Source of the DNA: Acidobacteriota bacterium
GTDB taxonomy: Bacteria > Acidobacteriota > Blastocatellia > UBA7656
Length of the DNA stretch: 64,000 nucleotides
Direction of reading: 5' to 3'
Assembly (NCBI GenBank): GCA_038040445.1
Contig: JBBPIG010000003.1
Location: 62,001-126,000, forward strand
Shown here: in pieces, positions 1-64,000 of the stretch
How positions within the stretch are numbered: the stretch's first letter is position 1
How the letters are laid out: each line of letters begins with the position of its first letter
The notes under the pieces: generated by a model
Databases searched by the model: none
The model's input: the letters and a program-made list of their open reading frames with translations, nothing else
Told to the model about the DNA's origin: nothing
Program-made: the position numbers and the translations under genes

Positions 1-577
1 CGAAAAACAAGGTTACCTTCAAGTCGGATACCTTCTGCGCGCGATAGCCAACCTCGTGGAGCTGACGCCCTTCGATTTTTTTCAGCCCGCGATACTCCAG
101 CTTTGGTTTCAGTTGGTCAACTCGCAGCATTGCCCAGGCAATCGAAAGAGTTCCGCCGAGCAGGCCTTCCTTCAACGGCAAATTTTGCTGTTCGAGGTAC
201 AGACTGAGCGCTGAGCGGCGGCCGCTGGGCAAGTGACCGGTAAGAACCTTGGAACCGTCAAAGCCAAACTGTTCTCCCGGATACTGTTGCGAGGGGAACG
301 TCAGGCTGTAGCGCAGCTTCACACCAGAGGAAGCCATTGCGGCTTGTCCATCGATGTTACCCGTGGCGCCGATGCGGCTGATCAGCTTCACCGGTCCGGT
401 GACGACGCGGTTCTTCGGGAAGGCGCGGGCTTGAGCGCTGCCTATCGCGTCGAGGTGATGAGCGAGCAGTTCTTCAATAGTCAGCTTTTTCTCTTGCGCG
501 GAAGCCGAAGCACAAAGCATCACCGCCGCGATGCCCGCGAGCGCGCACGCACCAACCTGCTTGATTAACGAACTCAT
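1..577 (-). CDS. Secreted protein of unknown function, N-terminal part only
   Basis: The reading frame opens at ATG 577-575 and is still open at base 1, so only the first 192 codons are here. A Shine-Dalgarno AGGAGT (586-591) lies 8 bases before the start. The N-terminus is a clear signal peptide: a short basic start, a hydrophobic stretch rich in Ala, Gly and Leu, and a probable cut after ASA-Q near residue 29. The mature part starts with a KKLTIEELLAHHLDAIG-type segment and appears to be a soluble periplasmic or surface domain. I do not recognise the family with certainty. The length and fold of the C-terminal part cannot be judged. It is divergent from smpB. Confidence 0.75.
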   Translation of the reverse strand, partial: MSSLIKQVGACALAGIAAVMLCASASAQEKKLTIEELLAHHLDAIGSAQARAFPKNRVVTGPVKLISRIGATGNIDGQAAMASSGVKLRYSLTFPSQQYPGEQFGFDGSKVLTGHLPSGRRSALSLYLEQQNLPLKEGLLGGTLSIAWAMLRVDQLKPKLEYRGLKKIEGRQLHEVGYRAQKVSDLKVTLFF

Positions 578-712
578 ATTGTTTTACTCCTAAAGCTCAG
601 GTCAGGGAACTCTCCGATTATTACGGGCCACTCGGATGCGCTCGTTTTAATCTGCCGCGGTGGATTTGTCAACGAAAGCCGGGGTCAACGGCGCGCCCGA
701 GGCAAGGACGCG

Positions 713-741
713 TTGCGTGGCATCAAACCATCGGATATATT
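713..741 (+). promoter_or_regulatory. Candidate sigma-70-type promoter for smpB
   Basis: TTGCGT (713-718) and TATATT (736-741) are separated by 17 bases. The -10 matches the consensus at 5 of 6 positions; the -35 matches only the TTG. It lies about 55 bases before the smpB start in a divergent intergenic region. Confidence 0.35.
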
Positions 742-796
742 CTTGTGCGAATCGAGTCGGCGCTTATTGAGTTCTTAAGCTCACACTCTTCTCCCT

Positions 797-1255
797 ATGG
801 CGATTGAAAAAGTGGTGGCGACCAATCGAGAGGCCTATCACAACTTCCACATACTCGAGACTCACGAATGCGGCGTCGCGCTTACGGGCACGGAAGTGAA
901 ATCGGCTCGCGAGGGACGCTGCAACCTGAAGGACGGGTATGCACAGATACGCAAGCAGGAGGCCTGGTTGATGAACGTGCACATCAGCCCGTACAGTCAC
1001 GGCAATCGCGACAATCACGAGCCGACGCGCGCGCGAAAGCTGCTGCTGCACCGGGCCGAGATAGACAAGCTCGCGGGCAAGGTCCAGGAGAAGGGCCTCA
1101 CGCTGGTTCCGACGAAGATGTATTTGAAGGACGGGCGCATCAAGATCGAGCTGGCCGTCGCCAAAGGAAAAAAGCTTTACGACAAGCGCGAAACCGAAAA
1201 GCGGCGTGAAGCCGACCGAGAGGCCCGCGCAATGATGAAGGAAAGGAGCCGTTGA
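797..1255 (+). CDS. smpB: SsrA-binding protein SmpB
   Basis: The 152-residue product has the normal SmpB length and layout: an N-terminal Asn-Arg-Glu-Ala-Tyr segment, the early motif [20 protein letters not shown], an internal [23 protein letters not shown] segment (residue span about 57-80), and a Lys/Arg-rich C-terminal tail that folds on the ribosome. SmpB binds the tRNA-like part of tmRNA and delivers it to stalled ribosomes for trans-translation. No tmRNA gene is seen nearby. The stop codon overlaps the first unit of a seven-base repeat, and pepA follows about 100 bases later. Confidence 0.97.
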
Positions 1256-1358
1256 TTGCCGATTGCCGATTGCCGATTGCGGATTTGGGAAGATAAGCGA
1301 CACGAACGCCTCTTCCTTCACTCTCAATCGCCAATCGCCAATCGCCAATCCGCAATCG
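1254..1358. repeat. Seven-base tandem repeat with facing arms (smpB-pepA)
   Basis: Left arm: GATTGCC at 1254, 1261 and 1268, then GATTGCG at 1275. Right arm: CAATCGC at 1325, 1332 and 1339, then CAATCCG and CAATCG. The arms face each other and share CGATTGCGGATT when one is reverse-complemented. The array begins inside the smpB stop codon and ends 4 bases before the pepA start. It belongs to the seven-base repeat class also seen at 52529, 56617, 59480 and 62061. Confidence 0.85.
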
Positions 1359-1362
1359 AAAG

Positions 1363-2874
1363 ATGGAAGTAAGAGCTGAGTTTGCGAAATTCTACGACGT
1401 CGAAGCCGACGCCCTGGTTGTTACGATCTACGAAGGCGAGAAGGCGGACGAAGGCGCGCTCAAAGAGCTGGACGAGCGCACAGACGGAATCGTCAACCAG
1501 ATACTGGGCACCGACGAGATGCGTGGCAAGCAGGGTGACATGGTCTACGTTCATCGTCCGGGAAAACTCCGGGCCGGGCGACTGCTGCTGATTGGGGCGG
1601 GCAAACGCGAAGATTTCTCGGTGAACACAATTCGCAAAGTGACCGGTTCGGCCGCGCGGTTTCTACGCGGTAAGGGCGCGCGCTCGATGGCCGTTCTTCG
1701 CCGTTCTCAACTCGATATTGGCAACAGCGCTCAGGCTGCTGTCGAAGGGGTTTTGCTGGGATTGTTCGAACCCGATATGTACAAGACCGAGAACAAGGAA
1801 GAGCGCAGGATCGATGAGTTGGTTCTCGTTGCTGCAATGGCGGGTTCGGAAGAGGCGCTTGCCAGCGGGGTCGAACGCGGGCGGATCATCGGCGAAGCGG
1901 TCAACCTGGCGCGCGAGCTTTCAAACGAGCCAAGCTCGACTCTGACGCCGTCCGAGCTCGCCGAGCGCGCCAAGGAAACAGCAAGCAAGTTCGGGCTCGA
2001 CATCGACGTGCTCGACGAAGCAAGAATGAAAGAGCTTGGCATGGGCGCCCTGTTGGGAGTCGCCCGGGGGTCTGATGAGCCGGCAAAGTTGATCGTGCTT
2101 CGCTACACGCCCGGCGAATCGGAGCCCGCAGGCGATGAGGCTGACCTGATCGCGATCGTTGGAAAAGGGATAACCTTCGACTCCGGGGGCATCTCGATCA
2201 AGCCCGCAGAGGGCATGGAGAAGATGAAGTACGACATGTCGGGCGCGGCGGCTACCCTGGCGGCCATGCGGGCGATCGCGCAGCTCAAGCCGCGCGTGAA
2301 CGTAATCGGCCTGATGCCGACGACCGAGAACATGCCGTCCGGCCGTGCTTATAAGCCGGGCGACGTGCTGCGCGCAATGAGCGGAAAGACTATCGAAGTG
2401 ATCAACACCGACGCCGAAGGCCGGTTGATTTTGGCGGACGCGATCAGCTACGCGCGCAAGCTCGGCGCGACGAAGATAATCGATCTGGCGACTCTGACCG
2501 GAGCGGTATCGATCGCGCTCGGCACAATTAATGTTGCCATACTTGGTAACAACCAGTTGTTGGTGGACGAAGTACGGGCGGCTGCTCGCGAAGTCGGCGA
2601 GCGCTTCTGGCAATTGCCGATGGACGACGACTATCGCGAAATGATCAAGAGCGACATCGCCGATATTAAGAACTCCGCGGGGCGCAACGCCGGCACGATC
2701 ACCGCCGCATACTTCCTACACGAGTTCGCCGAGGACACACCCTGGGTGCACCTGGACATCGCCGGCACCGCGTGGGAGAACGACCGCAAGCCCTATATGG
2801 CGAAAGGCCCGACGGGCGTTGCGATCCGCACACTGATTAACTACGTCTGCAACCACGCAGCCAGGAAGGGATAG
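1363..2874 (+). CDS. pepA: Leucyl aminopeptidase (M17 family, PepA)
   Basis: The 503-residue protein has the two-domain M17 plan: an N-terminal regulatory domain (about residues 1-165) and a C-terminal catalytic domain. The metal and active-site residues are all visible: Lys268 and Asp273 in GKGITFDSGG, Lys280, Asp291, and the family signature NTDAEGR at 348-354, which supplies Asp350 and Glu352. Such enzymes are cytoplasmic hexamers with two metals per subunit that release N-terminal residues, notably Leu, from peptides; some also bind DNA. The ATG lies right after a seven-base repeat array and has no clear Shine-Dalgarno. It is probably co-transcribed with smpB. Confidence 0.95.
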   Translation: MEVRAEFAKFYDVEADALVVTIYEGEKADEGALKELDERTDGIVNQILGTDEMRGKQGDMVYVHRPGKLRAGRLLLIGAGKREDFSVNTIRKVTGSAARFLRGKGARSMAVLRRSQLDIGNSAQAAVEGVLLGLFEPDMYKTENKEERRIDELVLVAAMAGSEEALASGVERGRIIGEAVNLARELSNEPSSTLTPSELAERAKETASKFGLDIDVLDEARMKELGMGALLGVARGSDEPAKLIVLRYTPGESEPAGDEADLIAIVGKGITFDSGGISIKPAEGMEKMKYDMSGAAATLAAMRAIAQLKPRVNVIGLMPTTENMPSGRAYKPGDVLRAMSGKTIEVINTDAEGRLILADAISYARKLGATKIIDLATLTGAVSIALGTINVAILGNNQLLVDEVRAAAREVGERFWQLPMDDDYREMIKSDIADIKNSAGRNAGTITAAYFLHEFAEDTPWVHLDIAGTAWENDRKPYMAKGPTGVAIRTLINYVCNHAARKG

Positions 2875-3246
2875 AGAGTGAAAGGGAGCAGGCGACACGG
2901 GTGCGCTGCTCCTCCGCATCTTTACGCCTCCGTCATTCCTCCAATGTCTTTCTCTCGCTCACAGCAAAAAGGCGCGCTGGTCCTTTTGACATTCCTGGTG
3001 GCACTTGTGATCTACCGTTCCTGTTGATTTGAAACGGTGCTCTGCTCAATTGAGCGGAATCAATGTGGCGTCCCCGCCCACCGCGATGTGCCCGCTGGTT
3101 TCTGATTTCTCCTTCCATCCCGGTAAGGTCAATATCTCTCTCGAGGCAGTGATGTATCTTGCCTTGTAATTAAGGAAGAAACGTACTAGGCTTACTGCCG
3201 AATCAGCCCACGGCAAGTTGATGGGACTACCGCAAAGGAGAAAGAA
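2875..3246. other. Intergenic region after pepA, with a weak hairpin and a doubtful micro-ORF
   Basis: GGAGCAG (2885-2891) can pair with CTGCTCC (2906-2912), but no T-run follows, so it is only a weak terminator candidate for pepA. ATG 2944 opens a 27-codon frame to 3027 whose product has one hydrophobic stretch; with no ribosome site I do not call it a gene. The rest shows no recognisable feature until the ribosome site AAAGGAG before 3247. Confidence 0.3.
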
Positions 3247-4842
3247 ATGTCCAGCACGTCATCCTCGGAGCCAACTCGTCTTGCGCTGCCTCTAATTCTA
3301 ATACGTGGATTTGGCGGCCTCGGAGTAGAGGACGAAAAGAGAGTCGCCTATCAGGGGTTCAACGACGGCACGGTCTATCCTGGCAAGCGAGGCGAGAATT
3401 ATATCTACGAGGGAATGATCCTGCGGTTTATGAAATCTGATTGGGAGTATCAGGATGCCACCAATGTTGTGGGCTACTACGCTGAGGAGGTCCAACAAAA
3501 GCCGGAAATTCCCGAGGAGCTCAAGGGGTTCGATCCGGCCTTTTTCTCCGGGAGCAAAGTGGTCATTGACCCCGCAATGGCTCTTCATCTGCTGCGAGAG
3601 ACCAAGGGGCCACGCAGCACTCTGTGGGTATTTCGCTACTACGATCTCAATGACAGGGAGTTTGAAACCTATGGCAAAGCGCTTGTGCGGCTAATCGACT
3701 TTATTCGTGAGCTCGGCGCGCAAAAGGACGGAGCTAAACAGAAGGTAAACATTATCGCCCATTCGATGGGCGGGCTATTAGTCCGCGAAGCGGTTCAACG
3801 CAATTATCCGGGGCTGAAACGCAAAGCTGACGATTACATCAACAAGATCGTGACTCTGGGCACACCGCATCAGGGCATCTCATTTCAGGTCCTCAAAGAC
3901 TGGATTAACATTGGCGCAGAAGAAGAGTTTGAGCACTTCAATCCTAAGTTTCAATCCGATATCAAGAACAAGGAATCATACAAAAACTTTGGAGATCACT
4001 TTCCCTTAGAGCGACTGCTCACAGTGGTCGGCACCAATTACCGCACCTACAACGTCGGCCCCGCATCCTGGGCAAACCGTTTGTTCTCGGTTACGGGTGA
4101 GTTCGGGCAGAACTACAATCGGAGTGACGGGCTGGTAAAGCAAGCTTATGCGGAGATACCCGGTGCGCCGCGAACCTTCGTGAACAAGTGCCATGGGGGG
4201 CTCGATTCCCTGGTAACTTCTCGCGAGGCATTTGAGATAGCAACGCGGTTTTTCTTCGGCAATCTGCAAGCGCGATTGCGCATGTTGGAAGGCGAAGTTA
4301 CCCGTGGAATGGACATGTTCGGCAAGAGTGAAATCTTTCTGGGCGTTTCCATAAAACCGCGCAGGGTGGACTTTGAACTATTTCATCAGAGCCCTGAAGC
4401 GGAGAATTGCTACGGGCCTTTTACGGACAAGAATTTCAGTGATTCAGACGTCGCGTTCCCATGGGCCGACAACAATAAGCTGATCTGGGAGGGGTATCTC
4501 GATAGCAGCAAGGTTATGCCGGACAAAAGCACAGGCAAAAAAGATATTGTTATGCGGTTGGACTTCTACGTAGGCGAACGTGACCTGTTCGGCGTGGGGT
4601 TCTCCGATAATGTCATTTTTCGCAAGCAGGTGTATGTTCGCGCCGTCTTACCAACCGAGACGAAGCCTGATCTGGATCTCTTCCTTCACACGGGTGAAGA
4701 CTTCAGCAATCCGGCTTTCAGCTCTCCGATGGTGAGGGTGGAAAGCGGTTGGGATTTCAAGGTTGGGGGCACGGGCTTCGAAGGGAAGTTTCGCATCGAG
4801 CTTAATCGAGTCCCGGAAGTTGGCTGGCCCAATCCGATTTAA
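3247..4842 (+). CDS. Lipase/esterase-like alpha/beta hydrolase with extra C-terminal domain
   Basis: The 531-residue protein starts at an ATG with a good upstream AAAGGAG. The nucleophile elbow AHSMGG (171-176, Ser173) sits after a hydrophobic strand, and LGTPHQG (204-210) follows, the pattern of PGAP1/lipase-type hydrolases that act on ester bonds of lipids. A likely catalytic His lies in the CHGG motif near residue 318. No signal peptide is apparent. Residues from about 345 to the end form a separate region with no hydrolase motifs and many beta-prone segments, perhaps a sandwich or lipid-binding domain. The substrate is unknown. It stands alone between pepA and the convergent cystathionine synthase gene. 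Confidence 0.75.
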   Translation: MSSTSSSEPTRLALPLILIRGFGGLGVEDEKRVAYQGFNDGTVYPGKRGENYIYEGMILRFMKSDWEYQDATNVVGYYAEEVQQKPEIPEELKGFDPAFFSGSKVVIDPAMALHLLRETKGPRSTLWVFRYYDLNDREFETYGKALVRLIDFIRELGAQKDGAKQKVNIIAHSMGGLLVREAVQRNYPGLKRKADDYINKIVTLGTPHQGISFQVLKDWINIGAEEEFEHFNPKFQSDIKNKESYKNFGDHFPLERLLTVVGTNYRTYNVGPASWANRLFSVTGEFGQNYNRSDGLVKQAYAEIPGAPRTFVNKCHGGLDSLVTSREAFEIATRFFFGNLQARLRMLEGEVTRGMDMFGKSEIFLGVSIKPRRVDFELFHQSPEAENCYGPFTDKNFSDSDVAFPWADNNKLIWEGYLDSSKVMPDKSTGKKDIVMRLDFYVGERDLFGVGFSDNVIFRKQVYVRAVLPTETKPDLDLFLHTGEDFSNPAFSSPMVRVESGWDFKVGGTGFEGKFRIELNRVPEVGWPNPI

Positions 4843-4906
4843 CAATCGGGTCGAGACTGTCCTGCTGCAAATGGGCTTCAACCATGCGCTTCACTCGATT
4901 AGAGCA

Positions 4907-6268
4907 TCAACCTTGAACGTCGAGTACATCCTGGCGCGTGACTATACCGACAATGCGGCCGTACTCTTCGACAAGCAAAGCGGGCGAGCTTTTCAAATAC
5001 TTCACCGCGGTCTGGACGCTTATGTCTTCGTTGACGACGGGCAAGGCCCGGTCCATAACCTCGGACACCGGCGACTGCATGAGGTCGCGGTTATCGAGAA
5101 GCTTTGCCATGAGCCTTCCTTCACGCAAGCTGCCTACCGATTTGCCCTCCTCGAGCACCGGCAGTTGTGAGAGGCCGTACGCCTTCATCATCTGAAGCGC
5201 ATCGGCAACCTTATGATCCGGGGCGACCGAGACGAGGTGCGGAGTCGCTTCATCCGACTTGAGCTGGTTGATCAAACCGACGGTCATCTTGTCGACGCCC
5301 AACATGCGCTTCTCTTTCATCCACTCGTCGGAGTGGAACTTCGAGAGATACCTTTCTCCGGTGTCGGCGACGAGGAAAACAACGACGTCATCTTTGCTGA
5401 GATCTCGCGCGACTTGAAGGGCGGCTACGGCGTTCGTTCCGGTCGATCCGCCGCAGAAGATCCCTTCTTCACGGCCCAGCCGGCGCGCCATCTGAAACGA
5501 GTCCTTGTCGGTGACGTTGATGATCTGGTCGATGTACTTGAAGTGGACGTTTTCCGGAATGATCTCCTGGCCGATGCCTTCGACCAGGTAAGGCGTGGCC
5601 TGCATAAGCTTGCCGGTTTCCTTGTAGGTCTTAAACACCGAGCCATAAGGATCAGCGCCGATGATGCGAATCTTCGGGTTCTTCTCTTTTAGATAACGGC
5701 CAGTTCCGCTGATCGTCCCGCCCGTGCCGAGGCCCACGACAAGGTGAGTGATTCGGCCCTGAGTTTGTTCCCAGAGTTCCGGCCCTGTCGTCCGGTAGTG
5801 AGCTTCGGGATTTGCAGGATTGGCGTATTGAAACACGAACAGCGAGTTGGGCGTTTCCTGTGCGATCCTCCGGGCGGTGTTGACGTAGTGATCGGGCGCG
5901 TCGGGCTTTGCCGCCACGGGAACGACGACAACATCCGAGCCAAGCGCCTTCAAGTAGCGGACTTTTTCGACCGAGCATTTGTCGGTCATCACGAAGACGG
6001 CCTTGTAACCGCGGACTGCGCAGACCAGCGCGACGCCGATGCCGGTGTTGCCGCTGGTTGCCTCGACGACGGTGCCGCCAGGCTTGAGACGGCCGTCGCG
6101 TTCGGCTGCGTCGATCATCGATACACCGATGCGATCCTTGACCGAGCCTCCCGGATTGAGCGATTCCATTTTCGCGAGCACGATCGCGTCAAGGCCTTTC
6201 GTCAGCTTGTTCAGCTTTACGAGAGGAGTGTTTCCAATGAGGCCAAGTATGTTCTCTGAATAGTCCAT
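4907..6268 (-). CDS. Cystathionine beta-synthase (PLP domain plus two CBS domains)
   Basis: The 453-residue product joins a fold-type II PLP enzyme to a tandem CBS pair. The PLP lysine is Lys44 in NPGGSVKDR, the substrate loop is TSGNTG (71-76), and a phosphate-binding [10 protein letters not shown] lies near 186. The C-terminal ~125 residues contain two CBS repeats, the second ending with a GIVTRQDVL-type segment. Enzymes of this type condense homocysteine with serine (or an activated serine) to cystathionine; the CBS pair often senses adenosyl ligands. A plain cysteine synthase with a CBS tail cannot be excluded. It is divergent from a CysM-type gene across a palindrome-rich spacer. Confidence 0.88.
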
Positions 6269-6492
6269 GATTCCTCGATTGAATTCGCAGCGGTTGTCGC
6301 TCGCCGGCCTGGAGAGTTTATCATCGCGTGTCGCAACAAGTCACTCGCAAGCCCGCGTACGCGGGCTCGGACACAGGCCGCCGGTCCCCAGGGCTGCGCG
6401 GACTTGCCCTGGGCTACATGCTTTCGCCCGCTACGCGGGTTCGGGCATAATGCTATCCTCGAATCCAAGCCGCAGAAGCAAGGGCAAATCTG
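6269..6492. repeat. Palindrome-rich spacer between divergent PLP-enzyme genes
   Basis: Three nested inverted repeats lie in this divergent spacer. AGCCCGCGTACGCGGGCT (6350-6367) is a perfect 18-base palindrome. CCCAGGGC (6387-6394) pairs with GCCCTGGG (6406-6413). CCCGC-TAC-GCGGG follows near 6428-6440. The composition and layout are those of REP-like intergenic repeats rather than of a single operator. A promoter for either gene could not be assigned. Confidence 0.6.
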
Positions 6493-7449
6493 ATGGACGC
6501 GAAGGCCAGCAGCAAAACAACCGACAGCATTCTGCGTCGAGCGCGCGCGCCGATGGAGGCGTGGGAGCTTGTCGGCAACACTCCCCTGCTCAGGCTTCGG
6601 AACATCGCACCTCCGTCTCGCAACGTCGAGATTTACGCGAAGGCTGAATGGTTCAACCCCGGTGGCTCCGTCAAAGATCGTCCCGCACTCAATATGATCT
6701 TGGATGGCGAACGCGCAGGGAGACTGACTCCGGGGAAGATCATTCTCGATGCAACTTCGGGCAACACGGGCATAGCTTACGCATGGATCGGAGCGGCGCG
6801 CGGCTACAAGGTGAAGCTCGCATTGCCTCAGAACGCGAGCGAAGAACGCAAACGGATCTTGACGAGCTATGGTGCGGAGCTTGTGTTGACCAGTCCGCTT
6901 GAAGGCTCGGATGGGGCGATTCGAGAAGCGCGCCAGCTTTACGCTGAGAACCCGGATCTCTACTTCTATCCTGATCAATACAACAACCCGGCGAACTGGC
7001 AATCTCACTACGAGACAACCGCGCTCGAAATCTGGCAACAGACCTCAGAAAGCGTCACGCACTTCATCGCGGGTCTGGGCACCAGCGGGACTTTCGTGGG
7101 CACTTCGCGACGTTTGAAAGAGCTGAACCCCGAGATCAAAGCGATATCGTTTCAGCCGGACTCGCCTTTTCACGGGCTCGAGGGGCTGAAGCACATGGAG
7201 TCGGCGATCGTGCCGGGTATCTATGATCCGACGATTGCGGATGAGAGCTACGAGATCGGCACTGAGCAAGCGCACGATCTCACGCGGCGGCTCGCCAAGC
7301 GAGAAGGGTTGCTGGTTGGAGTGTCGTCCGGTGCAGCTCTCGCGTGTGCGCTCAAGGTCGCGCAGAAGATCGAGGCGGGGGTGATCGTAACGGTGTTCCC
7401 GGATGCAGGGGACAAGTATCTGAGTGAGCGCTTCTGGGATGAGCATTAG
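6493..7449 (+). CDS. cysM: CysM-type cysteine synthase (PLP)
   Basis: The 318-residue fold-type II PLP enzyme has its cofactor lysine at Lys61 in [10 protein letters not shown], the substrate loop TSGNTG (88-93), and a GLGTSGT phosphate-binding loop. A GLKHMESAIVPGIYDP segment resembles the matching part of Mycobacterium CysM, which uses O-phosphoserine and a thiocarboxylated carrier (CysO) as sulfur donor. Its Lys stands where I recall an Arg in that enzyme. The JAMM peptidase and CysO-MoeZ fusion genes downstream on the same strand support this carrier-dependent role. A conventional O-acetylserine sulfhydrylase remains possible. Confidence 0.85.
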   Translation: MDAKASSKTTDSILRRARAPMEAWELVGNTPLLRLRNIAPPSRNVEIYAKAEWFNPGGSVKDRPALNMILDGERAGRLTPGKIILDATSGNTGIAYAWIGAARGYKVKLALPQNASEERKRILTSYGAELVLTSPLEGSDGAIREARQLYAENPDLYFYPDQYNNPANWQSHYETTALEIWQQTSESVTHFIAGLGTSGTFVGTSRRLKELNPEIKAISFQPDSPFHGLEGLKHMESAIVPGIYDPTIADESYEIGTEQAHDLTRRLAKREGLLVGVSSGAALACALKVAQKIEAGVIVTVFPDAGDKYLSERFWDEH

Positions 7450-7510
7450 AGATGACGACCGGCCTTGGGTAGTGTCCTAATCTTGGTTTTTCGACTACCA
7501 GGTCCTTTCC

Positions 7511-7538
7511 TTGCGTTACTTTGACGCGGGAGTAGAAT
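7511..7538 (+). promoter_or_regulatory. Candidate promoter giving a nearly leaderless antitoxin mRNA
   Basis: TTGCGT (7511-7516) and TAGAAT (7533-7538) are 16 bases apart. The -10 matches the consensus at 5 of 6 positions and ends only 6 bases before the ATG at 7545, so a transcript from it would start at or next to the start codon. No Shine-Dalgarno precedes that ATG, which fits leaderless translation. Confidence 0.45.
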
Positions 7539-7544
7539 GCGGGT

Positions 7545-7730
7545 ATGGAAGCAGATCTCAAGGATGAAGCGAAGCGGCTCATAGACAACATGCCGAGACT
7601 CACGTCGTGGGATGAGCCAATGTACGAGATCTACGTTCGTCAAACGATCGAAGCCGGACTAGCTGGTAGCGATGCAGGCCGAACGGAGCCGGTCGAGGCG
7701 GTCCGCGAGCGGTACAACCTACCGAAATGA
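7545..7730 (+). CDS. Small antitoxin-like protein
   Basis: This 61-residue acidic protein has the form of a common addiction-module antitoxin: a short helical start, a conserved WDEPMYEIYVRQTIEAGL core (about residues 22-39), an AGRTEP turn and a short basic C-terminus. Such proteins are usually paired with a ParE/RelE toxin. The expected partner begins 4 bases inside its end (ATGA overlap) but is truncated, so this is probably an orphaned antitoxin. It has no ribosome site and a promoter-like -10 immediately upstream. Confidence 0.6.
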   Translation: MEADLKDEAKRLIDNMPRLTSWDEPMYEIYVRQTIEAGLAGSDAGRTEPVEAVRERYNLPK

Positions 7731-7909
7731 ACGTTAACTGGACGGACCTCGCCGTCAGACATTTGGCCGGCATTACTATCACTCCCGACTCGTTCGTTGA
7801 TTCGCTCGCGCGGAGACATTATGAGCAGAGACACCGCACTATTGGTCATCGACGTGCAAGTCGGCATCATCGAAGGTTTCCACGCCTACCGAGGGCGCGA
7901 GGTGCTTGA
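7727..7909 (+). pseudogene. Truncated ParE/RelE-type toxin remnant
   Basis: The frame begins at ATG 7727, overlapping the antitoxin stop. The first part reads MNVNWTDLAVRHLAGI, matching the strand-helix start of ParE toxins, and then a segment like their second helix (SFVDSLARRHYEQ). Between the two about eight residues typical of the family appear to be missing. After about residue 36 the translation becomes Arg/His-rich nonsense that merely overlaps the next gene, whose ATG is at 7821. A full ParE is about 95-100 residues, so this copy lacks most of its RNase/gyrase-poison fold. Confidence 0.45.
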
Positions 7910-8372
7910 GCAGATCAACAAGTTGCTATCGAAAGCTCGCGCTTCGAACATGCCGATCATCTACATTCAGCATGATGGCGAAGCGGGCCATCCGCTTGAA
8001 GCAGGTACTGACGGCTGGCAGATTCATGCCGAGATCAAGCATCACAAAGAAAACCTCATCATCCGCAAGCGCGCGTCTGATTCTTTCTTTGAGACGACGC
8101 TTCAACGCGAGCTTGAAGCGAGAGGCATCAAGCATCTGATCGTCGCCGGGTGCATGACTGAATACTGCGTGGATACGACTTCTCGTCGCGCAGTCAGCAT
8201 GGGCTACGATGTGACTCTGGTCAGTGACGCTCACACGACGATCGACAACAAGCTGCTCACCGCCGCGCAGATCAGAGCGCATCACAACGCGTTGCTGGAT
8301 GGCTTCGACGCGGGCTCGCACGCGGTCACCGTGAAGCCCGCTGATGAAGTGACTTTCGAAACCAAGGACTAA
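7821..8372 (+). CDS. Isochorismatase-family (cysteine) hydrolase
   Basis: I chose ATG 7821 because CGGAG lies just before it and the protein then begins with the family's usual start, a few residues before LLVIDVQ; a TTG at 7797 would add 8 residues. The 183-residue product has the catalytic triad pattern: Asp in VIDVQ, a Lys in the middle (KRASDSFF region) and Cys in VAGCMTEYCVD. It ends with a DAHTT motif region typical of the family. Members hydrolyse isochorismate, nicotinamide or other amides; the substrate here cannot be read. It lies between the toxin remnant and the JAMM gene, whose GTG start follows 6 bases after its stop. Confidence 0.8.
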   Translation: MSRDTALLVIDVQVGIIEGFHAYRGREVLEQINKLLSKARASNMPIIYIQHDGEAGHPLEAGTDGWQIHAEIKHHKENLIIRKRASDSFFETTLQRELEARGIKHLIVAGCMTEYCVDTTSRRAVSMGYDVTLVSDAHTTIDNKLLTAAQIRAHHNALLDGFDAGSHAVTVKPADEVTFETKD

Positions 8373-8378
8373 TGCGAA

Positions 8379-8810
8379 GTGGCGATCAAAGTTAATTCAG
8401 AACACCTGGATCAAATAAGGAAGCATGGCGAGAAGACGTACCCGCACGAATGCTGCGGGTTTCTGCTCGGCACACGCGAGGGCGAAACGAACGTTCTCGG
8501 TGAAGTCCACGCCGCCGAGAACGAACGTCAGGAGTCTCGTGAGACCCGCTACCTGATCACGCCCGAGCAATCCAATCGCGCCGATGGGTACGCGCGAGCC
8601 CGCGGGCTCGGTGTCATCGGCTACTATCACTCTCATCCCGATCATCCGGCTGCGCCGTCGGGCTACGATCTTGATCATTCGTGCTGGCCCGGCGAGTCTT
8701 ACATCATCGTCGCGGTCGAGCAAGGAAAGTCAGCCGCGCTGAATTCGTTCACAAAGCCCGACTACACGCACTTCGAGCAAGAAGAGATACTGGTCGAAGA
8801 AGCAGTTTAG
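8379..8810 (+). CDS. JAMM/MPN+ metallopeptidase (Mec-like)
   Basis: The GTG start at 8379 gives a 143-residue single-domain protein. The zinc site is complete: Glu24 in HECCG, His84 and His86 in YHSHPDHP, Ser94 and Asp97 in PSGYD, which is the H-x-H-P-x6-S-x2-D JAMM signature. In Mycobacterium the related Mec cleaves cysteine from the C-terminus of the sulfur carrier CysO; the family also includes isopeptidases. The gene is followed 116 bases later by a CysO-MoeZ-rhodanese fusion and preceded by cysM two genes upstream, so a role in carrier-bound cysteine synthesis is likely. It could also release the carrier from the fusion. Confidence 0.85.
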   Translation: MAIKVNSEHLDQIRKHGEKTYPHECCGFLLGTREGETNVLGEVHAAENERQESRETRYLITPEQSNRADGYARARGLGVIGYYHSHPDHPAAPSGYDLDHSCWPGESYIIVAVEQGKSAALNSFTKPDYTHFEQEEILVEEAV

Positions 8811-8926
8811 CGCGGCCTTACAGGCATTTCGCGCTGGCTGCATGCCCGAGCGCCTTGCTTTTCCACGCCTCAACTCTACAATCAAATTTACACAGAGATG
8901 GCAAAGAGCTTGGAAGGAGACCCCTT

Positions 8927-10375
8927 ATGGCAGTGAATATTCTGATCCCGACCGCGCTGCGCAACTTCGCCGGCGGCAGCGATACGGTGGCGGTCGAGGC
9001 CAACACAGTTGGCGGCGCCCTCGACGCGTTGACCAGCAAGTATCCCGACCTTAAGAAGCACCTCTACAGCGAGGAAGGACAACTGCGGCACTTCGTCAAC
9101 ATCTACGTCAACGACGAAGACATTCGCTACGCGGAGAAGGGCGCGACGCCGATCAAGGACGGCGACTCCTTGAGCATAGTGCCGTCGATTGCCGGAGGTG
9201 TGGCGGTGATCGAAGAAGGAGCCGCGAACGCGGTCGAGCTGGATCGCGATGAGATACTGCGCTACAGCCGGCACTTAATCATGCCCGAGGTCGCCTTGGA
9301 AGGGCAGAAGAAGCTCAAGGCCGCGAAGGTGCTGTGCATAGGCGCAGGCGGACTCGGCTCGCCGCTTGCGCTGTATCTGGCTGCCGCAGGAGTTGGGCGC
9401 ATGGGCATCGTCGATTTCGACGTGGTCGATTTCACCAATCTTCAGAGGCAGATCATCCATTCAACAGCGAACGTCGGCCGGTCGAAGCTCGACTCCGCGA
9501 AGGAGCGGATCGCCGAAATCAATCCTTACGTGCGAGTGGATACCTACGAGGTAGCGCTCACCTCCGAGAACGCGTTGGAGCTTTTTTCAGGCTACGACAT
9601 CATCGTCGATGGCACCGATAACTTTCCGACACGTTATCTCGTCAACGACGCTTGTGTGCTCATGGGCAAGCCGAATGTGTACGGCTCAATCTTCCGGTTC
9701 GAAGGTCAGGCGACGGTGTTCTACGCTAAGGAAGGCCCCTGCTATCGCTGTTTGTATCCCGAGCCGCCTCCGCCGGGGCTTGTGCCGAGCTGCGCCGAAG
9801 GCGGCGTGCTCGGAGTGTTGCCGGGCATTATCGGTGTGATTCAAGCGATCGAAACAGTCAAGCTCATATTAGGCAAAGGCGATTCGTTGATCGGGCGGTT
9901 GATGCTGTTCGATGCGTTGAAGATGAAGTTCCGCGAGCTTAAGCTGCGCAAGAATCCCGAGTGCCCGATCTGTGGCGTCAATCCTACTATTCACGCATTG
10001 ATCGACTACAACGAGTTTTGCGGAGTGACTCATCAGCCGCAGGTCGAGGTTGGCGCGGACTTCGAGATCACACCGGTTGAGCTGAAAGCCAAGATGGACG
10101 GCGGCGAGGACTTCGTGCTCGTAGATGTGCGCGAACCGGAAGAGTACGCGATATGCCGGATACCCGGCGCGAAGCTGATCCCAAAAGCCACTGTGCCCGA
10201 ACGGCTGCACGAGTTGTCCACCGCCGATGAAATCGTAGTGCATTGCCGAAGCGGAGTCCGCAGCGGACAAGTGGTCGAGCTTATGAAGCAAGCGGGTTAT
10301 CGTAAGGTCAAGAACCTGGTCGGCGGCATCTTGCGTTGGTCTGATGATGTGGATCCGACTGTGCCGAAGTATTGA
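8927..10375 (+). CDS. Fused CysO/MoaD-like sulfur carrier, MoeZ-type E1 adenylyltransferase and rhodanese
   Basis: The start at ATG 8927 is fixed by GGAAGGAGA just upstream and by the first domain beginning at residue 1. Residues 1-91 form a ubiquitin-like sulfur carrier (MAVNILIPTALR start, DGDSLSIVPSIAGG end). Residues ~105-350 are a MoeB/ThiF E1 domain: GAGGLGSP (139-146) binds ATP, Asp229 lies in DGTDN, Cys272/Cys275 and Cys346/Cys349 bind zinc, and Cys289 is the likely catalytic Cys. Residues ~380-482 are a rhodanese with CRSGVR and active Cys440. Normally the carrier's Gly-Gly is its free C-terminus; here Gly90-Gly91 leads into a linker. The carrier must be cut free, or the junction is not used in the standard way. 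Confidence 0.92.
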   Translation: MAVNILIPTALRNFAGGSDTVAVEANTVGGALDALTSKYPDLKKHLYSEEGQLRHFVNIYVNDEDIRYAEKGATPIKDGDSLSIVPSIAGGVAVIEEGAANAVELDRDEILRYSRHLIMPEVALEGQKKLKAAKVLCIGAGGLGSPLALYLAAAGVGRMGIVDFDVVDFTNLQRQIIHSTANVGRSKLDSAKERIAEINPYVRVDTYEVALTSENALELFSGYDIIVDGTDNFPTRYLVNDACVLMGKPNVYGSIFRFEGQATVFYAKEGPCYRCLYPEPPPPGLVPSCAEGGVLGVLPGIIGVIQAIETVKLILGKGDSLIGRLMLFDALKMKFRELKLRKNPECPICGVNPTIHALIDYNEFCGVTHQPQVEVGADFEITPVELKAKMDGGEDFVLVDVREPEEYAICRIPGAKLIPKATVPERLHELSTADEIVVHCRSGVRSGQVVELMKQAGYRKVKNLVGGILRWSDDVDPTVPKY

Positions 10376-10402
10376 GATCGCTACTTTGACTCGAGTGACT
10401 GG

Positions 10403-10816
10403 ATGAACCGAAATGACTTGATAGGACTCGCTCGCACTCGGCTCAGAGAAGCGAAGTCCCTATTGGATAGCGATCACCACGCGGGTGCTTACTACCTGGC
10501 CGGCTACGTAGTAGAATGTGCGTTGAAAGCCTGTATTGCGAAGGAGACAAAGCGGCACGACTTCCCGGATAAGAGTAAGGTGAACGCAAGTTGGACTCAC
10601 CAACTTACGCGTTTGGTCGACACCGCAGGGTTGTCTGCCTCGCTTGATGCAGAGAGCAAAATCGATCCAAAGTTCGCTTGGTGCTGGGGCGTGGTCAAAG
10701 AATGGACTGAAGAAAGCCGCTACATTACTGTGAGCGAGAAACAGGCGCGCGATCTCTTAACTGCGATCACTGATAGCAGGCACGGAGTACTAAAGTGGTT
10801 AAGACGTTATTGGTAG
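10403..10816 (+). CDS. HEPN-domain protein
   Basis: The 137-residue protein has the helical HEPN signature: an AREAK-like first helix followed by AGAYYLAGYVVECALKACIA (residues ~28-47), the most conserved stretch of the fold. HEPN proteins are often RNases or toxins and are usually paired with a nucleotidyltransferase antitoxin. Here no MNT gene is present. The next gene begins 22 bases before this one ends, so the two are translated together. A clear R-x4-6-H RNase motif is not evident, so catalytic activity is uncertain. The AT content is higher than in the neighbouring sulfur genes. Confidence 0.7.
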   Translation: MNRNDLIGLARTRLREAKSLLDSDHHAGAYYLAGYVVECALKACIAKETKRHDFPDKSKVNASWTHQLTRLVDTAGLSASLDAESKIDPKFAWCWGVVKEWTEESRYITVSEKQARDLLTAITDSRHGVLKWLRRYW

Positions 10817-11238
10817 AGCAGGACTTGAAGGAAGGAAGACGACTTCTCGAACGCCTCGCTTGCAAGGAGGCAGAGGTCGAGCTTGCTTGGGGTAAGCACC
10901 GGGCAGCCTTTGTGGGTCGTTCCGACGTGCGAGTACGAGCAGCTTTCTGGTGGTATTTTCCCGAGTCGCAGGAATGGCGTCTCGTAATCGCTACCCCTCT
11001 CGTTGATGAAGTCGGTCCGCTGTCTGCCTATGGGCGCGTCCAAGCAGAACTCAGCGTGATCAGCCCCCCTCTCACTCTATCACTTCAGAACATTTCGCTA
11101 ATCAGCCCCAAAGACGAACGCGTTAAGGCCTTCAAGAAACAATTGAAGATTGCGCCCGACCCGGTCGGTGTGCGATTCACGCGTAGCGCGCTGAACGGAA
11201 CCTACATCGAAGATGCTTACGTCTACAGACTGGACTGA
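10795..11238 (+). CDS. Conserved hypothetical protein coupled to HEPN gene
   Basis: This 147-residue protein starts at GTG 10795 inside the HEPN gene, in another frame. I recognise the pattern from many HEPN neighbours: an N-terminal helix with GRRLLERL, a strand AAFWWYFPESQEWRLVIATP, a GPLSAYGRVQ helix, and a C-terminal segment rich in small residues ending in GTYIEDAYVYRL. The function is not known to me. The tight overlap implies a functional pair, perhaps a toxin-antitoxin module in which this protein replaces the usual nucleotidyltransferase partner. Confidence 0.65.
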   Translation: MVKTLLVEQDLKEGRRLLERLACKEAEVELAWGKHRAAFVGRSDVRVRAAFWWYFPESQEWRLVIATPLVDEVGPLSAYGRVQAELSVISPPLTLSLQNISLISPKDERVKAFKKQLKIAPDPVGVRFTRSALNGTYIEDAYVYRLD

Positions 11239-11327
11239 ACCGTGGTGTTCTATTAGAGAACACGCCCTGAACACGCGGTGTGTGGAGAAAAGTCTTTGGC
11301 TTATGCCGAGCAAGCTAATCCGTTCAG

Positions 11328-12830
11328 ATGGACTCACGGAGATTCGAAGACATGAGGGGATCGCCCGCTCTTCCCGCCAAGGTAGCAGATCAGCTTAAGC
11401 GTCTGCTCGGCAAGCAGTTCGTGCTTACCGAGCCCGATGAGTTATTCGTCTATGAAGCTGACGCGCTCACCATTCATAAGCACCTTCCTTCCGCCGTAGT
11501 CATTCCGGGAACCGCCGAAGAAGTAGCCGCCGCGGTGAAGATACTCGCGGATGCGCAAATACCCTTCACACCGCGAGGCGCGGGCACCGGGTTGTCCGGA
11601 GGCGCGCTGTCACTTTCGGGCTCGGTGATCTTCGAGTTGGCCCGGCTCAACAAGATCCTAAAGATCGATTATGAGAACCGTCTCGCTGTTGTCGAGACCG
11701 GGGTGATCAATATTCACCTGTCGCAAGCAACGTCGTCGCACGGATATCACTATGCGCCGGACCCTTCGAGTCAGATGGCATGCACGATCGGGGGCAACGT
11801 CGCCGAGAACTCGGGCGGGCCTCATTGTCTGAAGTACGGGATGACTGTCAATCACGTGCTGGCGGTTGAAGTGGTGTTGCCTTCGGGCGAGATGGTGACG
11901 CTCGGCGGAGGCGGCGTTGACGCCCCGGGCTACGACTTGCTCGGTGTGTTCGTTGGTTCCGAAGGCACGTTCGGCATTGCGACTAAGGCGACTCTTAAGC
12001 TGACGAGGCTGGCGCAAGGCATCAAGACTCTGCTTGCGGAATTCATGACTGTGACCGACGCGAGCCGCAGCGTTTCCGAGATCATCGCAGGTGGAATACT
12101 GCCGGCAGCGCTCGAGATGATCGATCAAGCTACGATCCGGGCGATCGAGAATTCAATCTTCGCCGGCGGGTTCCCGACTGACGTCGCCGCGTTGCTGATC
12201 ATTGAGGTTGACGGGCTCAGCGCCGGACTTGAAGAAACGGCTGCGCGCGCGGTTGAGATCTGTCAGCGCAACAATGCTCGCGCGGTCCGCGTCGCGAAGG
12301 ACGCCGCCGAGCGCGACCGATTGTGGGCGGCTCGCAAGCGCGCTTTCGGGGCAATGGGCAGGATCAAAACCGACTTGATGGTGCAAGACGCAGTTATCCC
12401 GCGCTCGCGTTTGCCGGAGGTGCTCGATGAAATCTACCGCATCGCCGAGCGCTACAGCCTGACGGTCGCGAATGTGTTTCATGCGGGCGACGGCAATCTT
12501 CATCCGAACATCAGCTTCGACGGACGCGATCCGGACCAGGTTCGGCGTGTGGAAGGCGCGTCAAAAGAGATCATGCAGTTATGTGTGGGCGTGGGCGGCT
12601 CGATCACAGGCGAGCACGGCGTCGGAATGGACAAGATCGAATCCATGAGGTTGATTTTTTCGGAGAGCGACATGCAGCGGATGCTCGCGGTGAAGGACGT
12701 GTTCAATCCACACGGGCTCTGCAATCCGGGCAAGGTAATCCCGACATTCAAGACTTGCCGTTACTGCGGATTCGGGATGGAAGACTTCAGGCACAGGTTG
12801 CTCACGCCTCACGGAATGAGCGCCGGTTGA
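11328..12830 (+). CDS. glcD: Glycolate oxidase subunit GlcD (FAD-linked oxidase)
   Basis: The 500-residue protein has a PCMH-type FAD-binding domain (about residues 50-230) with PRGAGTGLSGGALS and NVAENSGGPHCLKYG, and a C-terminal FAD-linked oxidase domain with NVFHAGDGNLHP and GEHGVG. These are the hallmarks of GlcD and D-lactate dehydrogenase subunits, which oxidise glycolate to glyoxylate at the inner membrane and pass electrons to GlcF. An alternative ATG at 11352 would shorten it by 8 residues. glcE and glcF follow on the same strand, but two unrelated genes intervene. Confidence 0.92.
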   Translation: MDSRRFEDMRGSPALPAKVADQLKRLLGKQFVLTEPDELFVYEADALTIHKHLPSAVVIPGTAEEVAAAVKILADAQIPFTPRGAGTGLSGGALSLSGSVIFELARLNKILKIDYENRLAVVETGVINIHLSQATSSHGYHYAPDPSSQMACTIGGNVAENSGGPHCLKYGMTVNHVLAVEVVLPSGEMVTLGGGGVDAPGYDLLGVFVGSEGTFGIATKATLKLTRLAQGIKTLLAEFMTVTDASRSVSEIIAGGILPAALEMIDQATIRAIENSIFAGGFPTDVAALLIIEVDGLSAGLEETAARAVEICQRNNARAVRVAKDAAERDRLWAARKRAFGAMGRIKTDLMVQDAVIPRSRLPEVLDEIYRIAERYSLTVANVFHAGDGNLHPNISFDGRDPDQVRRVEGASKEIMQLCVGVGGSITGEHGVGMDKIESMRLIFSESDMQRMLAVKDVFNPHGLCNPGKVIPTFKTCRYCGFGMEDFRHRLLTPHGMSAG

Positions 12831-12848
12831 GCATCTGCTGGTTTCGGA

Positions 12849-13517
12849 TCATTGAGGCGGGTGATGGTGCTCGCGTACCCATTCACGAAAGGCACTTGCT
12901 ACCTTTCGCTCTCCTTCCTTAAGTCCACGTGCTATGAACTCAGAAAGAACGTGGGCCGTGACAAACGGGAACGCGCGGCTGATGGGCGACTCCTCGTAGC
13001 GGTCACCGGCCAAAAGATGGATTCTCAGTTGGCGCCGAGCCAGCCGCCAAATCTCCGGCACACCGAGCGCAGCGTAGATTGCAAACCGATCCAGCGACGA
13101 ACTCGTCCAATCGATTTCCACCACAAGGTCCGGCGGGGGATCGTGCGTCAAGTTTAGGTCCTCTTTGCCGATGACAAGCGCAGCGTTCTGGATGTAAAAG
13201 CAGTCGTCAGGTTCGGCGCCCGCGGCTCGAATCTCCTTTCTGAGAGTAGTCGAGCCAAGCGATTCGACGTCGATATCCAGTTCATCTCTCAGGGCGGTGA
13301 CGAGAGTATGGATAACGCTCTTTGGTTTTTCATGCGTAGATGCTGGGGCCATGATTTCCATCCTCCCGTTGTCGTAGAAGATGCGGACTGCATAGCCTTC
13401 ACCCAGATCAGCAAGCAGATTTTCGTACTCTTCCCAAGGCACGTCGTCGATGCGCAGCACTGCTCCGGCTGGCAGGTGCGCGATGGCTGCGAGGTAATCG
13501 GTAGTTGCGGCACTCAT
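12849..13517 (-). CDS. Uma2-family (DUF820) restriction-endonuclease-fold protein
   Basis: The 222-residue protein has the Uma2 plan: an N-terminal helix-turn region with a VPWEEYENLLADLGE segment, a core with PDLVVEIDWTSSSLDRFAIYA (~130-150) holding the acidic residues of a PD-(D/E)xK fold, and the GVPEIWRL motif that defines the family. The usual catalytic Lys after the acidic pair is not obvious, as in many members. Function is unknown; such genes are often multicopy in filamentous and soil bacteria. It is inserted on the opposite strand between glcD and the FHA gene. Confidence 0.85.
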   Translation of the reverse strand: MSAATTDYLAAIAHLPAGAVLRIDDVPWEEYENLLADLGEGYAVRIFYDNGRMEIMAPASTHEKPKSVIHTLVTALRDELDIDVESLGSTTLRKEIRAAGAEPDDCFYIQNAALVIGKEDLNLTHDPPPDLVVEIDWTSSSLDRFAIYAALGVPEIWRLARRQLRIHLLAGDRYEESPISRAFPFVTAHVLSEFIARGLKEGERKVASAFREWVREHHHPPQ

Positions 13518-13684
13518 AGAGAAGGCTCCCTTCTCACTTTGCGATGCCGAAATGCTACCATAGCTTCGACTGCGCGAGGAATCGACTTTGCAATCTATCC
13601 GCGGCCATTGCGGGCGATCCGCGCTTTCGAGTAAGCTTCGGTTGCGCCAAATCTGTAAATCACTTCTGCGTGGCGCTCAACGCA

Positions 13685-14470
13685 ATGGCTTCTCTAAGAT
13701 TTGAAACGGGACCGCGGACCGGCGAAAAGGTACTGCTCGACAAGGACAAGTTCACCTTCGGCCGAGGCAAGTCGTGCGATTGTATCCTCGCTCATCCAAC
13801 TGTTTCGCGCGAACACTTCTACCTCGAGCGCAACAACGGCAAGCTGTTTCTCGTGGACCAGGGCAGTGAGAACGGCACGCTCGCCAACGCCGAGCGGATA
13901 TCGTGGATTGAGTTGGAGGATGGCGATTCAATCCAGGCGGGACCGTTTAAGCTGGTGGTTGAAATGGCCGAGGCGCGAACTGATACCGTGGAATTGCCGG
14001 ACGAATTGCCGAATAGGGACGCACGGCCGAAAGAGAGCGCTACAACTGTCGAGCCATTATCTCGCGATGCTACCACCTCAAGACTATATGCTCCTCAGTA
14101 CCTGCGGGGCATCGAGCACTTCAACGCGGGCCGCTACTTTGATGCCCACGAGGTATGGGAGGAAATCTGGCTTCACTCTTCGGGCGATACAAAAGTGTTC
14201 TATCAGATGCTGATTCAGGCAGCGGTCGGTTTGCATCATTACGAGCGAGGCAACGCGCGAGGCGCTCGCGGAATGCATAGCAACGTTGTTGAGAAGCTCA
14301 GCCGGCTGCCCTCGGTTTTCATGTCGCTCGATCTCGTTGAGTTTTCTCGCAGCTTCAACGCTTCGCTTGCCGACTTGATCGAGCGCGACAACGAAGCCGC
14401 TCCTTCACCCGATAACCCTCGGCCGCGGATTCGGCTTCTCTCGCTGGATAAGGCAGACTGGGGCCTCTGA
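13685..14470 (+). CDS. FHA domain fused to DUF309
   Basis: I chose ATG 13685, where the FHA domain begins; a longer upstream frame adds unlikely residues. Residues 1-~95 are an FHA domain with FGRGKSCDCIL, SREHFYLE and SENGT, the phosphothreonine-binding loops. A linker rich in Glu, Pro and Thr follows. From about residue 138 the protein is a DUF309 helical domain: GIEHFNAGRYFDAHEVWEEI and AAVGLHHYERGNARGA. The FHA half suggests recruitment by Ser/Thr phosphorylation. DUF309 has no known activity. The gene ends 7 bases before glcE and is probably in the same transcript. Confidence 0.85.
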   Translation: MASLRFETGPRTGEKVLLDKDKFTFGRGKSCDCILAHPTVSREHFYLERNNGKLFLVDQGSENGTLANAERISWIELEDGDSIQAGPFKLVVEMAEARTDTVELPDELPNRDARPKESATTVEPLSRDATTSRLYAPQYLRGIEHFNAGRYFDAHEVWEEIWLHSSGDTKVFYQMLIQAAVGLHHYERGNARGARGMHSNVVEKLSRLPSVFMSLDLVEFSRSFNASLADLIERDNEAAPSPDNPRPRIRLLSLDKADWGL

Positions 14471-14477
14471 ATCTCGG

Positions 14478-15758
14478 ATGACCGAAAGACGAACAGAGCT
14501 TGCCAGATCTATCGAGTCCATCGTTGGCGGCGATCACCTGACGGAAGACCCCGAGTTCCAAATTGACGGATTGAGCCCAAAGCTGATTGCTCGACCCGGG
14601 TCAGCGGAAGAAGTAGCCGCGTGTTTGAGGGTTTGCTCGGAGTCTGCCGCTGCGGTCGTGCCAGCCGGGCGGATGAGCTGGCTTCAGTGCGGCAATCCGC
14701 TCAAACGTGCGGACGTTTTGTTGAGCCTCGACCGGATGCGGCGGATCGTCCAGTACAGCCCGCCCGACCTTACAGCTACAGTTGAAGCGGGACTCACGCT
14801 CGGCGAGCTCAACGCCGTGTCGGTGCGAGAACGTCAATGGCTGCCACTTGACCCGCCCGGCTTCAGGTCGGCGTCGCTCGGAGCCATAGCGGCGTGCAAT
14901 TCAAGCGGCGCGCTTAGAATAGGATTCGGCACACCGCGAGATTATGTGATTGGTCTGAGGCTCGCGCACGCCGATGGCGCCCAGAGCAAATCGGGCGGCC
15001 AGGTAGTCAAGAACGTGGCGGGTTACGATATGAACAAGCTTTACGTCGGCAGCTACGGGACGTTGGCGGTCATAACCGAGCTTACCTTCAAACTTCGCCC
15101 GCTGGCCGAGCGCAGTTCGACTATGATGATCACCTCGAAGAACCGCGGCCCGCTCTTTCAGCTTGCAACGAGGGTGTTAGCCTCAGAGCTTCAGCCGGCG
15201 TCTGTTGTTCTTACGAGGCGGCTCTCTGCAGCGCTCGCGTCCAGCCGGCCCGATGATGCGTTGTTGATTCGATTCATCGACAGCGAACCGGCGGTTCAGC
15301 ATCAGGTTGATTGGGTAATGCGCTCGATTGACGACAGCTACCGGGGAACAGTGTTGAGCGCGGACGAAGCTGACTCAACATGGGCGGAGGTTGCTGACTT
15401 CGATCAACCGGCGATACGAGTGAAATTCAGCCTGCCGTTATCAGCGGTGGCCGCCGAGTTCGAAAAGGCTTTTGCGGCTCATCCAGAGTGCGTTGCTGCC
15501 GCTGACATTGGCGCTGGTATAGTTCGAATGGCGTTTGACGCAGACGAGCAATCAGTTGTCGATCAGATCAAACTTCTTCGCGCGAGCGCGGTGGCGGTCA
15601 ACGGTACGCTGGTGATCGAGAGAGCGCCGGCAGAAGTAAGACGCGAAACAGATGCGTGGGGTGATGTCGGATCGACGGCCGGGCTTATGCGATTGATAAA
15701 AGCCAGGTTCGATCCACAGTCGTTGCTGAATCCGGGAAGGTTTGTCCTGGGGCTGTGA
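14478..15758 (+). CDS. glcE: Glycolate oxidase subunit GlcE
   Basis: The 426-residue protein has the FAD-binding PCMH domain of GlcE (RPGSAEEVAACLR, PAGRMSW, and GGQVVKNVAGYDMNKLYVGSYGT) and a shorter C-terminal part than GlcD, which is usual. It forms the membrane-associated glycolate oxidase with GlcD and GlcF. It starts 7 bases after the FHA-DUF309 gene and is followed 47 bases later by glcF. Its C-terminus ends with the family's FDPQSLLNPGRF motif. Confidence 0.92.
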   Translation: MTERRTELARSIESIVGGDHLTEDPEFQIDGLSPKLIARPGSAEEVAACLRVCSESAAAVVPAGRMSWLQCGNPLKRADVLLSLDRMRRIVQYSPPDLTATVEAGLTLGELNAVSVRERQWLPLDPPGFRSASLGAIAACNSSGALRIGFGTPRDYVIGLRLAHADGAQSKSGGQVVKNVAGYDMNKLYVGSYGTLAVITELTFKLRPLAERSSTMMITSKNRGPLFQLATRVLASELQPASVVLTRRLSAALASSRPDDALLIRFIDSEPAVQHQVDWVMRSIDDSYRGTVLSADEADSTWAEVADFDQPAIRVKFSLPLSAVAAEFEKAFAAHPECVAAADIGAGIVRMAFDADEQSVVDQIKLLRASAVAVNGTLVIERAPAEVRRETDAWGDVGSTAGLMRLIKARFDPQSLLNPGRFVLGL

Positions 15759-15805
15759 TCTGAAGGGGGAAGCGGTCGGGAAGCATCGCGACAACGATCG
15801 AGGAA

Positions 15806-17101
15806 ATGAAAACTCAGAAGTCACTTGCTTCGCTGCTCACGGCGAACACAGAAAGGCTGCTCACTTGTGTTCATTGTGGCCTGTGCCTGCCGGCGTGCCC
15901 GACGTACCGGCATCTCGGTGACGAGAATGATTCTCCGCGCGGGCGCATCTACCTTATGCGAGGAGTTGTCGAAGGCAAGATTGCTCTCGGAGACGCATTC
16001 ATCTCGCACATCGATCTCTGCTTGGGGTGTCGAGGGTGCGAGTCGGTGTGCCCTTCAGGCGTGCCTTACGGTCATTTGCTCGAAGCGGCGCGAGCTGAAG
16101 TGGCAAAAGAAAAAGCGGCGCGCGGCTCCTGGTCTGAAGCTGTGCTGCGGTTCGTGCTCGGCAAGGTGTTCACCCGGCCGTGGCTGCTACGCTCCGCACT
16201 GGCCGTAGCTCGCGGGTTTCGGGATAGCGGACTCGCGCGAGCAGCATTCAAGGCGAATCTGCTTCGTGGAAGACTTCGCTTCGCCCTCGCGCTCTTGCTC
16301 GCGAGCCGATCGCCTGTGGGCAGGATCAATTCGCGGCGCAAGGCACGGACAGACGTGATTGCAAAGGGTGCGACGCGCGTGGCAGTGCTTCGCGGTTGCG
16401 TGATGGAGGGACTCTTTCGCGAGACCAATCGTGCGACCGAGCGCGTGCTGGTTCGCAACGACTGCCAACTGGTAAGCGCGGATGGACAGATGTGCTGCGG
16501 CGCGCTGCACGCTCACGCGGGACAGCTTGAAATGGCCAGGCAACTTGCAAGAAGAAACATCGAGGTTTTTCTTAAGAGCGGCGCCGATCGAATCATCGTA
16601 AACGCTGCGGGCTGCGGGGCCGCGATGAAGGAGTACGCCGGCTTGCTCGCTGATGATCCCCTGTTTGCGGACCGCGCCGTAGAGTTCAGCTCCAAGGTCA
16701 GAGACGTTTCCGAGTTTCTGATCGAGGCCGGCATTCGGCCACCGGACGGGCACATAGGCCGGCGAGTGGCGTATGATGCGCCGTGTCATTTGATACACGC
16801 ACAGCGAATCGCTGAGGCGCCAATCGATTTGCTGCGTTCGATCCCGGGGATCACGCTTGTCCCACTGCGAGGCTTCGAAAGTTGTTGCGGAGGCGCCGGC
16901 ATTTACAACCTTCAACATTCAGAACTGAGCGGGGATATTCTTAAGGACAAGATCGCGCGCATAAGTGAGAGTGGCGCCGACACGGTCGTCACCGGGAATC
17001 CCGGATGCATTATGCAAATCGGCGCTGGAGTTTTGTTGAGCGGGTTAAACGTAGATGTGGTACATCCGATTGAATTGCTTGACGCGGCTTACCAGGAATA
17101 A
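15806..17101 (+). CDS. glcF: Glycolate oxidase iron-sulfur subunit GlcF
   Basis: The 431-residue protein has two N-terminal 4Fe-4S motifs, CVHCGLCLPACP (~22-33) and CLGCRGCESVCP (~72-83). They are followed by two CCG-type cysteine-rich domains; the second contains CCGGAGIYN and ends near GNPGCIMQI. GlcF accepts electrons from GlcD/E and passes them to quinone. The order glcD-glcE-glcF is conserved, though interrupted after glcD by the Uma2 and FHA genes. Confidence 0.93.
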   Translation: MKTQKSLASLLTANTERLLTCVHCGLCLPACPTYRHLGDENDSPRGRIYLMRGVVEGKIALGDAFISHIDLCLGCRGCESVCPSGVPYGHLLEAARAEVAKEKAARGSWSEAVLRFVLGKVFTRPWLLRSALAVARGFRDSGLARAAFKANLLRGRLRFALALLLASRSPVGRINSRRKARTDVIAKGATRVAVLRGCVMEGLFRETNRATERVLVRNDCQLVSADGQMCCGALHAHAGQLEMARQLARRNIEVFLKSGADRIIVNAAGCGAAMKEYAGLLADDPLFADRAVEFSSKVRDVSEFLIEAGIRPPDGHIGRRVAYDAPCHLIHAQRIAEAPIDLLRSIPGITLVPLRGFESCCGGAGIYNLQHSELSGDILKDKIARISESGADTVVTGNPGCIMQIGAGVLLSGLNVDVVHPIELLDAAYQE

Positions 17102-17125
17102 CGCAAGGCTTGGGAGTTTGATCCG

Positions 17126-17569
17126 ATGCGACGACGACTTGCAATTCGAATCTCTCTGCTGCTGTCGCTGCAGTTGACCCTTTGGCTGCCGTCCGGCGCC
17201 CAAGGCGCTCAATCGAACGGGTACGGTCCGGAGGTCAGGTCGTTTCTTGATTTGATGCGGCACGAAGAAGACGAGCTTGAGTTCCAGATCAAGAACAAAG
17301 AGATCTCGCGGCGGGAATACCTTCGATCAAAAACCAAAATCGCGATCCATCGACAGGCCGTGGTCGACCTGGTGAAGGAGACGGGCAATGACTACGTCCT
17401 TGAGCTTCACGTGGTTGCCGCTTCAGAGCTGGAACAGTTGATCGAAGATGGGACACGCGCGATAAAGGGCATCAAGCGAGGGGACAGCATCGCTAACAAG
17501 TGGCGCTATCTTGGAAGCATTCACAAAGGAGAGACGTTTTACGTTTTTGAGCGGCTGACAGTCAGGTGA
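17126..17569 (+). CDS. Small secreted protein of unknown function
   Basis: The 147-residue product has a signal peptide (basic start, hydrophobic stretch of about 15 residues, probable cut after AQGAQ near residue 28). The mature part has a charged helix (EEDELEFQIKNKEISRREYL) and then alternating strands ending in GETFYVFERLTVR. I recognise no family. It starts 25 bases after glcF and may be the last gene of that operon. Confidence 0.7.
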   Translation: MRRRLAIRISLLLSLQLTLWLPSGAQGAQSNGYGPEVRSFLDLMRHEEDELEFQIKNKEISRREYLRSKTKIAIHRQAVVDLVKETGNDYVLELHVVAASELEQLIEDGTRAIKGIKRGDSIANKWRYLGSIHKGETFYVFERLTVR

Positions 17570-17631
17570 GGAATGCCACGTCCGAGTGTGAGATTCCTTT
17601 TGTTTTGCTCTCTGGTGACGAAACGGAACTG

Positions 17632-17659
17632 TTGACTTTGGAGTAATCCTCGTTAGTAT
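17632..17659 (+). promoter_or_regulatory. Candidate sigma-70-type promoter upstream of pilT
   Basis: TTGACT (17632-17637) matches the -35 at 5 of 6 positions, and TAGTAT (17654-17659) is 16 bases downstream with 4 of 6 -10 matches. It lies about 140 bases before the pilT start, in a 228-base spacer with no gene. Confidence 0.4.
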
Positions 17660-17797
17660 CGTCGTGGTGCGTGAGCCTTCGACGGAACTCTGCCCCTAGC
17701 TCGTTTGAGCTTCTCACATTCCGCCCTTCAAATTCCTAAATGCCCCTGAGCGATCCTGTGGATTGCGGGTTTTGAGACACTCCGAGGATTCCCGACG

Positions 17798-18952
17798 ATG
17801 TCGACGATCAATTTTTCGCAAGTGGTGCAGGCCATGCTGGCGGTCTCTGACAAGATATCGGATTTGATTTTTTCACCCGGCCGTCCGCCTCAAGTCGAGC
17901 TCATCGGCAAGCTGACTCCGGTGAACCTGCCGGGGATGGAACTGCTGACTCCTGCGCATACCGCCGCAATCGCCAAGGCGTTGATAGGCGCCAACAAGTC
18001 TTCGGAAGAGTCGCTCGAGAAATACGGGTCCGCCGATCTGTCGTTCAGCCTGACCGGGCTGTCACGGTTTCGCGTCAACATCTTCAAGCAGCGCGGCACT
18101 CACGCCATCGTCATGCGCGTCGTACCCAACGAGATTCCGTCCTTCGAGCAGCTTGGCATCCCGGATGTCTTGAGAGAGGTCGCAGAGATAAAGAACGGTA
18201 TCGTGCTGGTCACCGGACCTACCGGGTCGGGGAAATCCTCGACGCTGGCAGCAATAATCGACCTGATCAACGAGACCAAGTACTACCATATCGTGACCAT
18301 CGAGGATCCGGTTGAGTTTATGCACCGGCATAAGAAATGTACGGTGCACCAGCGCGAATTGCATTCGGACACGTCGAGCTTCGCCTATGCGCTGAGGGCC
18401 GCTCTCCGCCAGGCGCCGAAGGTAATCCTGGTGGGCGAGATACGCGATCTTGAAACCTGCGAGGTTGCGTTGGAAGCGTCGGAGACCGGCCACCTGGTAA
18501 TGTCGACCTTGCACACTACTGATGCCGTCAAGACAGTCGAGCGCCTCATCGGCATGTTCCCGAAGAGTCAAGAGCACATCATTCGAATGAGGCTCGCCGG
18601 AGCTTTCCGGTTTATTGTTTCTCAGCGGCTCATACCGCGAGCGGATGGCCGCGGCCGCGTCGCGGCTATTGAAATACTCAGGTCAACCTCACGAACACGC
18701 GACTACGTAGAAAAGGGAGAGCGCGAAGGCAAATCGCTCTACGATGCCATGAGGGATGGGAACCTCGAGGGCATGCAGGTGTTTGACGGGGAGCTGGAAC
18801 GCTTGGTCCGAAATGGGACGATAACGCTGAGCGAGGGATTGGCCTACGCCACCAACCGCCAGAATCTGCTTCTTCAGCTCTCGGATCTAGGCGGGGGTTC
18901 GGTAGACGCGATGCTGAACGCGGAGTCACAGACTAGCGATCTAGTGGCTTAG
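17798..18952 (+). CDS. pilT: Type IV pilus retraction ATPase PilT
   Basis: The 384-residue protein has the full PilT/secretion-ATPase core. Walker A is GPTGSGKS (140-147, Lys146). An Asp box (HIVTIEDPVEFMH), a Walker B-type VGEIRDLET and a His box (GHLVMSTLHTTDAVKTVER) follow. PilT hexamers hydrolyse ATP to retract pili at the inner membrane, driving twitching. A GAGGA-like site lies 8 bases before ATG. Codon use matches the neighbouring pilus genes. It is upstream of PilZ and the pilS/pilR pair. The N-terminal region is somewhat divergent, so a PilU-like paralogue is possible. Confidence 0.9.
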   Translation: MSTINFSQVVQAMLAVSDKISDLIFSPGRPPQVELIGKLTPVNLPGMELLTPAHTAAIAKALIGANKSSEESLEKYGSADLSFSLTGLSRFRVNIFKQRGTHAIVMRVVPNEIPSFEQLGIPDVLREVAEIKNGIVLVTGPTGSGKSSTLAAIIDLINETKYYHIVTIEDPVEFMHRHKKCTVHQRELHSDTSSFAYALRAALRQAPKVILVGEIRDLETCEVALEASETGHLVMSTLHTTDAVKTVERLIGMFPKSQEHIIRMRLAGAFRFIVSQRLIPRADGRGRVAAIEILRSTSRTRDYVEKGEREGKSLYDAMRDGNLEGMQVFDGELERLVRNGTITLSEGLAYATNRQNLLLQLSDLGGGSVDAMLNAESQTSDLVA

Positions 18953-19208
18953 CGCAAGGGGATTGTCAGGAAAAACCTTGCTCGGCTCTCCCTCGCGAGT
19001 TGATGCTCGCTCAACTGAGACGATCCGCTCATCCGCAATGAATGAAATCAGGTTTGGCGCTATTTCCGAATCGCAATACCTTTGTTCGATGTAGAAGCGC
19101 CGTCCACGGGCTGCGGAGGATATCGAAGCAGCCGTATTATTCAAGCATCAAGGAACACGCTTGTGATTCGCAATTTCAGTTTCGCGTATCAGTGAGAGAT
19201 GGGCAGTT

Positions 19209-19535
19209 ATGGTAAAGGGCAATCGCGACGAAGAGCGCAGGAAAGCGCGAAGGTTTCAGCTCGGTTGGGACGCGGCCGTTAAAGGCATCGACCTGGCTGG
19301 CGGGGGCTTCGAAGAAACCGCGAATCTTAAAAATCTAAGCTCGCTCGGCGCGTTCTTGTATTTACCCAGGCGCGTGAAGGTCGGCGCAAGGCTCGAACTA
19401 AGAATAAAGGTACCTTTCAAGAAGAAAAGTTGGATGAGGTACTCGGCGGAGGTAGTCCGCATTAAAAAGGTAAGCGGCAACATCGGCATCGCGCTGAGGT
19501 TCGACACGGCCCGACCGATGTTCGCCGAGCAGTGA
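19209..19535 (+). CDS. PilZ-domain protein (c-di-GMP receptor)
   Basis: The 108-residue single-domain protein has both parts of the PilZ ligand site: an Arg-rich N-terminal stretch (ERRKARRF, residues ~8-15) and an N-x-S-x-x-G motif (NLSSLG, ~39-44). Together these bind cyclic di-GMP. Downstream strands ending in GIALRF complete the barrel. Located between pilT and pilS/R, it probably links c-di-GMP level to pilus function. The 256-base spacer before it holds no clear feature. Confidence 0.85.
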   Translation: MVKGNRDEERRKARRFQLGWDAAVKGIDLAGGGFEETANLKNLSSLGAFLYLPRRVKVGARLELRIKVPFKKKSWMRYSAEVVRIKKVSGNIGIALRFDTARPMFAEQ

Positions 19536-19562
19536 GCAACGGGCGAACTGGAGGTCTGGCCT

Positions 19563-20111
19563 TTATGCGCAGTTTGCGTTTCGCGCTTGCAGCTTGAGTA
19601 TCCTCTCCTTCAAACGCTTCAGCACGTCTTCCCGCTCGGTCTTGGTTGTGCAATGGCGCAGCGTTTCTACGAGGCCGTCGATTTCTCCAGCGAGTGCGCG
19701 CCCCGAGTCCTCACGCCAGTCCGTTGGCTTGGGCGGCTCCATTTCCGGACCGGCGCCAACCACCTGATCGATTGCAGCCCAGAACCGGTCAATGCTTATC
19801 GGCTTTTCCAGACAGCAGTTCGCTCCGGCTGCTTCTGCTTCAACCATGATCATCGGTCCGCAACCGCTTATGACTATTATGGGCGTTGATTTGAGTTGCT
19901 CGTCGCTGCGCACCGCGCTGATAAAATGAAGACCGCTTTTGCCGGGCAATGCGATATCGGTGATTATCAGGTCTGGCCGCTGCCGGCGAGCGACACTCAA
20001 GCCTTGCTCCGCCTCGGTTGCGGTGCTGACGTCGTAGCTTTTCAGCCGAAGCAACTCGGCAAGCGGATGAAGCGTGTCAAAATCATCTTCTACAACCAGG
20101 ACCGTCCTCAT
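19563..20111 (-). CDS. Single-domain response regulator with C-terminal helical tail
   Basis: The 182-residue protein begins with a receiver domain: acidic pair Glu8/Asp9/Asp10, phospho-acceptor Asp52 in LIITDIALPG, and the Lys in LEKP near residue 108. After about residue 125 comes a Pro-rich linker and a C-terminal coiled-coil-like region with many Lys/Arg/Glu and no DNA-binding motif. It probably signals by protein-protein contact. It is convergent with the PilZ gene and divergent from pilS; a ribosome site AGAGGAC precedes its ATG. Confidence 0.85.
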   Translation of the reverse strand: MRTVLVVEDDFDTLHPLAELLRLKSYDVSTATEAEQGLSVARRQRPDLIITDIALPGKSGLHFISAVRSDEQLKSTPIIVISGCGPMIMVEAEAAGANCCLEKPISIDRFWAAIDQVVGAGPEMEPPKPTDWREDSGRALAGEIDGLVETLRHCTTKTEREDVLKRLKERILKLQARNANCA

Positions 20112-20393
20112 AATGCATGTCCTCTTTGTTTAAAGCTTCTCGCGCGAGAAATGGGTGAGGTCAGTCGTTTGTATCGGACCGGGGCCGGTCAAATCCTACG
20201 GCGACATCATACCTTCGCCGAGGCTTTTCTGCAACGACTCGTTTCGCTTTTTCCGGTACAATTCAGGGACACTCATGTCTCAAGATCTTAAGAAAAGATA
20301 CCCTTGAGCGCGCCCCTGACACATGGTATAGTCCGTCACGCCTCCTGAGTGCCTCTAACCGACTTAACGCAATCGAATATTTGAATCTTCTCA

Positions 20394-22232
20394 ATGCGCG
20401 TGCCCCGGAACGCAGAAACCTCCGGGGTAATCGCCCGATTCAGGACCGGATACAAGCGAACAGACCCGATTGACAAGCGAATCAGAATGGGAAGTTCATC
20501 AGGCACATTTGGCTCGGCGCTCGACGATCACTACAGGCGCAGAAAGCTCTATTGGCTTTTGCTTTCGCGGATTGCGATGGCCGCGGCGCTGCTGGCAATC
20601 GTTGGGCTGACTGAGAAAGATAGCACGCAGCGCTCGTTCATTCCGGTGCTTGCCGCGGTGGCGGGCGCCATTGTCTTACTGTCGGCGTTCTACCTGGCGG
20701 TGCTGCGCACCCGGTTAGCGCACAGGACGCAGGCTTACATTCAGTTTTCGGTGGACATCTGCATCGTGACCTGGCTTGTGTATCGCACGGGCGACGTTGA
20801 ATCTCCATTCCTGGCGCTCTACCTTGTGATCATTTTCGCGGCGTGCGCGTTGCTGGGCAGGACCGGCGTCTCGCTGGTGGGCGCTCTGGCCGGCGCGCTG
20901 TACGTGAGCATAGGCGTGCTCGCGATGAGCAGAGTCCTTCCGCGCGCGATCGGCTGGGCTCCTTACGAAGGCAACGAACTGTCGTGGACGCAGTTCATGT
21001 TTTCGCTCAACCTGGTTGCGATCTTTGCGGTGGCGATCTTATCGAGCCAGCTTGCCGAGCGCATCCGGCGCAGCGAAATCCAGCTTGCCAGCGCAACAAG
21101 GGACCTCGCGGACTACCGGCTATTCAACGATCGGATCATCGAGAGCATGCGAAGCGGCCTGGTCACGACGGATTTGCTGGGACACATCATCACCTTCAAC
21201 CGCGCCGCCGAAGAGATCACCGGGCACCGGGCAAGCGAGGTTCGCGGGAAGGCGATCCTCACCATATTCGGAGACATTGAACGGCAGATCGAAGCGGGAT
21301 TGGAATCGATTCGAACGCGCACACGGCTCCCGCGGTTCGATATCGGTTGCAAGACCGCCGACGGACGGGAAATTCATCTCGGATTCTCTGTTGCGCCACT
21401 GGTCGATGAGGCCGAGAACTCGCGCGGGTATGTTCTAACGTTCCAGGATCTGACTGAAGTGATGGATCTAGAGCGCGAGGTGCGTCGCCAGGAGCGGCTC
21501 GCAGCATTGGGAAAGATGGCCGCGGGACTCGCGCACGAGATACGAAACCCGCTCGCTTCTATGCGCGGCTCGGTGCAGGTGCTGGCAAGCGAGCTTAGCT
21601 TCTCGCAGGACCAGTCTCAGTTGATGCAGATAGTTCTGCGCGAATCAGACCGGCTGAATCGAATTGTGTCGGACTTTCTGACCTATGCGCGGCCACCCAA
21701 AATCGAGCGCGCGGTGATTGAGCTTGCGAGCCTGTTGTCGGAGACAATTGCGCTTCTGCGAAACAGCCCCGAGCTGCGGCCGGACCATTTGATACTCGAA
21801 AAATATCCCGACGTGTCGGTCCTTTACCAGGGGGACGCAAATCAAATGCGCCAGATATTCTGGAACCTGGCGCGCAACGCAATCCAGGCTATGCCGCAGG
21901 GAGGGGAGCTGAGCGTTATGCTCGAGGCCGGCCCCAGCCGGGACGTAACCATCGCCTTCATCGATACCGGGCAGGGCATGAGCCGCGAACAGAGGGAAAG
22001 ATTGTTCGAGCCGTTCAACTCCTCGAGCGGCGGCACGGGGCTCGGCATGGCGATAGTGTATCAGTTGGTGCGGGACCACAACGGCAACATAGTAGTAGAG
22101 AGCGAGTCCGGTAAGGGCACGCAAATCGCGATCAGGCTTCCGGCTGGCAGCCGCGTCGCGCCGGCTCCCGTAGGTTCTAGTGATGATTCCCGCGTGGATT
22201 CGACGCCGCCCGCCGTGGCGGCGAATGTCTGA
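20394..22232 (+). CDS. pilS: PilS-type sensor histidine kinase
   Basis: The 612-residue protein has a membrane domain of about six helices (residues ~45-220), a PAS domain (~250-340, with TDLLGHIITFNRAAEEITG), a HisKA helix with the phospho-acceptor His in LAHEIRNPL, and an ATPase domain with N box (NLARNAIQAM), GQG and GTGLGMAI. This is the PilS layout. It should phosphorylate PilR, whose gene follows 25 bases later. The start is uncertain: ATG 20487 would remove 31 residues that look non-family. Confidence 0.88.
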   Translation: MRVPRNAETSGVIARFRTGYKRTDPIDKRIRMGSSSGTFGSALDDHYRRRKLYWLLLSRIAMAAALLAIVGLTEKDSTQRSFIPVLAAVAGAIVLLSAFYLAVLRTRLAHRTQAYIQFSVDICIVTWLVYRTGDVESPFLALYLVIIFAACALLGRTGVSLVGALAGALYVSIGVLAMSRVLPRAIGWAPYEGNELSWTQFMFSLNLVAIFAVAILSSQLAERIRRSEIQLASATRDLADYRLFNDRIIESMRSGLVTTDLLGHIITFNRAAEEITGHRASEVRGKAILTIFGDIERQIEAGLESIRTRTRLPRFDIGCKTADGREIHLGFSVAPLVDEAENSRGYVLTFQDLTEVMDLEREVRRQERLAALGKMAAGLAHEIRNPLASMRGSVQVLASELSFSQDQSQLMQIVLRESDRLNRIVSDFLTYARPPKIERAVIELASLLSETIALLRNSPELRPDHLILEKYPDVSVLYQGDANQMRQIFWNLARNAIQAMPQGGELSVMLEAGPSRDVTIAFIDTGQGMSREQRERLFEPFNSSSGGTGLGMAIVYQLVRDHNGNIVVESESGKGTQIAIRLPAGSRVAPAPVGSSDDSRVDSTPPAVAANV

Positions 22233-22257
22233 GTGAATTTAACTGGGAGAGCGAGTA

Positions 22258-23745
22258 ATGGAAAAGCTGTTAGTTGTTGACGACGAGCGAAGCATGCGCG
22301 AGTTGCTCGAGCTTGTCTTGAAGCGTGAAGGCTATGCCGTTCATACCGCCGAGAACGGAACGCGCGCGCTCGAGCTTGTTCGCCAGAACGTGTACGACCT
22401 GATCATCTCAGATGTGAAAATGCCCGACATAAACGGCATCGACCTGCTTGCCCGAGTGCGCGAGATTTCGCCCGAGACGATGGTCATAATGATCACTGCG
22501 TTTGCGACGGTTGACACGGCTCGGCGGGCTTTCAAGCTCGGGGCCGAGGACCTGGTCATCAAAGACGCAGGCTTCGACGTCGAAGAGCTGACGGTTTCAG
22601 TTGGAAAGGTGCTCGAAAAGAAACACCTGCGCCAGGAGAACGTTCTGCTCAAGCGCGAGCTGCGCCAGCGCAACTCGCTCGACAACATCATCGGCCGCTC
22701 ACCCCAGATGCAGGCGATCTACCAGATGATAGAGACGGTGGCGGTGACTACATCGACAGTGCTGATAACCGGGGAGTCGGGAACCGGCAAAGAGCTGGTC
22801 GCCCGGGCGATACACAGCACGTCCGACCGTGCTGCCGCTGCGTTCGTTTCCATCAATTGCGGAGCTTTCACCGAGACGCTGCTCGAGTCTGAGCTCTTCG
22901 GGTATATGAAGGGGTCATTCACCGGCGCGAACTCGAACCGCAAGGGGCTGTTTGAAGCTGCCGAAGGGGGCACAATCTTTCTTGATGAGATCGGTGAAAC
23001 GACGCCCGCGATGCAAGTGAAGCTTCTGCGCGTTCTGCAGGAGCGAAACATTCGGCGTGTCGGCGGTCTGGAAGAGATACCAGTTGACGTCCGCGTTGTC
23101 GCCGCAACCAACCGCGACCTCGCGCAGATGGTCGAGGACGGTACGTTTCGAAATGATCTTTACTACCGTATCAGCGTGATCCCAATCGAAATGCCGCCTC
23201 TCAGAGCACGCACGACCGACATCCCGGACCTCGTGCGTCACTTCCTGGAGAAGTACAGCGCGGCTGCGAATCGTCCCATGCTGGAGGTTTCAGAAGAGGC
23301 GATGCGCTATTTGGATTCTTACGATTGGCCCGGTAACGTACGCGAGCTCGAGAACACAATCGAGCGAGCGGTTGCGCTCGAGCACGGCAGAGTGGCCGGG
23401 CTCGACCGGAGACGGGAAGACAGCGGACCGCCGGTGGGGGTGCCGGATCGTCGAATCAAACCCGAATGGCTTCCCGAACGAATATTGAAATACAAACCGA
23501 GAGCGGTGGCCGAGCTTGATTTGCCTGAGGATGGGATCGATCTTGAAGGTTATCTGGCGCAGCTTGAAAAGGACTACATAATTCGCGCGCTTCAGCGAAC
23601 GAATGGCAATCAGACTCGGGCCGCCGAGATACTTAAGATGTCGGTCAGGAGCCTTCGTCACTTGCTGGACAAACACAGGATTCGACAAACCGCGAGTCTG
23701 ATTCGCGAGTCCGGCCCATTGAGCGACAGCGCAGCACACAAGTAA
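22258..23745 (+). CDS. pilR: PilR-type sigma-54-dependent response regulator
   Basis: The 495-residue protein has a receiver domain (Asp52 in DLIISDVKMP), an AAA+ sigma-54 activator domain with Walker A GESGTGKE (172-179), and a C-terminal Fis-type helix-turn-helix (about 450-480, TRAAEILKMSVRSLRHLLD). The sigma-54 contact loop is GSFTGA (219-224) rather than the usual GAFTGA, a known tolerated variant. PilR activates pilA transcription with sigma-54 RNA polymerase. Pilin genes with -24/-12 promoters lie just downstream, which fits that role. Confidence 0.92.
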   Translation: MEKLLVVDDERSMRELLELVLKREGYAVHTAENGTRALELVRQNVYDLIISDVKMPDINGIDLLARVREISPETMVIMITAFATVDTARRAFKLGAEDLVIKDAGFDVEELTVSVGKVLEKKHLRQENVLLKRELRQRNSLDNIIGRSPQMQAIYQMIETVAVTTSTVLITGESGTGKELVARAIHSTSDRAAAAFVSINCGAFTETLLESELFGYMKGSFTGANSNRKGLFEAAEGGTIFLDEIGETTPAMQVKLLRVLQERNIRRVGGLEEIPVDVRVVAATNRDLAQMVEDGTFRNDLYYRISVIPIEMPPLRARTTDIPDLVRHFLEKYSAAANRPMLEVSEEAMRYLDSYDWPGNVRELENTIERAVALEHGRVAGLDRRREDSGPPVGVPDRRIKPEWLPERILKYKPRAVAELDLPEDGIDLEGYLAQLEKDYIIRALQRTNGNQTRAAEILKMSVRSLRHLLDKHRIRQTASLIRESGPLSDSAAHK

Positions 23746-24153
23746 GCCCGAGCTTGTGGGCTTCCCCTCGCCCACCAGCGACGCCGTTTACAGATCCACG
23801 GCTGTCCGACCCGCCCGCTCGATCGCAGTCGCGTCAAACTCCAACCGAATACCACGAATTGACGGAGCTCACCGAGCATCGGCAGAGCCTCGCAGAAGCT
23901 TTATGTTCCTCACCCAGGTTTCTGTTCCGTTTGCAAAACAGGAGACCTTTCGATTTGAGAGGGCGAGCGGCAGAAGATCGGTAGAAGGTGGTTAAGCCGA
24001 ATGATCGAGTCACGTAAATCGGGAACGGCTACGGATGGTGAGCCCCGGAACTCAAGAAATACTGGCGACATACTCCCCGATCACCCAAGTGGACTGGGGC
24101 AGGAACGGCTCGAGTTTAGGCTTATCGCGAAGTCGTTCTGGTTCGACCTTCAA
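23746..24153. other. Spacer between pilR and first pilin
   Basis: About 400 bases without a supported gene. AAGCCC pairs with GGGCTT right after the pilR stop, a weak hairpin without a T-run. Open frames here have no ribosome sites and no family resemblance. The PilR-binding sites would be expected here or just upstream of the sigma-54 promoter at 24154, but I could not define them. Confidence 0.4.
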
Positions 24154-24169
24154 CGGCACAACCGTTGCT
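24154..24169 (+). promoter_or_regulatory. Sigma-54 (-24/-12) promoter for first pilin
   Basis: CGGCAC (24154-24159), five bases, then TTGCT (24165-24169). It matches the sigma-54 consensus TGGCAC-N5-TTGCW except for the first base. Both invariant doublets, GG and GC, are present with correct spacing. It lies 65 bases before the pilin ATG at 24235. Confidence 0.7.
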
Positions 24170-24234
24170 CTGAATTCGGCGGCATCGAGCAGTCTATAGT
24201 CGCAAGGGTGTATGGGAACTTCGAGGAAACCGTG

Positions 24235-24672
24235 ATGAGAAGAGAGCAGGGTTTTTCACTAATTGAGTTGTTAATCGTAGTGGTCATCATAGGCGTGATC
24301 GCCGCGATTGCTATACCCGGACTTCAACGCGCGCGTAGGTACGCTCAGTCCGGTTCCGCGATTCAGTCGCTCAGAACCATCACCACCGCCGAGAATCTAT
24401 ACGAGAGAAGGTTCAAGGTCTATGCGACACTGACTGATCTTGCGCCCGAGGGCACGGTCGACACAAACCTGGCCAGTGGCTCCAAGAGCGGATACAGTTT
24501 TAGTATCACACTCGTTCTTGATTCAAATGGCAAGGCGACGAATTTCAACAGCAACGCCGACCCTCAGTTTGACCTAACTACCGCCGAGTATTTCTTCGTC
24601 GACACAACGGCAGTGATCCGGCACAACGCCGGTGCAGCGGCTGACGCGAGCAGCGACCCCATACCAAAATAA
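24235..24672 (+). CDS. Type IV pilin-like protein 1
   Basis: The true start is ATG 24235, after GAGGAA (24223-24228). The 145-residue preprotein begins with a short basic leader and the prepilin peptidase site G|FSLIELLIVVVIIGVIAAIA, with the conserved Glu at mature position 5. A globular head follows. The head lacks the C-terminal FGTGN/YSNET motif of the next two pilins, so it may be a minor pilin or pseudopilin. A sigma-54 promoter lies upstream. A weak hairpin ACAAAAAG/CTTTTTGT follows the stop. Confidence 0.88.
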   Translation: MRREQGFSLIELLIVVVIIGVIAAIAIPGLQRARRYAQSGSAIQSLRTITTAENLYERRFKVYATLTDLAPEGTVDTNLASGSKSGYSFSITLVLDSNGKATNFNSNADPQFDLTTAEYFFVDTTAVIRHNAGAAADASSDPIPK

Positions 24673-24816
24673 GGCCCATCTCTGACAAAAAGTGGCAAAG
24701 AAACCTCTCGCTTTTTGTTAAGAACTCCAGTTGGAATTGCTGTGCCTTGCCGAATGCCGATCAGCATATCCTTGGTTGACAGTGACTTCGCTTGCCGCAA
24801 GAACAATTACTCTGAT

Positions 24817-24831
24817 TGGCACGGGCTTTGT
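24817..24831 (+). promoter_or_regulatory. Sigma-54-like promoter for second pilin
   Basis: TGGCAC (24817-24822), five bases, then TTGT (24828-24831). The -24 part is perfect; the -12 GC is GT. It lies 82 bases before the ATG at 24914, in the same relation to its gene as the promoter at 24154. Confidence 0.55.
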
Positions 24832-24913
24832 AGTAGATAACGCTGCAATCTGTCGTAGATTGGCCGCTAGGAAAACTGACCTACGGCAAAAACTGAAAAG
24901 GAGCACAGAGCTT

Positions 24914-25405
24914 ATGAAGAATGAGAAAGGATTTTCGCTGATCGAGTTGCTGATAGTGGTGGCGATCATCGGTATCATCGCGGCTATCGCAATACCCAAC
25001 CTGCTGAAGTCCCGTCAGGCGGCCAACGAGGCGTCAGCCATTGGATCCGTTCGCACGTTAGGGACGGCGCAGGCTACTTATCAATCCACGCGCGGCAGGG
25101 GCAGGGACTTTGCCGCCAGTATGGCAGCGCTTTTGGCCGACCAAGCTATTGACACCGCGCTCGGTAGTGGTAACAAGAGCGGGTTCGGCTTTACATGCGT
25201 GGGCACACCAGCTGTGTTGGTCGCACCGTTCACACCGTCGTTCTTCGACACCAACGCAGCTCCGCAGTCCACGGGGAACTTCGGAACGGGCAACAGCTGG
25301 TTCTACTCGAACGAGACCTACGTGCTCTACCGGGATACTGCCGCAATTGCAGTACCAGTTTCTCCGATACGTGTACCTGCTGCTTCCGCCACGCCAATCG
25401 AATGA
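24914..25405 (+). CDS. pilA: Type IV pilin-like protein 2 (PilA-like)
   Basis: ATG 24914, preceded by AAAGGAG at a slightly long distance, gives a 163-residue prepilin. Leader MKNEKG is followed by FSLIELLIVVAIIGIIAAIA, the peptidase site and the N-terminal assembly helix with Glu5. The head contains FGTGNSWFYSNETYVLYRD, closely matching the third pilin, so these two are paralogues. A strong terminator follows the stop. With its own sigma-54-like promoter it is a good candidate for the major pilin. Confidence 0.9.
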   Translation: MKNEKGFSLIELLIVVAIIGIIAAIAIPNLLKSRQAANEASAIGSVRTLGTAQATYQSTRGRGRDFAASMAALLADQAIDTALGSGNKSGFGFTCVGTPAVLVAPFTPSFFDTNAAPQSTGNFGTGNSWFYSNETYVLYRDTAAIAVPVSPIRVPAASATPIE

Positions 25406-25438
25406 TATAGCATGGCTACATCACTTGATGACTTCAAT

Positions 25439-25471
25439 AAAGGGTGAGCCCTTCCAAGGGCTCACCCTTTT
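25439..25471 (+). terminator. Rho-independent terminator after pilin 2
   Basis: AAGGGTGAGCCCTT and AAGGGCTCACCCTT form a perfect stem with a two-base loop, followed by TTTT. It lies about 35 bases after the pilin 2 stop and insulates pilin 3. Confidence 0.92.
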
Positions 25472-25592
25472 ATGTTATGGTTTCTCCTCAAAACCAAAAT
25501 AACTGAACCTCGCGGCATAGGCCGCGTTCGATTTCGCAAGAACACAAAGCCATTCCTTCCGGGATGGCAATACTTAGAGGTGGGGGAAAGCC

Positions 25593-26072
25593 ATGAATAG
25601 AAACAAGCAGAGCGGTTTCTCGCTGATCGAGTTGCTGATCGTTGTGGCAATCATCGGCATAATCGCAGCAATAGCCATCCCGAACCTGCTGAAATCTCAG
25701 CAGGCAGCGCATGAGACCGCCGCGAAAACTGAAGTGCAAACACTCGGCAAATCACAAATCCTGTACTCAATCAGCAAAGGCCGCGGCAAGTTCGCGGACC
25801 TGGCTACGCTTGGTTCGATGTCTTACGTTGACTCGAACATGGCCGCCGGCACCAAGGGAGGCTATGTGTTTGCCACGACTCCGATAAACGCGGATGGGAT
25901 GCCGCCGATGTTCGACACTACCGCGCATCCGAGCGCTATCGGGACTTTCGGCACCGGAAATCTCTCGTACTATTCGAATGAGACGATGGTCTTATTCGAG
26001 ACCGAGGGCATCGCACCACCGACGGCTACGCCGCAGGATCGCGTGCCTAAGGACGGCACTCCGATTCAGTAG
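25593..26072 (+). CDS. Type IV pilin-like protein 3 (PilA-like)
   Basis: The 159-residue prepilin has a leader MNRNKQSG and the same FSLIELLIVVAIIGIIAAIA core. GAGGTGGGGGA lies shortly before the start. The head has FGTGNLSYYSNETMVLFE in common with pilin 2. No sigma-54 site is seen in the 120-base spacer, so it may be expressed from another promoter. After the stop, GGGCCG and CGGCCC could form a long-loop hairpin of doubtful terminator value. Confidence 0.9.
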   Translation: MNRNKQSGFSLIELLIVVAIIGIIAAIAIPNLLKSQQAAHETAAKTEVQTLGKSQILYSISKGRGKFADLATLGSMSYVDSNMAAGTKGGYVFATTPINADGMPPMFDTTAHPSAIGTFGTGNLSYYSNETMVLFETEGIAPPTATPQDRVPKDGTPIQ

Positions 26073-26277
26073 TAGAGTTTGATTGGGCCGGGCCGGTTGG
26101 GATGTTTCAGCGTCTCACTCGGCCCATCTTTCCCCTTTCCAGTTCCGCCCCCAGTTTATCGCGCACGCCTCCAATGATTGGGAGAGTGCTGCGGTATTTC
26201 ATCGGTAGTAGCTTCATCTCGCCCCTAATAACCCAGGTTTCGATCTAAGACGCTGAGCAGAGTCATACCGCCAGACA

Positions 26278-28266
26278 GTGAAACAAGAGCTGACCGGTGT
26301 CGAAATGAAGTCTGACAACAAACACAAGCGAAGCGGCACGAAGGAGTCGGTCAAGGCGGACTCTCTGCTTGCGGCAGACAGCAAGTTGAGTGTGACTCGA
26401 GTGCTGCTTTTGACCTGCTTGCTTTCGTTTTTAGCCTACGCCAACTCGCTGGGCGGCGAGTTCGTATTCGACGATACCGAGCAGATTGTCGAGAACCAGA
26501 ATATCCGCTCGTGGGAGAACCTCGGTAAGGCTTTTACGACACACGTATGGGCATTCCGTGAGCGGCCCGGAACGCTTAATCTCGCGCCTCCCCTTCCTTA
26601 CTATCGCCCACTGTTCACTGCGATGCTTACCCTTGAGTACCACATGTTCGGACTCTGGCCGCAGGGTTGGCATCTTGTAAGTGTGCTGCTGCACGCTTTG
26701 TGCGCGGTCGGCGTCTTTTACGTGATCCTGTTGATGTCGGGCGGAAGACTTGTCGCATTCATTGCTTCGCTGATCTTTGTAGTGCATCCGGTTCACGCCG
26801 AGTCGGTTAGCTGGATAAGCGGGATGACCGACCCGCTGTTTGGAGTGTTCTTCCTGGCGTCGTTCTATTTTTATTTGCAGACACGCCAGTCGAGCGAGGG
26901 CGCCAGCCGCAGGGCGCTTGTGTTGTCGCTTATGATGTTTGTGCTGGCGACCTTTGCGAAGGAGACTGCGTTGAGCCTGGTGCTGGTGGTCTTTGGATAC
27001 GAGTTGATCGCATCGGCAGGCCCTGGGATGAGGAGCGTCCTCGATGCAGCGAAGCGGGCAGCGCCCTATGCCGCAGTTGCCCTGATCTATCTTGTGCCGC
27101 GATACCTTGTGCTCGGGGAGCTGATGTGGAAGAACCCGCAAGCACCCGACCGGCCGCTCGCGTACACCCTGCTGACTTTGCCGTTCGTAGTTTGCAGTTA
27201 TCTTGCGCACCTACTATGGCCGGTGGGACTGAGCGTCAACTACAACACTCACTTCGTAACAACCGCGACGTCGCCGAGTTTCTTTTTGCCGGCGGCCGCG
27301 CTAGGCTTGAGCGCCGCGACGCTCTTCTACTATCGGAAGAGTGTCGGCCGCGGGGTTTGGCATGCGCTACTGCTGCTCTTCGTTCCGCTGCTGCCTGTAC
27401 TCAATCTCGGGAAGGTCTCGCGGGAAGAGTATCTGATTTTTGATCACTACCTTTATCTTTCGGTTGCGGGCGCCGGCTATCTTGTTGCAATCGGCATCCG
27501 CAGGCTTGGCGCCTTCGAACCGAGCGTGAAGCAGACATCCGTAGCTGGGTCTCGTCGGCCCGCATTTGCGATTGCCGTGTTTGCGATGATTGTCCTCGGA
27601 CTGACCGTTGCGACTGCGCGGGAGAACAAGCCATGGGCGGATTCGTATTCGCTCTGGTCCAACGTCGCTCGAGTGAGACCGGCCTACTGGGCGGCTTACT
27701 ACAACGTGGGGCTCGCGCTGCTGGATGCGAAACGCTTCGATGAAGCTCGCGCGGCGCTCGAACGCGCAACCGCGCTCAAGCCCGATGAACCGAACGTTCT
27801 TGATGCTCTGGGCCGGGCCTACGATGGGATGGGTGACTCATCAAACGCGGTGACAAGCTTCAAGCGGGCGATTCAAATCGATGATGGGATGTTCGAGTCG
27901 TTCAACAACCTCGGTACGGTCTACCTGAACTCCGGTGATAACGCCAGAGCAGAGGAGCAATTCTCGGCGGCTCTCCGACTGATGCCCGGGGCAATCGCAC
28001 CACGCTTCAATCTCGGGATCTGTTACAAGCGTCAAGGACGGTATCTTGACGCCGCCCGAGAGTTCGAACGGATCGTCGAATCGTCCGAGGCCGATGCGGG
28101 GGTTTATTACGAACTCGGTTCTGCCTACGAACACATTGGACGACGAACCGAGGCGGCGGAAAAATACCGGCGAGGCCTGGCGATGGCGGAGCCAAAGTCA
28201 TTGCAGGCTGAGCTAAACGAGGGACTCGCGAGACTACAGCGTGAAAGTAGCGGAGCGCAGCCCTGA
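26278..28266 (+). CDS. TMTC-like membrane glycosyltransferase with C-terminal TPRs
   Basis: The frame opens with GTG 26278; ATG 26305 is an alternative start. The ~650-residue protein has a cytoplasmic basic start, then about ten membrane helices with the early luminal motif FVFDDTEQI (a GT-C type acidic pair), HPVHAESVSWISG and a YYRPLF segment. From about residue 470 it carries three to four TPR repeats. This layout is that of TMTC/PMT-like O-mannosyltransferases, which use polyprenyl-phosphate sugars on the periplasmic side. The acceptor is unknown. The ABC permease gene overlaps its last 26 bases. Confidence 0.8.
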   Translation: MKQELTGVEMKSDNKHKRSGTKESVKADSLLAADSKLSVTRVLLLTCLLSFLAYANSLGGEFVFDDTEQIVENQNIRSWENLGKAFTTHVWAFRERPGTLNLAPPLPYYRPLFTAMLTLEYHMFGLWPQGWHLVSVLLHALCAVGVFYVILLMSGGRLVAFIASLIFVVHPVHAESVSWISGMTDPLFGVFFLASFYFYLQTRQSSEGASRRALVLSLMMFVLATFAKETALSLVLVVFGYELIASAGPGMRSVLDAAKRAAPYAAVALIYLVPRYLVLGELMWKNPQAPDRPLAYTLLTLPFVVCSYLAHLLWPVGLSVNYNTHFVTTATSPSFFLPAAALGLSAATLFYYRKSVGRGVWHALLLLFVPLLPVLNLGKVSREEYLIFDHYLYLSVAGAGYLVAIGIRRLGAFEPSVKQTSVAGSRRPAFAIAVFAMIVLGLTVATARENKPWADSYSLWSNVARVRPAYWAAYYNVGLALLDAKRFDEARAALERATALKPDEPNVLDALGRAYDGMGDSSNAVTSFKRAIQIDDGMFESFNNLGTVYLNSGDNARAEEQFSAALRLMPGAIAPRFNLGICYKRQGRYLDAAREFERIVESSEADAGVYYELGSAYEHIGRRTEAAEKYRRGLAMAEPKSLQAELNEGLARLQRESSGAQP

Positions 28267-29161
28267 ACGCGTCCCAAAAGTCGCGGCGATGGCAACTAAC
28301 GTGAAAAAGCTGCTGGCAAGCTGGAGGCCCGAGTCCGAGACCTCGAATCCCCTGGCTCCGCGCGTGAGCTTCAAATCGAGCGCGGTGCGCAGGGTTCGCT
28401 CGATCGCGCTAAACACATTTCGCGAGTCTGTCCGCGATCGCGTGCTCTACAACCTGATCCTGTTTGTGCTGATCCTCGTCGCCGCCGCGGTGTTCGTGAG
28501 CGATCTGTCGCTCGACATGGAAAGCCAGTTCACCGCCGCTCTAGGCTTAAGCGCGATGTTGGTGTTCGGTGCGTTGATTGCCATCTTCATCGGCGTGGGT
28601 CTCGTCTATAAAGAAATCGATAAGCGCACTATCTACAGCCTGCTCTCGAAGCCGGTGCATCGCCACGAGTTCATCATCGGTAAGTACTTAGGGTTGTGTC
28701 TCACTTTGCTGGTCAATACGACGGTGATGGTGCTCGGCACGGAACTCGCGCTCCTGGGCGTAAACGGAAAGTTCGTTCCGCTCCAAACGGCGGTGCTGGC
28801 CGCGTCCTATCTGGTGTATCTGGAGCTCGCGCTTCTAGTAGCAGTTGCTCTCATGTTTTCATCCTTCACCACGCCGATGCTCGCCGCGCTGTTTTCATTC
28901 GCGGTTTACGTGATTGGGCACTTCAGCAGAGATTTGTTACAGGCCGCCGCTTTGTCGAATTCAGCCGTGACCAGAGCGGCGCTGACTATTGCTTATTACC
29001 TGCTCCCGAATCTGTCGAACTTTGGCTTCATTGCCGAGACCTCACACGGGCGAATGGTCCCGCTGGGAATGGCGCTGTCGGCGACGGCGTACGCGCTAGT
29101 CTACATAAGCATACTTCTATCGGCGTCGATCCTGATATTTCAGAGGAGAAATTTCAAATGA
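28241..29161 (+). CDS. ABC-2-type transporter permease
   Basis: The 306-residue protein has six membrane helices and the cytoplasmic loop KEIDKRTIYSLLSKPVHRHEFIIGKYLGL, the hallmark of ABC-2 permeases whose ATPase drives export. The matching ATPase is not in this window, so it may act with one encoded elsewhere. It overlaps the glycosyltransferase gene at its 5' end and a 33-codon frame at its 3' end. ATG 28289 is an alternative start that removes 16 residues. Confidence 0.8.
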   Translation: MKVAERSPERVPKVAAMATNVKKLLASWRPESETSNPLAPRVSFKSSAVRRVRSIALNTFRESVRDRVLYNLILFVLILVAAAVFVSDLSLDMESQFTAALGLSAMLVFGALIAIFIGVGLVYKEIDKRTIYSLLSKPVHRHEFIIGKYLGLCLTLLVNTTVMVLGTELALLGVNGKFVPLQTAVLAASYLVYLELALLVAVALMFSSFTTPMLAALFSFAVYVIGHFSRDLLQAAALSNSAVTRAALTIAYYLLPNLSNFGFIAETSHGRMVPLGMALSATAYALVYISILLSASILIFQRRNFK

Positions 29162-29259
29162 CGGATGAATCGCGAGCCGGTTCTTCCTTGCTGCCTCGCT
29201 TGTGGCTTCCGCTGGAACTGGCTCTTACGTTCGTGGCCTACAGCGGCACGCTGGGTTAA
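29158..29259 (+). CDS. Possible 33-residue membrane peptide
   Basis: ATG 29158 overlaps the permease stop (ATGA) and gives 33 codons. The product has a polar start and one hydrophobic stretch (LWLPLELALTFVAY). The start-stop overlap suggests translational coupling. Without homology it could still be chance. Confidence 0.35.
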   Translation: MTDESRAGSSLLPRLWLPLELALTFVAYSGTLG

Positions 29260-29298
29260 CTGATGCCGGAGCGGGCTGAGCGCTCCGTTTGAGTCGAG

Positions 29299-30210
29299 AT
29301 GAGAGACATTACGTTTGTCGCGATCATCCTAGTCGGTTTGAGCGTGCTGTATCCATTGCAGCGGAGAATCGATGCGTCGATGCCGGGCGAAGAGACCGGC
29401 GAGATGCTTTTCCTGTCGTCCGGCGAAACGATCAAGCGAATGAGTTTTGGTCTTGAAGCGCTGGCGGCGGACATCTATTGGATCCGCACGGTGCAGTACT
29501 TCGGACGCAAGGTGATCGACAGTGGCAAGCCGCTTTCCGCGGGTGATACAAAAGACATTCGCATGGACTTGCTTGCGCCGCTTCTGAACATAGTCGTCAC
29601 GCTCGATCCACAGCACATTCCGGCTTACCGTTTCGGGGCGATCTTTCTGCCCGAACGCGATTTGCCGGCGGCGGTAGCGCTGGTCGAGAAAGGGATTCGC
29701 GAAAATCCGAACCAATGGCGGCTTTACCAGGACCTCGGGTACATCTACTGGCAAGCGGGCAACACTTCTCCCGCGGATGAGCGGGCGGACTACTACGAAA
29801 AGGCGGCTGATTGGTTTGAGAAGGGGAGCGAGGTGCCGGGCGCGCCCTGGTGGATGCACGACATTTCCGGCTTGATGAAGATCAAAGGTGGAAGCCGCGA
29901 AGCCGCGCGCGCAGTGTACTCGGCCTATCTGGCGAGCGACGATCAAAATGTACGCGCGAAGGCGATCGAACGATTGAAGCAAGTACGCGCGCTTGATGAG
30001 TTGGACGCGATCAACGCGGTGCTCGCGCGCTACAAGGAACAGACTGGAACGTGCCCGTCTGATTTACGACCGCTTGCCGGGCGGCTTCGCTCGATGAACC
30101 TGACGATCAATGAAGACCAAGTGCCGGTTGACCCCGAGGGCTTTGCTTACGGCTACGATTCCGCGAAATGCAAAGCAGACCTTGCGATTGAATCGACCGT
30201 CTCGAGGTAA
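29299..30210 (+). CDS. Membrane-anchored TPR protein
   Basis: The 303-residue protein starts with one membrane helix (ITFVAIILVGLSVLYPL), then a periplasmic part with two to three TPR-like units (residues ~100-190; for example NQWRLYQDLGYIYWQAG). A conserved YWIRTVQYFG segment lies near residue 60. The C-terminal part has FAYGYDSA-type strands and two Cys (in GTCPSDLR and AKCKAD) that might form a disulfide. It is probably the last gene of a unit with the glycosyltransferase and ABC permease. Confidence 0.75.
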   Translation: MRDITFVAIILVGLSVLYPLQRRIDASMPGEETGEMLFLSSGETIKRMSFGLEALAADIYWIRTVQYFGRKVIDSGKPLSAGDTKDIRMDLLAPLLNIVVTLDPQHIPAYRFGAIFLPERDLPAAVALVEKGIRENPNQWRLYQDLGYIYWQAGNTSPADERADYYEKAADWFEKGSEVPGAPWWMHDISGLMKIKGGSREAARAVYSAYLASDDQNVRAKAIERLKQVRALDELDAINAVLARYKEQTGTCPSDLRPLAGRLRSMNLTINEDQVPVDPEGFAYGYDSAKCKADLAIESTVSR

Positions 30211-30315
30211 ACATTGGCGCTTAGCAGTTCCGGAACTACGGAGTGGAATGTTTGTACTAGGGCGATACCCCCAGAAGCCTTGATTTTACAAATGCTCGTA
30301 GCCTACGATGAGACT

Positions 30316-30561
30316 ATGAACCCGGATCGTTTACATTGCTCAAATTGCGGCACTGTTTATCAAAAGCCTCCAGGTCCCTTAGAGCAATACCGGTGTGTCA
30401 AATGCGGTTACCATCCCCTTGTACCGCTAGAGCAGGATTCTGCGAACAAACAAGCAGCGCTCGCTGTGGTTGGAGCTTTAGCTGGTTTGGGTCTTGCAGG
30501 AGGTCCCGGTGCGATAGTTGGAGGAATTATCGGATACTTGGCGGCAAGCGGTAACAGATAA
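30316..30561 (+). CDS. Small zinc-ribbon protein with Gly-rich membrane hairpin
   Basis: The chosen ATG (30316) gives 81 residues; the frame extends upstream to 30214 with less typical sequence. CSNC and CVKC form a zinc ribbon. A C-terminal GALAGLGLAGGPGAIVGGIIG stretch (about residues 55-75, Gly-zipper type) likely inserts in the membrane. It is more AT-rich than the neighbours. Function unknown. Confidence 0.6.
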   Translation: MNPDRLHCSNCGTVYQKPPGPLEQYRCVKCGYHPLVPLEQDSANKQAALAVVGALAGLGLAGGPGAIVGGIIGYLAASGNR

Positions 30562-30758
30562 TGGAAACCATTAAGCCGCTTGGTTCTGGCTTGCTTCTTG
30601 GGGATTAGTGGGGCTTTGTATTCTGGCAGTAGTTGGCCTTTGTTGGAAATGTGGGTTTCCGATAAAACATCGCACTCCTCCTTCAGTAGATTGTTATTGC
30701 GGTTCTTGGAACCGCCGGTGTTTACTCAGGTATTAATCTTCTGAACAGCGCACGCAGT

Positions 30759-30917
30759 ATGAGTTCTTCAGATAGTAATCGTGTTCCAATTATCGTAGCC
30801 GCATTCGTGTTGATTTTTGTTGGTATAAGTGGTCTAGTACGCGGCTTTAATAAAGCTATTTCTGAATCGCCACTACCCGCGAAGAAAGAGGAAGAGCCCC
30901 CAGAAGACAGTAAGTAA
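30759..30917 (+). CDS. Small single-pass membrane protein, 52 residues
   Basis: ATG 30759 to TAA 30917 encodes a polar start, one membrane helix (PIIVAAFVLIFVGISGLV, residues 10-27), and a Lys/Glu/Pro-rich cytoplasmic or periplasmic tail. The codons are AT-rich, unlike the flanking genes. In the 197 bases before it, two short overlapping frames with hydrophobic products look like a frame-shifted relic, but I do not call a gene there. No family recognised. Confidence 0.45.
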   Translation: MSSSDSNRVPIIVAAFVLIFVGISGLVRGFNKAISESPLPAKKEEEPPEDSK

Positions 30918-30959
30918 ACTTTCTCCCTCAAACAAAGATACTGAATGAACTAAGATGTC

Positions 30960-31784
30960 CTACCGGATTGGCATTCGCTTCAAATCCACCGTGATCGTTG
31001 TGCCCGAAGTCTTGATTCGGGCGCGCACCGGGATTCGCCTTGCGTCGTCCGTCAACCAGACCAGCATCTCACCGCTGCGTCTTATGTAGCGGCCGTCAAA
31101 CACCTTGGCGTTTAACCGAATCGCTTTTAACCTTCCGGCAGCAGTCTTGACCTCTTCGCGTTTGTCCGCGACGACTTCGATGTTGTAAACCTCGCCAGCA
31201 TCAGTGACAGGCATAGCGACTACGTCACCGTCCTTGAGCGGCTGGGTTCGCACGAAGTAGATGGTCGACAGCAGGTCTTGAAGCCACGATGGCGTAGCCC
31301 TTTCTTTGACCTTCGGCTCGCTCTTGAGGTTCGTCAAATCTCGGTCAGTGTAGGTGATTCGGCCGCCCTCGCGATCGACGACGGATTTTTGCTCGCGACG
31401 AACCTTGCCTTCTTCAATAAGCTTGGTGGAAACGTGAAGCCCGAAGTCGATCTGGTTGACCAGAGATACGTACCGGTCGCGAACCTTCAGTCCGAACAGC
31501 GCGGGGAAGAACCCCTTGGAGATGGCTTCAGCTTTGAGCTCTATCATCTCCGGCTTGGTGAAATCGGAGGGCTGTGAAACAGACAGCTTTAGCTCGCCTA
31601 TGACGCCCGAGAAGATGAGTCTCGAAAAGCTCACTTCATAAGTCAGCGTTTCGCCGATGTTGAACGGAAGTGGCTGAGCTATTTTCGCCGGACTAATTGC
31701 GACCTTTTCAGGCGCGCCCTGTGCTGCCGCAAAGCTCAGCCCCAGCAACAACGAGATCGCGATAGTTGAAACCGGCTTTAACAT
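30960..31784 (-). CDS. Secreted DUF3108-family protein
   Basis: The 274-residue protein has a signal peptide (ISLLLGLSFAAAQGA) and the DUF3108 pattern: an N-terminal FNIGETLTYEVSFSRL, a middle VRDRYVSLVNQ, and a C-terminal GEMLVWLTDDARRIPVRARIK. Such proteins are periplasmic beta-rich and sometimes lie near envelope genes; function is not established. Its start is 6 bases after the stop of the methyltransferase gene, so it is the third gene of a minus-strand operon. Confidence 0.8.
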   Translation of the reverse strand: MLKPVSTIAISLLLGLSFAAAQGAPEKVAISPAKIAQPLPFNIGETLTYEVSFSRLIFSGVIGELKLSVSQPSDFTKPEMIELKAEAISKGFFPALFGLKVRDRYVSLVNQIDFGLHVSTKLIEEGKVRREQKSVVDREGGRITYTDRDLTNLKSEPKVKERATPSWLQDLLSTIYFVRTQPLKDGDVVAMPVTDAGEVYNIEVVADKREEVKTAAGRLKAIRLNAKVFDGRYIRRSGEMLVWLTDDARRIPVRARIKTSGTTITVDLKRMPIR

Positions 31785-31789
31785 CTATC

Positions 31790-32374
31790 TTAGAGAAACA
31801 TCTTCGTTGCGAGTAGCACATAGACGATTATGAAACCCAGCGCCGCGCGGTACTCCCGATGCCGCAAGTACAGCGATGAATCAAACTGCCTGCCGCCCCG
31901 CCACGATGATCGGTTGAGTTGCGCGGCATATGATGAAGAGCCACGAGCGCCGTACGGTGTAAAACGCGGGACAAACAGCGGCACTTGTTTGCTGTACTTC
32001 TCGTAGTCTTCAGAGAATAACTCGCGCATTGTATCCGCTTCGGCAAACATCACTGGCACGTAGATCAACAGGTAAAGCACGGCGAACAATCCTATGAACC
32101 ACAGGGTCCCGCCGCCGGCTGCCACTCCCGCTCCCAGCAAGAAGGTGCCCAGGTAAAGGGGATTGCGCGTGTGCGCATACGGTCCCGAGGTTGTCAGCTC
32201 CTGATTCTTCTTCAAGTGGCCGGACGCCCACCCGCGAATTGCAAGTCCGATGATCGCAACAAACGCCCCAGACACGAGGGACGCGCGACTGGGTCGCGCC
32301 GAAATGAACAACAAGGGAGCAAGCACGAAGCCCGCAGGCACTCTGATACGTTGGGCCAGTTGTTTGAGAGTCAC
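31790..32374 (-). CDS. Isoprenylcysteine carboxyl methyltransferase-like membrane protein
   Basis: The likely start is GTG 32374, which overlaps the stop of the GT9 gene (GTGA) and gives 194 residues. Four to five membrane helices surround the SAM-binding core: GPYAHTRNPLYLGTFLLG and an acidic, aromatic C-terminal stretch with LFSEDYEKYSKQVP. Bacterial members methylate varied small lipid or isoprenoid targets; the substrate is unknown. Coupled translation with the glycosyltransferase suggests an envelope role. Confidence 0.8.
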   Translation of the reverse strand: MTLKQLAQRIRVPAGFVLAPLLFISARPSRASLVSGAFVAIIGLAIRGWASGHLKKNQELTTSGPYAHTRNPLYLGTFLLGAGVAAGGGTLWFIGLFAVLYLLIYVPVMFAEADTMRELFSEDYEKYSKQVPLFVPRFTPYGARGSSSYAAQLNRSSWRGGRQFDSSLYLRHREYRAALGFIIVYVLLATKMFL

Positions 32375-33468
32375 TCCACCCTCTTTACTTCGGCGCTTGC
32401 CAGACGATTCAACACCGCGCGCTTCACATCGTTCACTGGAATCTCCATACACTCCCAGTGCCAGCAGCTTCGGCGATGGCAGGCATCCCGGCACCAAAGT
32501 TCTCGGCCTAACGTGATGTCTTGCGGATCGAACGGACCATTGCGCTCGGGAGAAGTCGGCCCGTAGAGCCCAACGATCGGCGTGCTACTCGCCGCAGCCA
32601 GATGAAGCGGACCCGTGTCGCCTCCAACAAACAACGCGGCGCGCCGCGCGAGCGCGACGAATTGTTTGAGCGTGGACGCAACTGCGCGGGCGGCGCCTGA
32701 TCGCGCATTCGCGGCCACGCTCTGCGCGAGAGCTTCCTCGCCGGGCCCGTAGGTTACCAACGACCCAAACCCGCAGTCCCCCCATAACCAATCGGCCAGC
32801 TCGGCGTAATGCTCCGGCGGCCAAAGCTTCGTCGGCCACCCGCCGCCGGGGTTGATTATGGCGAACGGGCCGGCTTGATTGTCGATCACCCCTTCGACGT
32901 AGCGTTCATCGCCGGGCGAGACGCCGATAGGAAACTCATAGCCGCCGTTCGAAACTCTGGCCTCGCCCGTTGATGTAGTGCCTGGGCTGGCAATAGCGGC
33001 TCGAGCGAGCGCCAGATTCTTGTCGATGACATGCTTGAAACCTGACGTTTCGGCTTGCTCGGTCAAAAACAGCTTACAAGGCGTCTCCCGCAGGTCGCTC
33101 GTCTCGAATCCCAGCCGCCGCTTCGCTCGCGAGGCGAACGCGACGACCCCGGACTTGATCAGCCCCTGAAAGTCTATCGCTATGTCAGCGTGCTCAGCGC
33201 CGTTTAACTCCGGCGCTGCGCGCAAGCGGCTCAGTGCGCCTCGGGCATCCCGGACAGCGGAGATGCTCGGAAAGTCGTTGCGCCAGGCTCGTGTGTCAAG
33301 CTTGATCAGCTCGTCTATTACTGGCGAGTCCTCGACAATAGCGCTGGCGCGACGCTCGACCACCCACGCAATGTTCGCATCCGGCAACGCTCGCCTGAGC
33401 AGCGCCGCCGCGGGCAGGGTATGCACCACGTCGCCGATTGAACTGAGTTTCACAATGAGGATTCGCAT
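32371..33468 (-). CDS. Heptosyltransferase-family glycosyltransferase (GT9)
   Basis: I chose ATG 33468; a TTG one codon earlier is also possible. The 365-residue protein has the GT9 plan: MRILIVKLSSIGDVVHTLPA at the start, an IDFQGLIKSG motif, INPGGGWPTKLWPPEHYAEL at the second-domain start, and FVGGDTGPLHLAAASSTPIVGLYG for sugar-nucleotide binding. WaaC/WaaF-type enzymes add heptose to the inner core of lipopolysaccharide on the cytoplasmic side. It leads an operon with the methyltransferase and DUF3108 genes. Confidence 0.88.
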   Translation of the reverse strand: MRILIVKLSSIGDVVHTLPAAALLRRALPDANIAWVVERRASAIVEDSPVIDELIKLDTRAWRNDFPSISAVRDARGALSRLRAAPELNGAEHADIAIDFQGLIKSGVVAFASRAKRRLGFETSDLRETPCKLFLTEQAETSGFKHVIDKNLALARAAIASPGTTSTGEARVSNGGYEFPIGVSPGDERYVEGVIDNQAGPFAIINPGGGWPTKLWPPEHYAELADWLWGDCGFGSLVTYGPGEEALAQSVAANARSGAARAVASTLKQFVALARRAALFVGGDTGPLHLAAASSTPIVGLYGPTSPERNGPFDPQDITLGRELWCRDACHRRSCWHWECMEIPVNDVKRAVLNRLASAEVKRVE

Positions 33469-33630
33469 CAAGTCCGGTGATTCGTAAGAGCAAATTATAG
33501 CATCCGACCGCTCAATGCCGCGGGCTCGGAAGGGCGCGCGTCAGACTTTCGCGAAAACCTGATGACACCCGACCTCGAAATGCCGGTTCTTTGATCTGGC
33601 ATGCGAGCGCGTGCTAGAATTCGGCTCGAC

Positions 33631-33704
33631 GTAGCATGGACTTCAGTCTGTGCGAATTGGCTGTCTCTGCTGCGAAACCAAACACAGACTAAAGTCTGTG
33701 CTAC
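33631..33704. repeat. Inverted repeat of the CAGACT-AGTCTG family
   Basis: GTAGCATGGACTTCAGTCTGTG (33631-33652) and CACAGACTAAAGTCTGTGCTAC (33683-33704) are inverted copies, 19 of 22 positions matching. The second copy is itself palindromic. It lies between the divergent GT9 gene and dxr. Related copies occur at 50735-50803 and near 61990. Confidence 0.85.
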
Positions 33705-33716
33705 TTCCCGGACCCT

Positions 33717-34901
33717 ATGAAAAGCGTCGCCATACTTGGATCCACTGGCTCGATCGGGCTGAGCACAGTCTCTGTCATAGATTCGCTGCCAGACATGTTC
33801 GTAGTAGCCGGGCTCGCCGCGGGCCGCGATCTGGAAGGACTGGCAAAACAAGTTGCTCGCTACCGCCCGCGCCTGGTGTCTGTCGCCGATGAAGGCGACG
33901 TTCCAGCCCTGAGGGAGAAACTCCGCGCTGCGGGCCTCGAGAGGGTTCCCGAGATAGTGTTCGGCGAGGACGGCCTGGTGGCCGTCGCTTGTCTCGAGGG
34001 CGTGGATACTGTCGTATCGGCGACGGTCGGCGCGGTGGGGTTCTTGCCCACCTACAAAGCGCTCACCCTGGGACGGCGCGTTTGTCTTGCTAACAAAGAG
34101 ACGTTGGTGATGGCGGGCGAGCTGATGACCCGCGCCGCTGCTGAGTCGGGTGCTGAGCTGCTGCCGGTCGACAGCGAGCACAACGCGCTGCATCAATGTA
34201 TGCGAGGCGAGCAGGTTCGCGAGGTTAAACGCCTGATACTGACCGCTTCGGGCGGACCGTTTCGCCAAACCCCGGTCGAACGAATGCGCGAAGCGACGGT
34301 CGAAGAAGCGCTCGCGCATCCAACCTGGCAAATGGGCTCGAAGATCACCATTGATTCCGCGACCCTTATGAATAAGGGGCTCGAGGTGATCGAAGCGGGC
34401 TGGCTGTTCGGCTTCACCGCGGATCGAATCTCGGTGGCCGTGCATCCGCAGTCGATCGTTCACTCGATGATCGAGATGATCGACGGCTCGATCATCGCAC
34501 AGCTCGGCGTGACCGATATGCGGCTGATGATCCAGTATGCGCTGACTTATCCGGACAGGCTCCCGACTGAGCTTCCGTCTCTCGGCTTTGACAAGCTTGC
34601 GCGGCTCGAGTTTTTTGAGCCCGACCTCGAGCGATTCCCCTGCTTGAGGCTTGCATACGAAGCAATGCGTGAAGGCGGAACGATGCCGGCGGCGTTGAGT
34701 GCTGCTAACGAGATTGCCGTCGCGTCGTTCCTGAATCGGCGAATAAAGTTCATGGACATTTCTCGCGTGATTGAAGGAACGATGGCAGCGCACAAGACCC
34801 AGCCTTGCTCGAGTATCGAAGCGGTCCTGGAAGCCGACCGATGGGCGCGCGCGCATGCTGAGCAGTTGACGGAAGGCAGTGGTAAATTGGCAGTTAGCTA
34901 A
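33717..34901 (+). CDS. dxr: 1-deoxy-D-xylulose-5-phosphate reductoisomerase
   Basis: The 394-residue protein begins with the NADPH loop ILGSTGSIGLST, has ANKETLVMAGE, the substrate/metal stretch VDSEHNALHQC, LTASGGPFR, and MGSKITIDSATLMNKGLEVIEA. These define Dxr, the second step of the MEP isoprenoid pathway, in the cytoplasm. It is a single gene with no operon partner visible. A large open frame on the opposite strand is a GC-driven shadow. Confidence 0.97.
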   Translation: MKSVAILGSTGSIGLSTVSVIDSLPDMFVVAGLAAGRDLEGLAKQVARYRPRLVSVADEGDVPALREKLRAAGLERVPEIVFGEDGLVAVACLEGVDTVVSATVGAVGFLPTYKALTLGRRVCLANKETLVMAGELMTRAAAESGAELLPVDSEHNALHQCMRGEQVREVKRLILTASGGPFRQTPVERMREATVEEALAHPTWQMGSKITIDSATLMNKGLEVIEAGWLFGFTADRISVAVHPQSIVHSMIEMIDGSIIAQLGVTDMRLMIQYALTYPDRLPTELPSLGFDKLARLEFFEPDLERFPCLRLAYEAMREGGTMPAALSAANEIAVASFLNRRIKFMDISRVIEGTMAAHKTQPCSSIEAVLEADRWARAHAEQLTEGSGKLAVS

Positions 34902-35129
34902 GACGGGAACAAAGGGTTGAAGCCTTACCATCCAGAGTTACGGCCGTTGCTCAAGCGCAACACTTGAGTGCGCCGCACAAAACAGGTTCAAAAAAAGTTT
35001 TTCACAAAAAACTTACGAGTTGATACGAGTTGTGATTGCTTTTTTCATGGAGACATATTAAGATGCGCCCCGGTTCAATCGGAGATCCCCCCGGAAGCTT
35101 AGCCGCGAGCAACAGCAGGAAAATTGTCA

Positions 35130-35867
35130 ATGAGTTCTGAATCGGCAGATATCAAGCTTGCCCCGTGTCCGGATTGCGGAGGCACTGGATGGGAGCTTGT
35201 TGAGGGAAAGGGCGTAAAGCTGTGCCGTTGTAAGACCGATTCTCGCTCCGATGTCCTGCTCGGCGGCGCCCGCATACCAAAACGCTTCGAACACTGCGCT
35301 TTCGAGAATTTCGAGCCCGCGTGCATTTCGGTTGGCCGCGCGCTGATGAACACCAAGCGGTTCGTGGAAGAATATCCGCTGGTCGACGTCGGGCTCTTGT
35401 ATCTGGGCCGATGCGGCGTAGGGAAGACTCACCTTGCGGTAGCTGCGTTGAAGGAGTTGATCAACAAAGGCATAGCAGGGTTGTTCTACGATTTCCGTGA
35501 TCTGCTGAAAGAGATTCAGGACAGCTATAACCCCAAGACAAGCACGTCGGAGCTGAACATCCTGGCGCCGGTGTTCGATGCCGAGGTGCTGGTGCTTGAT
35601 GAGCTTGGGGCGAGCAAACCGACTGCGTGGGTTCAAGAGACGATCACTCACATTATCAACAAGCGATACAACGACAAGAAGATCACTATCTTCACCTCCA
35701 ACTATTTGGACCTGCCCATAGGCTCGGCTTACGACGAAAGCCTGACGGATCGAGTAGGCGCGCGGCTTCGATCCCGCTTGCACGAGATGTGCAGGTTGGT
35801 AGGGATGGAAGGCGACGACTACCGCGAGCTGTTAAGAGCCCGCCGCGGCAGCCGCTTCTTGAGTTAG
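35130..35867 (+). CDS. DnaC/IstB-like AAA+ ATPase with N-terminal zinc motif
   Basis: ATG 35130 is preferred to TTG 35124. The 245-residue protein starts with a zinc motif (CPDCGGTGW and CRC), then an AAA+ domain with Walker A GRCGVGKTH, Walker B VLVLDELG, and a sensor-1 Asn in TIFTSNYLDL. The layout is that of DnaC-like helicase loaders that place DnaB on DNA, also found in IstB. No transposase is adjacent, so a chromosomal loader is more likely. An AT-rich hairpin (AAGTTTTT/AAAAACTT) lies in the spacer at about 34995-35010. Confidence 0.85.
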   Translation: MSSESADIKLAPCPDCGGTGWELVEGKGVKLCRCKTDSRSDVLLGGARIPKRFEHCAFENFEPACISVGRALMNTKRFVEEYPLVDVGLLYLGRCGVGKTHLAVAALKELINKGIAGLFYDFRDLLKEIQDSYNPKTSTSELNILAPVFDAEVLVLDELGASKPTAWVQETITHIINKRYNDKKITIFTSNYLDLPIGSAYDESLTDRVGARLRSRLHEMCRLVGMEGDDYRELLRARRGSRFLS

Positions 35868-36150
35868 TCCCTTCGTTCCTTGCCTCGCAGCATCATATCG
35901 AACCAGATCGAACGCACGTAGCGGTTGGGTTGCACGTCTACTTGCGCACATCAACGATAGCCGACGTCAGCGTTGTTCTTATGACTCGGTGAAGCTTGTA
36001 TCATGGCGAACAAAGTCAAGCCTACCCGCTCTCGACGCTGGTTGATTGGAAATTTGGATTATCAAAGAGCTGGACTTCGTCTATATTCAATAGAGTCGAA
36101 TTGAGCAGAGTATTAGGCGCACGGATGCTTCGGTTAGGAGGCCGCTCTTC

Positions 36151-38106
36151 ATGAAGAATCAAGGTCAAAGACTTGTTTGCAGTTTCGTTTCCGCGCAGGT
36201 GATACGTTTTTCAGTGGCTCTCGCGCTGACGCTGGTGCTGATGCTGTGCGCCCGGTTCGTGGGCGGGCGAGCCTTTGGTCAAACTCAACCGGCCAGGGGT
36301 GAGCCCACGGCCAGGCCGGACAACATTAACTACGATGCCGTGAAGGCTATGACGCTGCAACCCGACGGCAAGGTCATCGTAGCCGGGTTTACTCGAGGGA
36401 AAAGCACTAATCCAGTCGCGGCTTCGGGGAACGGAGCTGATGGAAGGAAGACTCCCCGAAACTCGAAAGGAGATTTTGCACTGGCCCGCTACCTGGCCGA
36501 CGGCAGTCCCGACACGTCTTTCGGTGAAGGCGGCAAAGTTGTGACAGACTTTGCCGGCAACGATGACCGTGTCAATGCAGTCGCTCTTCAAGCCGATGGG
36601 AAAATCCTTTTGGTAGGAATCACTGGCTGGGACGACTGTGACTCTGACTTCGCCCTTGCGCGGTACAACAGCGATGGCACTCTCGACGCCTCGTTCGGTC
36701 GAGGTGGCAAGGTCGTCACTGACTTTTTCGGCAAATACGATGAGGCCCTTGCCGTTGCCATCGAGCGCGATGGGGGGATCGTCGTGGCGGGCAGGGCTTG
36801 GAGCGATCGTTCGAATCTGGCCGTTGCTCGCTACACTCGGCGCGGAAGCCTGGACCCGGCGTTTGGCAACGCTGGAAAAGCTGTCACGCCCTCTACTCGC
36901 ACTGTGGACGCCTGTTCGATCAGCCTCCAGGACGATGGAAAGATCTTAATCGCCGGCGGCTCATCGGATTGTTCGGCCGTTGGTGGCACCGTTTCTTTTC
37001 GCTCTTTTTTTGAGCTGACGCGTTATCACGCCGACGGCCGAACGGACACCGCTTTTGGCGACAAGGGCACGTTGACCACAACCGTGAAACCGCCCGAGGG
37101 GATTCCGAGCGCAATAGCGATCCAATCTGACGGTAAGGTCATCGTGGCGAGCAAAACCAATATGGAGGGTCGGAGCGGATACTTTCTCCTGCGACGCTTC
37201 GACAAAAACGGACTTCCGGATGACTCATTCGGGAATGGCGGCACTGCAGTCACCAGGTTTGAAAACACAACGATCCCCGGAGCCATTGCGCTGCTTCCTA
37301 ACGGCGGCTTCATTGTCGTCGGATCTGCGTATTTAACCGGGTCACCCCAGGCCTTCGCTCTGGCGCGCTACGCCAAGAACGGCGAATTGAACTTGAGCTT
37401 TCGCAGAGCAGGAAAGGTCATCGCTCCGGGCGGCGGATATGGCGAGGCTTCAGCGATAGCGGTTCAGCCCGATGGGAAGATCATCGCGGGCGGATATGTA
37501 GAGACTCGCCGCGATCTCGCCGACTTTCTTCTTATGCGCTACAACGAGGACGGCACGCTTGATACCGCGTTTGGCAGCGGCGGGAAAGTGATTGCCGACT
37601 TCAACGGCATTACCGACAAGACCCCTGCCCTTGACTTCAAGCAAAATCCACAGTCCGTCGCACGGAAGCCGAATTGTACCAAATCTATGGTGGTTGCAAC
37701 GATTACAGTGGAGCCGGGGCCCGCGACGCCTCGCGAGGAGGCGGGAACGGGAAGGGGAGTCGGTCCGGGTAGGGCAGGTAACCTGGGCGGGGGTTCCACA
37801 TCGAAACCACCCACGCCCGGCGCTCCGGCATCAGCAGTAGATTCGAAGCCGGTCCTGTTGAGCAACCCGCCACCCCGCTACACGGAAGAAGCCCGCGCGA
37901 ACAAGATTCAGGGTGTGGTCACCGCTCGCCTGCTGGTCGGCGCGGACGGTCAGGTCAAGCGGGTCACAATAGTGCGCGGGCTTCCCGACGGATTGGATGA
38001 TCAGGCAATACAGGCGGCTTTTCAATATAGATACAAACCGGCTTTGAAGGATGGTAAACCAGTAACCTATTTGGTTGTGGTCCAGATAGAGTTCAACTTA
38101 CGCTGA
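36151..38106 (+). CDS. Delta-60 repeat protein with C-terminal TonB-like domain
   Basis: A strong AGGAGG precedes the start. The 651-residue protein has a signal peptide (SVALALTLVLMLCARFVGG region, cut before QTQPA). Residues ~55-490 are about eight delta-60 repeats, each with DGKV(I/L)VAG, FALARY and DGTLD-x-(S/A)FG motifs, probably a beta-propeller. A Pro/Gly-rich linker follows. The last ~80 residues are a TonB C-terminal domain (PPPRYTEEARANKIQGVV and a final strand). It is likely exported or periplasmic. A TonB-like end suggests contact with outer-membrane proteins. Confidence 0.88.
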   Translation: MKNQGQRLVCSFVSAQVIRFSVALALTLVLMLCARFVGGRAFGQTQPARGEPTARPDNINYDAVKAMTLQPDGKVIVAGFTRGKSTNPVAASGNGADGRKTPRNSKGDFALARYLADGSPDTSFGEGGKVVTDFAGNDDRVNAVALQADGKILLVGITGWDDCDSDFALARYNSDGTLDASFGRGGKVVTDFFGKYDEALAVAIERDGGIVVAGRAWSDRSNLAVARYTRRGSLDPAFGNAGKAVTPSTRTVDACSISLQDDGKILIAGGSSDCSAVGGTVSFRSFFELTRYHADGRTDTAFGDKGTLTTTVKPPEGIPSAIAIQSDGKVIVASKTNMEGRSGYFLLRRFDKNGLPDDSFGNGGTAVTRFENTTIPGAIALLPNGGFIVVGSAYLTGSPQAFALARYAKNGELNLSFRRAGKVIAPGGGYGEASAIAVQPDGKIIAGGYVETRRDLADFLLMRYNEDGTLDTAFGSGGKVIADFNGITDKTPALDFKQNPQSVARKPNCTKSMVVATITVEPGPATPREEAGTGRGVGPGRAGNLGGGSTSKPPTPGAPASAVDSKPVLLSNPPPRYTEEARANKIQGVVTARLLVGADGQVKRVTIVRGLPDGLDDQAIQAAFQYRYKPALKDGKPVTYLVVVQIEFNLR

Positions 38107-38200
38107 ACAGTGAGCGCTCGAGCAGGAAGGTGCCACAGAAAGAGCTTCGGCCTACCGCGTCGTTGAATCCTTCGCCCTTCGGGTTCGCGACCACTCGCAA

Positions 38201-39955
38201 CTACTTATTGGGTGCAGAGGTCACCTGCACGTTCGCCGAAGTCAAAGTCGTTCCCATCACCCGCTGTAGCTCCGCTAGTGCCTTGCTGTAGTCGGTCATC
38301 GACTTGAGCTCGCGCCCTTTTGCTTGTGACAAGGCGTTCTGCCTCTCTAACACAAAGTACGTGGTAGAAAGCCCCGCTTGAAACCGCCGGGTTTCGCTCT
38401 CGCTCTGCTTCTCGGCGGCCTCGCGCGACGCTCGGGCGGTTTCCACGCGCAGCCGGCCGGTCTCGACCGCTTGAACAGCGTTGCGAACCTCGACCTCGAT
38501 TGTTTGCTCGAGCGTCTTTCGCAGCGAGCCGATCTTGCGTCCTTCAGCCACCGCGCGGCCCAGTTGTCCCTCGGCCGTGCGATTTCTCAAAGGAAAACTG
38601 AACGCCACGCCAAACCTGAACGTGCGAAAGTCATTGCTGAACAGATTCTGAAGGCTCTTGCCGTAGCCGCCCACCAAGAATCCAGGCAACTCTGAGCTTG
38701 GCGGAACCGCGACCGGTGTAAGACCCGCCAGACCCGACAATTCGTTCACACGATCGAGCAACAACGTCGTTGTCGAGGCGAATGGGTTGCCGGTCAACGC
38801 AGGAGTGCCGCTCAGTCCCGTTGAAGTGTATGAAGCGATCAGATCAACTTGAGGCTTTGTCTGACTGTCCAGGTATTTCACCTCGACCTTGTTGACCTCT
38901 TGCCTCAAGTTGTTCTGGGCAAGCTCCGGCCTGTTTGCCAGCGCGGAAGCGACCGCGTCGGCCAGCGCGAAGCTGACCGCGCGCAGGTCGGGAGCCTCGG
39001 TCGGAATGATGGGCTGATTCCACACGGTCGCCTCTCTATCGCCCAGCAGCAGTTGCTTGAGCGCGTTCTCTGCGCGGGTCACGGTTTCGATCGCGGTCAA
39101 CACGTTCTCGCTTCGCTTCTCCAACTCGGCTTCAACGGAAACAAGCTCAATCGGCGCGATTGTACCCTCGTTGACCATTCGTTTGTTTCGTTCGAGCTGC
39201 GTCTTCGCGAGATCAACGGACTCGCGCTGTATTTGCACGTCTCTCAACGCAAACACCAGGTCCCAGTACGACCGCTGAGCGCGAGCGATGATATCGATGG
39301 CCTTCTGTCGAAACAGGCTGTCGGAAAGATCTAGCGCCCGGCTGGCGATTCGAATGCGGCGCCGCGCATCGTCAATCGAGAAGTTGCGAAGCATCGGCTG
39401 CCGAATCTGGATGTTCAGAGCTGTGGTGTATTGCGGATTCAGCGAGGCGAACTGACTGTTACCGTCCGCTCGCGAGTTGGTGAATCCTGCCAGCCACAAC
39501 GCGCCGGTCGGCAGCAACTGCTGCGCAGTGAAGTCGTAGTTCAACGATTTTGTCGTAAGGCTTCCGTTCGGCCCTCCTGCCAACACCGAGCCGACCGGCA
39601 CCGTTCTATGCTCGTGGAAGCTCGAGGCGCCCAGCGAAATGTCGGTTGCGCCGCGCGCGGCGAACACGTCGTACTCAGCCTGGCGCACGTTGATGCGTTC
39701 GACTTCGATCTCGCGATTCTGTGCGAGCGCCATCTTCACCGCGTCGAACAGCGTGAGGGCGAGCGGCCGGCTCTCGTCAACGCCGACTCGCGGCGCTTGT
39801 GCCCCCGATGAGTCCGTTTGCTTCGTCTCTTGCGCCGGAGCCTGCGCGAGCTTGACTATCTGTGCGCCGGTTGAGACCGGCGCCGCCAGCGACAACAAAA
39901 GAATCAAAGCGACGGCTCGCAGCCGAGTGATTGATGAATTGACCGAAACTCTCAT
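38201..39955 (-). CDS. TolC-family outer-membrane efflux protein
   Basis: The 584-residue protein has a signal peptide (ALILLLSLAAPVSTGAQ) and the two TolC/OEP repeats, with long helices (for example ELVSVEAELEKRSENVLTAI) and a proline-bearing beta part. It forms the outer-membrane channel of a tripartite pump. It is the last of four same-strand genes (regulator, adaptor, RND pump, channel); the ATG is 15 bases after the pump gene's stop. Confidence 0.92.
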   Translation of the reverse strand: MRVSVNSSITRLRAVALILLLSLAAPVSTGAQIVKLAQAPAQETKQTDSSGAQAPRVGVDESRPLALTLFDAVKMALAQNREIEVERINVRQAEYDVFAARGATDISLGASSFHEHRTVPVGSVLAGGPNGSLTTKSLNYDFTAQQLLPTGALWLAGFTNSRADGNSQFASLNPQYTTALNIQIRQPMLRNFSIDDARRRIRIASRALDLSDSLFRQKAIDIIARAQRSYWDLVFALRDVQIQRESVDLAKTQLERNKRMVNEGTIAPIELVSVEAELEKRSENVLTAIETVTRAENALKQLLLGDREATVWNQPIIPTEAPDLRAVSFALADAVASALANRPELAQNNLRQEVNKVEVKYLDSQTKPQVDLIASYTSTGLSGTPALTGNPFASTTTLLLDRVNELSGLAGLTPVAVPPSSELPGFLVGGYGKSLQNLFSNDFRTFRFGVAFSFPLRNRTAEGQLGRAVAEGRKIGSLRKTLEQTIEVEVRNAVQAVETGRLRVETARASREAAEKQSESETRRFQAGLSTTYFVLERQNALSQAKGRELKSMTDYSKALAELQRVMGTTLTSANVQVTSAPNK

Positions 39956-39970
39956 GACTTAGCCTCTTGA

Positions 39971-43153
<3,183 letters not shown>

Positions 43154-43189
43154 AGCTTCTCTCTCCTGCGAACCTCCTGTGAGCGAAAA

Positions 43190-43276
43190 CCCTGGGGGCG
43201 CAGGCATCCTTGCCTGCTTTCGGGTAATCGGCTTCTAAGCAAGGGGACGCCCGCAAGTATGCGCGCGCTCCCAGGT
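43190..43276. repeat. Hairpin repeat between RND pump and adaptor
   Basis: Outer arms CCTGGG-GGCGC and GCGCTCCCAGG enclose an inner hairpin GCAGGCA/TGCCTGC (43200-43217). The form is that of a REP-like repeat. It lies inside the efflux operon just after the adaptor stop, where it could adjust pump expression. Confidence 0.75.
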
Positions 43277-43277
43277 C

Positions 43278-44498
43278 TCACTTGCCGCCGTTTACGAGGC
43301 TGCCCTCTTGCAACTTGTCGAGGTTGCTGGTCGCAACGCTCTCGCCGGATTTCACGCCCTCGACTATCTCGATCAAGTCGCCATCGGCAGCGCCGGTCTT
43401 GACTATGCGTTCCGATGCGCGGCCATTTGCGATGACGAAGACCTTGTTCAAGCCGGCAATGACTTGAACCGCGCCTCGCGGCACCATCACCGCTGACACG
43501 TCTTTCGCGGTCATCAATTTCGATTTGGCGAACATTCCGGGTCGCAGCAGATTGCTCGGGTTGGCTACCTGGCCCTCGACCGTCAACGCGCGAGTCTGTT
43601 CACTGAGCGAAGGTCCGATGCGGACGACTCGCGCCGCGAAAGTGCGACCCGGGAAGGCTTCGACTGTCAGGGTCATCGTCTGTCCGATTCGCACCGAAGC
43701 CGCGGCGTATTCGGGGATGTCCGCGCGCAACCGCAGCGGATCGATCTGAACGATGGTGACGATTGGTTTGCCGGGCTGAAGGTACTCGCCTCGCGATGCG
43801 GACTTCTCTTTCACCACGCCGTTGATCGGCGAGATGATGTTGGTGTCGGAGAGTTGTTTCTTTGCCAGATCGAGCGCAGCGCGTTTTTCTTCGATGATGG
43901 CTTCGAGATTGCGGACGTTTTCCAGCGCCGCCTGATAGCGAGCTTCTGCTTGATCGAGCGTTTTCTGGTAAACGTCGAGCTGCTGCCTGGATATGTCGCC
44001 GCTCTCGGCCAGACTGCGGGAAGCGTTGAGGTCGTATCGCGCGCGTTCGAGCGCGGCGAACGCCAACCGCACGTCGGGTTGCTTTTTCGGATCGATCTTC
44101 TCTCCCCGTTTGATGCCGAGCCTGGCTTCGGCTTGATGCAGAGTGCCCTCGGCCTGATCGACCTTCAGCTTGAGCTCACGCTGGTCTATCCGTGCGATCA
44201 CCTGGCCGCGACGGACCGCGGTGCCCAGATCTACGGTTATGTCGTCCAGGTTGCCGGATGCCTGGCTGGACACGGTCACTTCATCTTCGGCGGCCAGCGA
44301 GCCTACGACCTCGACTTCTCTATTAGTGACGCGTTCGACAACCGGGGCCGTCGTTACCTGGATCGGCGCCGCGCGATCCTCCTCCTTGCTATCCGGTTTG
44401 GCGTTGGCTTCTTTATTCTTACTCGAGCACGCCGCCAGCATGAACAACGACAAAAGCGACACAGCAATGAGCGTTCTCTTATTGCCAATAAAGTCCAT
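43278..44498 (-). CDS. RND periplasmic adaptor lipoprotein (MFP, AcrA-type)
   Basis: I chose ATG 44498 because it opens a lipoprotein signal with lipobox LAAC near residue 24. The 406-residue protein has the adaptor order: barrel-sandwich strands with AEDEVTVSSQASG, a long helical hairpin (DARY to QLSDT region), then IISPINGVVKEKSASRGEYLQPG, a beta-barrel and a membrane-proximal domain. It links the RND pump to TolC. The TetR gene ends 65 bases upstream. Confidence 0.92.
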   Translation of the reverse strand: MDFIGNKRTLIAVSLLSLFMLAACSSKNKEANAKPDSKEEDRAAPIQVTTAPVVERVTNREVEVVGSLAAEDEVTVSSQASGNLDDITVDLGTAVRRGQVIARIDQRELKLKVDQAEGTLHQAEARLGIKRGEKIDPKKQPDVRLAFAALERARYDLNASRSLAESGDISRQQLDVYQKTLDQAEARYQAALENVRNLEAIIEEKRAALDLAKKQLSDTNIISPINGVVKEKSASRGEYLQPGKPIVTIVQIDPLRLRADIPEYAAASVRIGQTMTLTVEAFPGRTFAARVVRIGPSLSEQTRALTVEGQVANPSNLLRPGMFAKSKLMTAKDVSAVMVPRGAVQVIAGLNKVFVIANGRASERIVKTGAADGDLIEIVEGVKSGESVATSNLDKLQEGSLVNGGK

Positions 44499-44563
44499 TT
44501 CTATCACCTTGGTTTCGGTCTTTGTACTTGGCTCGGCTCGAGGGTCGCGAGGCGACGACTGCG

Positions 44564-45241
44564 TCAATCTCGCGCGGGCCGCGAACCTCTATGACCGGGT
44601 TTACGAATGCCGCTGAGAAAAATATCGACGAATCGATCGGCCATTTGATGGTTCGAGAATCTCAGATCGTCGTCGCGAAAGATGTTGCGTACTTGAGCCT
44701 GATTCAACACCATTCCAACGAAGGCGCGCGCGGCCAGGGCTGGATCGATGCTACGGAATGCGCCGTCACCGATCCGTTGCTTGATGTAGCGGCGAATCTG
44801 GTTTTTCATTTCGCGAGCGGTTGAGTGGAAAAAGATCTCAGAGAGGTCATGACCTTCGAGGGCGCTGAATAGCAGCAGTCTCATAAAGGTCCTATCCTTG
44901 CGGTGGAACTCCAGCATCTCAAAGGCAAGCGACCCGAAGTAAGCGTCGTCATCTTTGCGGCTGGCGGCCTCGTCCAGATTCTGTTTCATCCGATCCGTAG
45001 CTTGCTTGACCTTGTGATCCAGAATCGCGCGGTAGAGGTCATCCTTGGTGGCGAAATGCCGAAAGATTATAGCTTCGCTGACCAAAGCGCCGTCCGCTAT
45101 CTCTTTTGTGGTGGTTCCGCGAAACCCCTTCTGGGAGAAAAGCTCGGCCGCGACCTCGACGATTTGTTGGCGCCGATTTTCGGCGGTCATCCGTGTCGGC
45201 TGCGACTTCTGCGACTTCTGCGGCAATGCTGCTGACGCCAT
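44564..45241 (-). CDS. TetR/AcrR-family repressor
   Basis: AAGGAG lies 7 bases before ATG 45241. The 225-residue protein has an N-terminal TetR helix-turn-helix (IVEVAAELFSQKGFRGTTTKEIADGALVSEAIIFRHF, about 28-64) and a helical ligand domain. It heads the efflux operon and probably represses it and itself through the palindromes at 45263-45285. The inducer is unknown. Confidence 0.9.
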   Translation of the reverse strand: MASAALPQKSQKSQPTRMTAENRRQQIVEVAAELFSQKGFRGTTTKEIADGALVSEAIIFRHFATKDDLYRAILDHKVKQATDRMKQNLDEAASRKDDDAYFGSLAFEMLEFHRKDRTFMRLLLFSALEGHDLSEIFFHSTAREMKNQIRRYIKQRIGDGAFRSIDPALAARAFVGMVLNQAQVRNIFRDDDLRFSNHQMADRFVDIFLSGIRKPGHRGSRPARD

Positions 45242-45262
45242 CTAGCAACTCCTTCGGTCAAA

Positions 45263-45285
45263 GTTAGTAAGCACTAACATACTTA
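45263..45285. promoter_or_regulatory. Probable TetR/AcrR operator
   Basis: GTTAGT-AAGC-ACTAAC (45263-45278) is a perfect inverted repeat, overlapping a second one, GTAAG-cactaacata-CTTAC (to 45285). It lies 22 bases upstream of the tetR start in the divergent spacer before cstA, a typical place for self-repression. Confidence 0.65.
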
Positions 45286-45425
45286 CAGGAACGAGCCAAG
45301 TCAAGTCTTCAAGCCAAGAAAGGCTGATAGCTTTCGTTGACACGCCTTGTTTCCATCCCGTAGCATCTGCGTCGAACAAAACCCTGATCAGTTCCATAGC
45401 CTCGACGATTGCCAAAGGAGAGCGC

Positions 45426-47276
45426 ATGAGTGCACTTCCGATAATGATTGGCGTGCTGTGCGTCTTAGCCATCGCCTATCGCTACTACAGCGCGTTTCTC
45501 GCCGCCAAAGTCATGGTTCTTGACGACTCGCGCGAGACACCGGCTCACACCTTATACGACGGCCAGAACTACTACCCCACCAATAAGTGGGTCTTGTTCG
45601 GGCACCACTTCGCGGCGATCTCGGGAGCGGGCCCGCTGGTAGGGCCGGTGCTTGCCGCGCAGTTTGGGTTTCTGCCGGGACTTCTTTGGCTGGTGATAGG
45701 CGTCGTGATCGGTGGGGCGGTGCATGATTTTGTGATACTGGCTTCGTCCGTGCGCAGACGCGGCAAGTCGCTGGCCGAGATCGCGCGGACTGAGATCAGC
45801 CCGCTCTCGGGACTGGTCACCGGCATCGCAATCATGTTCATCGTCGTCATTGCGCTGGCGGGCCTGGGACTGGTCGTCGTTAAAGCGCTCGGCGAAAGCC
45901 CGTGGGGGACTTTCACGGTCGGTTTTACCATCCCGCTCGCGCTGTTTATGGGGCTCTACATGTATCGCTTCCGCAAGGGCAAGATTGTAGAAGCGACGAC
46001 CATCGGGGTGATCGGTCTGTTCATCGCCGTCATCCTGGGAGGCAGGATCGCGGAGTCATCGCTTGCTTCGAGCTTCACGTTTTCCGAGAGCACGATCACC
46101 TACATGATGGCCGGGTACGGCTTCATCGCGTCAGTGCTGCCGGTGTGGATGCTGCTTTGCCCGCGCGACTACCTGAGCTCGTTCATGAAGATCGGCACGG
46201 TTGCGTTTCTTATCATCGGCGTGATTGTAGTAGCGCCGCGTCTTCAGATGCCCGCGATCACGCCATTCGCAGCGGGCGGCGGACCCATTATTCCCGGCAA
46301 GCTCTTCCCATTCGTCTTCATCACGATTGCTTGCGGCGCGATATCGGGATTTCATTCGCTTATCAGCTCGGGCACGACGCCGAAGATGATCAACAAAGAA
46401 TCGGACGCGCGAATGATCGGCTACGGAAGCATGTTGATGGAAGGGCTCGTAGGGGTCGTTGCGCTTGTTGCCGCGACGTCGCTTCTTCCCGGCGATTATT
46501 TCTCAATCAACGTCGACCGAGCGCGAACTAACTACGTGCAGTTCGTTGAGACTAACAGCACCGAGGGCTTTGATCTGCACGAACAAAAGCTCGAAGAGCT
46601 TACACAGGAGACCGGCGAGAAGAACTTACGCGGCCGCACCGGCGGCGCAGTCACCCTTGCCGTGGGAATCGCTCAGATCTTCAATTCGATTCCGGGGATG
46701 CGCGGGCTGATGAAGTACTGGTATCACTTCGCGATCATGTTCGAAGCGCTGTTCATACTCACGACCATCGATACCGGCACTCGTGTCGCCAGGTTCATGC
46801 TTGGTGAGTTTCTTGGGAGGTTTCATAAACCTCTTGAGCGGCCCGACTGGTGGCCGGGCGCGATCATAACGTCGGCTCTTATCGTTGCGGGGTGGGCGTA
46901 CTTCATCCGCACGGGTTCGATCTCGACGATATGGCCGATGTTCGGAATCGCCAATCAACTTCTCGCCGCAATTGCGCTGTGTGTTGGCACAACGGTCATA
47001 ATCAATGCCGGCCGGGCCAAATACGCGTGGGTGACGATCACGCCTTTGTGTTTTGTTGCGACGACGACGCTGACTGCCGGGTGGCGCTCGATCTTCGACA
47101 ACTTCCTCGAAGAGGCGAAGAAACCCGAAACGATGTTCCGTGGTTATCTGAACGCGACGCTCACCGGAATAATGATGACCTGCATGGTGATCGTGCTGAT
47201 CGATTCGATCATGCACTGGAGGCGGGCGATGCGTGGCGGCGCAATCAAGGAGCCGGCCGCTGAAGCTGCCGACTGA
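45426..47276 (+). CDS. cstA: Carbon starvation protein CstA (peptide/pyruvate transporter family)
   Basis: AAAGGAGAGC precedes the ATG. The 616-residue protein has about 16 membrane helices with the CstA signatures: [30 protein letters not shown], and [15 protein letters not shown]. Members take up peptides or pyruvate during carbon limitation. A C-terminal cytoplasmic tail is short. It is divergent from the TetR gene and its last 32 bases overlap the kinase gene on the other strand. It looks complete. Confidence 0.95.
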
Positions 47277-47787
47277 CGTATCGCCCGATCCTTACATCGA
47301 AGTTCGATTGGGTGACCTCGTCCAGCGGGTGAATTTCGTTGAATCCCTCGTTCTCGATTGTTTGCAGAGTCTTTTCCAGCAAGGCGTACTGGTCGATCAA
47401 GGCTTGCTGGGGGACTTTTCGATCTCTCGCGGCGTTGCGGGCAAGACAAACCTCCATCGGCACGTTGAAGACAATCGCGGTTGTGTTGAAGTGAAAGCAA
47501 TTCGCGATTTGAATTAACGCACTTCGATGTTCTCGCTTCAAGTTCGTGGCATCGGCAACCGTCAGCCTGCCCAACATCAAACGCTTCTCGATGATGAAGT
47601 ACATCAAGTCAAACGCGTGCTTTGAAACGCTCTGATTGGCGGGATCATCAAAGACCAGCGCCCGGCATTCGTCGGACGAGACTGCTTGCGTAGGCAAGAA
47701 ATTCTTTTTGGCCCACGTCGATTTGCCGCTTCCGGCTGGGCCGCAAAGCACGATGAGTGTGTTGCGTGGGATGACAATTTCAGTCAA
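47245..47787 (-). CDS. P-loop kinase related to bacterial Pnkp 5'-kinase
   Basis: The 180-residue protein has Walker [10 protein letters not shown], then [31 protein letters not shown] and a lid stretch [12 protein letters not shown]. This order fits the polynucleotide-kinase module of bacterial Pnkp rather than zeta toxins, though no phosphatase or ligase domain is attached. It probably phosphorylates nucleic acid ends or a small hydroxyl substrate. It lies 16 bases after the full-length end of the PIN gene, in the same operon, and is convergent with cstA. Confidence 0.7.
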
Positions 47788-47803
47788 AGCTATGATGGCT
47801 GGC

Positions 47804-48214
47804 TTAAGGTACTTTGAATGGATTGACGAGTGCTAGTCCTTCTATCTTTGAGTAGCTGTCAAAGTCTTCTGAGTATTAGCAGGTCACGCCGCCCTCCAGG
47901 GAAGCGGCAATGATCATCGCGTCCCAATAAGAAAGACTGTAGTCGCTTAGTAGCTTCTCTGCTTTATTGATAATCGGCCAAGATGGAAGCTTCGTCGTCC
48001 ACAATCGTTGCAATCTCCGAATCTCTTGATACGCTCTATCTCGGTTAAACCCGAGGGGCTCCAACTTCCTGCTAGCTGCGATGAATTCGCATGCCACTTG
48101 CCAGAGCAGGACACCGTCGACAAGAGACTGAACGAGCGCATCGGCCGCTTCCTGCTTTACGGAGTCACGGGGATCATGGACATAGATTAAGACATTAGTA
48201 TCAACGGCGTTCAT
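47804..48214 (-). pseudogene. PIN-domain (VapC-like) toxin interrupted by an in-frame UAA
   Basis: The frame from 48214 has PIN acids in AVDTNVLIY and YWDAMIIAASLEGG. A UAA (47878-47876) stops it after 112 codons. The same frame then continues YSEDFDSYSKIEGLALVNPF to a second stop at 47804, exactly the family's C-terminal end with its last acidic residues. Full length would be 136 residues, normal for VapC. A single change such as UUA to UAA explains it. The 112-residue product lacks part of the active site and is probably inactive. It overlaps the antitoxin gene by 14 bases. Confidence 0.85.
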
Positions 48215-48443
48215 GTAGTTCGTCGCGCGTGAAGCGAGGCGCGTTGGTTGGGATGGGGTTCTCTCTCATACTGCGTACAACCTCTTTTAGCAAAGCTGCA
48301 CGTTCAACGGGGTCTGTTATTTCTGGCGGAATTGTATAGGGGTCGTCAACGGTCAGTTCTACCTCGGAGCCCTCAGGTAAGTCACAGGGCTGTTGTGGAA
48401 CAAAAACCCCGTCGTGAAAAACCGCTCGTACTCTTTGACTCAT
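48201..48443 (-). CDS. AF2212/DUF104-like antitoxin
   Basis: The 80-residue protein begins VRAVFHDGVFVPQQPCDLPEGSEVELTV (about residues 5-32), the typical start of the AF2212/PG0164 antitoxin family, and ends in a charged helix that should bind the toxin. It overlaps the start of the PIN gene by 14 bases, as in many type II toxin-antitoxin operons. It remains intact although its toxin has a premature stop. Confidence 0.8.
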   Translation of the reverse strand: MSQRVRAVFHDGVFVPQQPCDLPEGSEVELTVDDPYTIPPEITDPVERAALLKEVVRSMRENPIPTNAPRFTRDELHERR

Positions 48444-48475
48444 AGCTCTGGTCCATCTATCGGAAACTGACGAAG

Positions 48476-49966
48476 CTATTGCACTACATAGTAGCCGCCA
48501 ACTCGTCGTTTAATCTTGCCTTCTTCCGCCAACTTCTCGAGGTGCGCAACCGTCGACCGCTCTGCCAGTCCATACATCGAAGGGTGAACGTCGGTGTAAG
48601 CCGCTTCGACGATTTCGTGCGGCAGCGCGGCGCCCGCCTGCACCGCTGCGAGAATCTTGTTCTCACGCATAGTTCGATGCTCGACATACTCTTCGATCTT
48701 CTCGCGACCCGAGCCGATTGCCGGGCCGTGACCCGGAAACAGAACTGACAGCTTCGGCAATGCGAGCAGCCGGCGCAGCGAATCAAAGTACTGCAGCATG
48801 TTTCCCTCGGGTGGGTCAATGACAACGGTGCCGATGCCAACGACGAGATCGCCGGTGATGATCGCCCCGGTGATCTCTTCGTGGAAACTCAGATGACCGC
48901 GCGCGTGGCCGGGCGTGTGAAGCGCTCGCAGCCGCCAGCCCGGATCGCCTTCGATCTCGATCAATTCATCGTCTTCGATAAGCCTGTCGACTGTTACTGA
49001 ATGCCTGATTCGATCGGCGGTCAGTCGGTGCGCGGCCACCGGAACGCCGAGGCGTGCTCGAAGGTGGTCTGCCCCGGCCGTGTGATCCGCATGAAGATGC
49101 GTCAGTATTATTTCTCGAACGCGGCGGCCCTCGGCTATAAGCGCATCGAGAAACCTGTCGAGCTCTTGCTGTTCTTCTTCATAAGGCGAGCCCGGATCGA
49201 TGACGATGACCTCGTCGCCACCGATGATGTAGCAGTTTGTGTGCGTGGCGGGAGGAAGCGTCGGCGTCCGGACCGGAAAGAGGAAAATGCCCGGCCGAAA
49301 CTCGATGCGTCTTACCATTCCGTGCTTCGCTTCAGGAATAGCGGTGAGCGCTGACGGTAACTCACCAATCCGATCGACGTGTTTCGCGAGCGTTTGGATG
49401 ATGTGAAGCGTTGGCGGGGCCATGATGATGTCGCTGTGGCGCCATCTGTCCAACGCTTCGCCTGGCCTTATCCACTCGCCGGTCTCGAGCTCGCCTGTTT
49501 CGATCAATGCTTCTTGGCCTTCAGGCATCCACGCCAGAAAGAACCATGTATCGAAGCGCCGCGGCGCGAAGTGAGGCGTCACCCACCTGCCGGCGGGTTC
49601 AAAATGCGAGCCGACAATTTCAAGTCCGTCTTCTTCGAGAATATGTTTGAAGCTCTTCGTGCCTGCCTGCATCGCCTCCCGCTTTGCGCTGATCTGTGCC
49701 GGCGACAACCGCTCCGCGCCACGCGCCAGCAGCACGCCGGTTTCTTCGAAGAACTCGCGTACGGCGCATGCGCGCATAACCGCTTCGTCGCCGTCGCCCC
49801 CAACAACACCAATTCCGCTGTCTTCCTTGTCTAGCTGCCCGCCTGGGAACGCGTGGAAGCCTCCCATAAACTTTAGCTTTGGGCTTCGCTTGACCCAGAA
49901 GACTTTTGGGTCCGCGGGATCTTTCAGCAGGATGATTGCGGCGGCATCTTTAGGAGTCACTGGCAT
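48476..49966 (-). CDS. NUDIX hydrolase fused to metallo-beta-lactamase-fold domain
   Basis: I chose ATG 49966; TTG 49975 is possible. The 496-residue protein has an N-terminal NUDIX domain (about 1-225) with a long Nudix-box variant from FPGGQLDKED to AVREFFEETGV. From about 230 it is an MBL domain with THLHADHTAG, an HTPGHARGH motif, GDLVVG and FPGHGP, followed by a helical C-terminus. It resembles eukaryotic LACTB2-like and NUDT19-like parts joined. It may act on CoA or RNA substrates; none can be stated. Confidence 0.85.
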   Translation of the reverse strand: MPVTPKDAAAIILLKDPADPKVFWVKRSPKLKFMGGFHAFPGGQLDKEDSGIGVVGGDGDEAVMRACAVREFFEETGVLLARGAERLSPAQISAKREAMQAGTKSFKHILEEDGLEIVGSHFEPAGRWVTPHFAPRRFDTWFFLAWMPEGQEALIETGELETGEWIRPGEALDRWRHSDIIMAPPTLHIIQTLAKHVDRIGELPSALTAIPEAKHGMVRRIEFRPGIFLFPVRTPTLPPATHTNCYIIGGDEVIVIDPGSPYEEEQQELDRFLDALIAEGRRVREIILTHLHADHTAGADHLRARLGVPVAAHRLTADRIRHSVTVDRLIEDDELIEIEGDPGWRLRALHTPGHARGHLSFHEEITGAIITGDLVVGIGTVVIDPPEGNMLQYFDSLRRLLALPKLSVLFPGHGPAIGSGREKIEEYVEHRTMRENKILAAVQAGAALPHEIVEAAYTDVHPSMYGLAERSTVAHLEKLAEEGKIKRRVGGYYVVQ

Positions 49967-50108
49967 GCGGCTCAATATAGCACGAAGCGGGCGCGCTCTT
50001 CGACGCTTGAGATCAGGGGTTGTGCGTCATGTTTTCGCGCAGAGGTTAACGGCGTGCGGCGCTTTCAAGCTGTTGCCTGCTTTCCCTGAAAAACTATAAT
50101 GGCCGCTG

Positions 50109-50711
50109 ATGGCGATCCAGAAGTTCGATTCAAGCAGAGACTACTACGACGTTCTCGGTGTGAGCGAAGACGCGAGCAAGGAGGACCTCGATCGCGCTTA
50201 TCGCAGCGAGGCTCGCAAGCGTCATCCAGACGGCGGCGGCACCGATGAAGAGATGAAGTCTCTCAACGAAGCGCACGATATCCTGAGCGATACGGAAACT
50301 CGCAACGCTTATGACGCAGAGCGAAGGCCCCAGCGCGCCGCTTATCCGTCGTCGATGGCATTCGATCCGGAGGCGGCGTCAAGGGCGGGAACGTTGAAGA
50401 TTCCGGTTGCCGATCCGGATTTGGCTGGATTGTTGATGGGTGTGGCGGCGTGTTTCGGACTCGGGATACCGCTCCTGCTGCTGGTGGAGATGCAATGGGT
50501 ATTCTTTCTTTGGCCGCTGCGAATCATGTCGCTCGGCGCGCTGGTGATGGGAGTGTTGCTGGCGCATTCGGCCCTTTCGGTGAAGCGCCGCAAGATGATT
50601 AAGGCGCGGCCCGTTTATCCGCGCGGCTTAGTGGTGTTACAGGAGTTGGTGTTCTGGATTGTCGCGATCGGCGTTGTCGGAACACTGGTCGTGCTTCTGT
50701 ATCTTCCGTAG
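50109..50711 (+). CDS. Membrane-anchored J-domain protein
   Basis: The 200-residue protein has a J domain at residues ~8-68 (DYYDVLGVSEDASKEDLDRAYR, then RHPDGGG with the HPD motif). After a short linker come three to four membrane helices (ADLAG... through VLLYLP). Such proteins recruit DnaK to the membrane. It is a single gene, divergent from the NUDIX-MBL gene. The 88 bases after it hold a direct repeat. Confidence 0.85.
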   Translation: MAIQKFDSSRDYYDVLGVSEDASKEDLDRAYRSEARKRHPDGGGTDEEMKSLNEAHDILSDTETRNAYDAERRPQRAAYPSSMAFDPEAASRAGTLKIPVADPDLAGLLMGVAACFGLGIPLLLLVEMQWVFFLWPLRIMSLGALVMGVLLAHSALSVKRRKMIKARPVYPRGLVVLQELVFWIVAIGVVGTLVVLLYLP

Positions 50712-50723
50712 AGCGGTGACTGT

Positions 50724-50807
50724 GGGGAAGCGCGAGGAACACAGACTAAAGTCTGCGCTACCTGCGGGGAAGCGCCTGCAGTACAGACTAAAGTCTGTGC
50801 TACCTGC
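50724..50807. repeat. Two 42-base direct repeats with CAGACTAAAGTCTG core
   Basis: Units at 50724 and 50766 each have GGGGAAGCGC, a variable six bases, then ACAGACTAAAGTCTG(C/T)GCTACCTGC. The core is palindromic. The second unit contains the stop codon of the LolA-like gene, so the repeat has reached into coding sequence. Confidence 0.85.
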
Positions 50808-51474
50808 GGACGACTTTAGTTCCGGAAGGCCAGGATACTTTGAACGTGTCGCCTGAAGCTCCGGCGCTCTGCTTCAGGTTGCTCAAGCTAAACGTGGTGA
50901 CGTTGTTGTTCGTCTCGACGATCTGATATTTGATTGGAAGCCACAATGATTGATCGACCCACAGGGTTACTTTCTTCGCAGAAGACGCGCCCTTCGGCGT
51001 CAACTCGAGCTTCGCGGTCGAGCCTTCGTCGCCTGCATACACGATGTTGAACTGGCTCTTGAGCTCCGGCACGGACTTGTATGGCGTTGCTATGAACGAG
51101 AACTCCTGATTCTGTGAAGCCTGCGCCTTCCGCGTTGTCAAGATGACCTGGTTGATGCGCGGCTGATATAGAGTGATGTTGTCGCCGACTACCGCAACAA
51201 CCTGACCGTCAGGTATTGAGTAGTTGATACGGAGCTTGTCCTGATTCTTACCGGAGTGTTGGAAGTAGATCTTGCCGGTGTAGACCTCCTTACCGCCGAT
51301 CTGCATGTCGCGTTTCTCTTGCCGCAAGTCGGCTTCAATGGTTTTGATGGATCGGGCAGCCCGTTCCATGTTTGCGAGCACTTCATCGAGCTTTCCGTTC
51401 ATGCCCGCACCGCGCGCCGGGATAGACGCTACGACGGCGAGCGTGACTAAGGAAAATAACAACCTACTTCGTAT
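50800..51474 (-). CDS. LolA-like lipoprotein carrier
   Basis: ATG 51474 gives a 224-residue protein with a signal peptide (LLFSLVTLAVVASIPARGAG). The mature part has the LolA/outer-membrane carrier pattern: KLDEVLANMERAARSIKTIEADLRQEKRD, YFQHSGKNQDKLRINYS, and alternating strands to the end. It should chaperone lipoproteins across the periplasm. The operon also encodes an ABC ATPase, permease and a LolB-like lipoprotein. Confidence 0.8.
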   Translation of the reverse strand: MRSRLLFSLVTLAVVASIPARGAGMNGKLDEVLANMERAARSIKTIEADLRQEKRDMQIGGKEVYTGKIYFQHSGKNQDKLRINYSIPDGQVVAVVGDNITLYQPRINQVILTTRKAQASQNQEFSFIATPYKSVPELKSQFNIVYAGDEGSTAKLELTPKGASSAKKVTLWVDQSLWLPIKYQIVETNNNVTTFSLSNLKQSAGASGDTFKVSWPSGTKVVRR

Positions 51475-51478
51475 CATG

Positions 51479-51817
51479 TTACTTCTCCGGCAATTGAACC
51501 GAGTCATCAGATCTCTGCCAAACCAAATAGTTGATAGTTCCTGAACTGTCCTGAGTTTTGTCGATGCGCGAAACTCTCACCAGGTGGCCGGTCTCCCGAA
51601 GTCGTTCTTCGATTGCTCGGATGTCGTTTGGATCGATTTCTCCTAACTCATCGCCTCGCACGACGAGCGGCGTCGACATGCTGCGTGAATGAAAGAAGCG
51701 GTTCGGTGAAAGAAAAATGAAAGCCAGGATCAGCACGCACATAACATCGTACTGCCAGCTTCCGCGCTCGTAGGACCAAAAGAGGATCTTTTTCAGAGTG
51801 CTTAGGAGAATCTTCAC
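51479..51817 (-). CDS. Small inner-membrane protein in Lol-like operon
   Basis: The 112-residue protein has one membrane helix ([16 protein letters not shown], about 22-37) and a C-terminal periplasmic alpha/beta part with [20 protein letters not shown]. Its ATG overlaps the stop of the ABC ATPase gene (ATGA), and its stop lies 4 bases before the LolA-like start. I know no family, but its place implies a role in the same export system. Confidence 0.75.
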
Positions 51818-52524
51818 GGTCGTCCCCGAACTGCTTCGGCAGGCACGCTCGAACGAACGACGTGTCCGTCTCGCATTTCAATAACGCGATCAGCTCGCGC
51901 GGCTGCTTCCCCGTTGTGAGTGATCATTATGATTGTCTGGCCGAATTCCTTGTTGAGCTGGCGCATCATGTTCAAGACGATATCAGAGTTCTCTGTGTCC
52001 AGGTTGCCGGTCGGCTCGTCCGCGAGAATTATAGCCGGGCGATTGATCACCGCGCGAGCGATTGCCACCCGTTGTTGCTCGCCACCCGAAAGCTCGAGCG
52101 GCTTATGGTGGAGCTTGTCCTGAAGACCGAGCAGTCTGAGAACCTCGCGTCGTCGCTCGGGATCCTGATTGTTCTTTCCCGAATAGATTCGCTCAGCCAG
52201 CTTGAGGTTACCCTCGGCGGTTAAGGTGGGGAACAGGTTGAAGCGTTGGAATACGAATCCGATTCTGCGGCGGCGCAGATCGGTGCGCTGGGCGTCGGTC
52301 ATAGCCGTTAGGTCCTCACCCTGTATGATCACCCGGCCGGACGTAGGTTTGAGCATTCCTCCGACGATATGCAGGAAGGTGGACTTGCCGCAGCCCGAGG
52401 GCCCCATGATCGCGACGTATTCGCCGGGCTCTACCTTCAGGGTCGCCCCACGCAATGCATGCACGTCTACCTTGCCGACGTGGTAGACCATCTCGAGATC
52501 GATTGTTTCGAGGACTGGGTTCAT
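51814..52524 (-). CDS. LolD/MacB-type ABC ATPase
   Basis: The 236-residue ATPase has Walker [11 protein letters not shown]-loop QRFNLFP, signature [14 protein letters not shown], Walker [13 protein letters not shown] and the switch His in MITHNGEAA. This short form drives MacB/LolCDE-type transporters that move substrates out of the inner membrane. It sits between the permease gene and the small membrane protein. A seven-base repeat array ends 5 bases before its start. Confidence 0.93.
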
Positions 52525-52528
52525 TGTT

Positions 52529-52618
52529 GGTCCGTGGTCCGTAGTCCGTAGTCCGTAGTCCGTAGTCTGTAGTCAGTAGCAACGCGAGCTACGGACTACT
52601 GACTACGGACTACGGACC
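52529..52618. repeat. Seven-base tandem repeat hairpin (permease-ATPase)
   Basis: Seven units of GGTCCGT/AGTCCGT lie at 52529, 52536, 52543, 52550, 52557, 52564 and 52571. The inverse, CTACGGACTACTGACTACGG and on, runs 52588-52618, giving a long imperfect stem. It fills the space between permease and ATPase genes of the Lol-like operon. Confidence 0.92.
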
Positions 52619-52623
52619 AATGA

Positions 52624-53802
52624 CTAATCATAACTTATCGCTTCGACTGGATCGAGGTTGGCGGCGCGCATTGCCGGGTAGATTGCGCCGATGATCCCAC
52701 CGAGCACGCCTATGAGCGCGGCGATCACCAGCCACTTTGGGTCCAGGTCGATCATCAATCTTGTGTTCGCTTCAAGTACAAGCTTGCCGATCACCGCGGC
52801 GGCGAATCCAAGCGCCACCCCCATCGCGCTGATCAACGCGGCCTCCTTCTCGATGGTAAAAACAATGAAGCGCTTCGATGCGCCCAGGCTTTTGAGTATT
52901 CCGATCTCACGCGTTCGCTCGATGATCGTCGTGTACATCGCAAGCAATATGACGAGCACGCTAATTACAAGGCCGAGCCCTATCACAACATCCAGGAAAA
53001 TCTCCACCGGCGCGAGTCCCTGCGAGTAAAGGGCAGGTATCTCGCTGGTTGCGATGACACGGTTGCCGGGGTAATAACGCCGCAACTCCTCGATCACCTT
53101 GTCTGCAAGTTCGGGCCTTTCGCACTTGACCATCACGAAAGTGCAGTTCTGGGCGCCCCCCAACAGTTGCTGCATGGTGTGCAGCGGAATCTTTACGCGA
53201 GCCAGCACCGACGGTTCGTAGATGCCGACGACCGTGAAGTCGTGACCGAGCACTTTTACCTTGCTGCCGATTCCCACCGGTCTTCCGTCGATGTCTTTAC
53301 CGCTGTCAGCATAGTAGTGATCGACGATGGCTTCATACTCGGTGCCGGGCGTGCGTCCGTCCCCTAGTCCTCGGCCCTTGGAAAGAGTCAGTTGCGTGGT
53401 CGTGATGAAGCTGGCGTAGTCCAAGCCGTCCACCATCTCGAATCCGATTCCCGCAACGCTTCCCTGGACGTACTCGCCTACGGGCGAGGTTGCCGCGACG
53501 CCTGCAATCGGCGGCTTGGGTTCGATGTCCGGATCGTCTGCCGTAGGTTGAAACCCGTGAAGAATCGTATCGGAGTACCGCTCCGGCAGCATCAGCGGGT
53601 TGCCGGCGAGCGCGATGTTGCCGCCCGGTAAAAAGCGGACCTCGGCATCAACACCGGATTGGCGTCGCGCGGCATCGCGCATCATGCCTCGGGCGAGCCC
53701 TACAAACAGAGTGACCAACAGGACTCCAAGCGCAACTCCGATAATGCTGATTGCCGTGCGCAGGGGACGCTGGCTTATGTTTGCTGCGATGAGGCTGTCC
53801 AT
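52624..53802 (-). CDS. MacB/LolC-type ABC permease
   Basis: The 392-residue protein has the four-helix plan of this class: helix 1 at about 15-40, a large periplasmic domain to about 265, and three helices at the end with EREIGILKSLGASKRFIV-type and EAISYD motifs (the former being the coupling segment). Such permeases pair with LolD-like ATPases to extract lipoproteins or export peptides. Its start shares one base with the stop of the lipoprotein gene. Confidence 0.9.
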   Translation of the reverse strand: MDSLIAANISQRPLRTAISIIGVALGVLLVTLFVGLARGMMRDAARRQSGVDAEVRFLPGGNIALAGNPLMLPERYSDTILHGFQPTADDPDIEPKPPIAGVAATSPVGEYVQGSVAGIGFEMVDGLDYASFITTTQLTLSKGRGLGDGRTPGTEYEAIVDHYYADSGKDIDGRPVGIGSKVKVLGHDFTVVGIYEPSVLARVKIPLHTMQQLLGGAQNCTFVMVKCERPELADKVIEELRRYYPGNRVIATSEIPALYSQGLAPVEIFLDVVIGLGLVISVLVILLAMYTTIIERTREIGILKSLGASKRFIVFTIEKEAALISAMGVALGFAAAVIGKLVLEANTRLMIDLDPKWLVIAALIGVLGGIIGAIYPAMRAANLDPVEAISYD

Positions 53803-54857
53803 TACTTGTTCGCGGGCATGGGAACGTTGGGCTTGCGTGGTGGTTCGGTCGTTGCCTTGCGAGGCGCATCCAGATTTATCTCTTCCAGCTTCTCGGTGTT
53901 CTCGAGATCGAACGTTGTGATAGGCAGCTCGGCATTCACCTCCACCGTTTCGGCGACCAGCATCAGATCGAGGCGATAGCCGTCGTTGCGCCGGTCAATG
54001 ATCACGCGTGCGGGCCACACCGAATTGCTGTTGGGTGCGGTGAACCAGTTCGAATAGGTAACGTCGCTGGCAAGCCTGCCAACGCCATTCTCAAAAGTCT
54101 GCTGGCGAGCGAGCGGAGTGCCGGCCTGGCTGCGGTCGAACCAGAACTTGCGGCGCAACTTGAGCTGGCCTTTTTCGTCGCGTTCCATCACGTACACGAC
54201 GTAGTAGCTTCTCTCGACCAGGCGATTCTTCTTTCCCGGGCGAGTGTCGGCCTCTACCTGGCGGACCTCCTCGCGAAACGCGTTGGGCCGGTCGCTCTCG
54301 GCGATGGGCTTGATCAAAAACGAATCGGTGATGTGCTGCGGCCGCATGTTTACCAACCCACCTGCCTTGGTAAGCTGAGGGTCGTTGGTGCGACTGATTT
54401 CCCCTGCATTCAACCGCTCTATGTCGCTCAAGTTGCTGCCGTATACGAATCGCCGCTTGTCTTGTGGGCGGTACATGGCCAGTTTGAACCTATGCCCGTC
54501 GCTCACCATCTCGGCAACCTTTTTGCTCAAAAAAGTCACGTTCATCCTGGTGTCTTCGGGTCGCTTGAATCGAATGAGTCCGGTTGCAGACGGGAACTCG
54601 TCGGCTTTCGCTCCCTCGCCGGTGAAATAGTTCCGGACGGTAACATCGGCTTGCGCCGAGAACGTCTGAATCTGGCTGTAGGCGTTGATCCGGTCTATGA
54701 GTTGGTCGGTAGATAGCTGCTCTTTGACCGGCAGCAGTTCGTTAACGTTCACCCGGCGCACGAATAACGCGCACGCCGACCCGAGCAGAGCCACGATCGA
54801 AATCAAGACGAACAACAGGTATCGAGTGCTTTTCACGCCGAACAGGTTTCCAAACAT
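53802..54857 (-). CDS. LolB-like/DUF4292-like lipoprotein
   Basis: ATG 54857 gives a 351-residue protein whose N-terminus is a lipoprotein signal ending LLGSAC. The mature part has the beta-rich LolA/LolB-type pattern: YSQIQTFSAQADVTVRNYF, a strand series with GLIRFKRPEDTRM, and a C-terminal extension rich in Pro and Lys. I infer a lipoprotein receptor role. It is the first gene of the operon, overlapping the permease gene by one base. Confidence 0.7.
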   Translation of the reverse strand: MFGNLFGVKSTRYLLFVLISIVALLGSACALFVRRVNVNELLPVKEQLSTDQLIDRINAYSQIQTFSAQADVTVRNYFTGEGAKADEFPSATGLIRFKRPEDTRMNVTFLSKKVAEMVSDGHRFKLAMYRPQDKRRFVYGSNLSDIERLNAGEISRTNDPQLTKAGGLVNMRPQHITDSFLIKPIAESDRPNAFREEVRQVEADTRPGKKNRLVERSYYVVYVMERDEKGQLKLRRKFWFDRSQAGTPLARQQTFENGVGRLASDVTYSNWFTAPNSNSVWPARVIIDRRNDGYRLDLMLVAETVEVNAELPITTFDLENTEKLEEINLDAPRKATTEPPRKPNVPMPANK

Positions 54858-55219
54858 AATAGTGCTGTATACAGAGGCCGCCGTTGCTAACCGCGCAAGA
54901 CTGAAAGCTAGCAAAGTGTTCGAACGCCTGTCAACGAAGCGTTTCCCCGCGATGGTCCGTCTCTTCCTGCGTGCCCCAAAACGGATTCTCTAGTTGCTCC
55001 GAGCTTGTCACGATTCAGCCTCCTTTAGTTCGTCTTAGTGTGGATCATTCTGCCAATGGCGAAAAGGTAATTGTTGCTCAGATGCAGAGTGTGTCCGGCG
55101 AAACGGTCGTTATCAGCGATATCGGTGGTCAAGTTCCAATCAACACAAGATCAGGACATCACCCAATCCCGTTGCGGCGGCGCTGTCCGGCCCCTTAGTA
55201 TTCTACTCAGGAGTCGCTT
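54858..55219. other. Divergent spacer before rarA
   Basis: This 362-base region separates the Lol-like operon from rarA. Two overlapping open frames on the plus strand give products with no family resemblance and no ribosome site, and I do not call them. Promoters for both directions should lie here, but none stands out. Confidence 0.35.
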
Positions 55220-56596
55220 ATGCCGAGACTGAGGAAGGCGTTGATCAAAGACGAGCAGCCTGCCAGCTTGTTTGAAGAATCGGACGATCAAGCGATCGCG
55301 TCGGAAACAAATGAAACGGGTCACCGGCCTCTGGCGGATAGAATGCGGCCGCGGAATCTCGATCGTTTCGTTGGCCAGCAAAAGATCGTTGGGCCGGGCC
55401 GGGCGCTACGCAAGATGATCGAAGAAGACCGACTGCAGTCGCTCATCTTTTGGGGTCCGCCGGGCACGGGCAAGACAACCCTTGCTCGCATCATCGCCGA
55501 TCAAACCGCGGCACGCTTTGTTGCGTTCAGCGCAGTCTCGGCCGGAATACGCGAGGTGCGCGAGGTCATGGCTGAAGCCGACGAGTACCGCCGGCGGCTT
55601 GGCAAACGCACCGTGGTATTCATCGATGAGATACATCGGTTCAACAAGGCCCAGCAAGACGCTTTTCTTCACTACGTTGAAAGCGGCACGATAATCCTGA
55701 TCGGAGCGACGACCGAGAATCCATCCTTTGAGGTCAACTCGGCGTTGCTCTCGAGATCAAAGGTATTCGTGCTCGATCCGCTAACGACCGATGAGGTTGT
55801 TACGATACTGAAAGGAGCGCTTGCTGATCCGGAGAACGGATTTGGCGGCGATCGGGTTGATGTTACGGAGGATATTCTTCGGGCGATCGCCGTCTATGCA
55901 TCCGGCGATGCGCGGGTCGCGCTCAATTCGCTCGAGCTCGCCCTCTCGATTGCGGAAACGGATTCAATTGGCGCGAGGGTCATCACTGAAGAAGTGCTTC
56001 GCGAAGCGATGCAGCGCGCGTCGATCCGATACGACAAAGCCGGCGAAGAACACTTCAATCTGATCTCGGCGTTGATCAAATCGATCCGCAACTCAGACCC
56101 AGATGCCGCGGTCTACTGGCTCGCGCGAATGATCGAAGGCGGCGAGGACCCGCTATACATCGCCCGGCGGCTGGTCGTCCATGCCTCGGAGGACATTGGG
56201 CTGGCCGATCCGATGGCGCTGGTCGAAGCGGTCGCGGCCATGCAGGCGACTCACTTTGTCGGATTCCCGGAAGCGAAGCTGGCCCTGACGCAAGCCACTC
56301 TCTACCTGGCAACTGCTCCCAAGTCGAACTCGGTGCTCGCGACTTATATGGCGGCGTCTAAGGACGCCGTTGAGACCGAGCGCGAACCGGTGCCACTGCA
56401 CCTGCGAAACGCGACGACCGGTTTGATGAAGCGGTTCGGTTACGGCGAAGGTTATCAGTATGCGCACGACTTCGAGTCGGGCAAGGCTGAGAACATGGAC
56501 TGCCTGCCGGAAGGCTTGAAAGGGCGTAAGTACTACGAACCTTCAAAGCGAGATCGAAAGGCATCCACGAAGGACACTAAGAATACGGATGAATGA
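55220..56596 (+). CDS. rarA: Replication-associated recombination ATPase RarA (MgsA)
   Basis: The 458-residue AAA+ protein has an [19 protein letters not shown] start, Walker A GPPGTGKT, Walker [30 protein letters not shown] (sensor 1), and the C-terminal tetramer region with [16 protein letters not shown] and [13 protein letters not shown]. RarA acts at stalled forks. The start is about 30 residues upstream of the conserved part; a shorter start is possible. Confidence 0.95.
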
Positions 56597-56616
56597 GTGC
56601 ATGAAGTTCAGGCTGA

Positions 56617-56700
56617 TTTTCCATTTTCCATTTGATATTTGCCATTGCCTGATTCTCTTCAATAACAAATGATAAATGGAAAATGGAAAATAGAAAATAG
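56617..56700. repeat. Seven-base tandem repeat with facing arms (rarA-osmC)
   Basis: TTTTCCA at 56617 and 56624, then TTTGATA and TTTGCCA; the facing arm has TAAATGG (56673), AAAATGG, AAAATAG and AAAATAG to 56700. The array ends 14 bases before the osmC start and merges into its Shine-Dalgarno AAAGGAA. Confidence 0.9.
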
Positions 56701-56714
56701 AAAGGAACTCACTC

Positions 56715-57134
56715 ATGGCTGACGTCATCGTTTCTTCGATTGGTCATCTAAAGCAACAGATCACCGCCGGTACTCACACGTTCGTAGCCGACGAACCGCG
56801 CGAAGCGGGCGGCAGCGCTGCCGGACCGGATCCTTATTCGCTGTTGCTCGCGGCGCTCGGAGCGTGTACGGCTATGACTCTGCAGCTCTACGCCAGGCGA
56901 AAAGAGTGGCCTCTCGAAAAGGTTGAGGTCAGCTTGAAGCACTCTCGTAGTCATGCCGAGGACTGCGACGACTGCGCGACCAACCAGGGAAAGATCGAGC
57001 TAATCGAGCGATACATCTCGCTCACGGGTCAGCTCAACGAAGAGCAGAAGGCGCGATTGATCGAGATAGCCGAGCGGTGTCCTGTACACAAGACGTTGAC
57101 TTCTCAGATTTCAATCAAGACCTATCTTGATTGA
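56715..57134 (+). CDS. OsmC-family protein
   Basis: The 139-residue protein has the OsmC/Ohr-type features: [28 protein letters not shown] with the active Cys of the first motif, and the second Cys in ERCPVHKTL. These thiols reduce peroxides. A Cys pair in DCDDC occurs between them, as in YhfA-like members. AAAGGAA lies 8 bases before the start. Confidence 0.9.
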
Positions 57135-57144
57135 TGAAGATGCT

Positions 57145-57344
57145 ATGCCGGCAACGATACTGACCATCAGGACGCGGCGAGACAAGCAGGTTCTCGATAT
57201 ATGATCAGCTCGATTGTTGGAGCTGGCATCACTGTTCCGATTGATGGTGGAAAGCTCCAACTCGGCGCCTGGCAGCGAGTGTTGCTGGTTGAGTGCAACG
57301 GCCCTCGCGAGAGGAACGTCGTGGTCACGGTTGTAGCAGCTTGA
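57145..57344 (+). pseudogene. YjbQ (UPF0047) pseudogene with internal deletion
   Basis: Two short frames share a start-stop overlap. The first, from 57145, reads TILTIRTRRDKQVLDI and stops; it matches the N-terminus of YjbQ proteins. The second, from 57201 to 57344, reads ITVPIDGGKLQLGAWQRVLL and on through ECNGPRERNVVV, which is the YjbQ C-terminus. Intact YjbQ has about 135-140 residues, so some 70 central codons, with most conserved His residues, are missing. Confidence 0.7.
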
Positions 57345-57426
57345 AACCTGCCCTATGCGAATGAATTTGATTAGGCATTGTGACGCGCGTACTATCGGGG
57401 TGTCGACCGAAGGCTGAGGTTCAGAG

Positions 57427-57954
57427 ATGTTCTGCCCTACGTGCGGAAGAGACAACTTGAGCGAGCGCAAGTTCTGCGCCTCGTGCGGGACCAATCTCGA
57501 GGCGGTTTCCCAGGTGCTATTCGGGACCGGGACAGACTTCTTCACCAGAATAGACAGCGGTCTCGATCAATTCATCGCGCGATACGCGGAACACGTTTTC
57601 AAGGATGCGCCAGCCAATGCCACCGACCGAAGTGTGAGCAATTCCTGGAAGCTTCTTGGTAAAGGCGCCCTGACGTCCTTCGTCGACCTCTTTCTGTCGC
57701 TTTTGATATGGAATGTTTTTACAGTCAGGTTCTATATTCTTTTGTTTTCAACTCCGTTTAGATTGCTTTCAGAGCGGAGCAGCCGTTTGAAGGGTTTGAA
57801 AGCGGGAATTGACAAGGCGACTCCGCGCAGCCTGCCTGAGCCTTTGCCCAACCAATGGCTTCCCGGTTCGGTGCCAAGCGTTAGCGAGCACACGACTGAG
57901 CGGCTTCAACAGTATCGGCCGCCGCGGCAGGAAGAGTCCCGAAAGCAAGATTAG
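57427..57954 (+). CDS. Zinc-ribbon protein with one membrane helix
   Basis: The 175-residue protein starts with CPTCGRDNLSERKFCASCG (residues 3-21), a zinc ribbon of the double CxxC type. A helical part with a hydrophobic stretch LTSFVDLFLSLLIWNVFTV (~82-100) follows, and a Pro-rich tail ends it. No family function is known to me. It stands alone between the yjbQ relic and the next unknown gene. Confidence 0.65.
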   Translation: MFCPTCGRDNLSERKFCASCGTNLEAVSQVLFGTGTDFFTRIDSGLDQFIARYAEHVFKDAPANATDRSVSNSWKLLGKGALTSFVDLFLSLLIWNVFTVRFYILLFSTPFRLLSERSSRLKGLKAGIDKATPRSLPEPLPNQWLPGSVPSVSEHTTERLQQYRPPRQEESRKQD

Positions 57955-58051
57955 TCGCTTGCTTCGAGAGCGGCTAGCTAAGAGGCTAACACCGAAGCAT
58001 AGAAAGTGGCCTCACTAGACTTCGTGTTGTCCGATTTCGTGAGGTGATGAA

Positions 58052-58663
58052 ATGGCGAAGAGTAATGGCGAGGCAGTAAGCATAGGCCTCCGCGCGAAAA
58101 CGGCGAGAGCTATCGCAGTCGTCTTGGCAGGACCAGCAGATTCACCGAGAGTGGTTAGACGCCTGGAACTGGTTCTCTCAGATCCTGAGATGCCCGCAAC
58201 CTCCGCGCCTTACCACGAAGTCATAGATCTCCCGTGGGAGCGGGCTACGGTTGCCGTTCGCAAGTCGGCGAAGAGAATCGAGACCATTACATCGAAGGCC
58301 CTGAGGCGCCTGATTGACGATGCGCAAGCCGAAGGTTATGCGGTAACAGGGATCGGAATAGTGGGAGCAGGGAATCGAAATCTCGGAAAGATCGGAAGTA
58401 CTCACATTAGAGCGCACGCCGCTGAAGGAGTTTTGTTCCGCGAGGCACTTGAGGTTGCAGCCGCGGCAAACAAAGTGCGGAGCCGAACGTTCGATCAACG
58501 AAGCCTTGATGAAATCGCAGCGTCCGAATTGCAACTTCCAATCGAAAAACTCAAAGGGAGCCTGGGTGAGATGGGTCGCGCAGCCGGCAGCCCATGGCGC
58601 GCCGATGAGAAGGCGGCGGCCACCGCCGCGTGGCTGGCGCTGGCGTCGCACGGAAGCAAATGA
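58052..58663 (+). CDS. Conserved hypothetical protein
   Basis: The 203-residue protein has a glycine-rich start (VSIGLRAKTARAIAVVLAGP), a PYHEVIDLPWERA segment, a middle strand GYAVTGIGIVGAGNRN, and a C-terminal Ala-rich helix. The pattern is reminiscent of a ribonuclease H-like or actin-like fold (alternating strands with AGN-type loop), but I cannot assign it. No signal peptide or membrane helix. No obvious operon partners. Confidence 0.6.
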   Translation: MAKSNGEAVSIGLRAKTARAIAVVLAGPADSPRVVRRLELVLSDPEMPATSAPYHEVIDLPWERATVAVRKSAKRIETITSKALRRLIDDAQAEGYAVTGIGIVGAGNRNLGKIGSTHIRAHAAEGVLFREALEVAAAANKVRSRTFDQRSLDEIAASELQLPIEKLKGSLGEMGRAAGSPWRADEKAAATAAWLALASHGSK

Positions 58664-58689
58664 CTCAGGGTTCAAGAGTCAACGAAGAT

Positions 58690-58802
58690 ATCCGCGAGAA
58701 TCCGCCGAATCAGTCTCATCCGTGGTCTATGCGTCGCTGTCAATTCGCTTCTTGCGAACTCATAGACCACGGATGAAACTGATTGGACCGATTTGCGCGG
58801 AT
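58690..58802. repeat. Long inverted repeat with 42-base arms
   Basis: Arms 58690-58731 and 58761-58802 match at 36 of 42 positions when inverted; the inner part CATCCGTGGTCTATG is perfect. The spacer is 29 bases. Within each arm ATCCG/AATC recurs about every nine bases. No coding frame is inside. It looks like a mobile or REP-derived hairpin element. Confidence 0.92.
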
Positions 58803-58915
58803 ACCAGTCCTTCACTAGTTGTCCCTCTCATGATCGCGCTGTTATATTGAATGAGCCCGCATCGGAAGACTCTCAACAGAGCTCTCCACGCGGTGAAACC
58901 TGTCAAGGACACGCC

Positions 58916-59473
58916 ATGAATAACATCAGCCGGCTTTCCCGTGAGTCCGCCGCCCTGGCAGTCATCGACATGCAGGAAGCTTTTCGGCCGGTGATTTCGG
59001 ACTTCGGCGTCGTCGCCTCGCGTATTGCAACGGCGGTCGAGGGCGCCCGGCTGTTGGAAGTTCCTGTGATCGTGACCGAGCAATATCCGAAGGGTCTCAA
59101 GCACACCGCCGAAGAGATCATTGCCCGGCTGCCGGCAGAGTTGACCCCGATCGAGAAGTCTTGCTTTAGCTCCTGCGGCTCAGAAGATTTCCTCTCGCAG
59201 CTCACGAACAAGAACATCAAGCAAGTGCTGGTCTGCGGCATTGAAGCACACATCTGCGTCTTGCAGACCTCGCTCGATTTGCTCGCAAAGGGCTTCGAGG
59301 TTTATGTGCTCGTCGATTGTGTCACGTCTCGCATACGCGAAAACAAAGAGGTGGCGCTGGCGCGGTTGACGCAGGCGGGAGCGATCCAGTCAACGCTCGA
59401 GATGGCGCTGTTTGAGATGATGCGGACGGCCGATTCACCGCAGTTCAAGGCGATACAGTTGCTGATCAAGTAA
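58916..59473 (+). CDS. Isochorismatase-family hydrolase (YcaC/ISOC2-like)
   Basis: ATG 58916 is chosen since the family fold begins a few residues later with LAVIDMQEAF. The 185-residue protein has Asp in VIDMQ, Lys in EKSCFS, and Cys in CGIEAHICVLQTSLDLL; the last stretch is that of the ISOC2/YcaC branch. It hydrolyses amide or ester bonds; the substrate is unknown. A seven-base repeat array follows its stop. Confidence 0.85.
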   Translation: MNNISRLSRESAALAVIDMQEAFRPVISDFGVVASRIATAVEGARLLEVPVIVTEQYPKGLKHTAEEIIARLPAELTPIEKSCFSSCGSEDFLSQLTNKNIKQVLVCGIEAHICVLQTSLDLLAKGFEVYVLVDCVTSRIRENKEVALARLTQAGAIQSTLEMALFEMMRTADSPQFKAIQLLIK

Positions 59474-59479
59474 GGCAAG

Positions 59480-59578
59480 AATTGAAAATTGAAAATTGAA
59501 AAATGAAAATGGGAAATTGAAAACGCCGTCTTAACATCGTCTCTTAATTTGCAATTGTCATTTTTCAGTTTTCAATTC
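59480..59578. repeat. Seven-base tandem repeat with facing arms (before pcrA)
   Basis: AATTGAA at 59480, 59487 and 59494, then AAATGAA, AATGGGA and AATTGAA; the facing arm has TTTGCAA (59548), TTGTCAT, TTTTCAG and TTTTCAA to 59575. It lies between isochorismatase and pcrA and ends about 15 bases before the pcrA start. Confidence 0.9.
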
Positions 59579-59593
59579 TTTCGACTCACAGCT

Positions 59594-61993
59594 ATGAAGG
59601 AACTCAATGCCCAGCAGCAAGAAGCGGTGCAAATAGTCGAAGGTCCGCTGCTGGTTCTGGCAGGCGCTGGCTCGGGCAAGACTCGCGTAATCACCAGCCG
59701 TATCGCTTATTTGATCGAGCAGGCGGCAGTCCCGCCCTGGCAAATACTCGCCGTCACGTTCACCAACAAAGCTGCCGGAGAAATGAAGTCGCGCGTTGAA
59801 GCCGCGCTCGATCCCGGTCTGCGCACTTCCTCGCCGCTGATCTCGACTTTCCATTCCCTTTGCGTTCGGATACTGCGGCGCAATATCCAGGCGTTGAACG
59901 AGGGCTACTCGCGGAGCTTCACCATCTACGATCAAGACGATCAGGTGCGGGTAGTTCGGGCGATCATGAAGGACCTGGATATCGACGACAAGTCTTTGAA
60001 TGCGCGGCAGGCGCTCAGCGCAATAAGCGGGGCGAAAAACCGCGGGAAGTCGCCGGCCGGCTATGCCAATCATGCCAATCAGGGCGAATACGCTACCGAT
60101 CGCACCGAAAAGATCGCCCGAATCTTCATGCTTTATGAAGAGCGGCTAAAGAAAGCGAATGCGCTCGATTTTGACGATCTCCTGATAAGGGCCGTCGAGT
60201 TGCTTCGCCGCGTGCCCGATGTGCGGAAGTACTATCACGATCGATTCCGTCACGTGATGATCGACGAGTTTCAAGATACCAACGGGATTCAGTACGAGTT
60301 GGCTCGCCTGATTACGGTTGGCTCCTCCAAGGCCGACGCAGTTCTGGCAGAGGACCTTTGGAAGGAACGAAGCCTGTGCGTGGTCGGCGATATCGATCAG
60401 AGCATTTACTCCTTCAGAGGCTCCGACTTCAATATCATCCTCGGGTTCCAGCACGACTTCGCCGGCACCAAGTCGATCAAGCTCGAACAGAACTATCGCT
60501 CGACGCAGACAATCCTCGAGGCCGCCAACAAGATAATCGAGTGCAATCGGCAGCGGCTGCCCAAGACGCTCTACGCCACGCCCGAACTCGGTCAGGGCGA
60601 AAAGATTCGGTACTACCAGTCCTACGACGCCGAGGGCGAGGCCGCTTTTGTCGCCGACAGAGTCGTTGATCATCAGCGCCAATCTCACGACTTGCGATCG
60701 GTCGTGTTATATCGCACCAACGCCCAGTCGCGGTTGTTCGAAGAAGCGCTCAGAAGGCGTGGCATCGCTTACAACATTGTTGGAGGTTTCTCGTTTTACG
60801 ATCGCGCTGAAGTGAAAGACATAATTGCGTATCTGAAGCTTGGGATGAACCCTCAAGACGACGTGGCCCTGGCGCGAGTCATCAACTCACCGCCTCGCGG
60901 GATCGGCAAGACCACGATCGACATCCTGCAAAACAAGCAACGCGAGCTTGGCGGTTCGCTGTGGGATACGATTGTTCTCGCCGTCGAGAATCGTGCTCTT
61001 GGCCCCCGCGCAACTGCCTCGCTCGAAAACTTCATCGGCATTATCAAAGGGCTGAGCGATCGCGCCGGTGAAGGTCAACCGCTTTCAGAGATAGTGAAAG
61101 CCGCGACGCTGGACACCGGTTACGTGCGCTCTCTGGAAGAGGAGAAGACGGTTGAGGCCGAAGGACGACTGCTGAACATCGAGGAGCTTGTGACGGCGGC
61201 GGTCGAGGCTGAAGAGCAGGACGAATCGCTGCAGGACTTCATCGACCACGCCGCGCTGGTGGCTGACACCGATCAGTACCGGGCCGATTCCAGAGTCACG
61301 TTAATGACCATGCACTCGGCGAAGGGGCTCGAGTTTCCGCTCGTTTTCATCGTCGGCGCCGAGGAAGGCCTTTTTCCTCACTCGCGCGCGGCGTCCAGCG
61401 AAGAAGACCTGGAAGAGGAGCGAAGGCTCTGCTACGTCGCGATCACACGCGCGCAGAAATATCTCTACATAACCCATGCCATGCAGCGCCGCATATTCGG
61501 CGAGGAATCGATAACTGAACCCTCGCGGTTCTTGAACGAGTTGCCGCTCGAGTTGCTGCAGAACCTCTCGCCGGGCCCGTCGTGGCTGGGGTTTGCGGAG
61601 CGTCCCGAGACGCGGGACAATCGCGCAGCCGCGGCCGCGCTCCGGGGCGAGCCGTCGCGCACGGTGAAGAAAACTTCGAACTACTCGGGCAAGACTTACA
61701 ATTCGGTGGATGGTGTGCGCGAGTTCTTCAAGCGTCGCACGCAGTCTGCCGGCGGGGCCGAGCAGAGCAGGGAAGCCGCCGAGCCAAAGAGCAGAGGGGC
61801 GAGCGGCGACTCAGGCGCTGCAAGCTCGGGAGGGCAGTTTCGGGTTGGCGCACACGTTCGGCATGCGAAGTACGGGACCGGTGTCGTGCTTCGCTCAGAA
61901 GGCGCGGGCGATGATGCGAAGCTCACAGTGAGGTTTCCCGGCTACGGGCAAAAGAAATTCGTGGCCAAATTCGCCGCGCTCGAAAAGGCGTAG
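59594..61993 (+). CDS. pcrA: UvrD/PcrA-type DNA helicase
   Basis: The chosen ATG 59594 starts at the family's LNAQQQEAV; an upstream start would read through repeat sequence. The 799-residue protein has all SF1 motifs: GAGSGKT, VTFTNKAA, DEFQDTN, VGDIDQSIYSFRG, QNYRST, TMHSAKGLEFP and VAITRAQ. A C-terminal Tudor-like tail (VRHAKYGTGVVL) binds RNA polymerase or duplex in PcrA. It unwinds DNA in repair and fork clearance. Confidence 0.95.
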   Translation: MKELNAQQQEAVQIVEGPLLVLAGAGSGKTRVITSRIAYLIEQAAVPPWQILAVTFTNKAAGEMKSRVEAALDPGLRTSSPLISTFHSLCVRILRRNIQALNEGYSRSFTIYDQDDQVRVVRAIMKDLDIDDKSLNARQALSAISGAKNRGKSPAGYANHANQGEYATDRTEKIARIFMLYEERLKKANALDFDDLLIRAVELLRRVPDVRKYYHDRFRHVMIDEFQDTNGIQYELARLITVGSSKADAVLAEDLWKERSLCVVGDIDQSIYSFRGSDFNIILGFQHDFAGTKSIKLEQNYRSTQTILEAANKIIECNRQRLPKTLYATPELGQGEKIRYYQSYDAEGEAAFVADRVVDHQRQSHDLRSVVLYRTNAQSRLFEEALRRRGIAYNIVGGFSFYDRAEVKDIIAYLKLGMNPQDDVALARVINSPPRGIGKTTIDILQNKQRELGGSLWDTIVLAVENRALGPRATASLENFIGIIKGLSDRAGEGQPLSEIVKAATLDTGYVRSLEEEKTVEAEGRLLNIEELVTAAVEAEEQDESLQDFIDHAALVADTDQYRADSRVTLMTMHSAKGLEFPLVFIVGAEEGLFPHSRAASSEEDLEEERRLCYVAITRAQKYLYITHAMQRRIFGEESITEPSRFLNELPLELLQNLSPGPSWLGFAERPETRDNRAAAAALRGEPSRTVKKTSNYSGKTYNSVDGVREFFKRRTQSAGGAEQSREAAEPKSRGASGDSGAASSGGQFRVGAHVRHAKYGTGVVLRSEGAGDDAKLTVRFPGYGQKKFVAKFAALEKA

Positions 61994-62060
61994 GTGGAAG
62001 AGACTTCAGTCTGTGTCTTTTGAATCTAACGACCGGCACAGGCTAGAGTCAACGCAACGT

Positions 62061-62095
62061 CCGGAACCCGGAACCCGGAACTCTGAACCAGGAAC
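62061..62095. repeat. Seven-base tandem repeat before nitrilase gene
   Basis: CCGGAAC at 62061, 62068 and 62075, then TCTGAAC and CAGGAAC. It ends 8 bases before the nitrilase TTG. No facing arm is clear. A half copy of the CAGACT-type repeat (ACTTCAGTCTGTG) lies upstream near 62001. Confidence 0.85.
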
Positions 62096-62103
62096 CACAA
62101 AAG

Positions 62104-63024
62104 TTGATCGTCAAAGTGGCAGCAGTTCAAGCAGCTCCGGTCTATATGGATCTGGCGCGCTCGGTCGAAAAAGCTATCTCGCTTATTGCGGAAGCCGCTT
62201 CATCAGGCGCGAAGTTGATCGTCTTTCCCGAGACGTGGCTGCCGGGCTATCCCGCCTGGCTCGATTGCTGCCGCGATGTCGCGCTGTGGGACCACGAGCC
62301 GGCGAAGAAAGTCTTTGCTCGATTGATGGAGAACAGCGTGGTCGTGCCGGGGCCGGTCACCGAAGCGCTCGCCGCAGCGGCGCGCGAGCATCAAGTTGTT
62401 CTCAACATCAGCGTTCACGAGCGAGTCGTAGAAGGCGCCGGCCGCGGCACGCTTTACAACACCATGCTGACCTTTGGCGAAGACGGTGCGTTGCTCAACA
62501 CGCATCGCAAGATCATGCCTACCTACACCGAGCGGATGATCTGGGGCCAGGGCGACGGTTCAGGCCTGCGAGCCGTCGCAACCGGCGCCGGCCGGGTCGG
62601 CGGATTGATCTGCTGGGAGCACTGGATGCCGCTTGCGCGTCAGGTGCTGCACTCGTCGGGCGAAGACATTCACATTGCCGCCTGGCCGCAGGTGAAAGAG
62701 ATGAACCTTGTCGCAAGCCGGCACTACGCGTTTGAAGGCAGATGCTTCGTGATCGCCTGCGGCGCGGTAATGAGAGCAAGCGAGCTTCCTGCGGAGCTTG
62801 AGCCAATCGAATCGCTAAAGCAGCGTCCCGATTCATTCGTGCTCAACGGCGGCAGTGCGATCATTGCGCCGGACGGTTCATTGCTTGCGGGTCCGGTGTT
62901 TGACGAAGAGGTGATCCTGACGGCCGATCTTGATTTGTCACGCGTGGCAGAAGAGAGTCTTGCACTAGATGTGACGGGACACTATTCTCGCCCAGACATC
63001 TTTGACGTGAAGCTGAAGTTCTGA
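62104..63024 (+). CDS. Nitrilase-family carbon-nitrogen hydrolase
   Basis: TTG 62104 is the best start: family members begin with [10 protein letters not shown], and no ATG lies near. The 306-residue protein has the triad: Glu in [11 protein letters not shown], Lys in HRKIMPT, and Cys in [11 protein letters not shown]. The CWEHWMPL context is that of aliphatic and aryl nitrilases. It turns nitriles to acids and ammonia; the true substrate is unknown. It is convergent with the selenoprotein candidate with no spacer. Confidence 0.88.
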
Positions 63025-63669
63025 TTATTTGGATGTCTTCATCTGGGCAAGCATCGCTTTCAGTTTCGCTGTGAACGTTGCTTCGTCTAACCGCGGTGCT
63101 TTTGTCACGCCGTCGAGTTGATGCATCCAGAATTCGGGCGCCGGCGGCTCCTCCTCCCACGTTGCAGCAGTCCCGTACAAAAGATACACATCCCAAGCGA
63201 TGCTTCTCTCAGTCCTGAGAACCCGCTCCCAGAGTTCGCCGGTTTGAGATTCCGCGTCGAGGAAGTAAGAGACTCGCCTGTCTCGAAAGCTATTCGAGAG
63301 CTTTCGCGCTTCGCCGCGGAAGTCACCACCAAAGATGGGAAGCCAGACGACGTAAGCTCTGACTCGATCCTCGGTCACCTTCTTTAGGGTCTTCACTATG
63401 TTGGAGAACCCCCAACGACACATCGGTCAGGTGGGAGAGACAAGAGCAATCAACCGCACCTTGCCCGCGTCGTTCCGAAAGCGTTCCTTCAATTGGTCAA
63501 GGCTGAGGAGTTCGACGGCTCGCGTCTTGCGGACTGCCGCAGCGGAACTGCCAGCTTTCTGCGCCGCGGCGCATGTAGGCGCACTCAGGCCGGCTAGTAT
63601 TGCTGCTAAGACTATCAGGGCTATGATTGCAGGCCACCGCTTCGAGCTGTCTGCGTGTTGCGTTCTCAT
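63025..63669 (-). CDS. Candidate secreted thioredoxin-like selenoprotein (UGA-encoded UxxC)
   Basis: Read through one in-frame UGA (63429-63427), the gene encodes 214 residues from ATG 63669 (ATG 63687 adds 6). It has a signal peptide with hydrophobic core PAIIALIVLAAILAGLSA. The redox motif is SPT-U-PMC: UGA is residue 81 and Cys84 completes a C-x-x-C-type site after strand VRLIALV. A C-terminal half with SIAWDVYLLYG and FWMHQL is intact, so the downstream frame is under coding constraint. The UGA is followed by a SECIS-like hairpin. Without Sec insertion machinery it would end at residue 80. A nonsense mutation is the alternative. Confidence 0.65.
63400..63416 (-). promoter_or_regulatory. 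SECIS-like hairpin just after the UGA
   Basis: Ten bases after the UGA the mRNA can form GUUGGG/UCCAAC, a six-pair stem (one G-U), around the loop GGUUC. The loop starts 17 bases after the UGA and begins with G. As I recall, bacterial SECIS models require an apical loop 16-37 bases downstream with a G among its first two bases, so this fits. Confidence 0.5.
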
Positions 63670-63750
63670 TTCTTCTGCGTAAATCATAGCACAGGGTTTA
63701 AGAGGATTGGTGAGATTGACTCTTGCCGAAATGCACGGTCTAACGGTCAA

Positions 63751-64000
63751 GCAATCACGCGCACGAACAGCGGACCATTGCCTGGAGGGGCGAGTTTAGT
63801 CAGAAGAGCATGGAGTTCAGGCTTTAGCCTGCGTCTGTTCTGATTGACCGAGCCAAGACCAGGCTGAAGCCTGAACTCCATGCTCTTCTGATAGGAGCCG
63901 AGTGCTGTATACTACCGGGCGCTTACCGTCGGCGAAGTAGGAAGACGACGTGCTGTCAGCACACGCCACGCAAGCCGGCGGGTGGCCGCTGCCGGCTTCC
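63751..64000. repeat. Noncoding end of window with two hairpin repeats
   Basis: Arms 63801-63831 and 63860-63890 are inverted copies matching at 30 of 31 positions (CAGAAGAGCATGGAGTTCAG and on), each ending in a palindromic AGGCTTTAGCCT or AGGCTGAAGCCT. Near the edge, GTGCTG/CAGCAC (63950-63962) and AAGCCGGC/GCCGGCTT (63972-63998) form further hairpins. I see no gene here. Confidence 0.85.

Follow-up and report, generated by a model that had tools for sequence, protein, structure and literature searches.

How lipoproteins and phospholipids pass to the outer membrane beyond Proteobacteria is largely an open question. The available portion of one source presents LolDF-LolA as the canonical pathway, typical of most diderms, and LolB outside Proteobacteria, if present, as unrecognised (PMC11784454). 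In the accessible part of another report, the flexirubin locus of Flavobacterium carries LolA2 and LolB2, which were proposed for pigment or lipoprotein transport (PMC11885536). Our search of the literature found no description of a Lol-type operon in Acidobacteria. Here, we describe an operon of Acidobacteriota, which are a major phylum among soil bacteria. It unites a LolA carrier and a putative ABC extractor with a lipoprotein that is a candidate acceptor and with a small protein that belongs to no known family.

A conserved five-gene operon

The operon was analyzed in a stretch of 64,000 nucleotides from a Blastocatellia genome (the window). Five ORFs on the minus strand run from 54857 to 50800, in the order lipoprotein, permease, ATPase, small protein, LolA-like protein, as described in an earlier note on this DNA, which had proposed a Lol-like operon. 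The lipoprotein gene (53802..54857, 351 aa; its longest reading would begin at a TTG at 54914) has one base in common with the permease gene (52624..53802, 392 aa). The ATPase gene (51814..52524, 236 aa) overlaps by four bases (GTGA) with the gene of the small membrane protein (51479..51817, 112 aa), which starts with GTG. The preferred start of the LolA-like gene (50800..51477; longest frame from 51507) is the ATG at 51477, one base past the stop of the small gene. The description of the operon as overlapping is thus correct for the lipoprotein and permease genes and for the ATPase and small genes, but not for the permease and ATPase genes, which are separated by 99 bp. This gap is filled with a 7-bp repeat (GTCCGTA, 52530..52617) in two opposed blocks, with 7 matches against 0.01 expected. 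A scan for promoters and terminators gave no excess over shuffled sequences, and no Rfam family or tRNA was found within the window. Elsewhere in the window, a PIN-domain gene and an AF2212-like partner (47876-48443) form a likely toxin-antitoxin pair.

We compared the operon with 38 other loci from Blastocatellia and 30 from other Acidobacteriota, with one stretch for most genera. These 68 loci are a choice among the small-protein matches rather than all of them, as a rule one per chosen genome, and they include contig ends. All five genes were found in order in 24 of the 38 Blastocatellia loci. Ten more lacked only the permease, three had no adjacent LolA (L046 and L085 stop at a contig end, and for L055, in genome G010, a LolA match lies on another contig), and one was a lone pair of small gene and LolA. 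Outside Blastocatellia, 11 of the 30 loci had all five genes, in the same order, and four had four genes; five consisted of the small gene and LolA with the ATPase not directly upstream, and ten had the small gene without LolA. Conservation of all five proteins and of the gene order shows that the cluster is no chance assembly of reading frames. A search for related loci with the lipoprotein as query returned one locus only.

The small protein and LolA are the closest pair of the cluster: LolA directly follows the small gene in 55 of the 68 loci, and the pair is kept where the ABC genes are elsewhere (six loci without the ATPase directly upstream: L080, L086-L089 and L108). In two loci the operon LolA is followed in tandem by another LolA-like gene (L057:6872-7558 and L058:4270-4959). 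The L080 pair (L080:3710-4837, contig G003:C21) is a diverged second copy that lacks ABC genes; the complete operon is present in the same genome.

Relationship of the five proteins to known families

According to curated models, the operon falls outside the LolCE, LolD and LolB families, and its carrier belongs to the LolA family by Pfam (PF03548, 62.9 bits; cut-off 23.6), in agreement with its first description as a LolA-like carrier. The carrier scored below the stricter equivalog TIGR00547 (67.9 bits; cut-off 112) and below NF053544 (LolA2; 41 bits, cut-off 125). Its profile (A3) matched LolA structures, the best being 8orn (E 8.4e-13), and profile comparison with canonical LolA indicated homology (99.5%, E 2.2e-22).

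The permease has the MacB_PCD (65.8 bits) and FtsX (65.5 bits) domains. Against TIGR02212 (LolC/LolE/LolF) it reached 27.5 bits (22.8 at C3:114630), far from the cut-off of 362.45, compared with 47.8 bits for MacB and 71.9 for ADOP; by profile comparison it is homologous to LolF (99.8%, E 9.5e-29). The ATPase matched ABC_tran (127.3 bits), and its best NCBIfam model was LolD (TIGR02211), at 222.3 bits for a cut-off of 307.75.

The lipoprotein has a hydrophobic leader followed by a cysteine (Cys29). A cysteine after the leader was recognized by eye in all 31 relatives, and by a loose lipobox pattern in 27 of them. The window protein had no reliable match among the Pfam and NCBIfam models. It had been called LolB-like; the LolB Pfam model matched neither the window protein nor any of the 31 members, so the name may hold only in a looser sense, suggested by weak profiles: DUF4292 in seven members (best 6.5e-5) and LolA_like in three. 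The lipoprotein profile resembled canonical LolA over 78 columns (85%, E 5.9e-6), with the N-terminal LolA pattern in common, and the operon LolA at 53% (E 1.3e-4). These matches are compatible with a LolA/LolB-type fold and a putative LolB role as acceptor. A fold model built from a two-sequence alignment (window and L045) had a mean pLDDT of 34.8 and was unusable, and a single match of the profile to PDB sequences (E 0.4) was dismissed.

The small protein consists of an N-terminal helix, one membrane segment with the motif W-x-Y-x-R-x-x-W-Q-Y-D, and a predicted beta-alpha-beta-beta tail. Its conserved part is the first ~50 residues, where W14, Y16, R18 and P38 are invariant and WQYD nearly so; the tail is variable, and short in several genomes. 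Given the basic N-terminus, the tail would lie in the periplasm and the N-terminus in the cytoplasm. The structural model (mean pLDDT 65.5, tail mostly 74-79) has two N-terminal helices and the beta-alpha-beta-beta tail, at middling confidence. In a PDB fold search nothing matched at E<=0.001; the best hits, ribosomal chains at 0.031, were dismissed as chance. The window protein matched no Pfam or NCBIfam family, and apart from isolated weak hits no Pfam family was found among 35 relatives either. The protein was found in 55 of the 58 genomes searched, the window's own counted (missing in G015, G019 and G052), and across the phylum it is present in 188 of 396 sampled genomes. The earlier note had not recognised this protein and suspected a new part; its conservation, including in the same operon elsewhere, and its lack of a known family bear this out.

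Coexistence with, and possible replacement of, canonical Lol genes

The window's genome has another LolA (C1:220235, 88.3 bits) and a LolF (C45:16963) that scores just below the TIGR02212 cut-off (352.8 bits) and adjoins a LolD-like ATPase (C45:18334). Separate complete lol genes together with a different substrate had been put forward as what would speak against a Lol-like operon; of these, LolA, LolF and LolD are indeed found elsewhere in this genome. Lipoprotein carriage there does not need the operon, which, judged from gene content, appears to be a parallel route and not the sole Lol set of the genome. Our first idea, that separate lol genes point to another cargo for the operon, was weakened by the results for family f3 and genome G007.

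We searched for canonical LolA with a class-specific profile (A6), which detected all three controls (G000, G010 and G014) at about 309-320 bits. No canonical LolA was found with it in any of the 30 f3 genomes, nor in G007; eight weak f3 matches (29-37 bits) all fell on the operon LolA. With the Pfam model, nine of 39 genomes (f3 and G007) had no full-length LolA except that of the operon, one of them (G012) having a 31-bit LolA fragment outside it. This suggests that in such genomes the operon can take on the carriage of lipoproteins, as far as gene content tells. Such gene absences may reflect divergence or assembly gaps.

LolF was found in 32 of the 39 genomes at E 1e-50. Among the 30 f3 genomes, LolF was clear in five (354-568 bits) and diverged in eight (176-257 bits); 12 had weak matches of at most 115 bits, which may be other permeases, and five had none at E 1e-20. 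Plain loss of LolF in f3 is therefore ruled out, and the five f3 genomes with clear LolF lack canonical LolA. As LolF scores in f3 drop from 568 bits to undetected, canonical LolA could there escape the A6 profile by strong divergence. Genomes G015 and G019 are the reverse case: they keep canonical LolA and LolF, and lack the small protein, the lipoprotein and an ATPase orthologue. None of the 39 genomes lacks both the operon and the canonical carrier, although only two genomes are without the operon, too few for this to carry statistical weight.

Proposed pathway and alternative readings

We read the operon as a second Lol-type pathway of Acidobacteriota, parallel to the canonical one, that probably carries lipoproteins itself in f3 and G007; we put the probability of this reading at about 0.5. 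Its parts would work like those of a Lol pathway, with an extractor, a carrier and a candidate acceptor in putative lipoprotein transfer. We infer the cargo, the direction, the docking role and the location of the lipoprotein. The MacB-type permease and the LolD-like ATPase would move mechanically to pull lipid-anchored cargo out of the inner membrane, and would hand it to the LolA-like periplasmic carrier, which the small protein, with its cytoplasmic basic N-terminus, single span and periplasmic tail, may hold at the membrane. Finally, and probably at the outer membrane, the LolA/LolB-fold lipoprotein would take over the cargo. In most Blastocatellia this route would run beside the canonical LolA and LolF-LolD set; in f3 and G007, where no other full-length LolA was found, it probably carries lipoproteins itself. 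The similarity of the operon LolA to canonical LolA, of the permease to LolF, and the N-terminal LolA pattern of the lipoprotein support a Lol reading; the distance of permease and ATPase from the LolCE and LolD equivalog cut-offs counts against it, as does a link to a lipid-head-group enzyme, which suggests a lipid cargo.

This link is the basis of the main rival, which we regard as possible while leaning against it: Lol-type parts would serve as a dedicated exporter that brings a phospholipid, perhaps of the inositol type or derived from such a lipid, to the outer membrane. A CDP-alcohol phosphatidyltransferase gene occurs in 14 of the 30 non-Blastocatellia stretches around the small gene, and in none of twenty 20-kb control stretches (400 kb) covering 14 of the same genomes. 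It lies directly upstream of the LolA-less small gene in eight of the ten such loci (L104-L107, L109, L110 and L112-L115), and in the stretch of six LolA-bearing or operon loci, with the order enzyme, small gene, LolA in L108; it is also near the lipoprotein in two of the three loci of family f16. The search profile was made of two sequences, both from the eight LolA-less loci, and several of the linked loci may descend from one ancestral arrangement. Five of the enzymes scored 146-162 bits against the archaetidylinositol-phosphate synthase model NF040950 (cut-off 180) and 30-41 bits against pgsA, so that they resemble phosphatidylinositol-phosphate synthases. Among the LolA-less loci, an MlaE gene is found near L106 and a VTT-domain gene near L115. 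Against a lipid cargo, the enzyme is near none of the 38 Blastocatellia loci, so the class to which the window belongs does not show the link; in f3 and G007 the operon LolA is the only full-length LolA; and since a phospholipid donor is likewise required to lipidate lipoproteins, the link is not specific to a lipid cargo. We consider rather unlikely a mixed form, in which a LolA-type pathway would be devoted to a phospholipid, perhaps one with inositol, and its shuttle would have taken over lipoprotein sorting in one family. Here a MacB-type extractor, possibly a pair of permeases A and B, would act with the small membrane protein as an adaptor, through which the LolA shuttle would pass from lipid synthesis on to the transporter, and the LolA/LolB-fold lipoprotein would be the acceptor. 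Least probable to us is that the operon exports peptides or acts in efflux like MacAB, its LolA-fold proteins being the adaptors: the permease does score higher with MacB and ADOP than with LolCE, but the operon has no MacA adaptor or TolC gene, its ATPase and permease are separate, and its conserved partners are LolA-fold proteins.

Permease B, which belongs to the same subfamily as the operon permease (A), bears both on lipid cargo and on the composition of the transporter. In the window's genome, B (G000:C13:112541-113611; L116:7539-8615) has no ATPase and adjoins an 848-aa AMP-binding/ACP/acyltransferase protein, and at L117:6332-8482, where a phosphodiesterase-like gene precedes it, B forms a fusion with an LPG_synthase_TM domain; these neighbours favour lipid cargo. 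Among 97 Blastocatellia genomes at least 90% complete, none lacks a permease of this subfamily; the number is two in 84 genomes, three in six and one in seven. The homodimer that the earlier note had deduced from the single permease gene is therefore not supported, since 90 of the 97 genomes have two or more. A permease tree of 68 rows separates clade B (19 rows, support 92/83) from the operon clade A (36 rows, support 82/62, weak), eight rows of A being now outside the operon. One possibility, which we hold doubtful, is that A and the distant B form a heterodimer on the single ATPase of the operon, as LolC and LolE do on LolD; it is compatible with the other readings. In its favour, none of the 27 non-cluster permease loci has an ATPase beside it within the stretch read, in addition to the number of genomes with two or more permeases, and A and B of the window's genome are identical at 17 of 23 positions in the coupling-helix region compared with 67 of 184 in the periplasmic domain. 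However, conservation of the coupling segment may be general in this fold, the A/B split has moderate support at most, and the genes around B are unlike those of the operon. G015 and G019 retain B without the operon or an ATPase orthologue (assembly gaps are possible), which weakens an obligate heterodimer. From sequence comparison, a heterodimer, or an ATPase common to A and B, is possible but unproven.

Comparison with known systems

Taken as a second, parallel Lol-type pathway, the operon brings as new elements the conserved small protein, the operon itself, a possible replacement of the carrier and a possible A/B permease pair. Since lineages seem to keep either the operon or the canonical carrier, which cargo needs which LolA becomes testable.

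With LolDF-LolA the operon shares an FtsX-type ABC permease, encoded by a single gene in the operon, a LolD-like ATPase and a LolA carrier. Unlike that system, it adds a lipoprotein and a small protein, its permease and ATPase are far under the LolCE and LolD cut-offs, and the canonical set is present separately. As in the LolABCDE system of Escherichia coli, there is a carrier together with a lipoprotein that may be the acceptor; however, here the LolB model has no match, all genes are in one operon, and this has one permease. The permease has the MacB_PCD and FtsX fold of MacB, but the separate ATPase gene and the lack of MacA set the operon apart from MacAB-TolC. As far as the accessible part of that report describes it, Flavobacterium LolA2/LolB2 is likewise an extra LolA/LolB-like pair beside a biosynthetic locus (PMC11885536), in another phylum and with other neighbours, whereas the pair described here is accompanied by a MacB-type ABC transporter and a conserved small protein.
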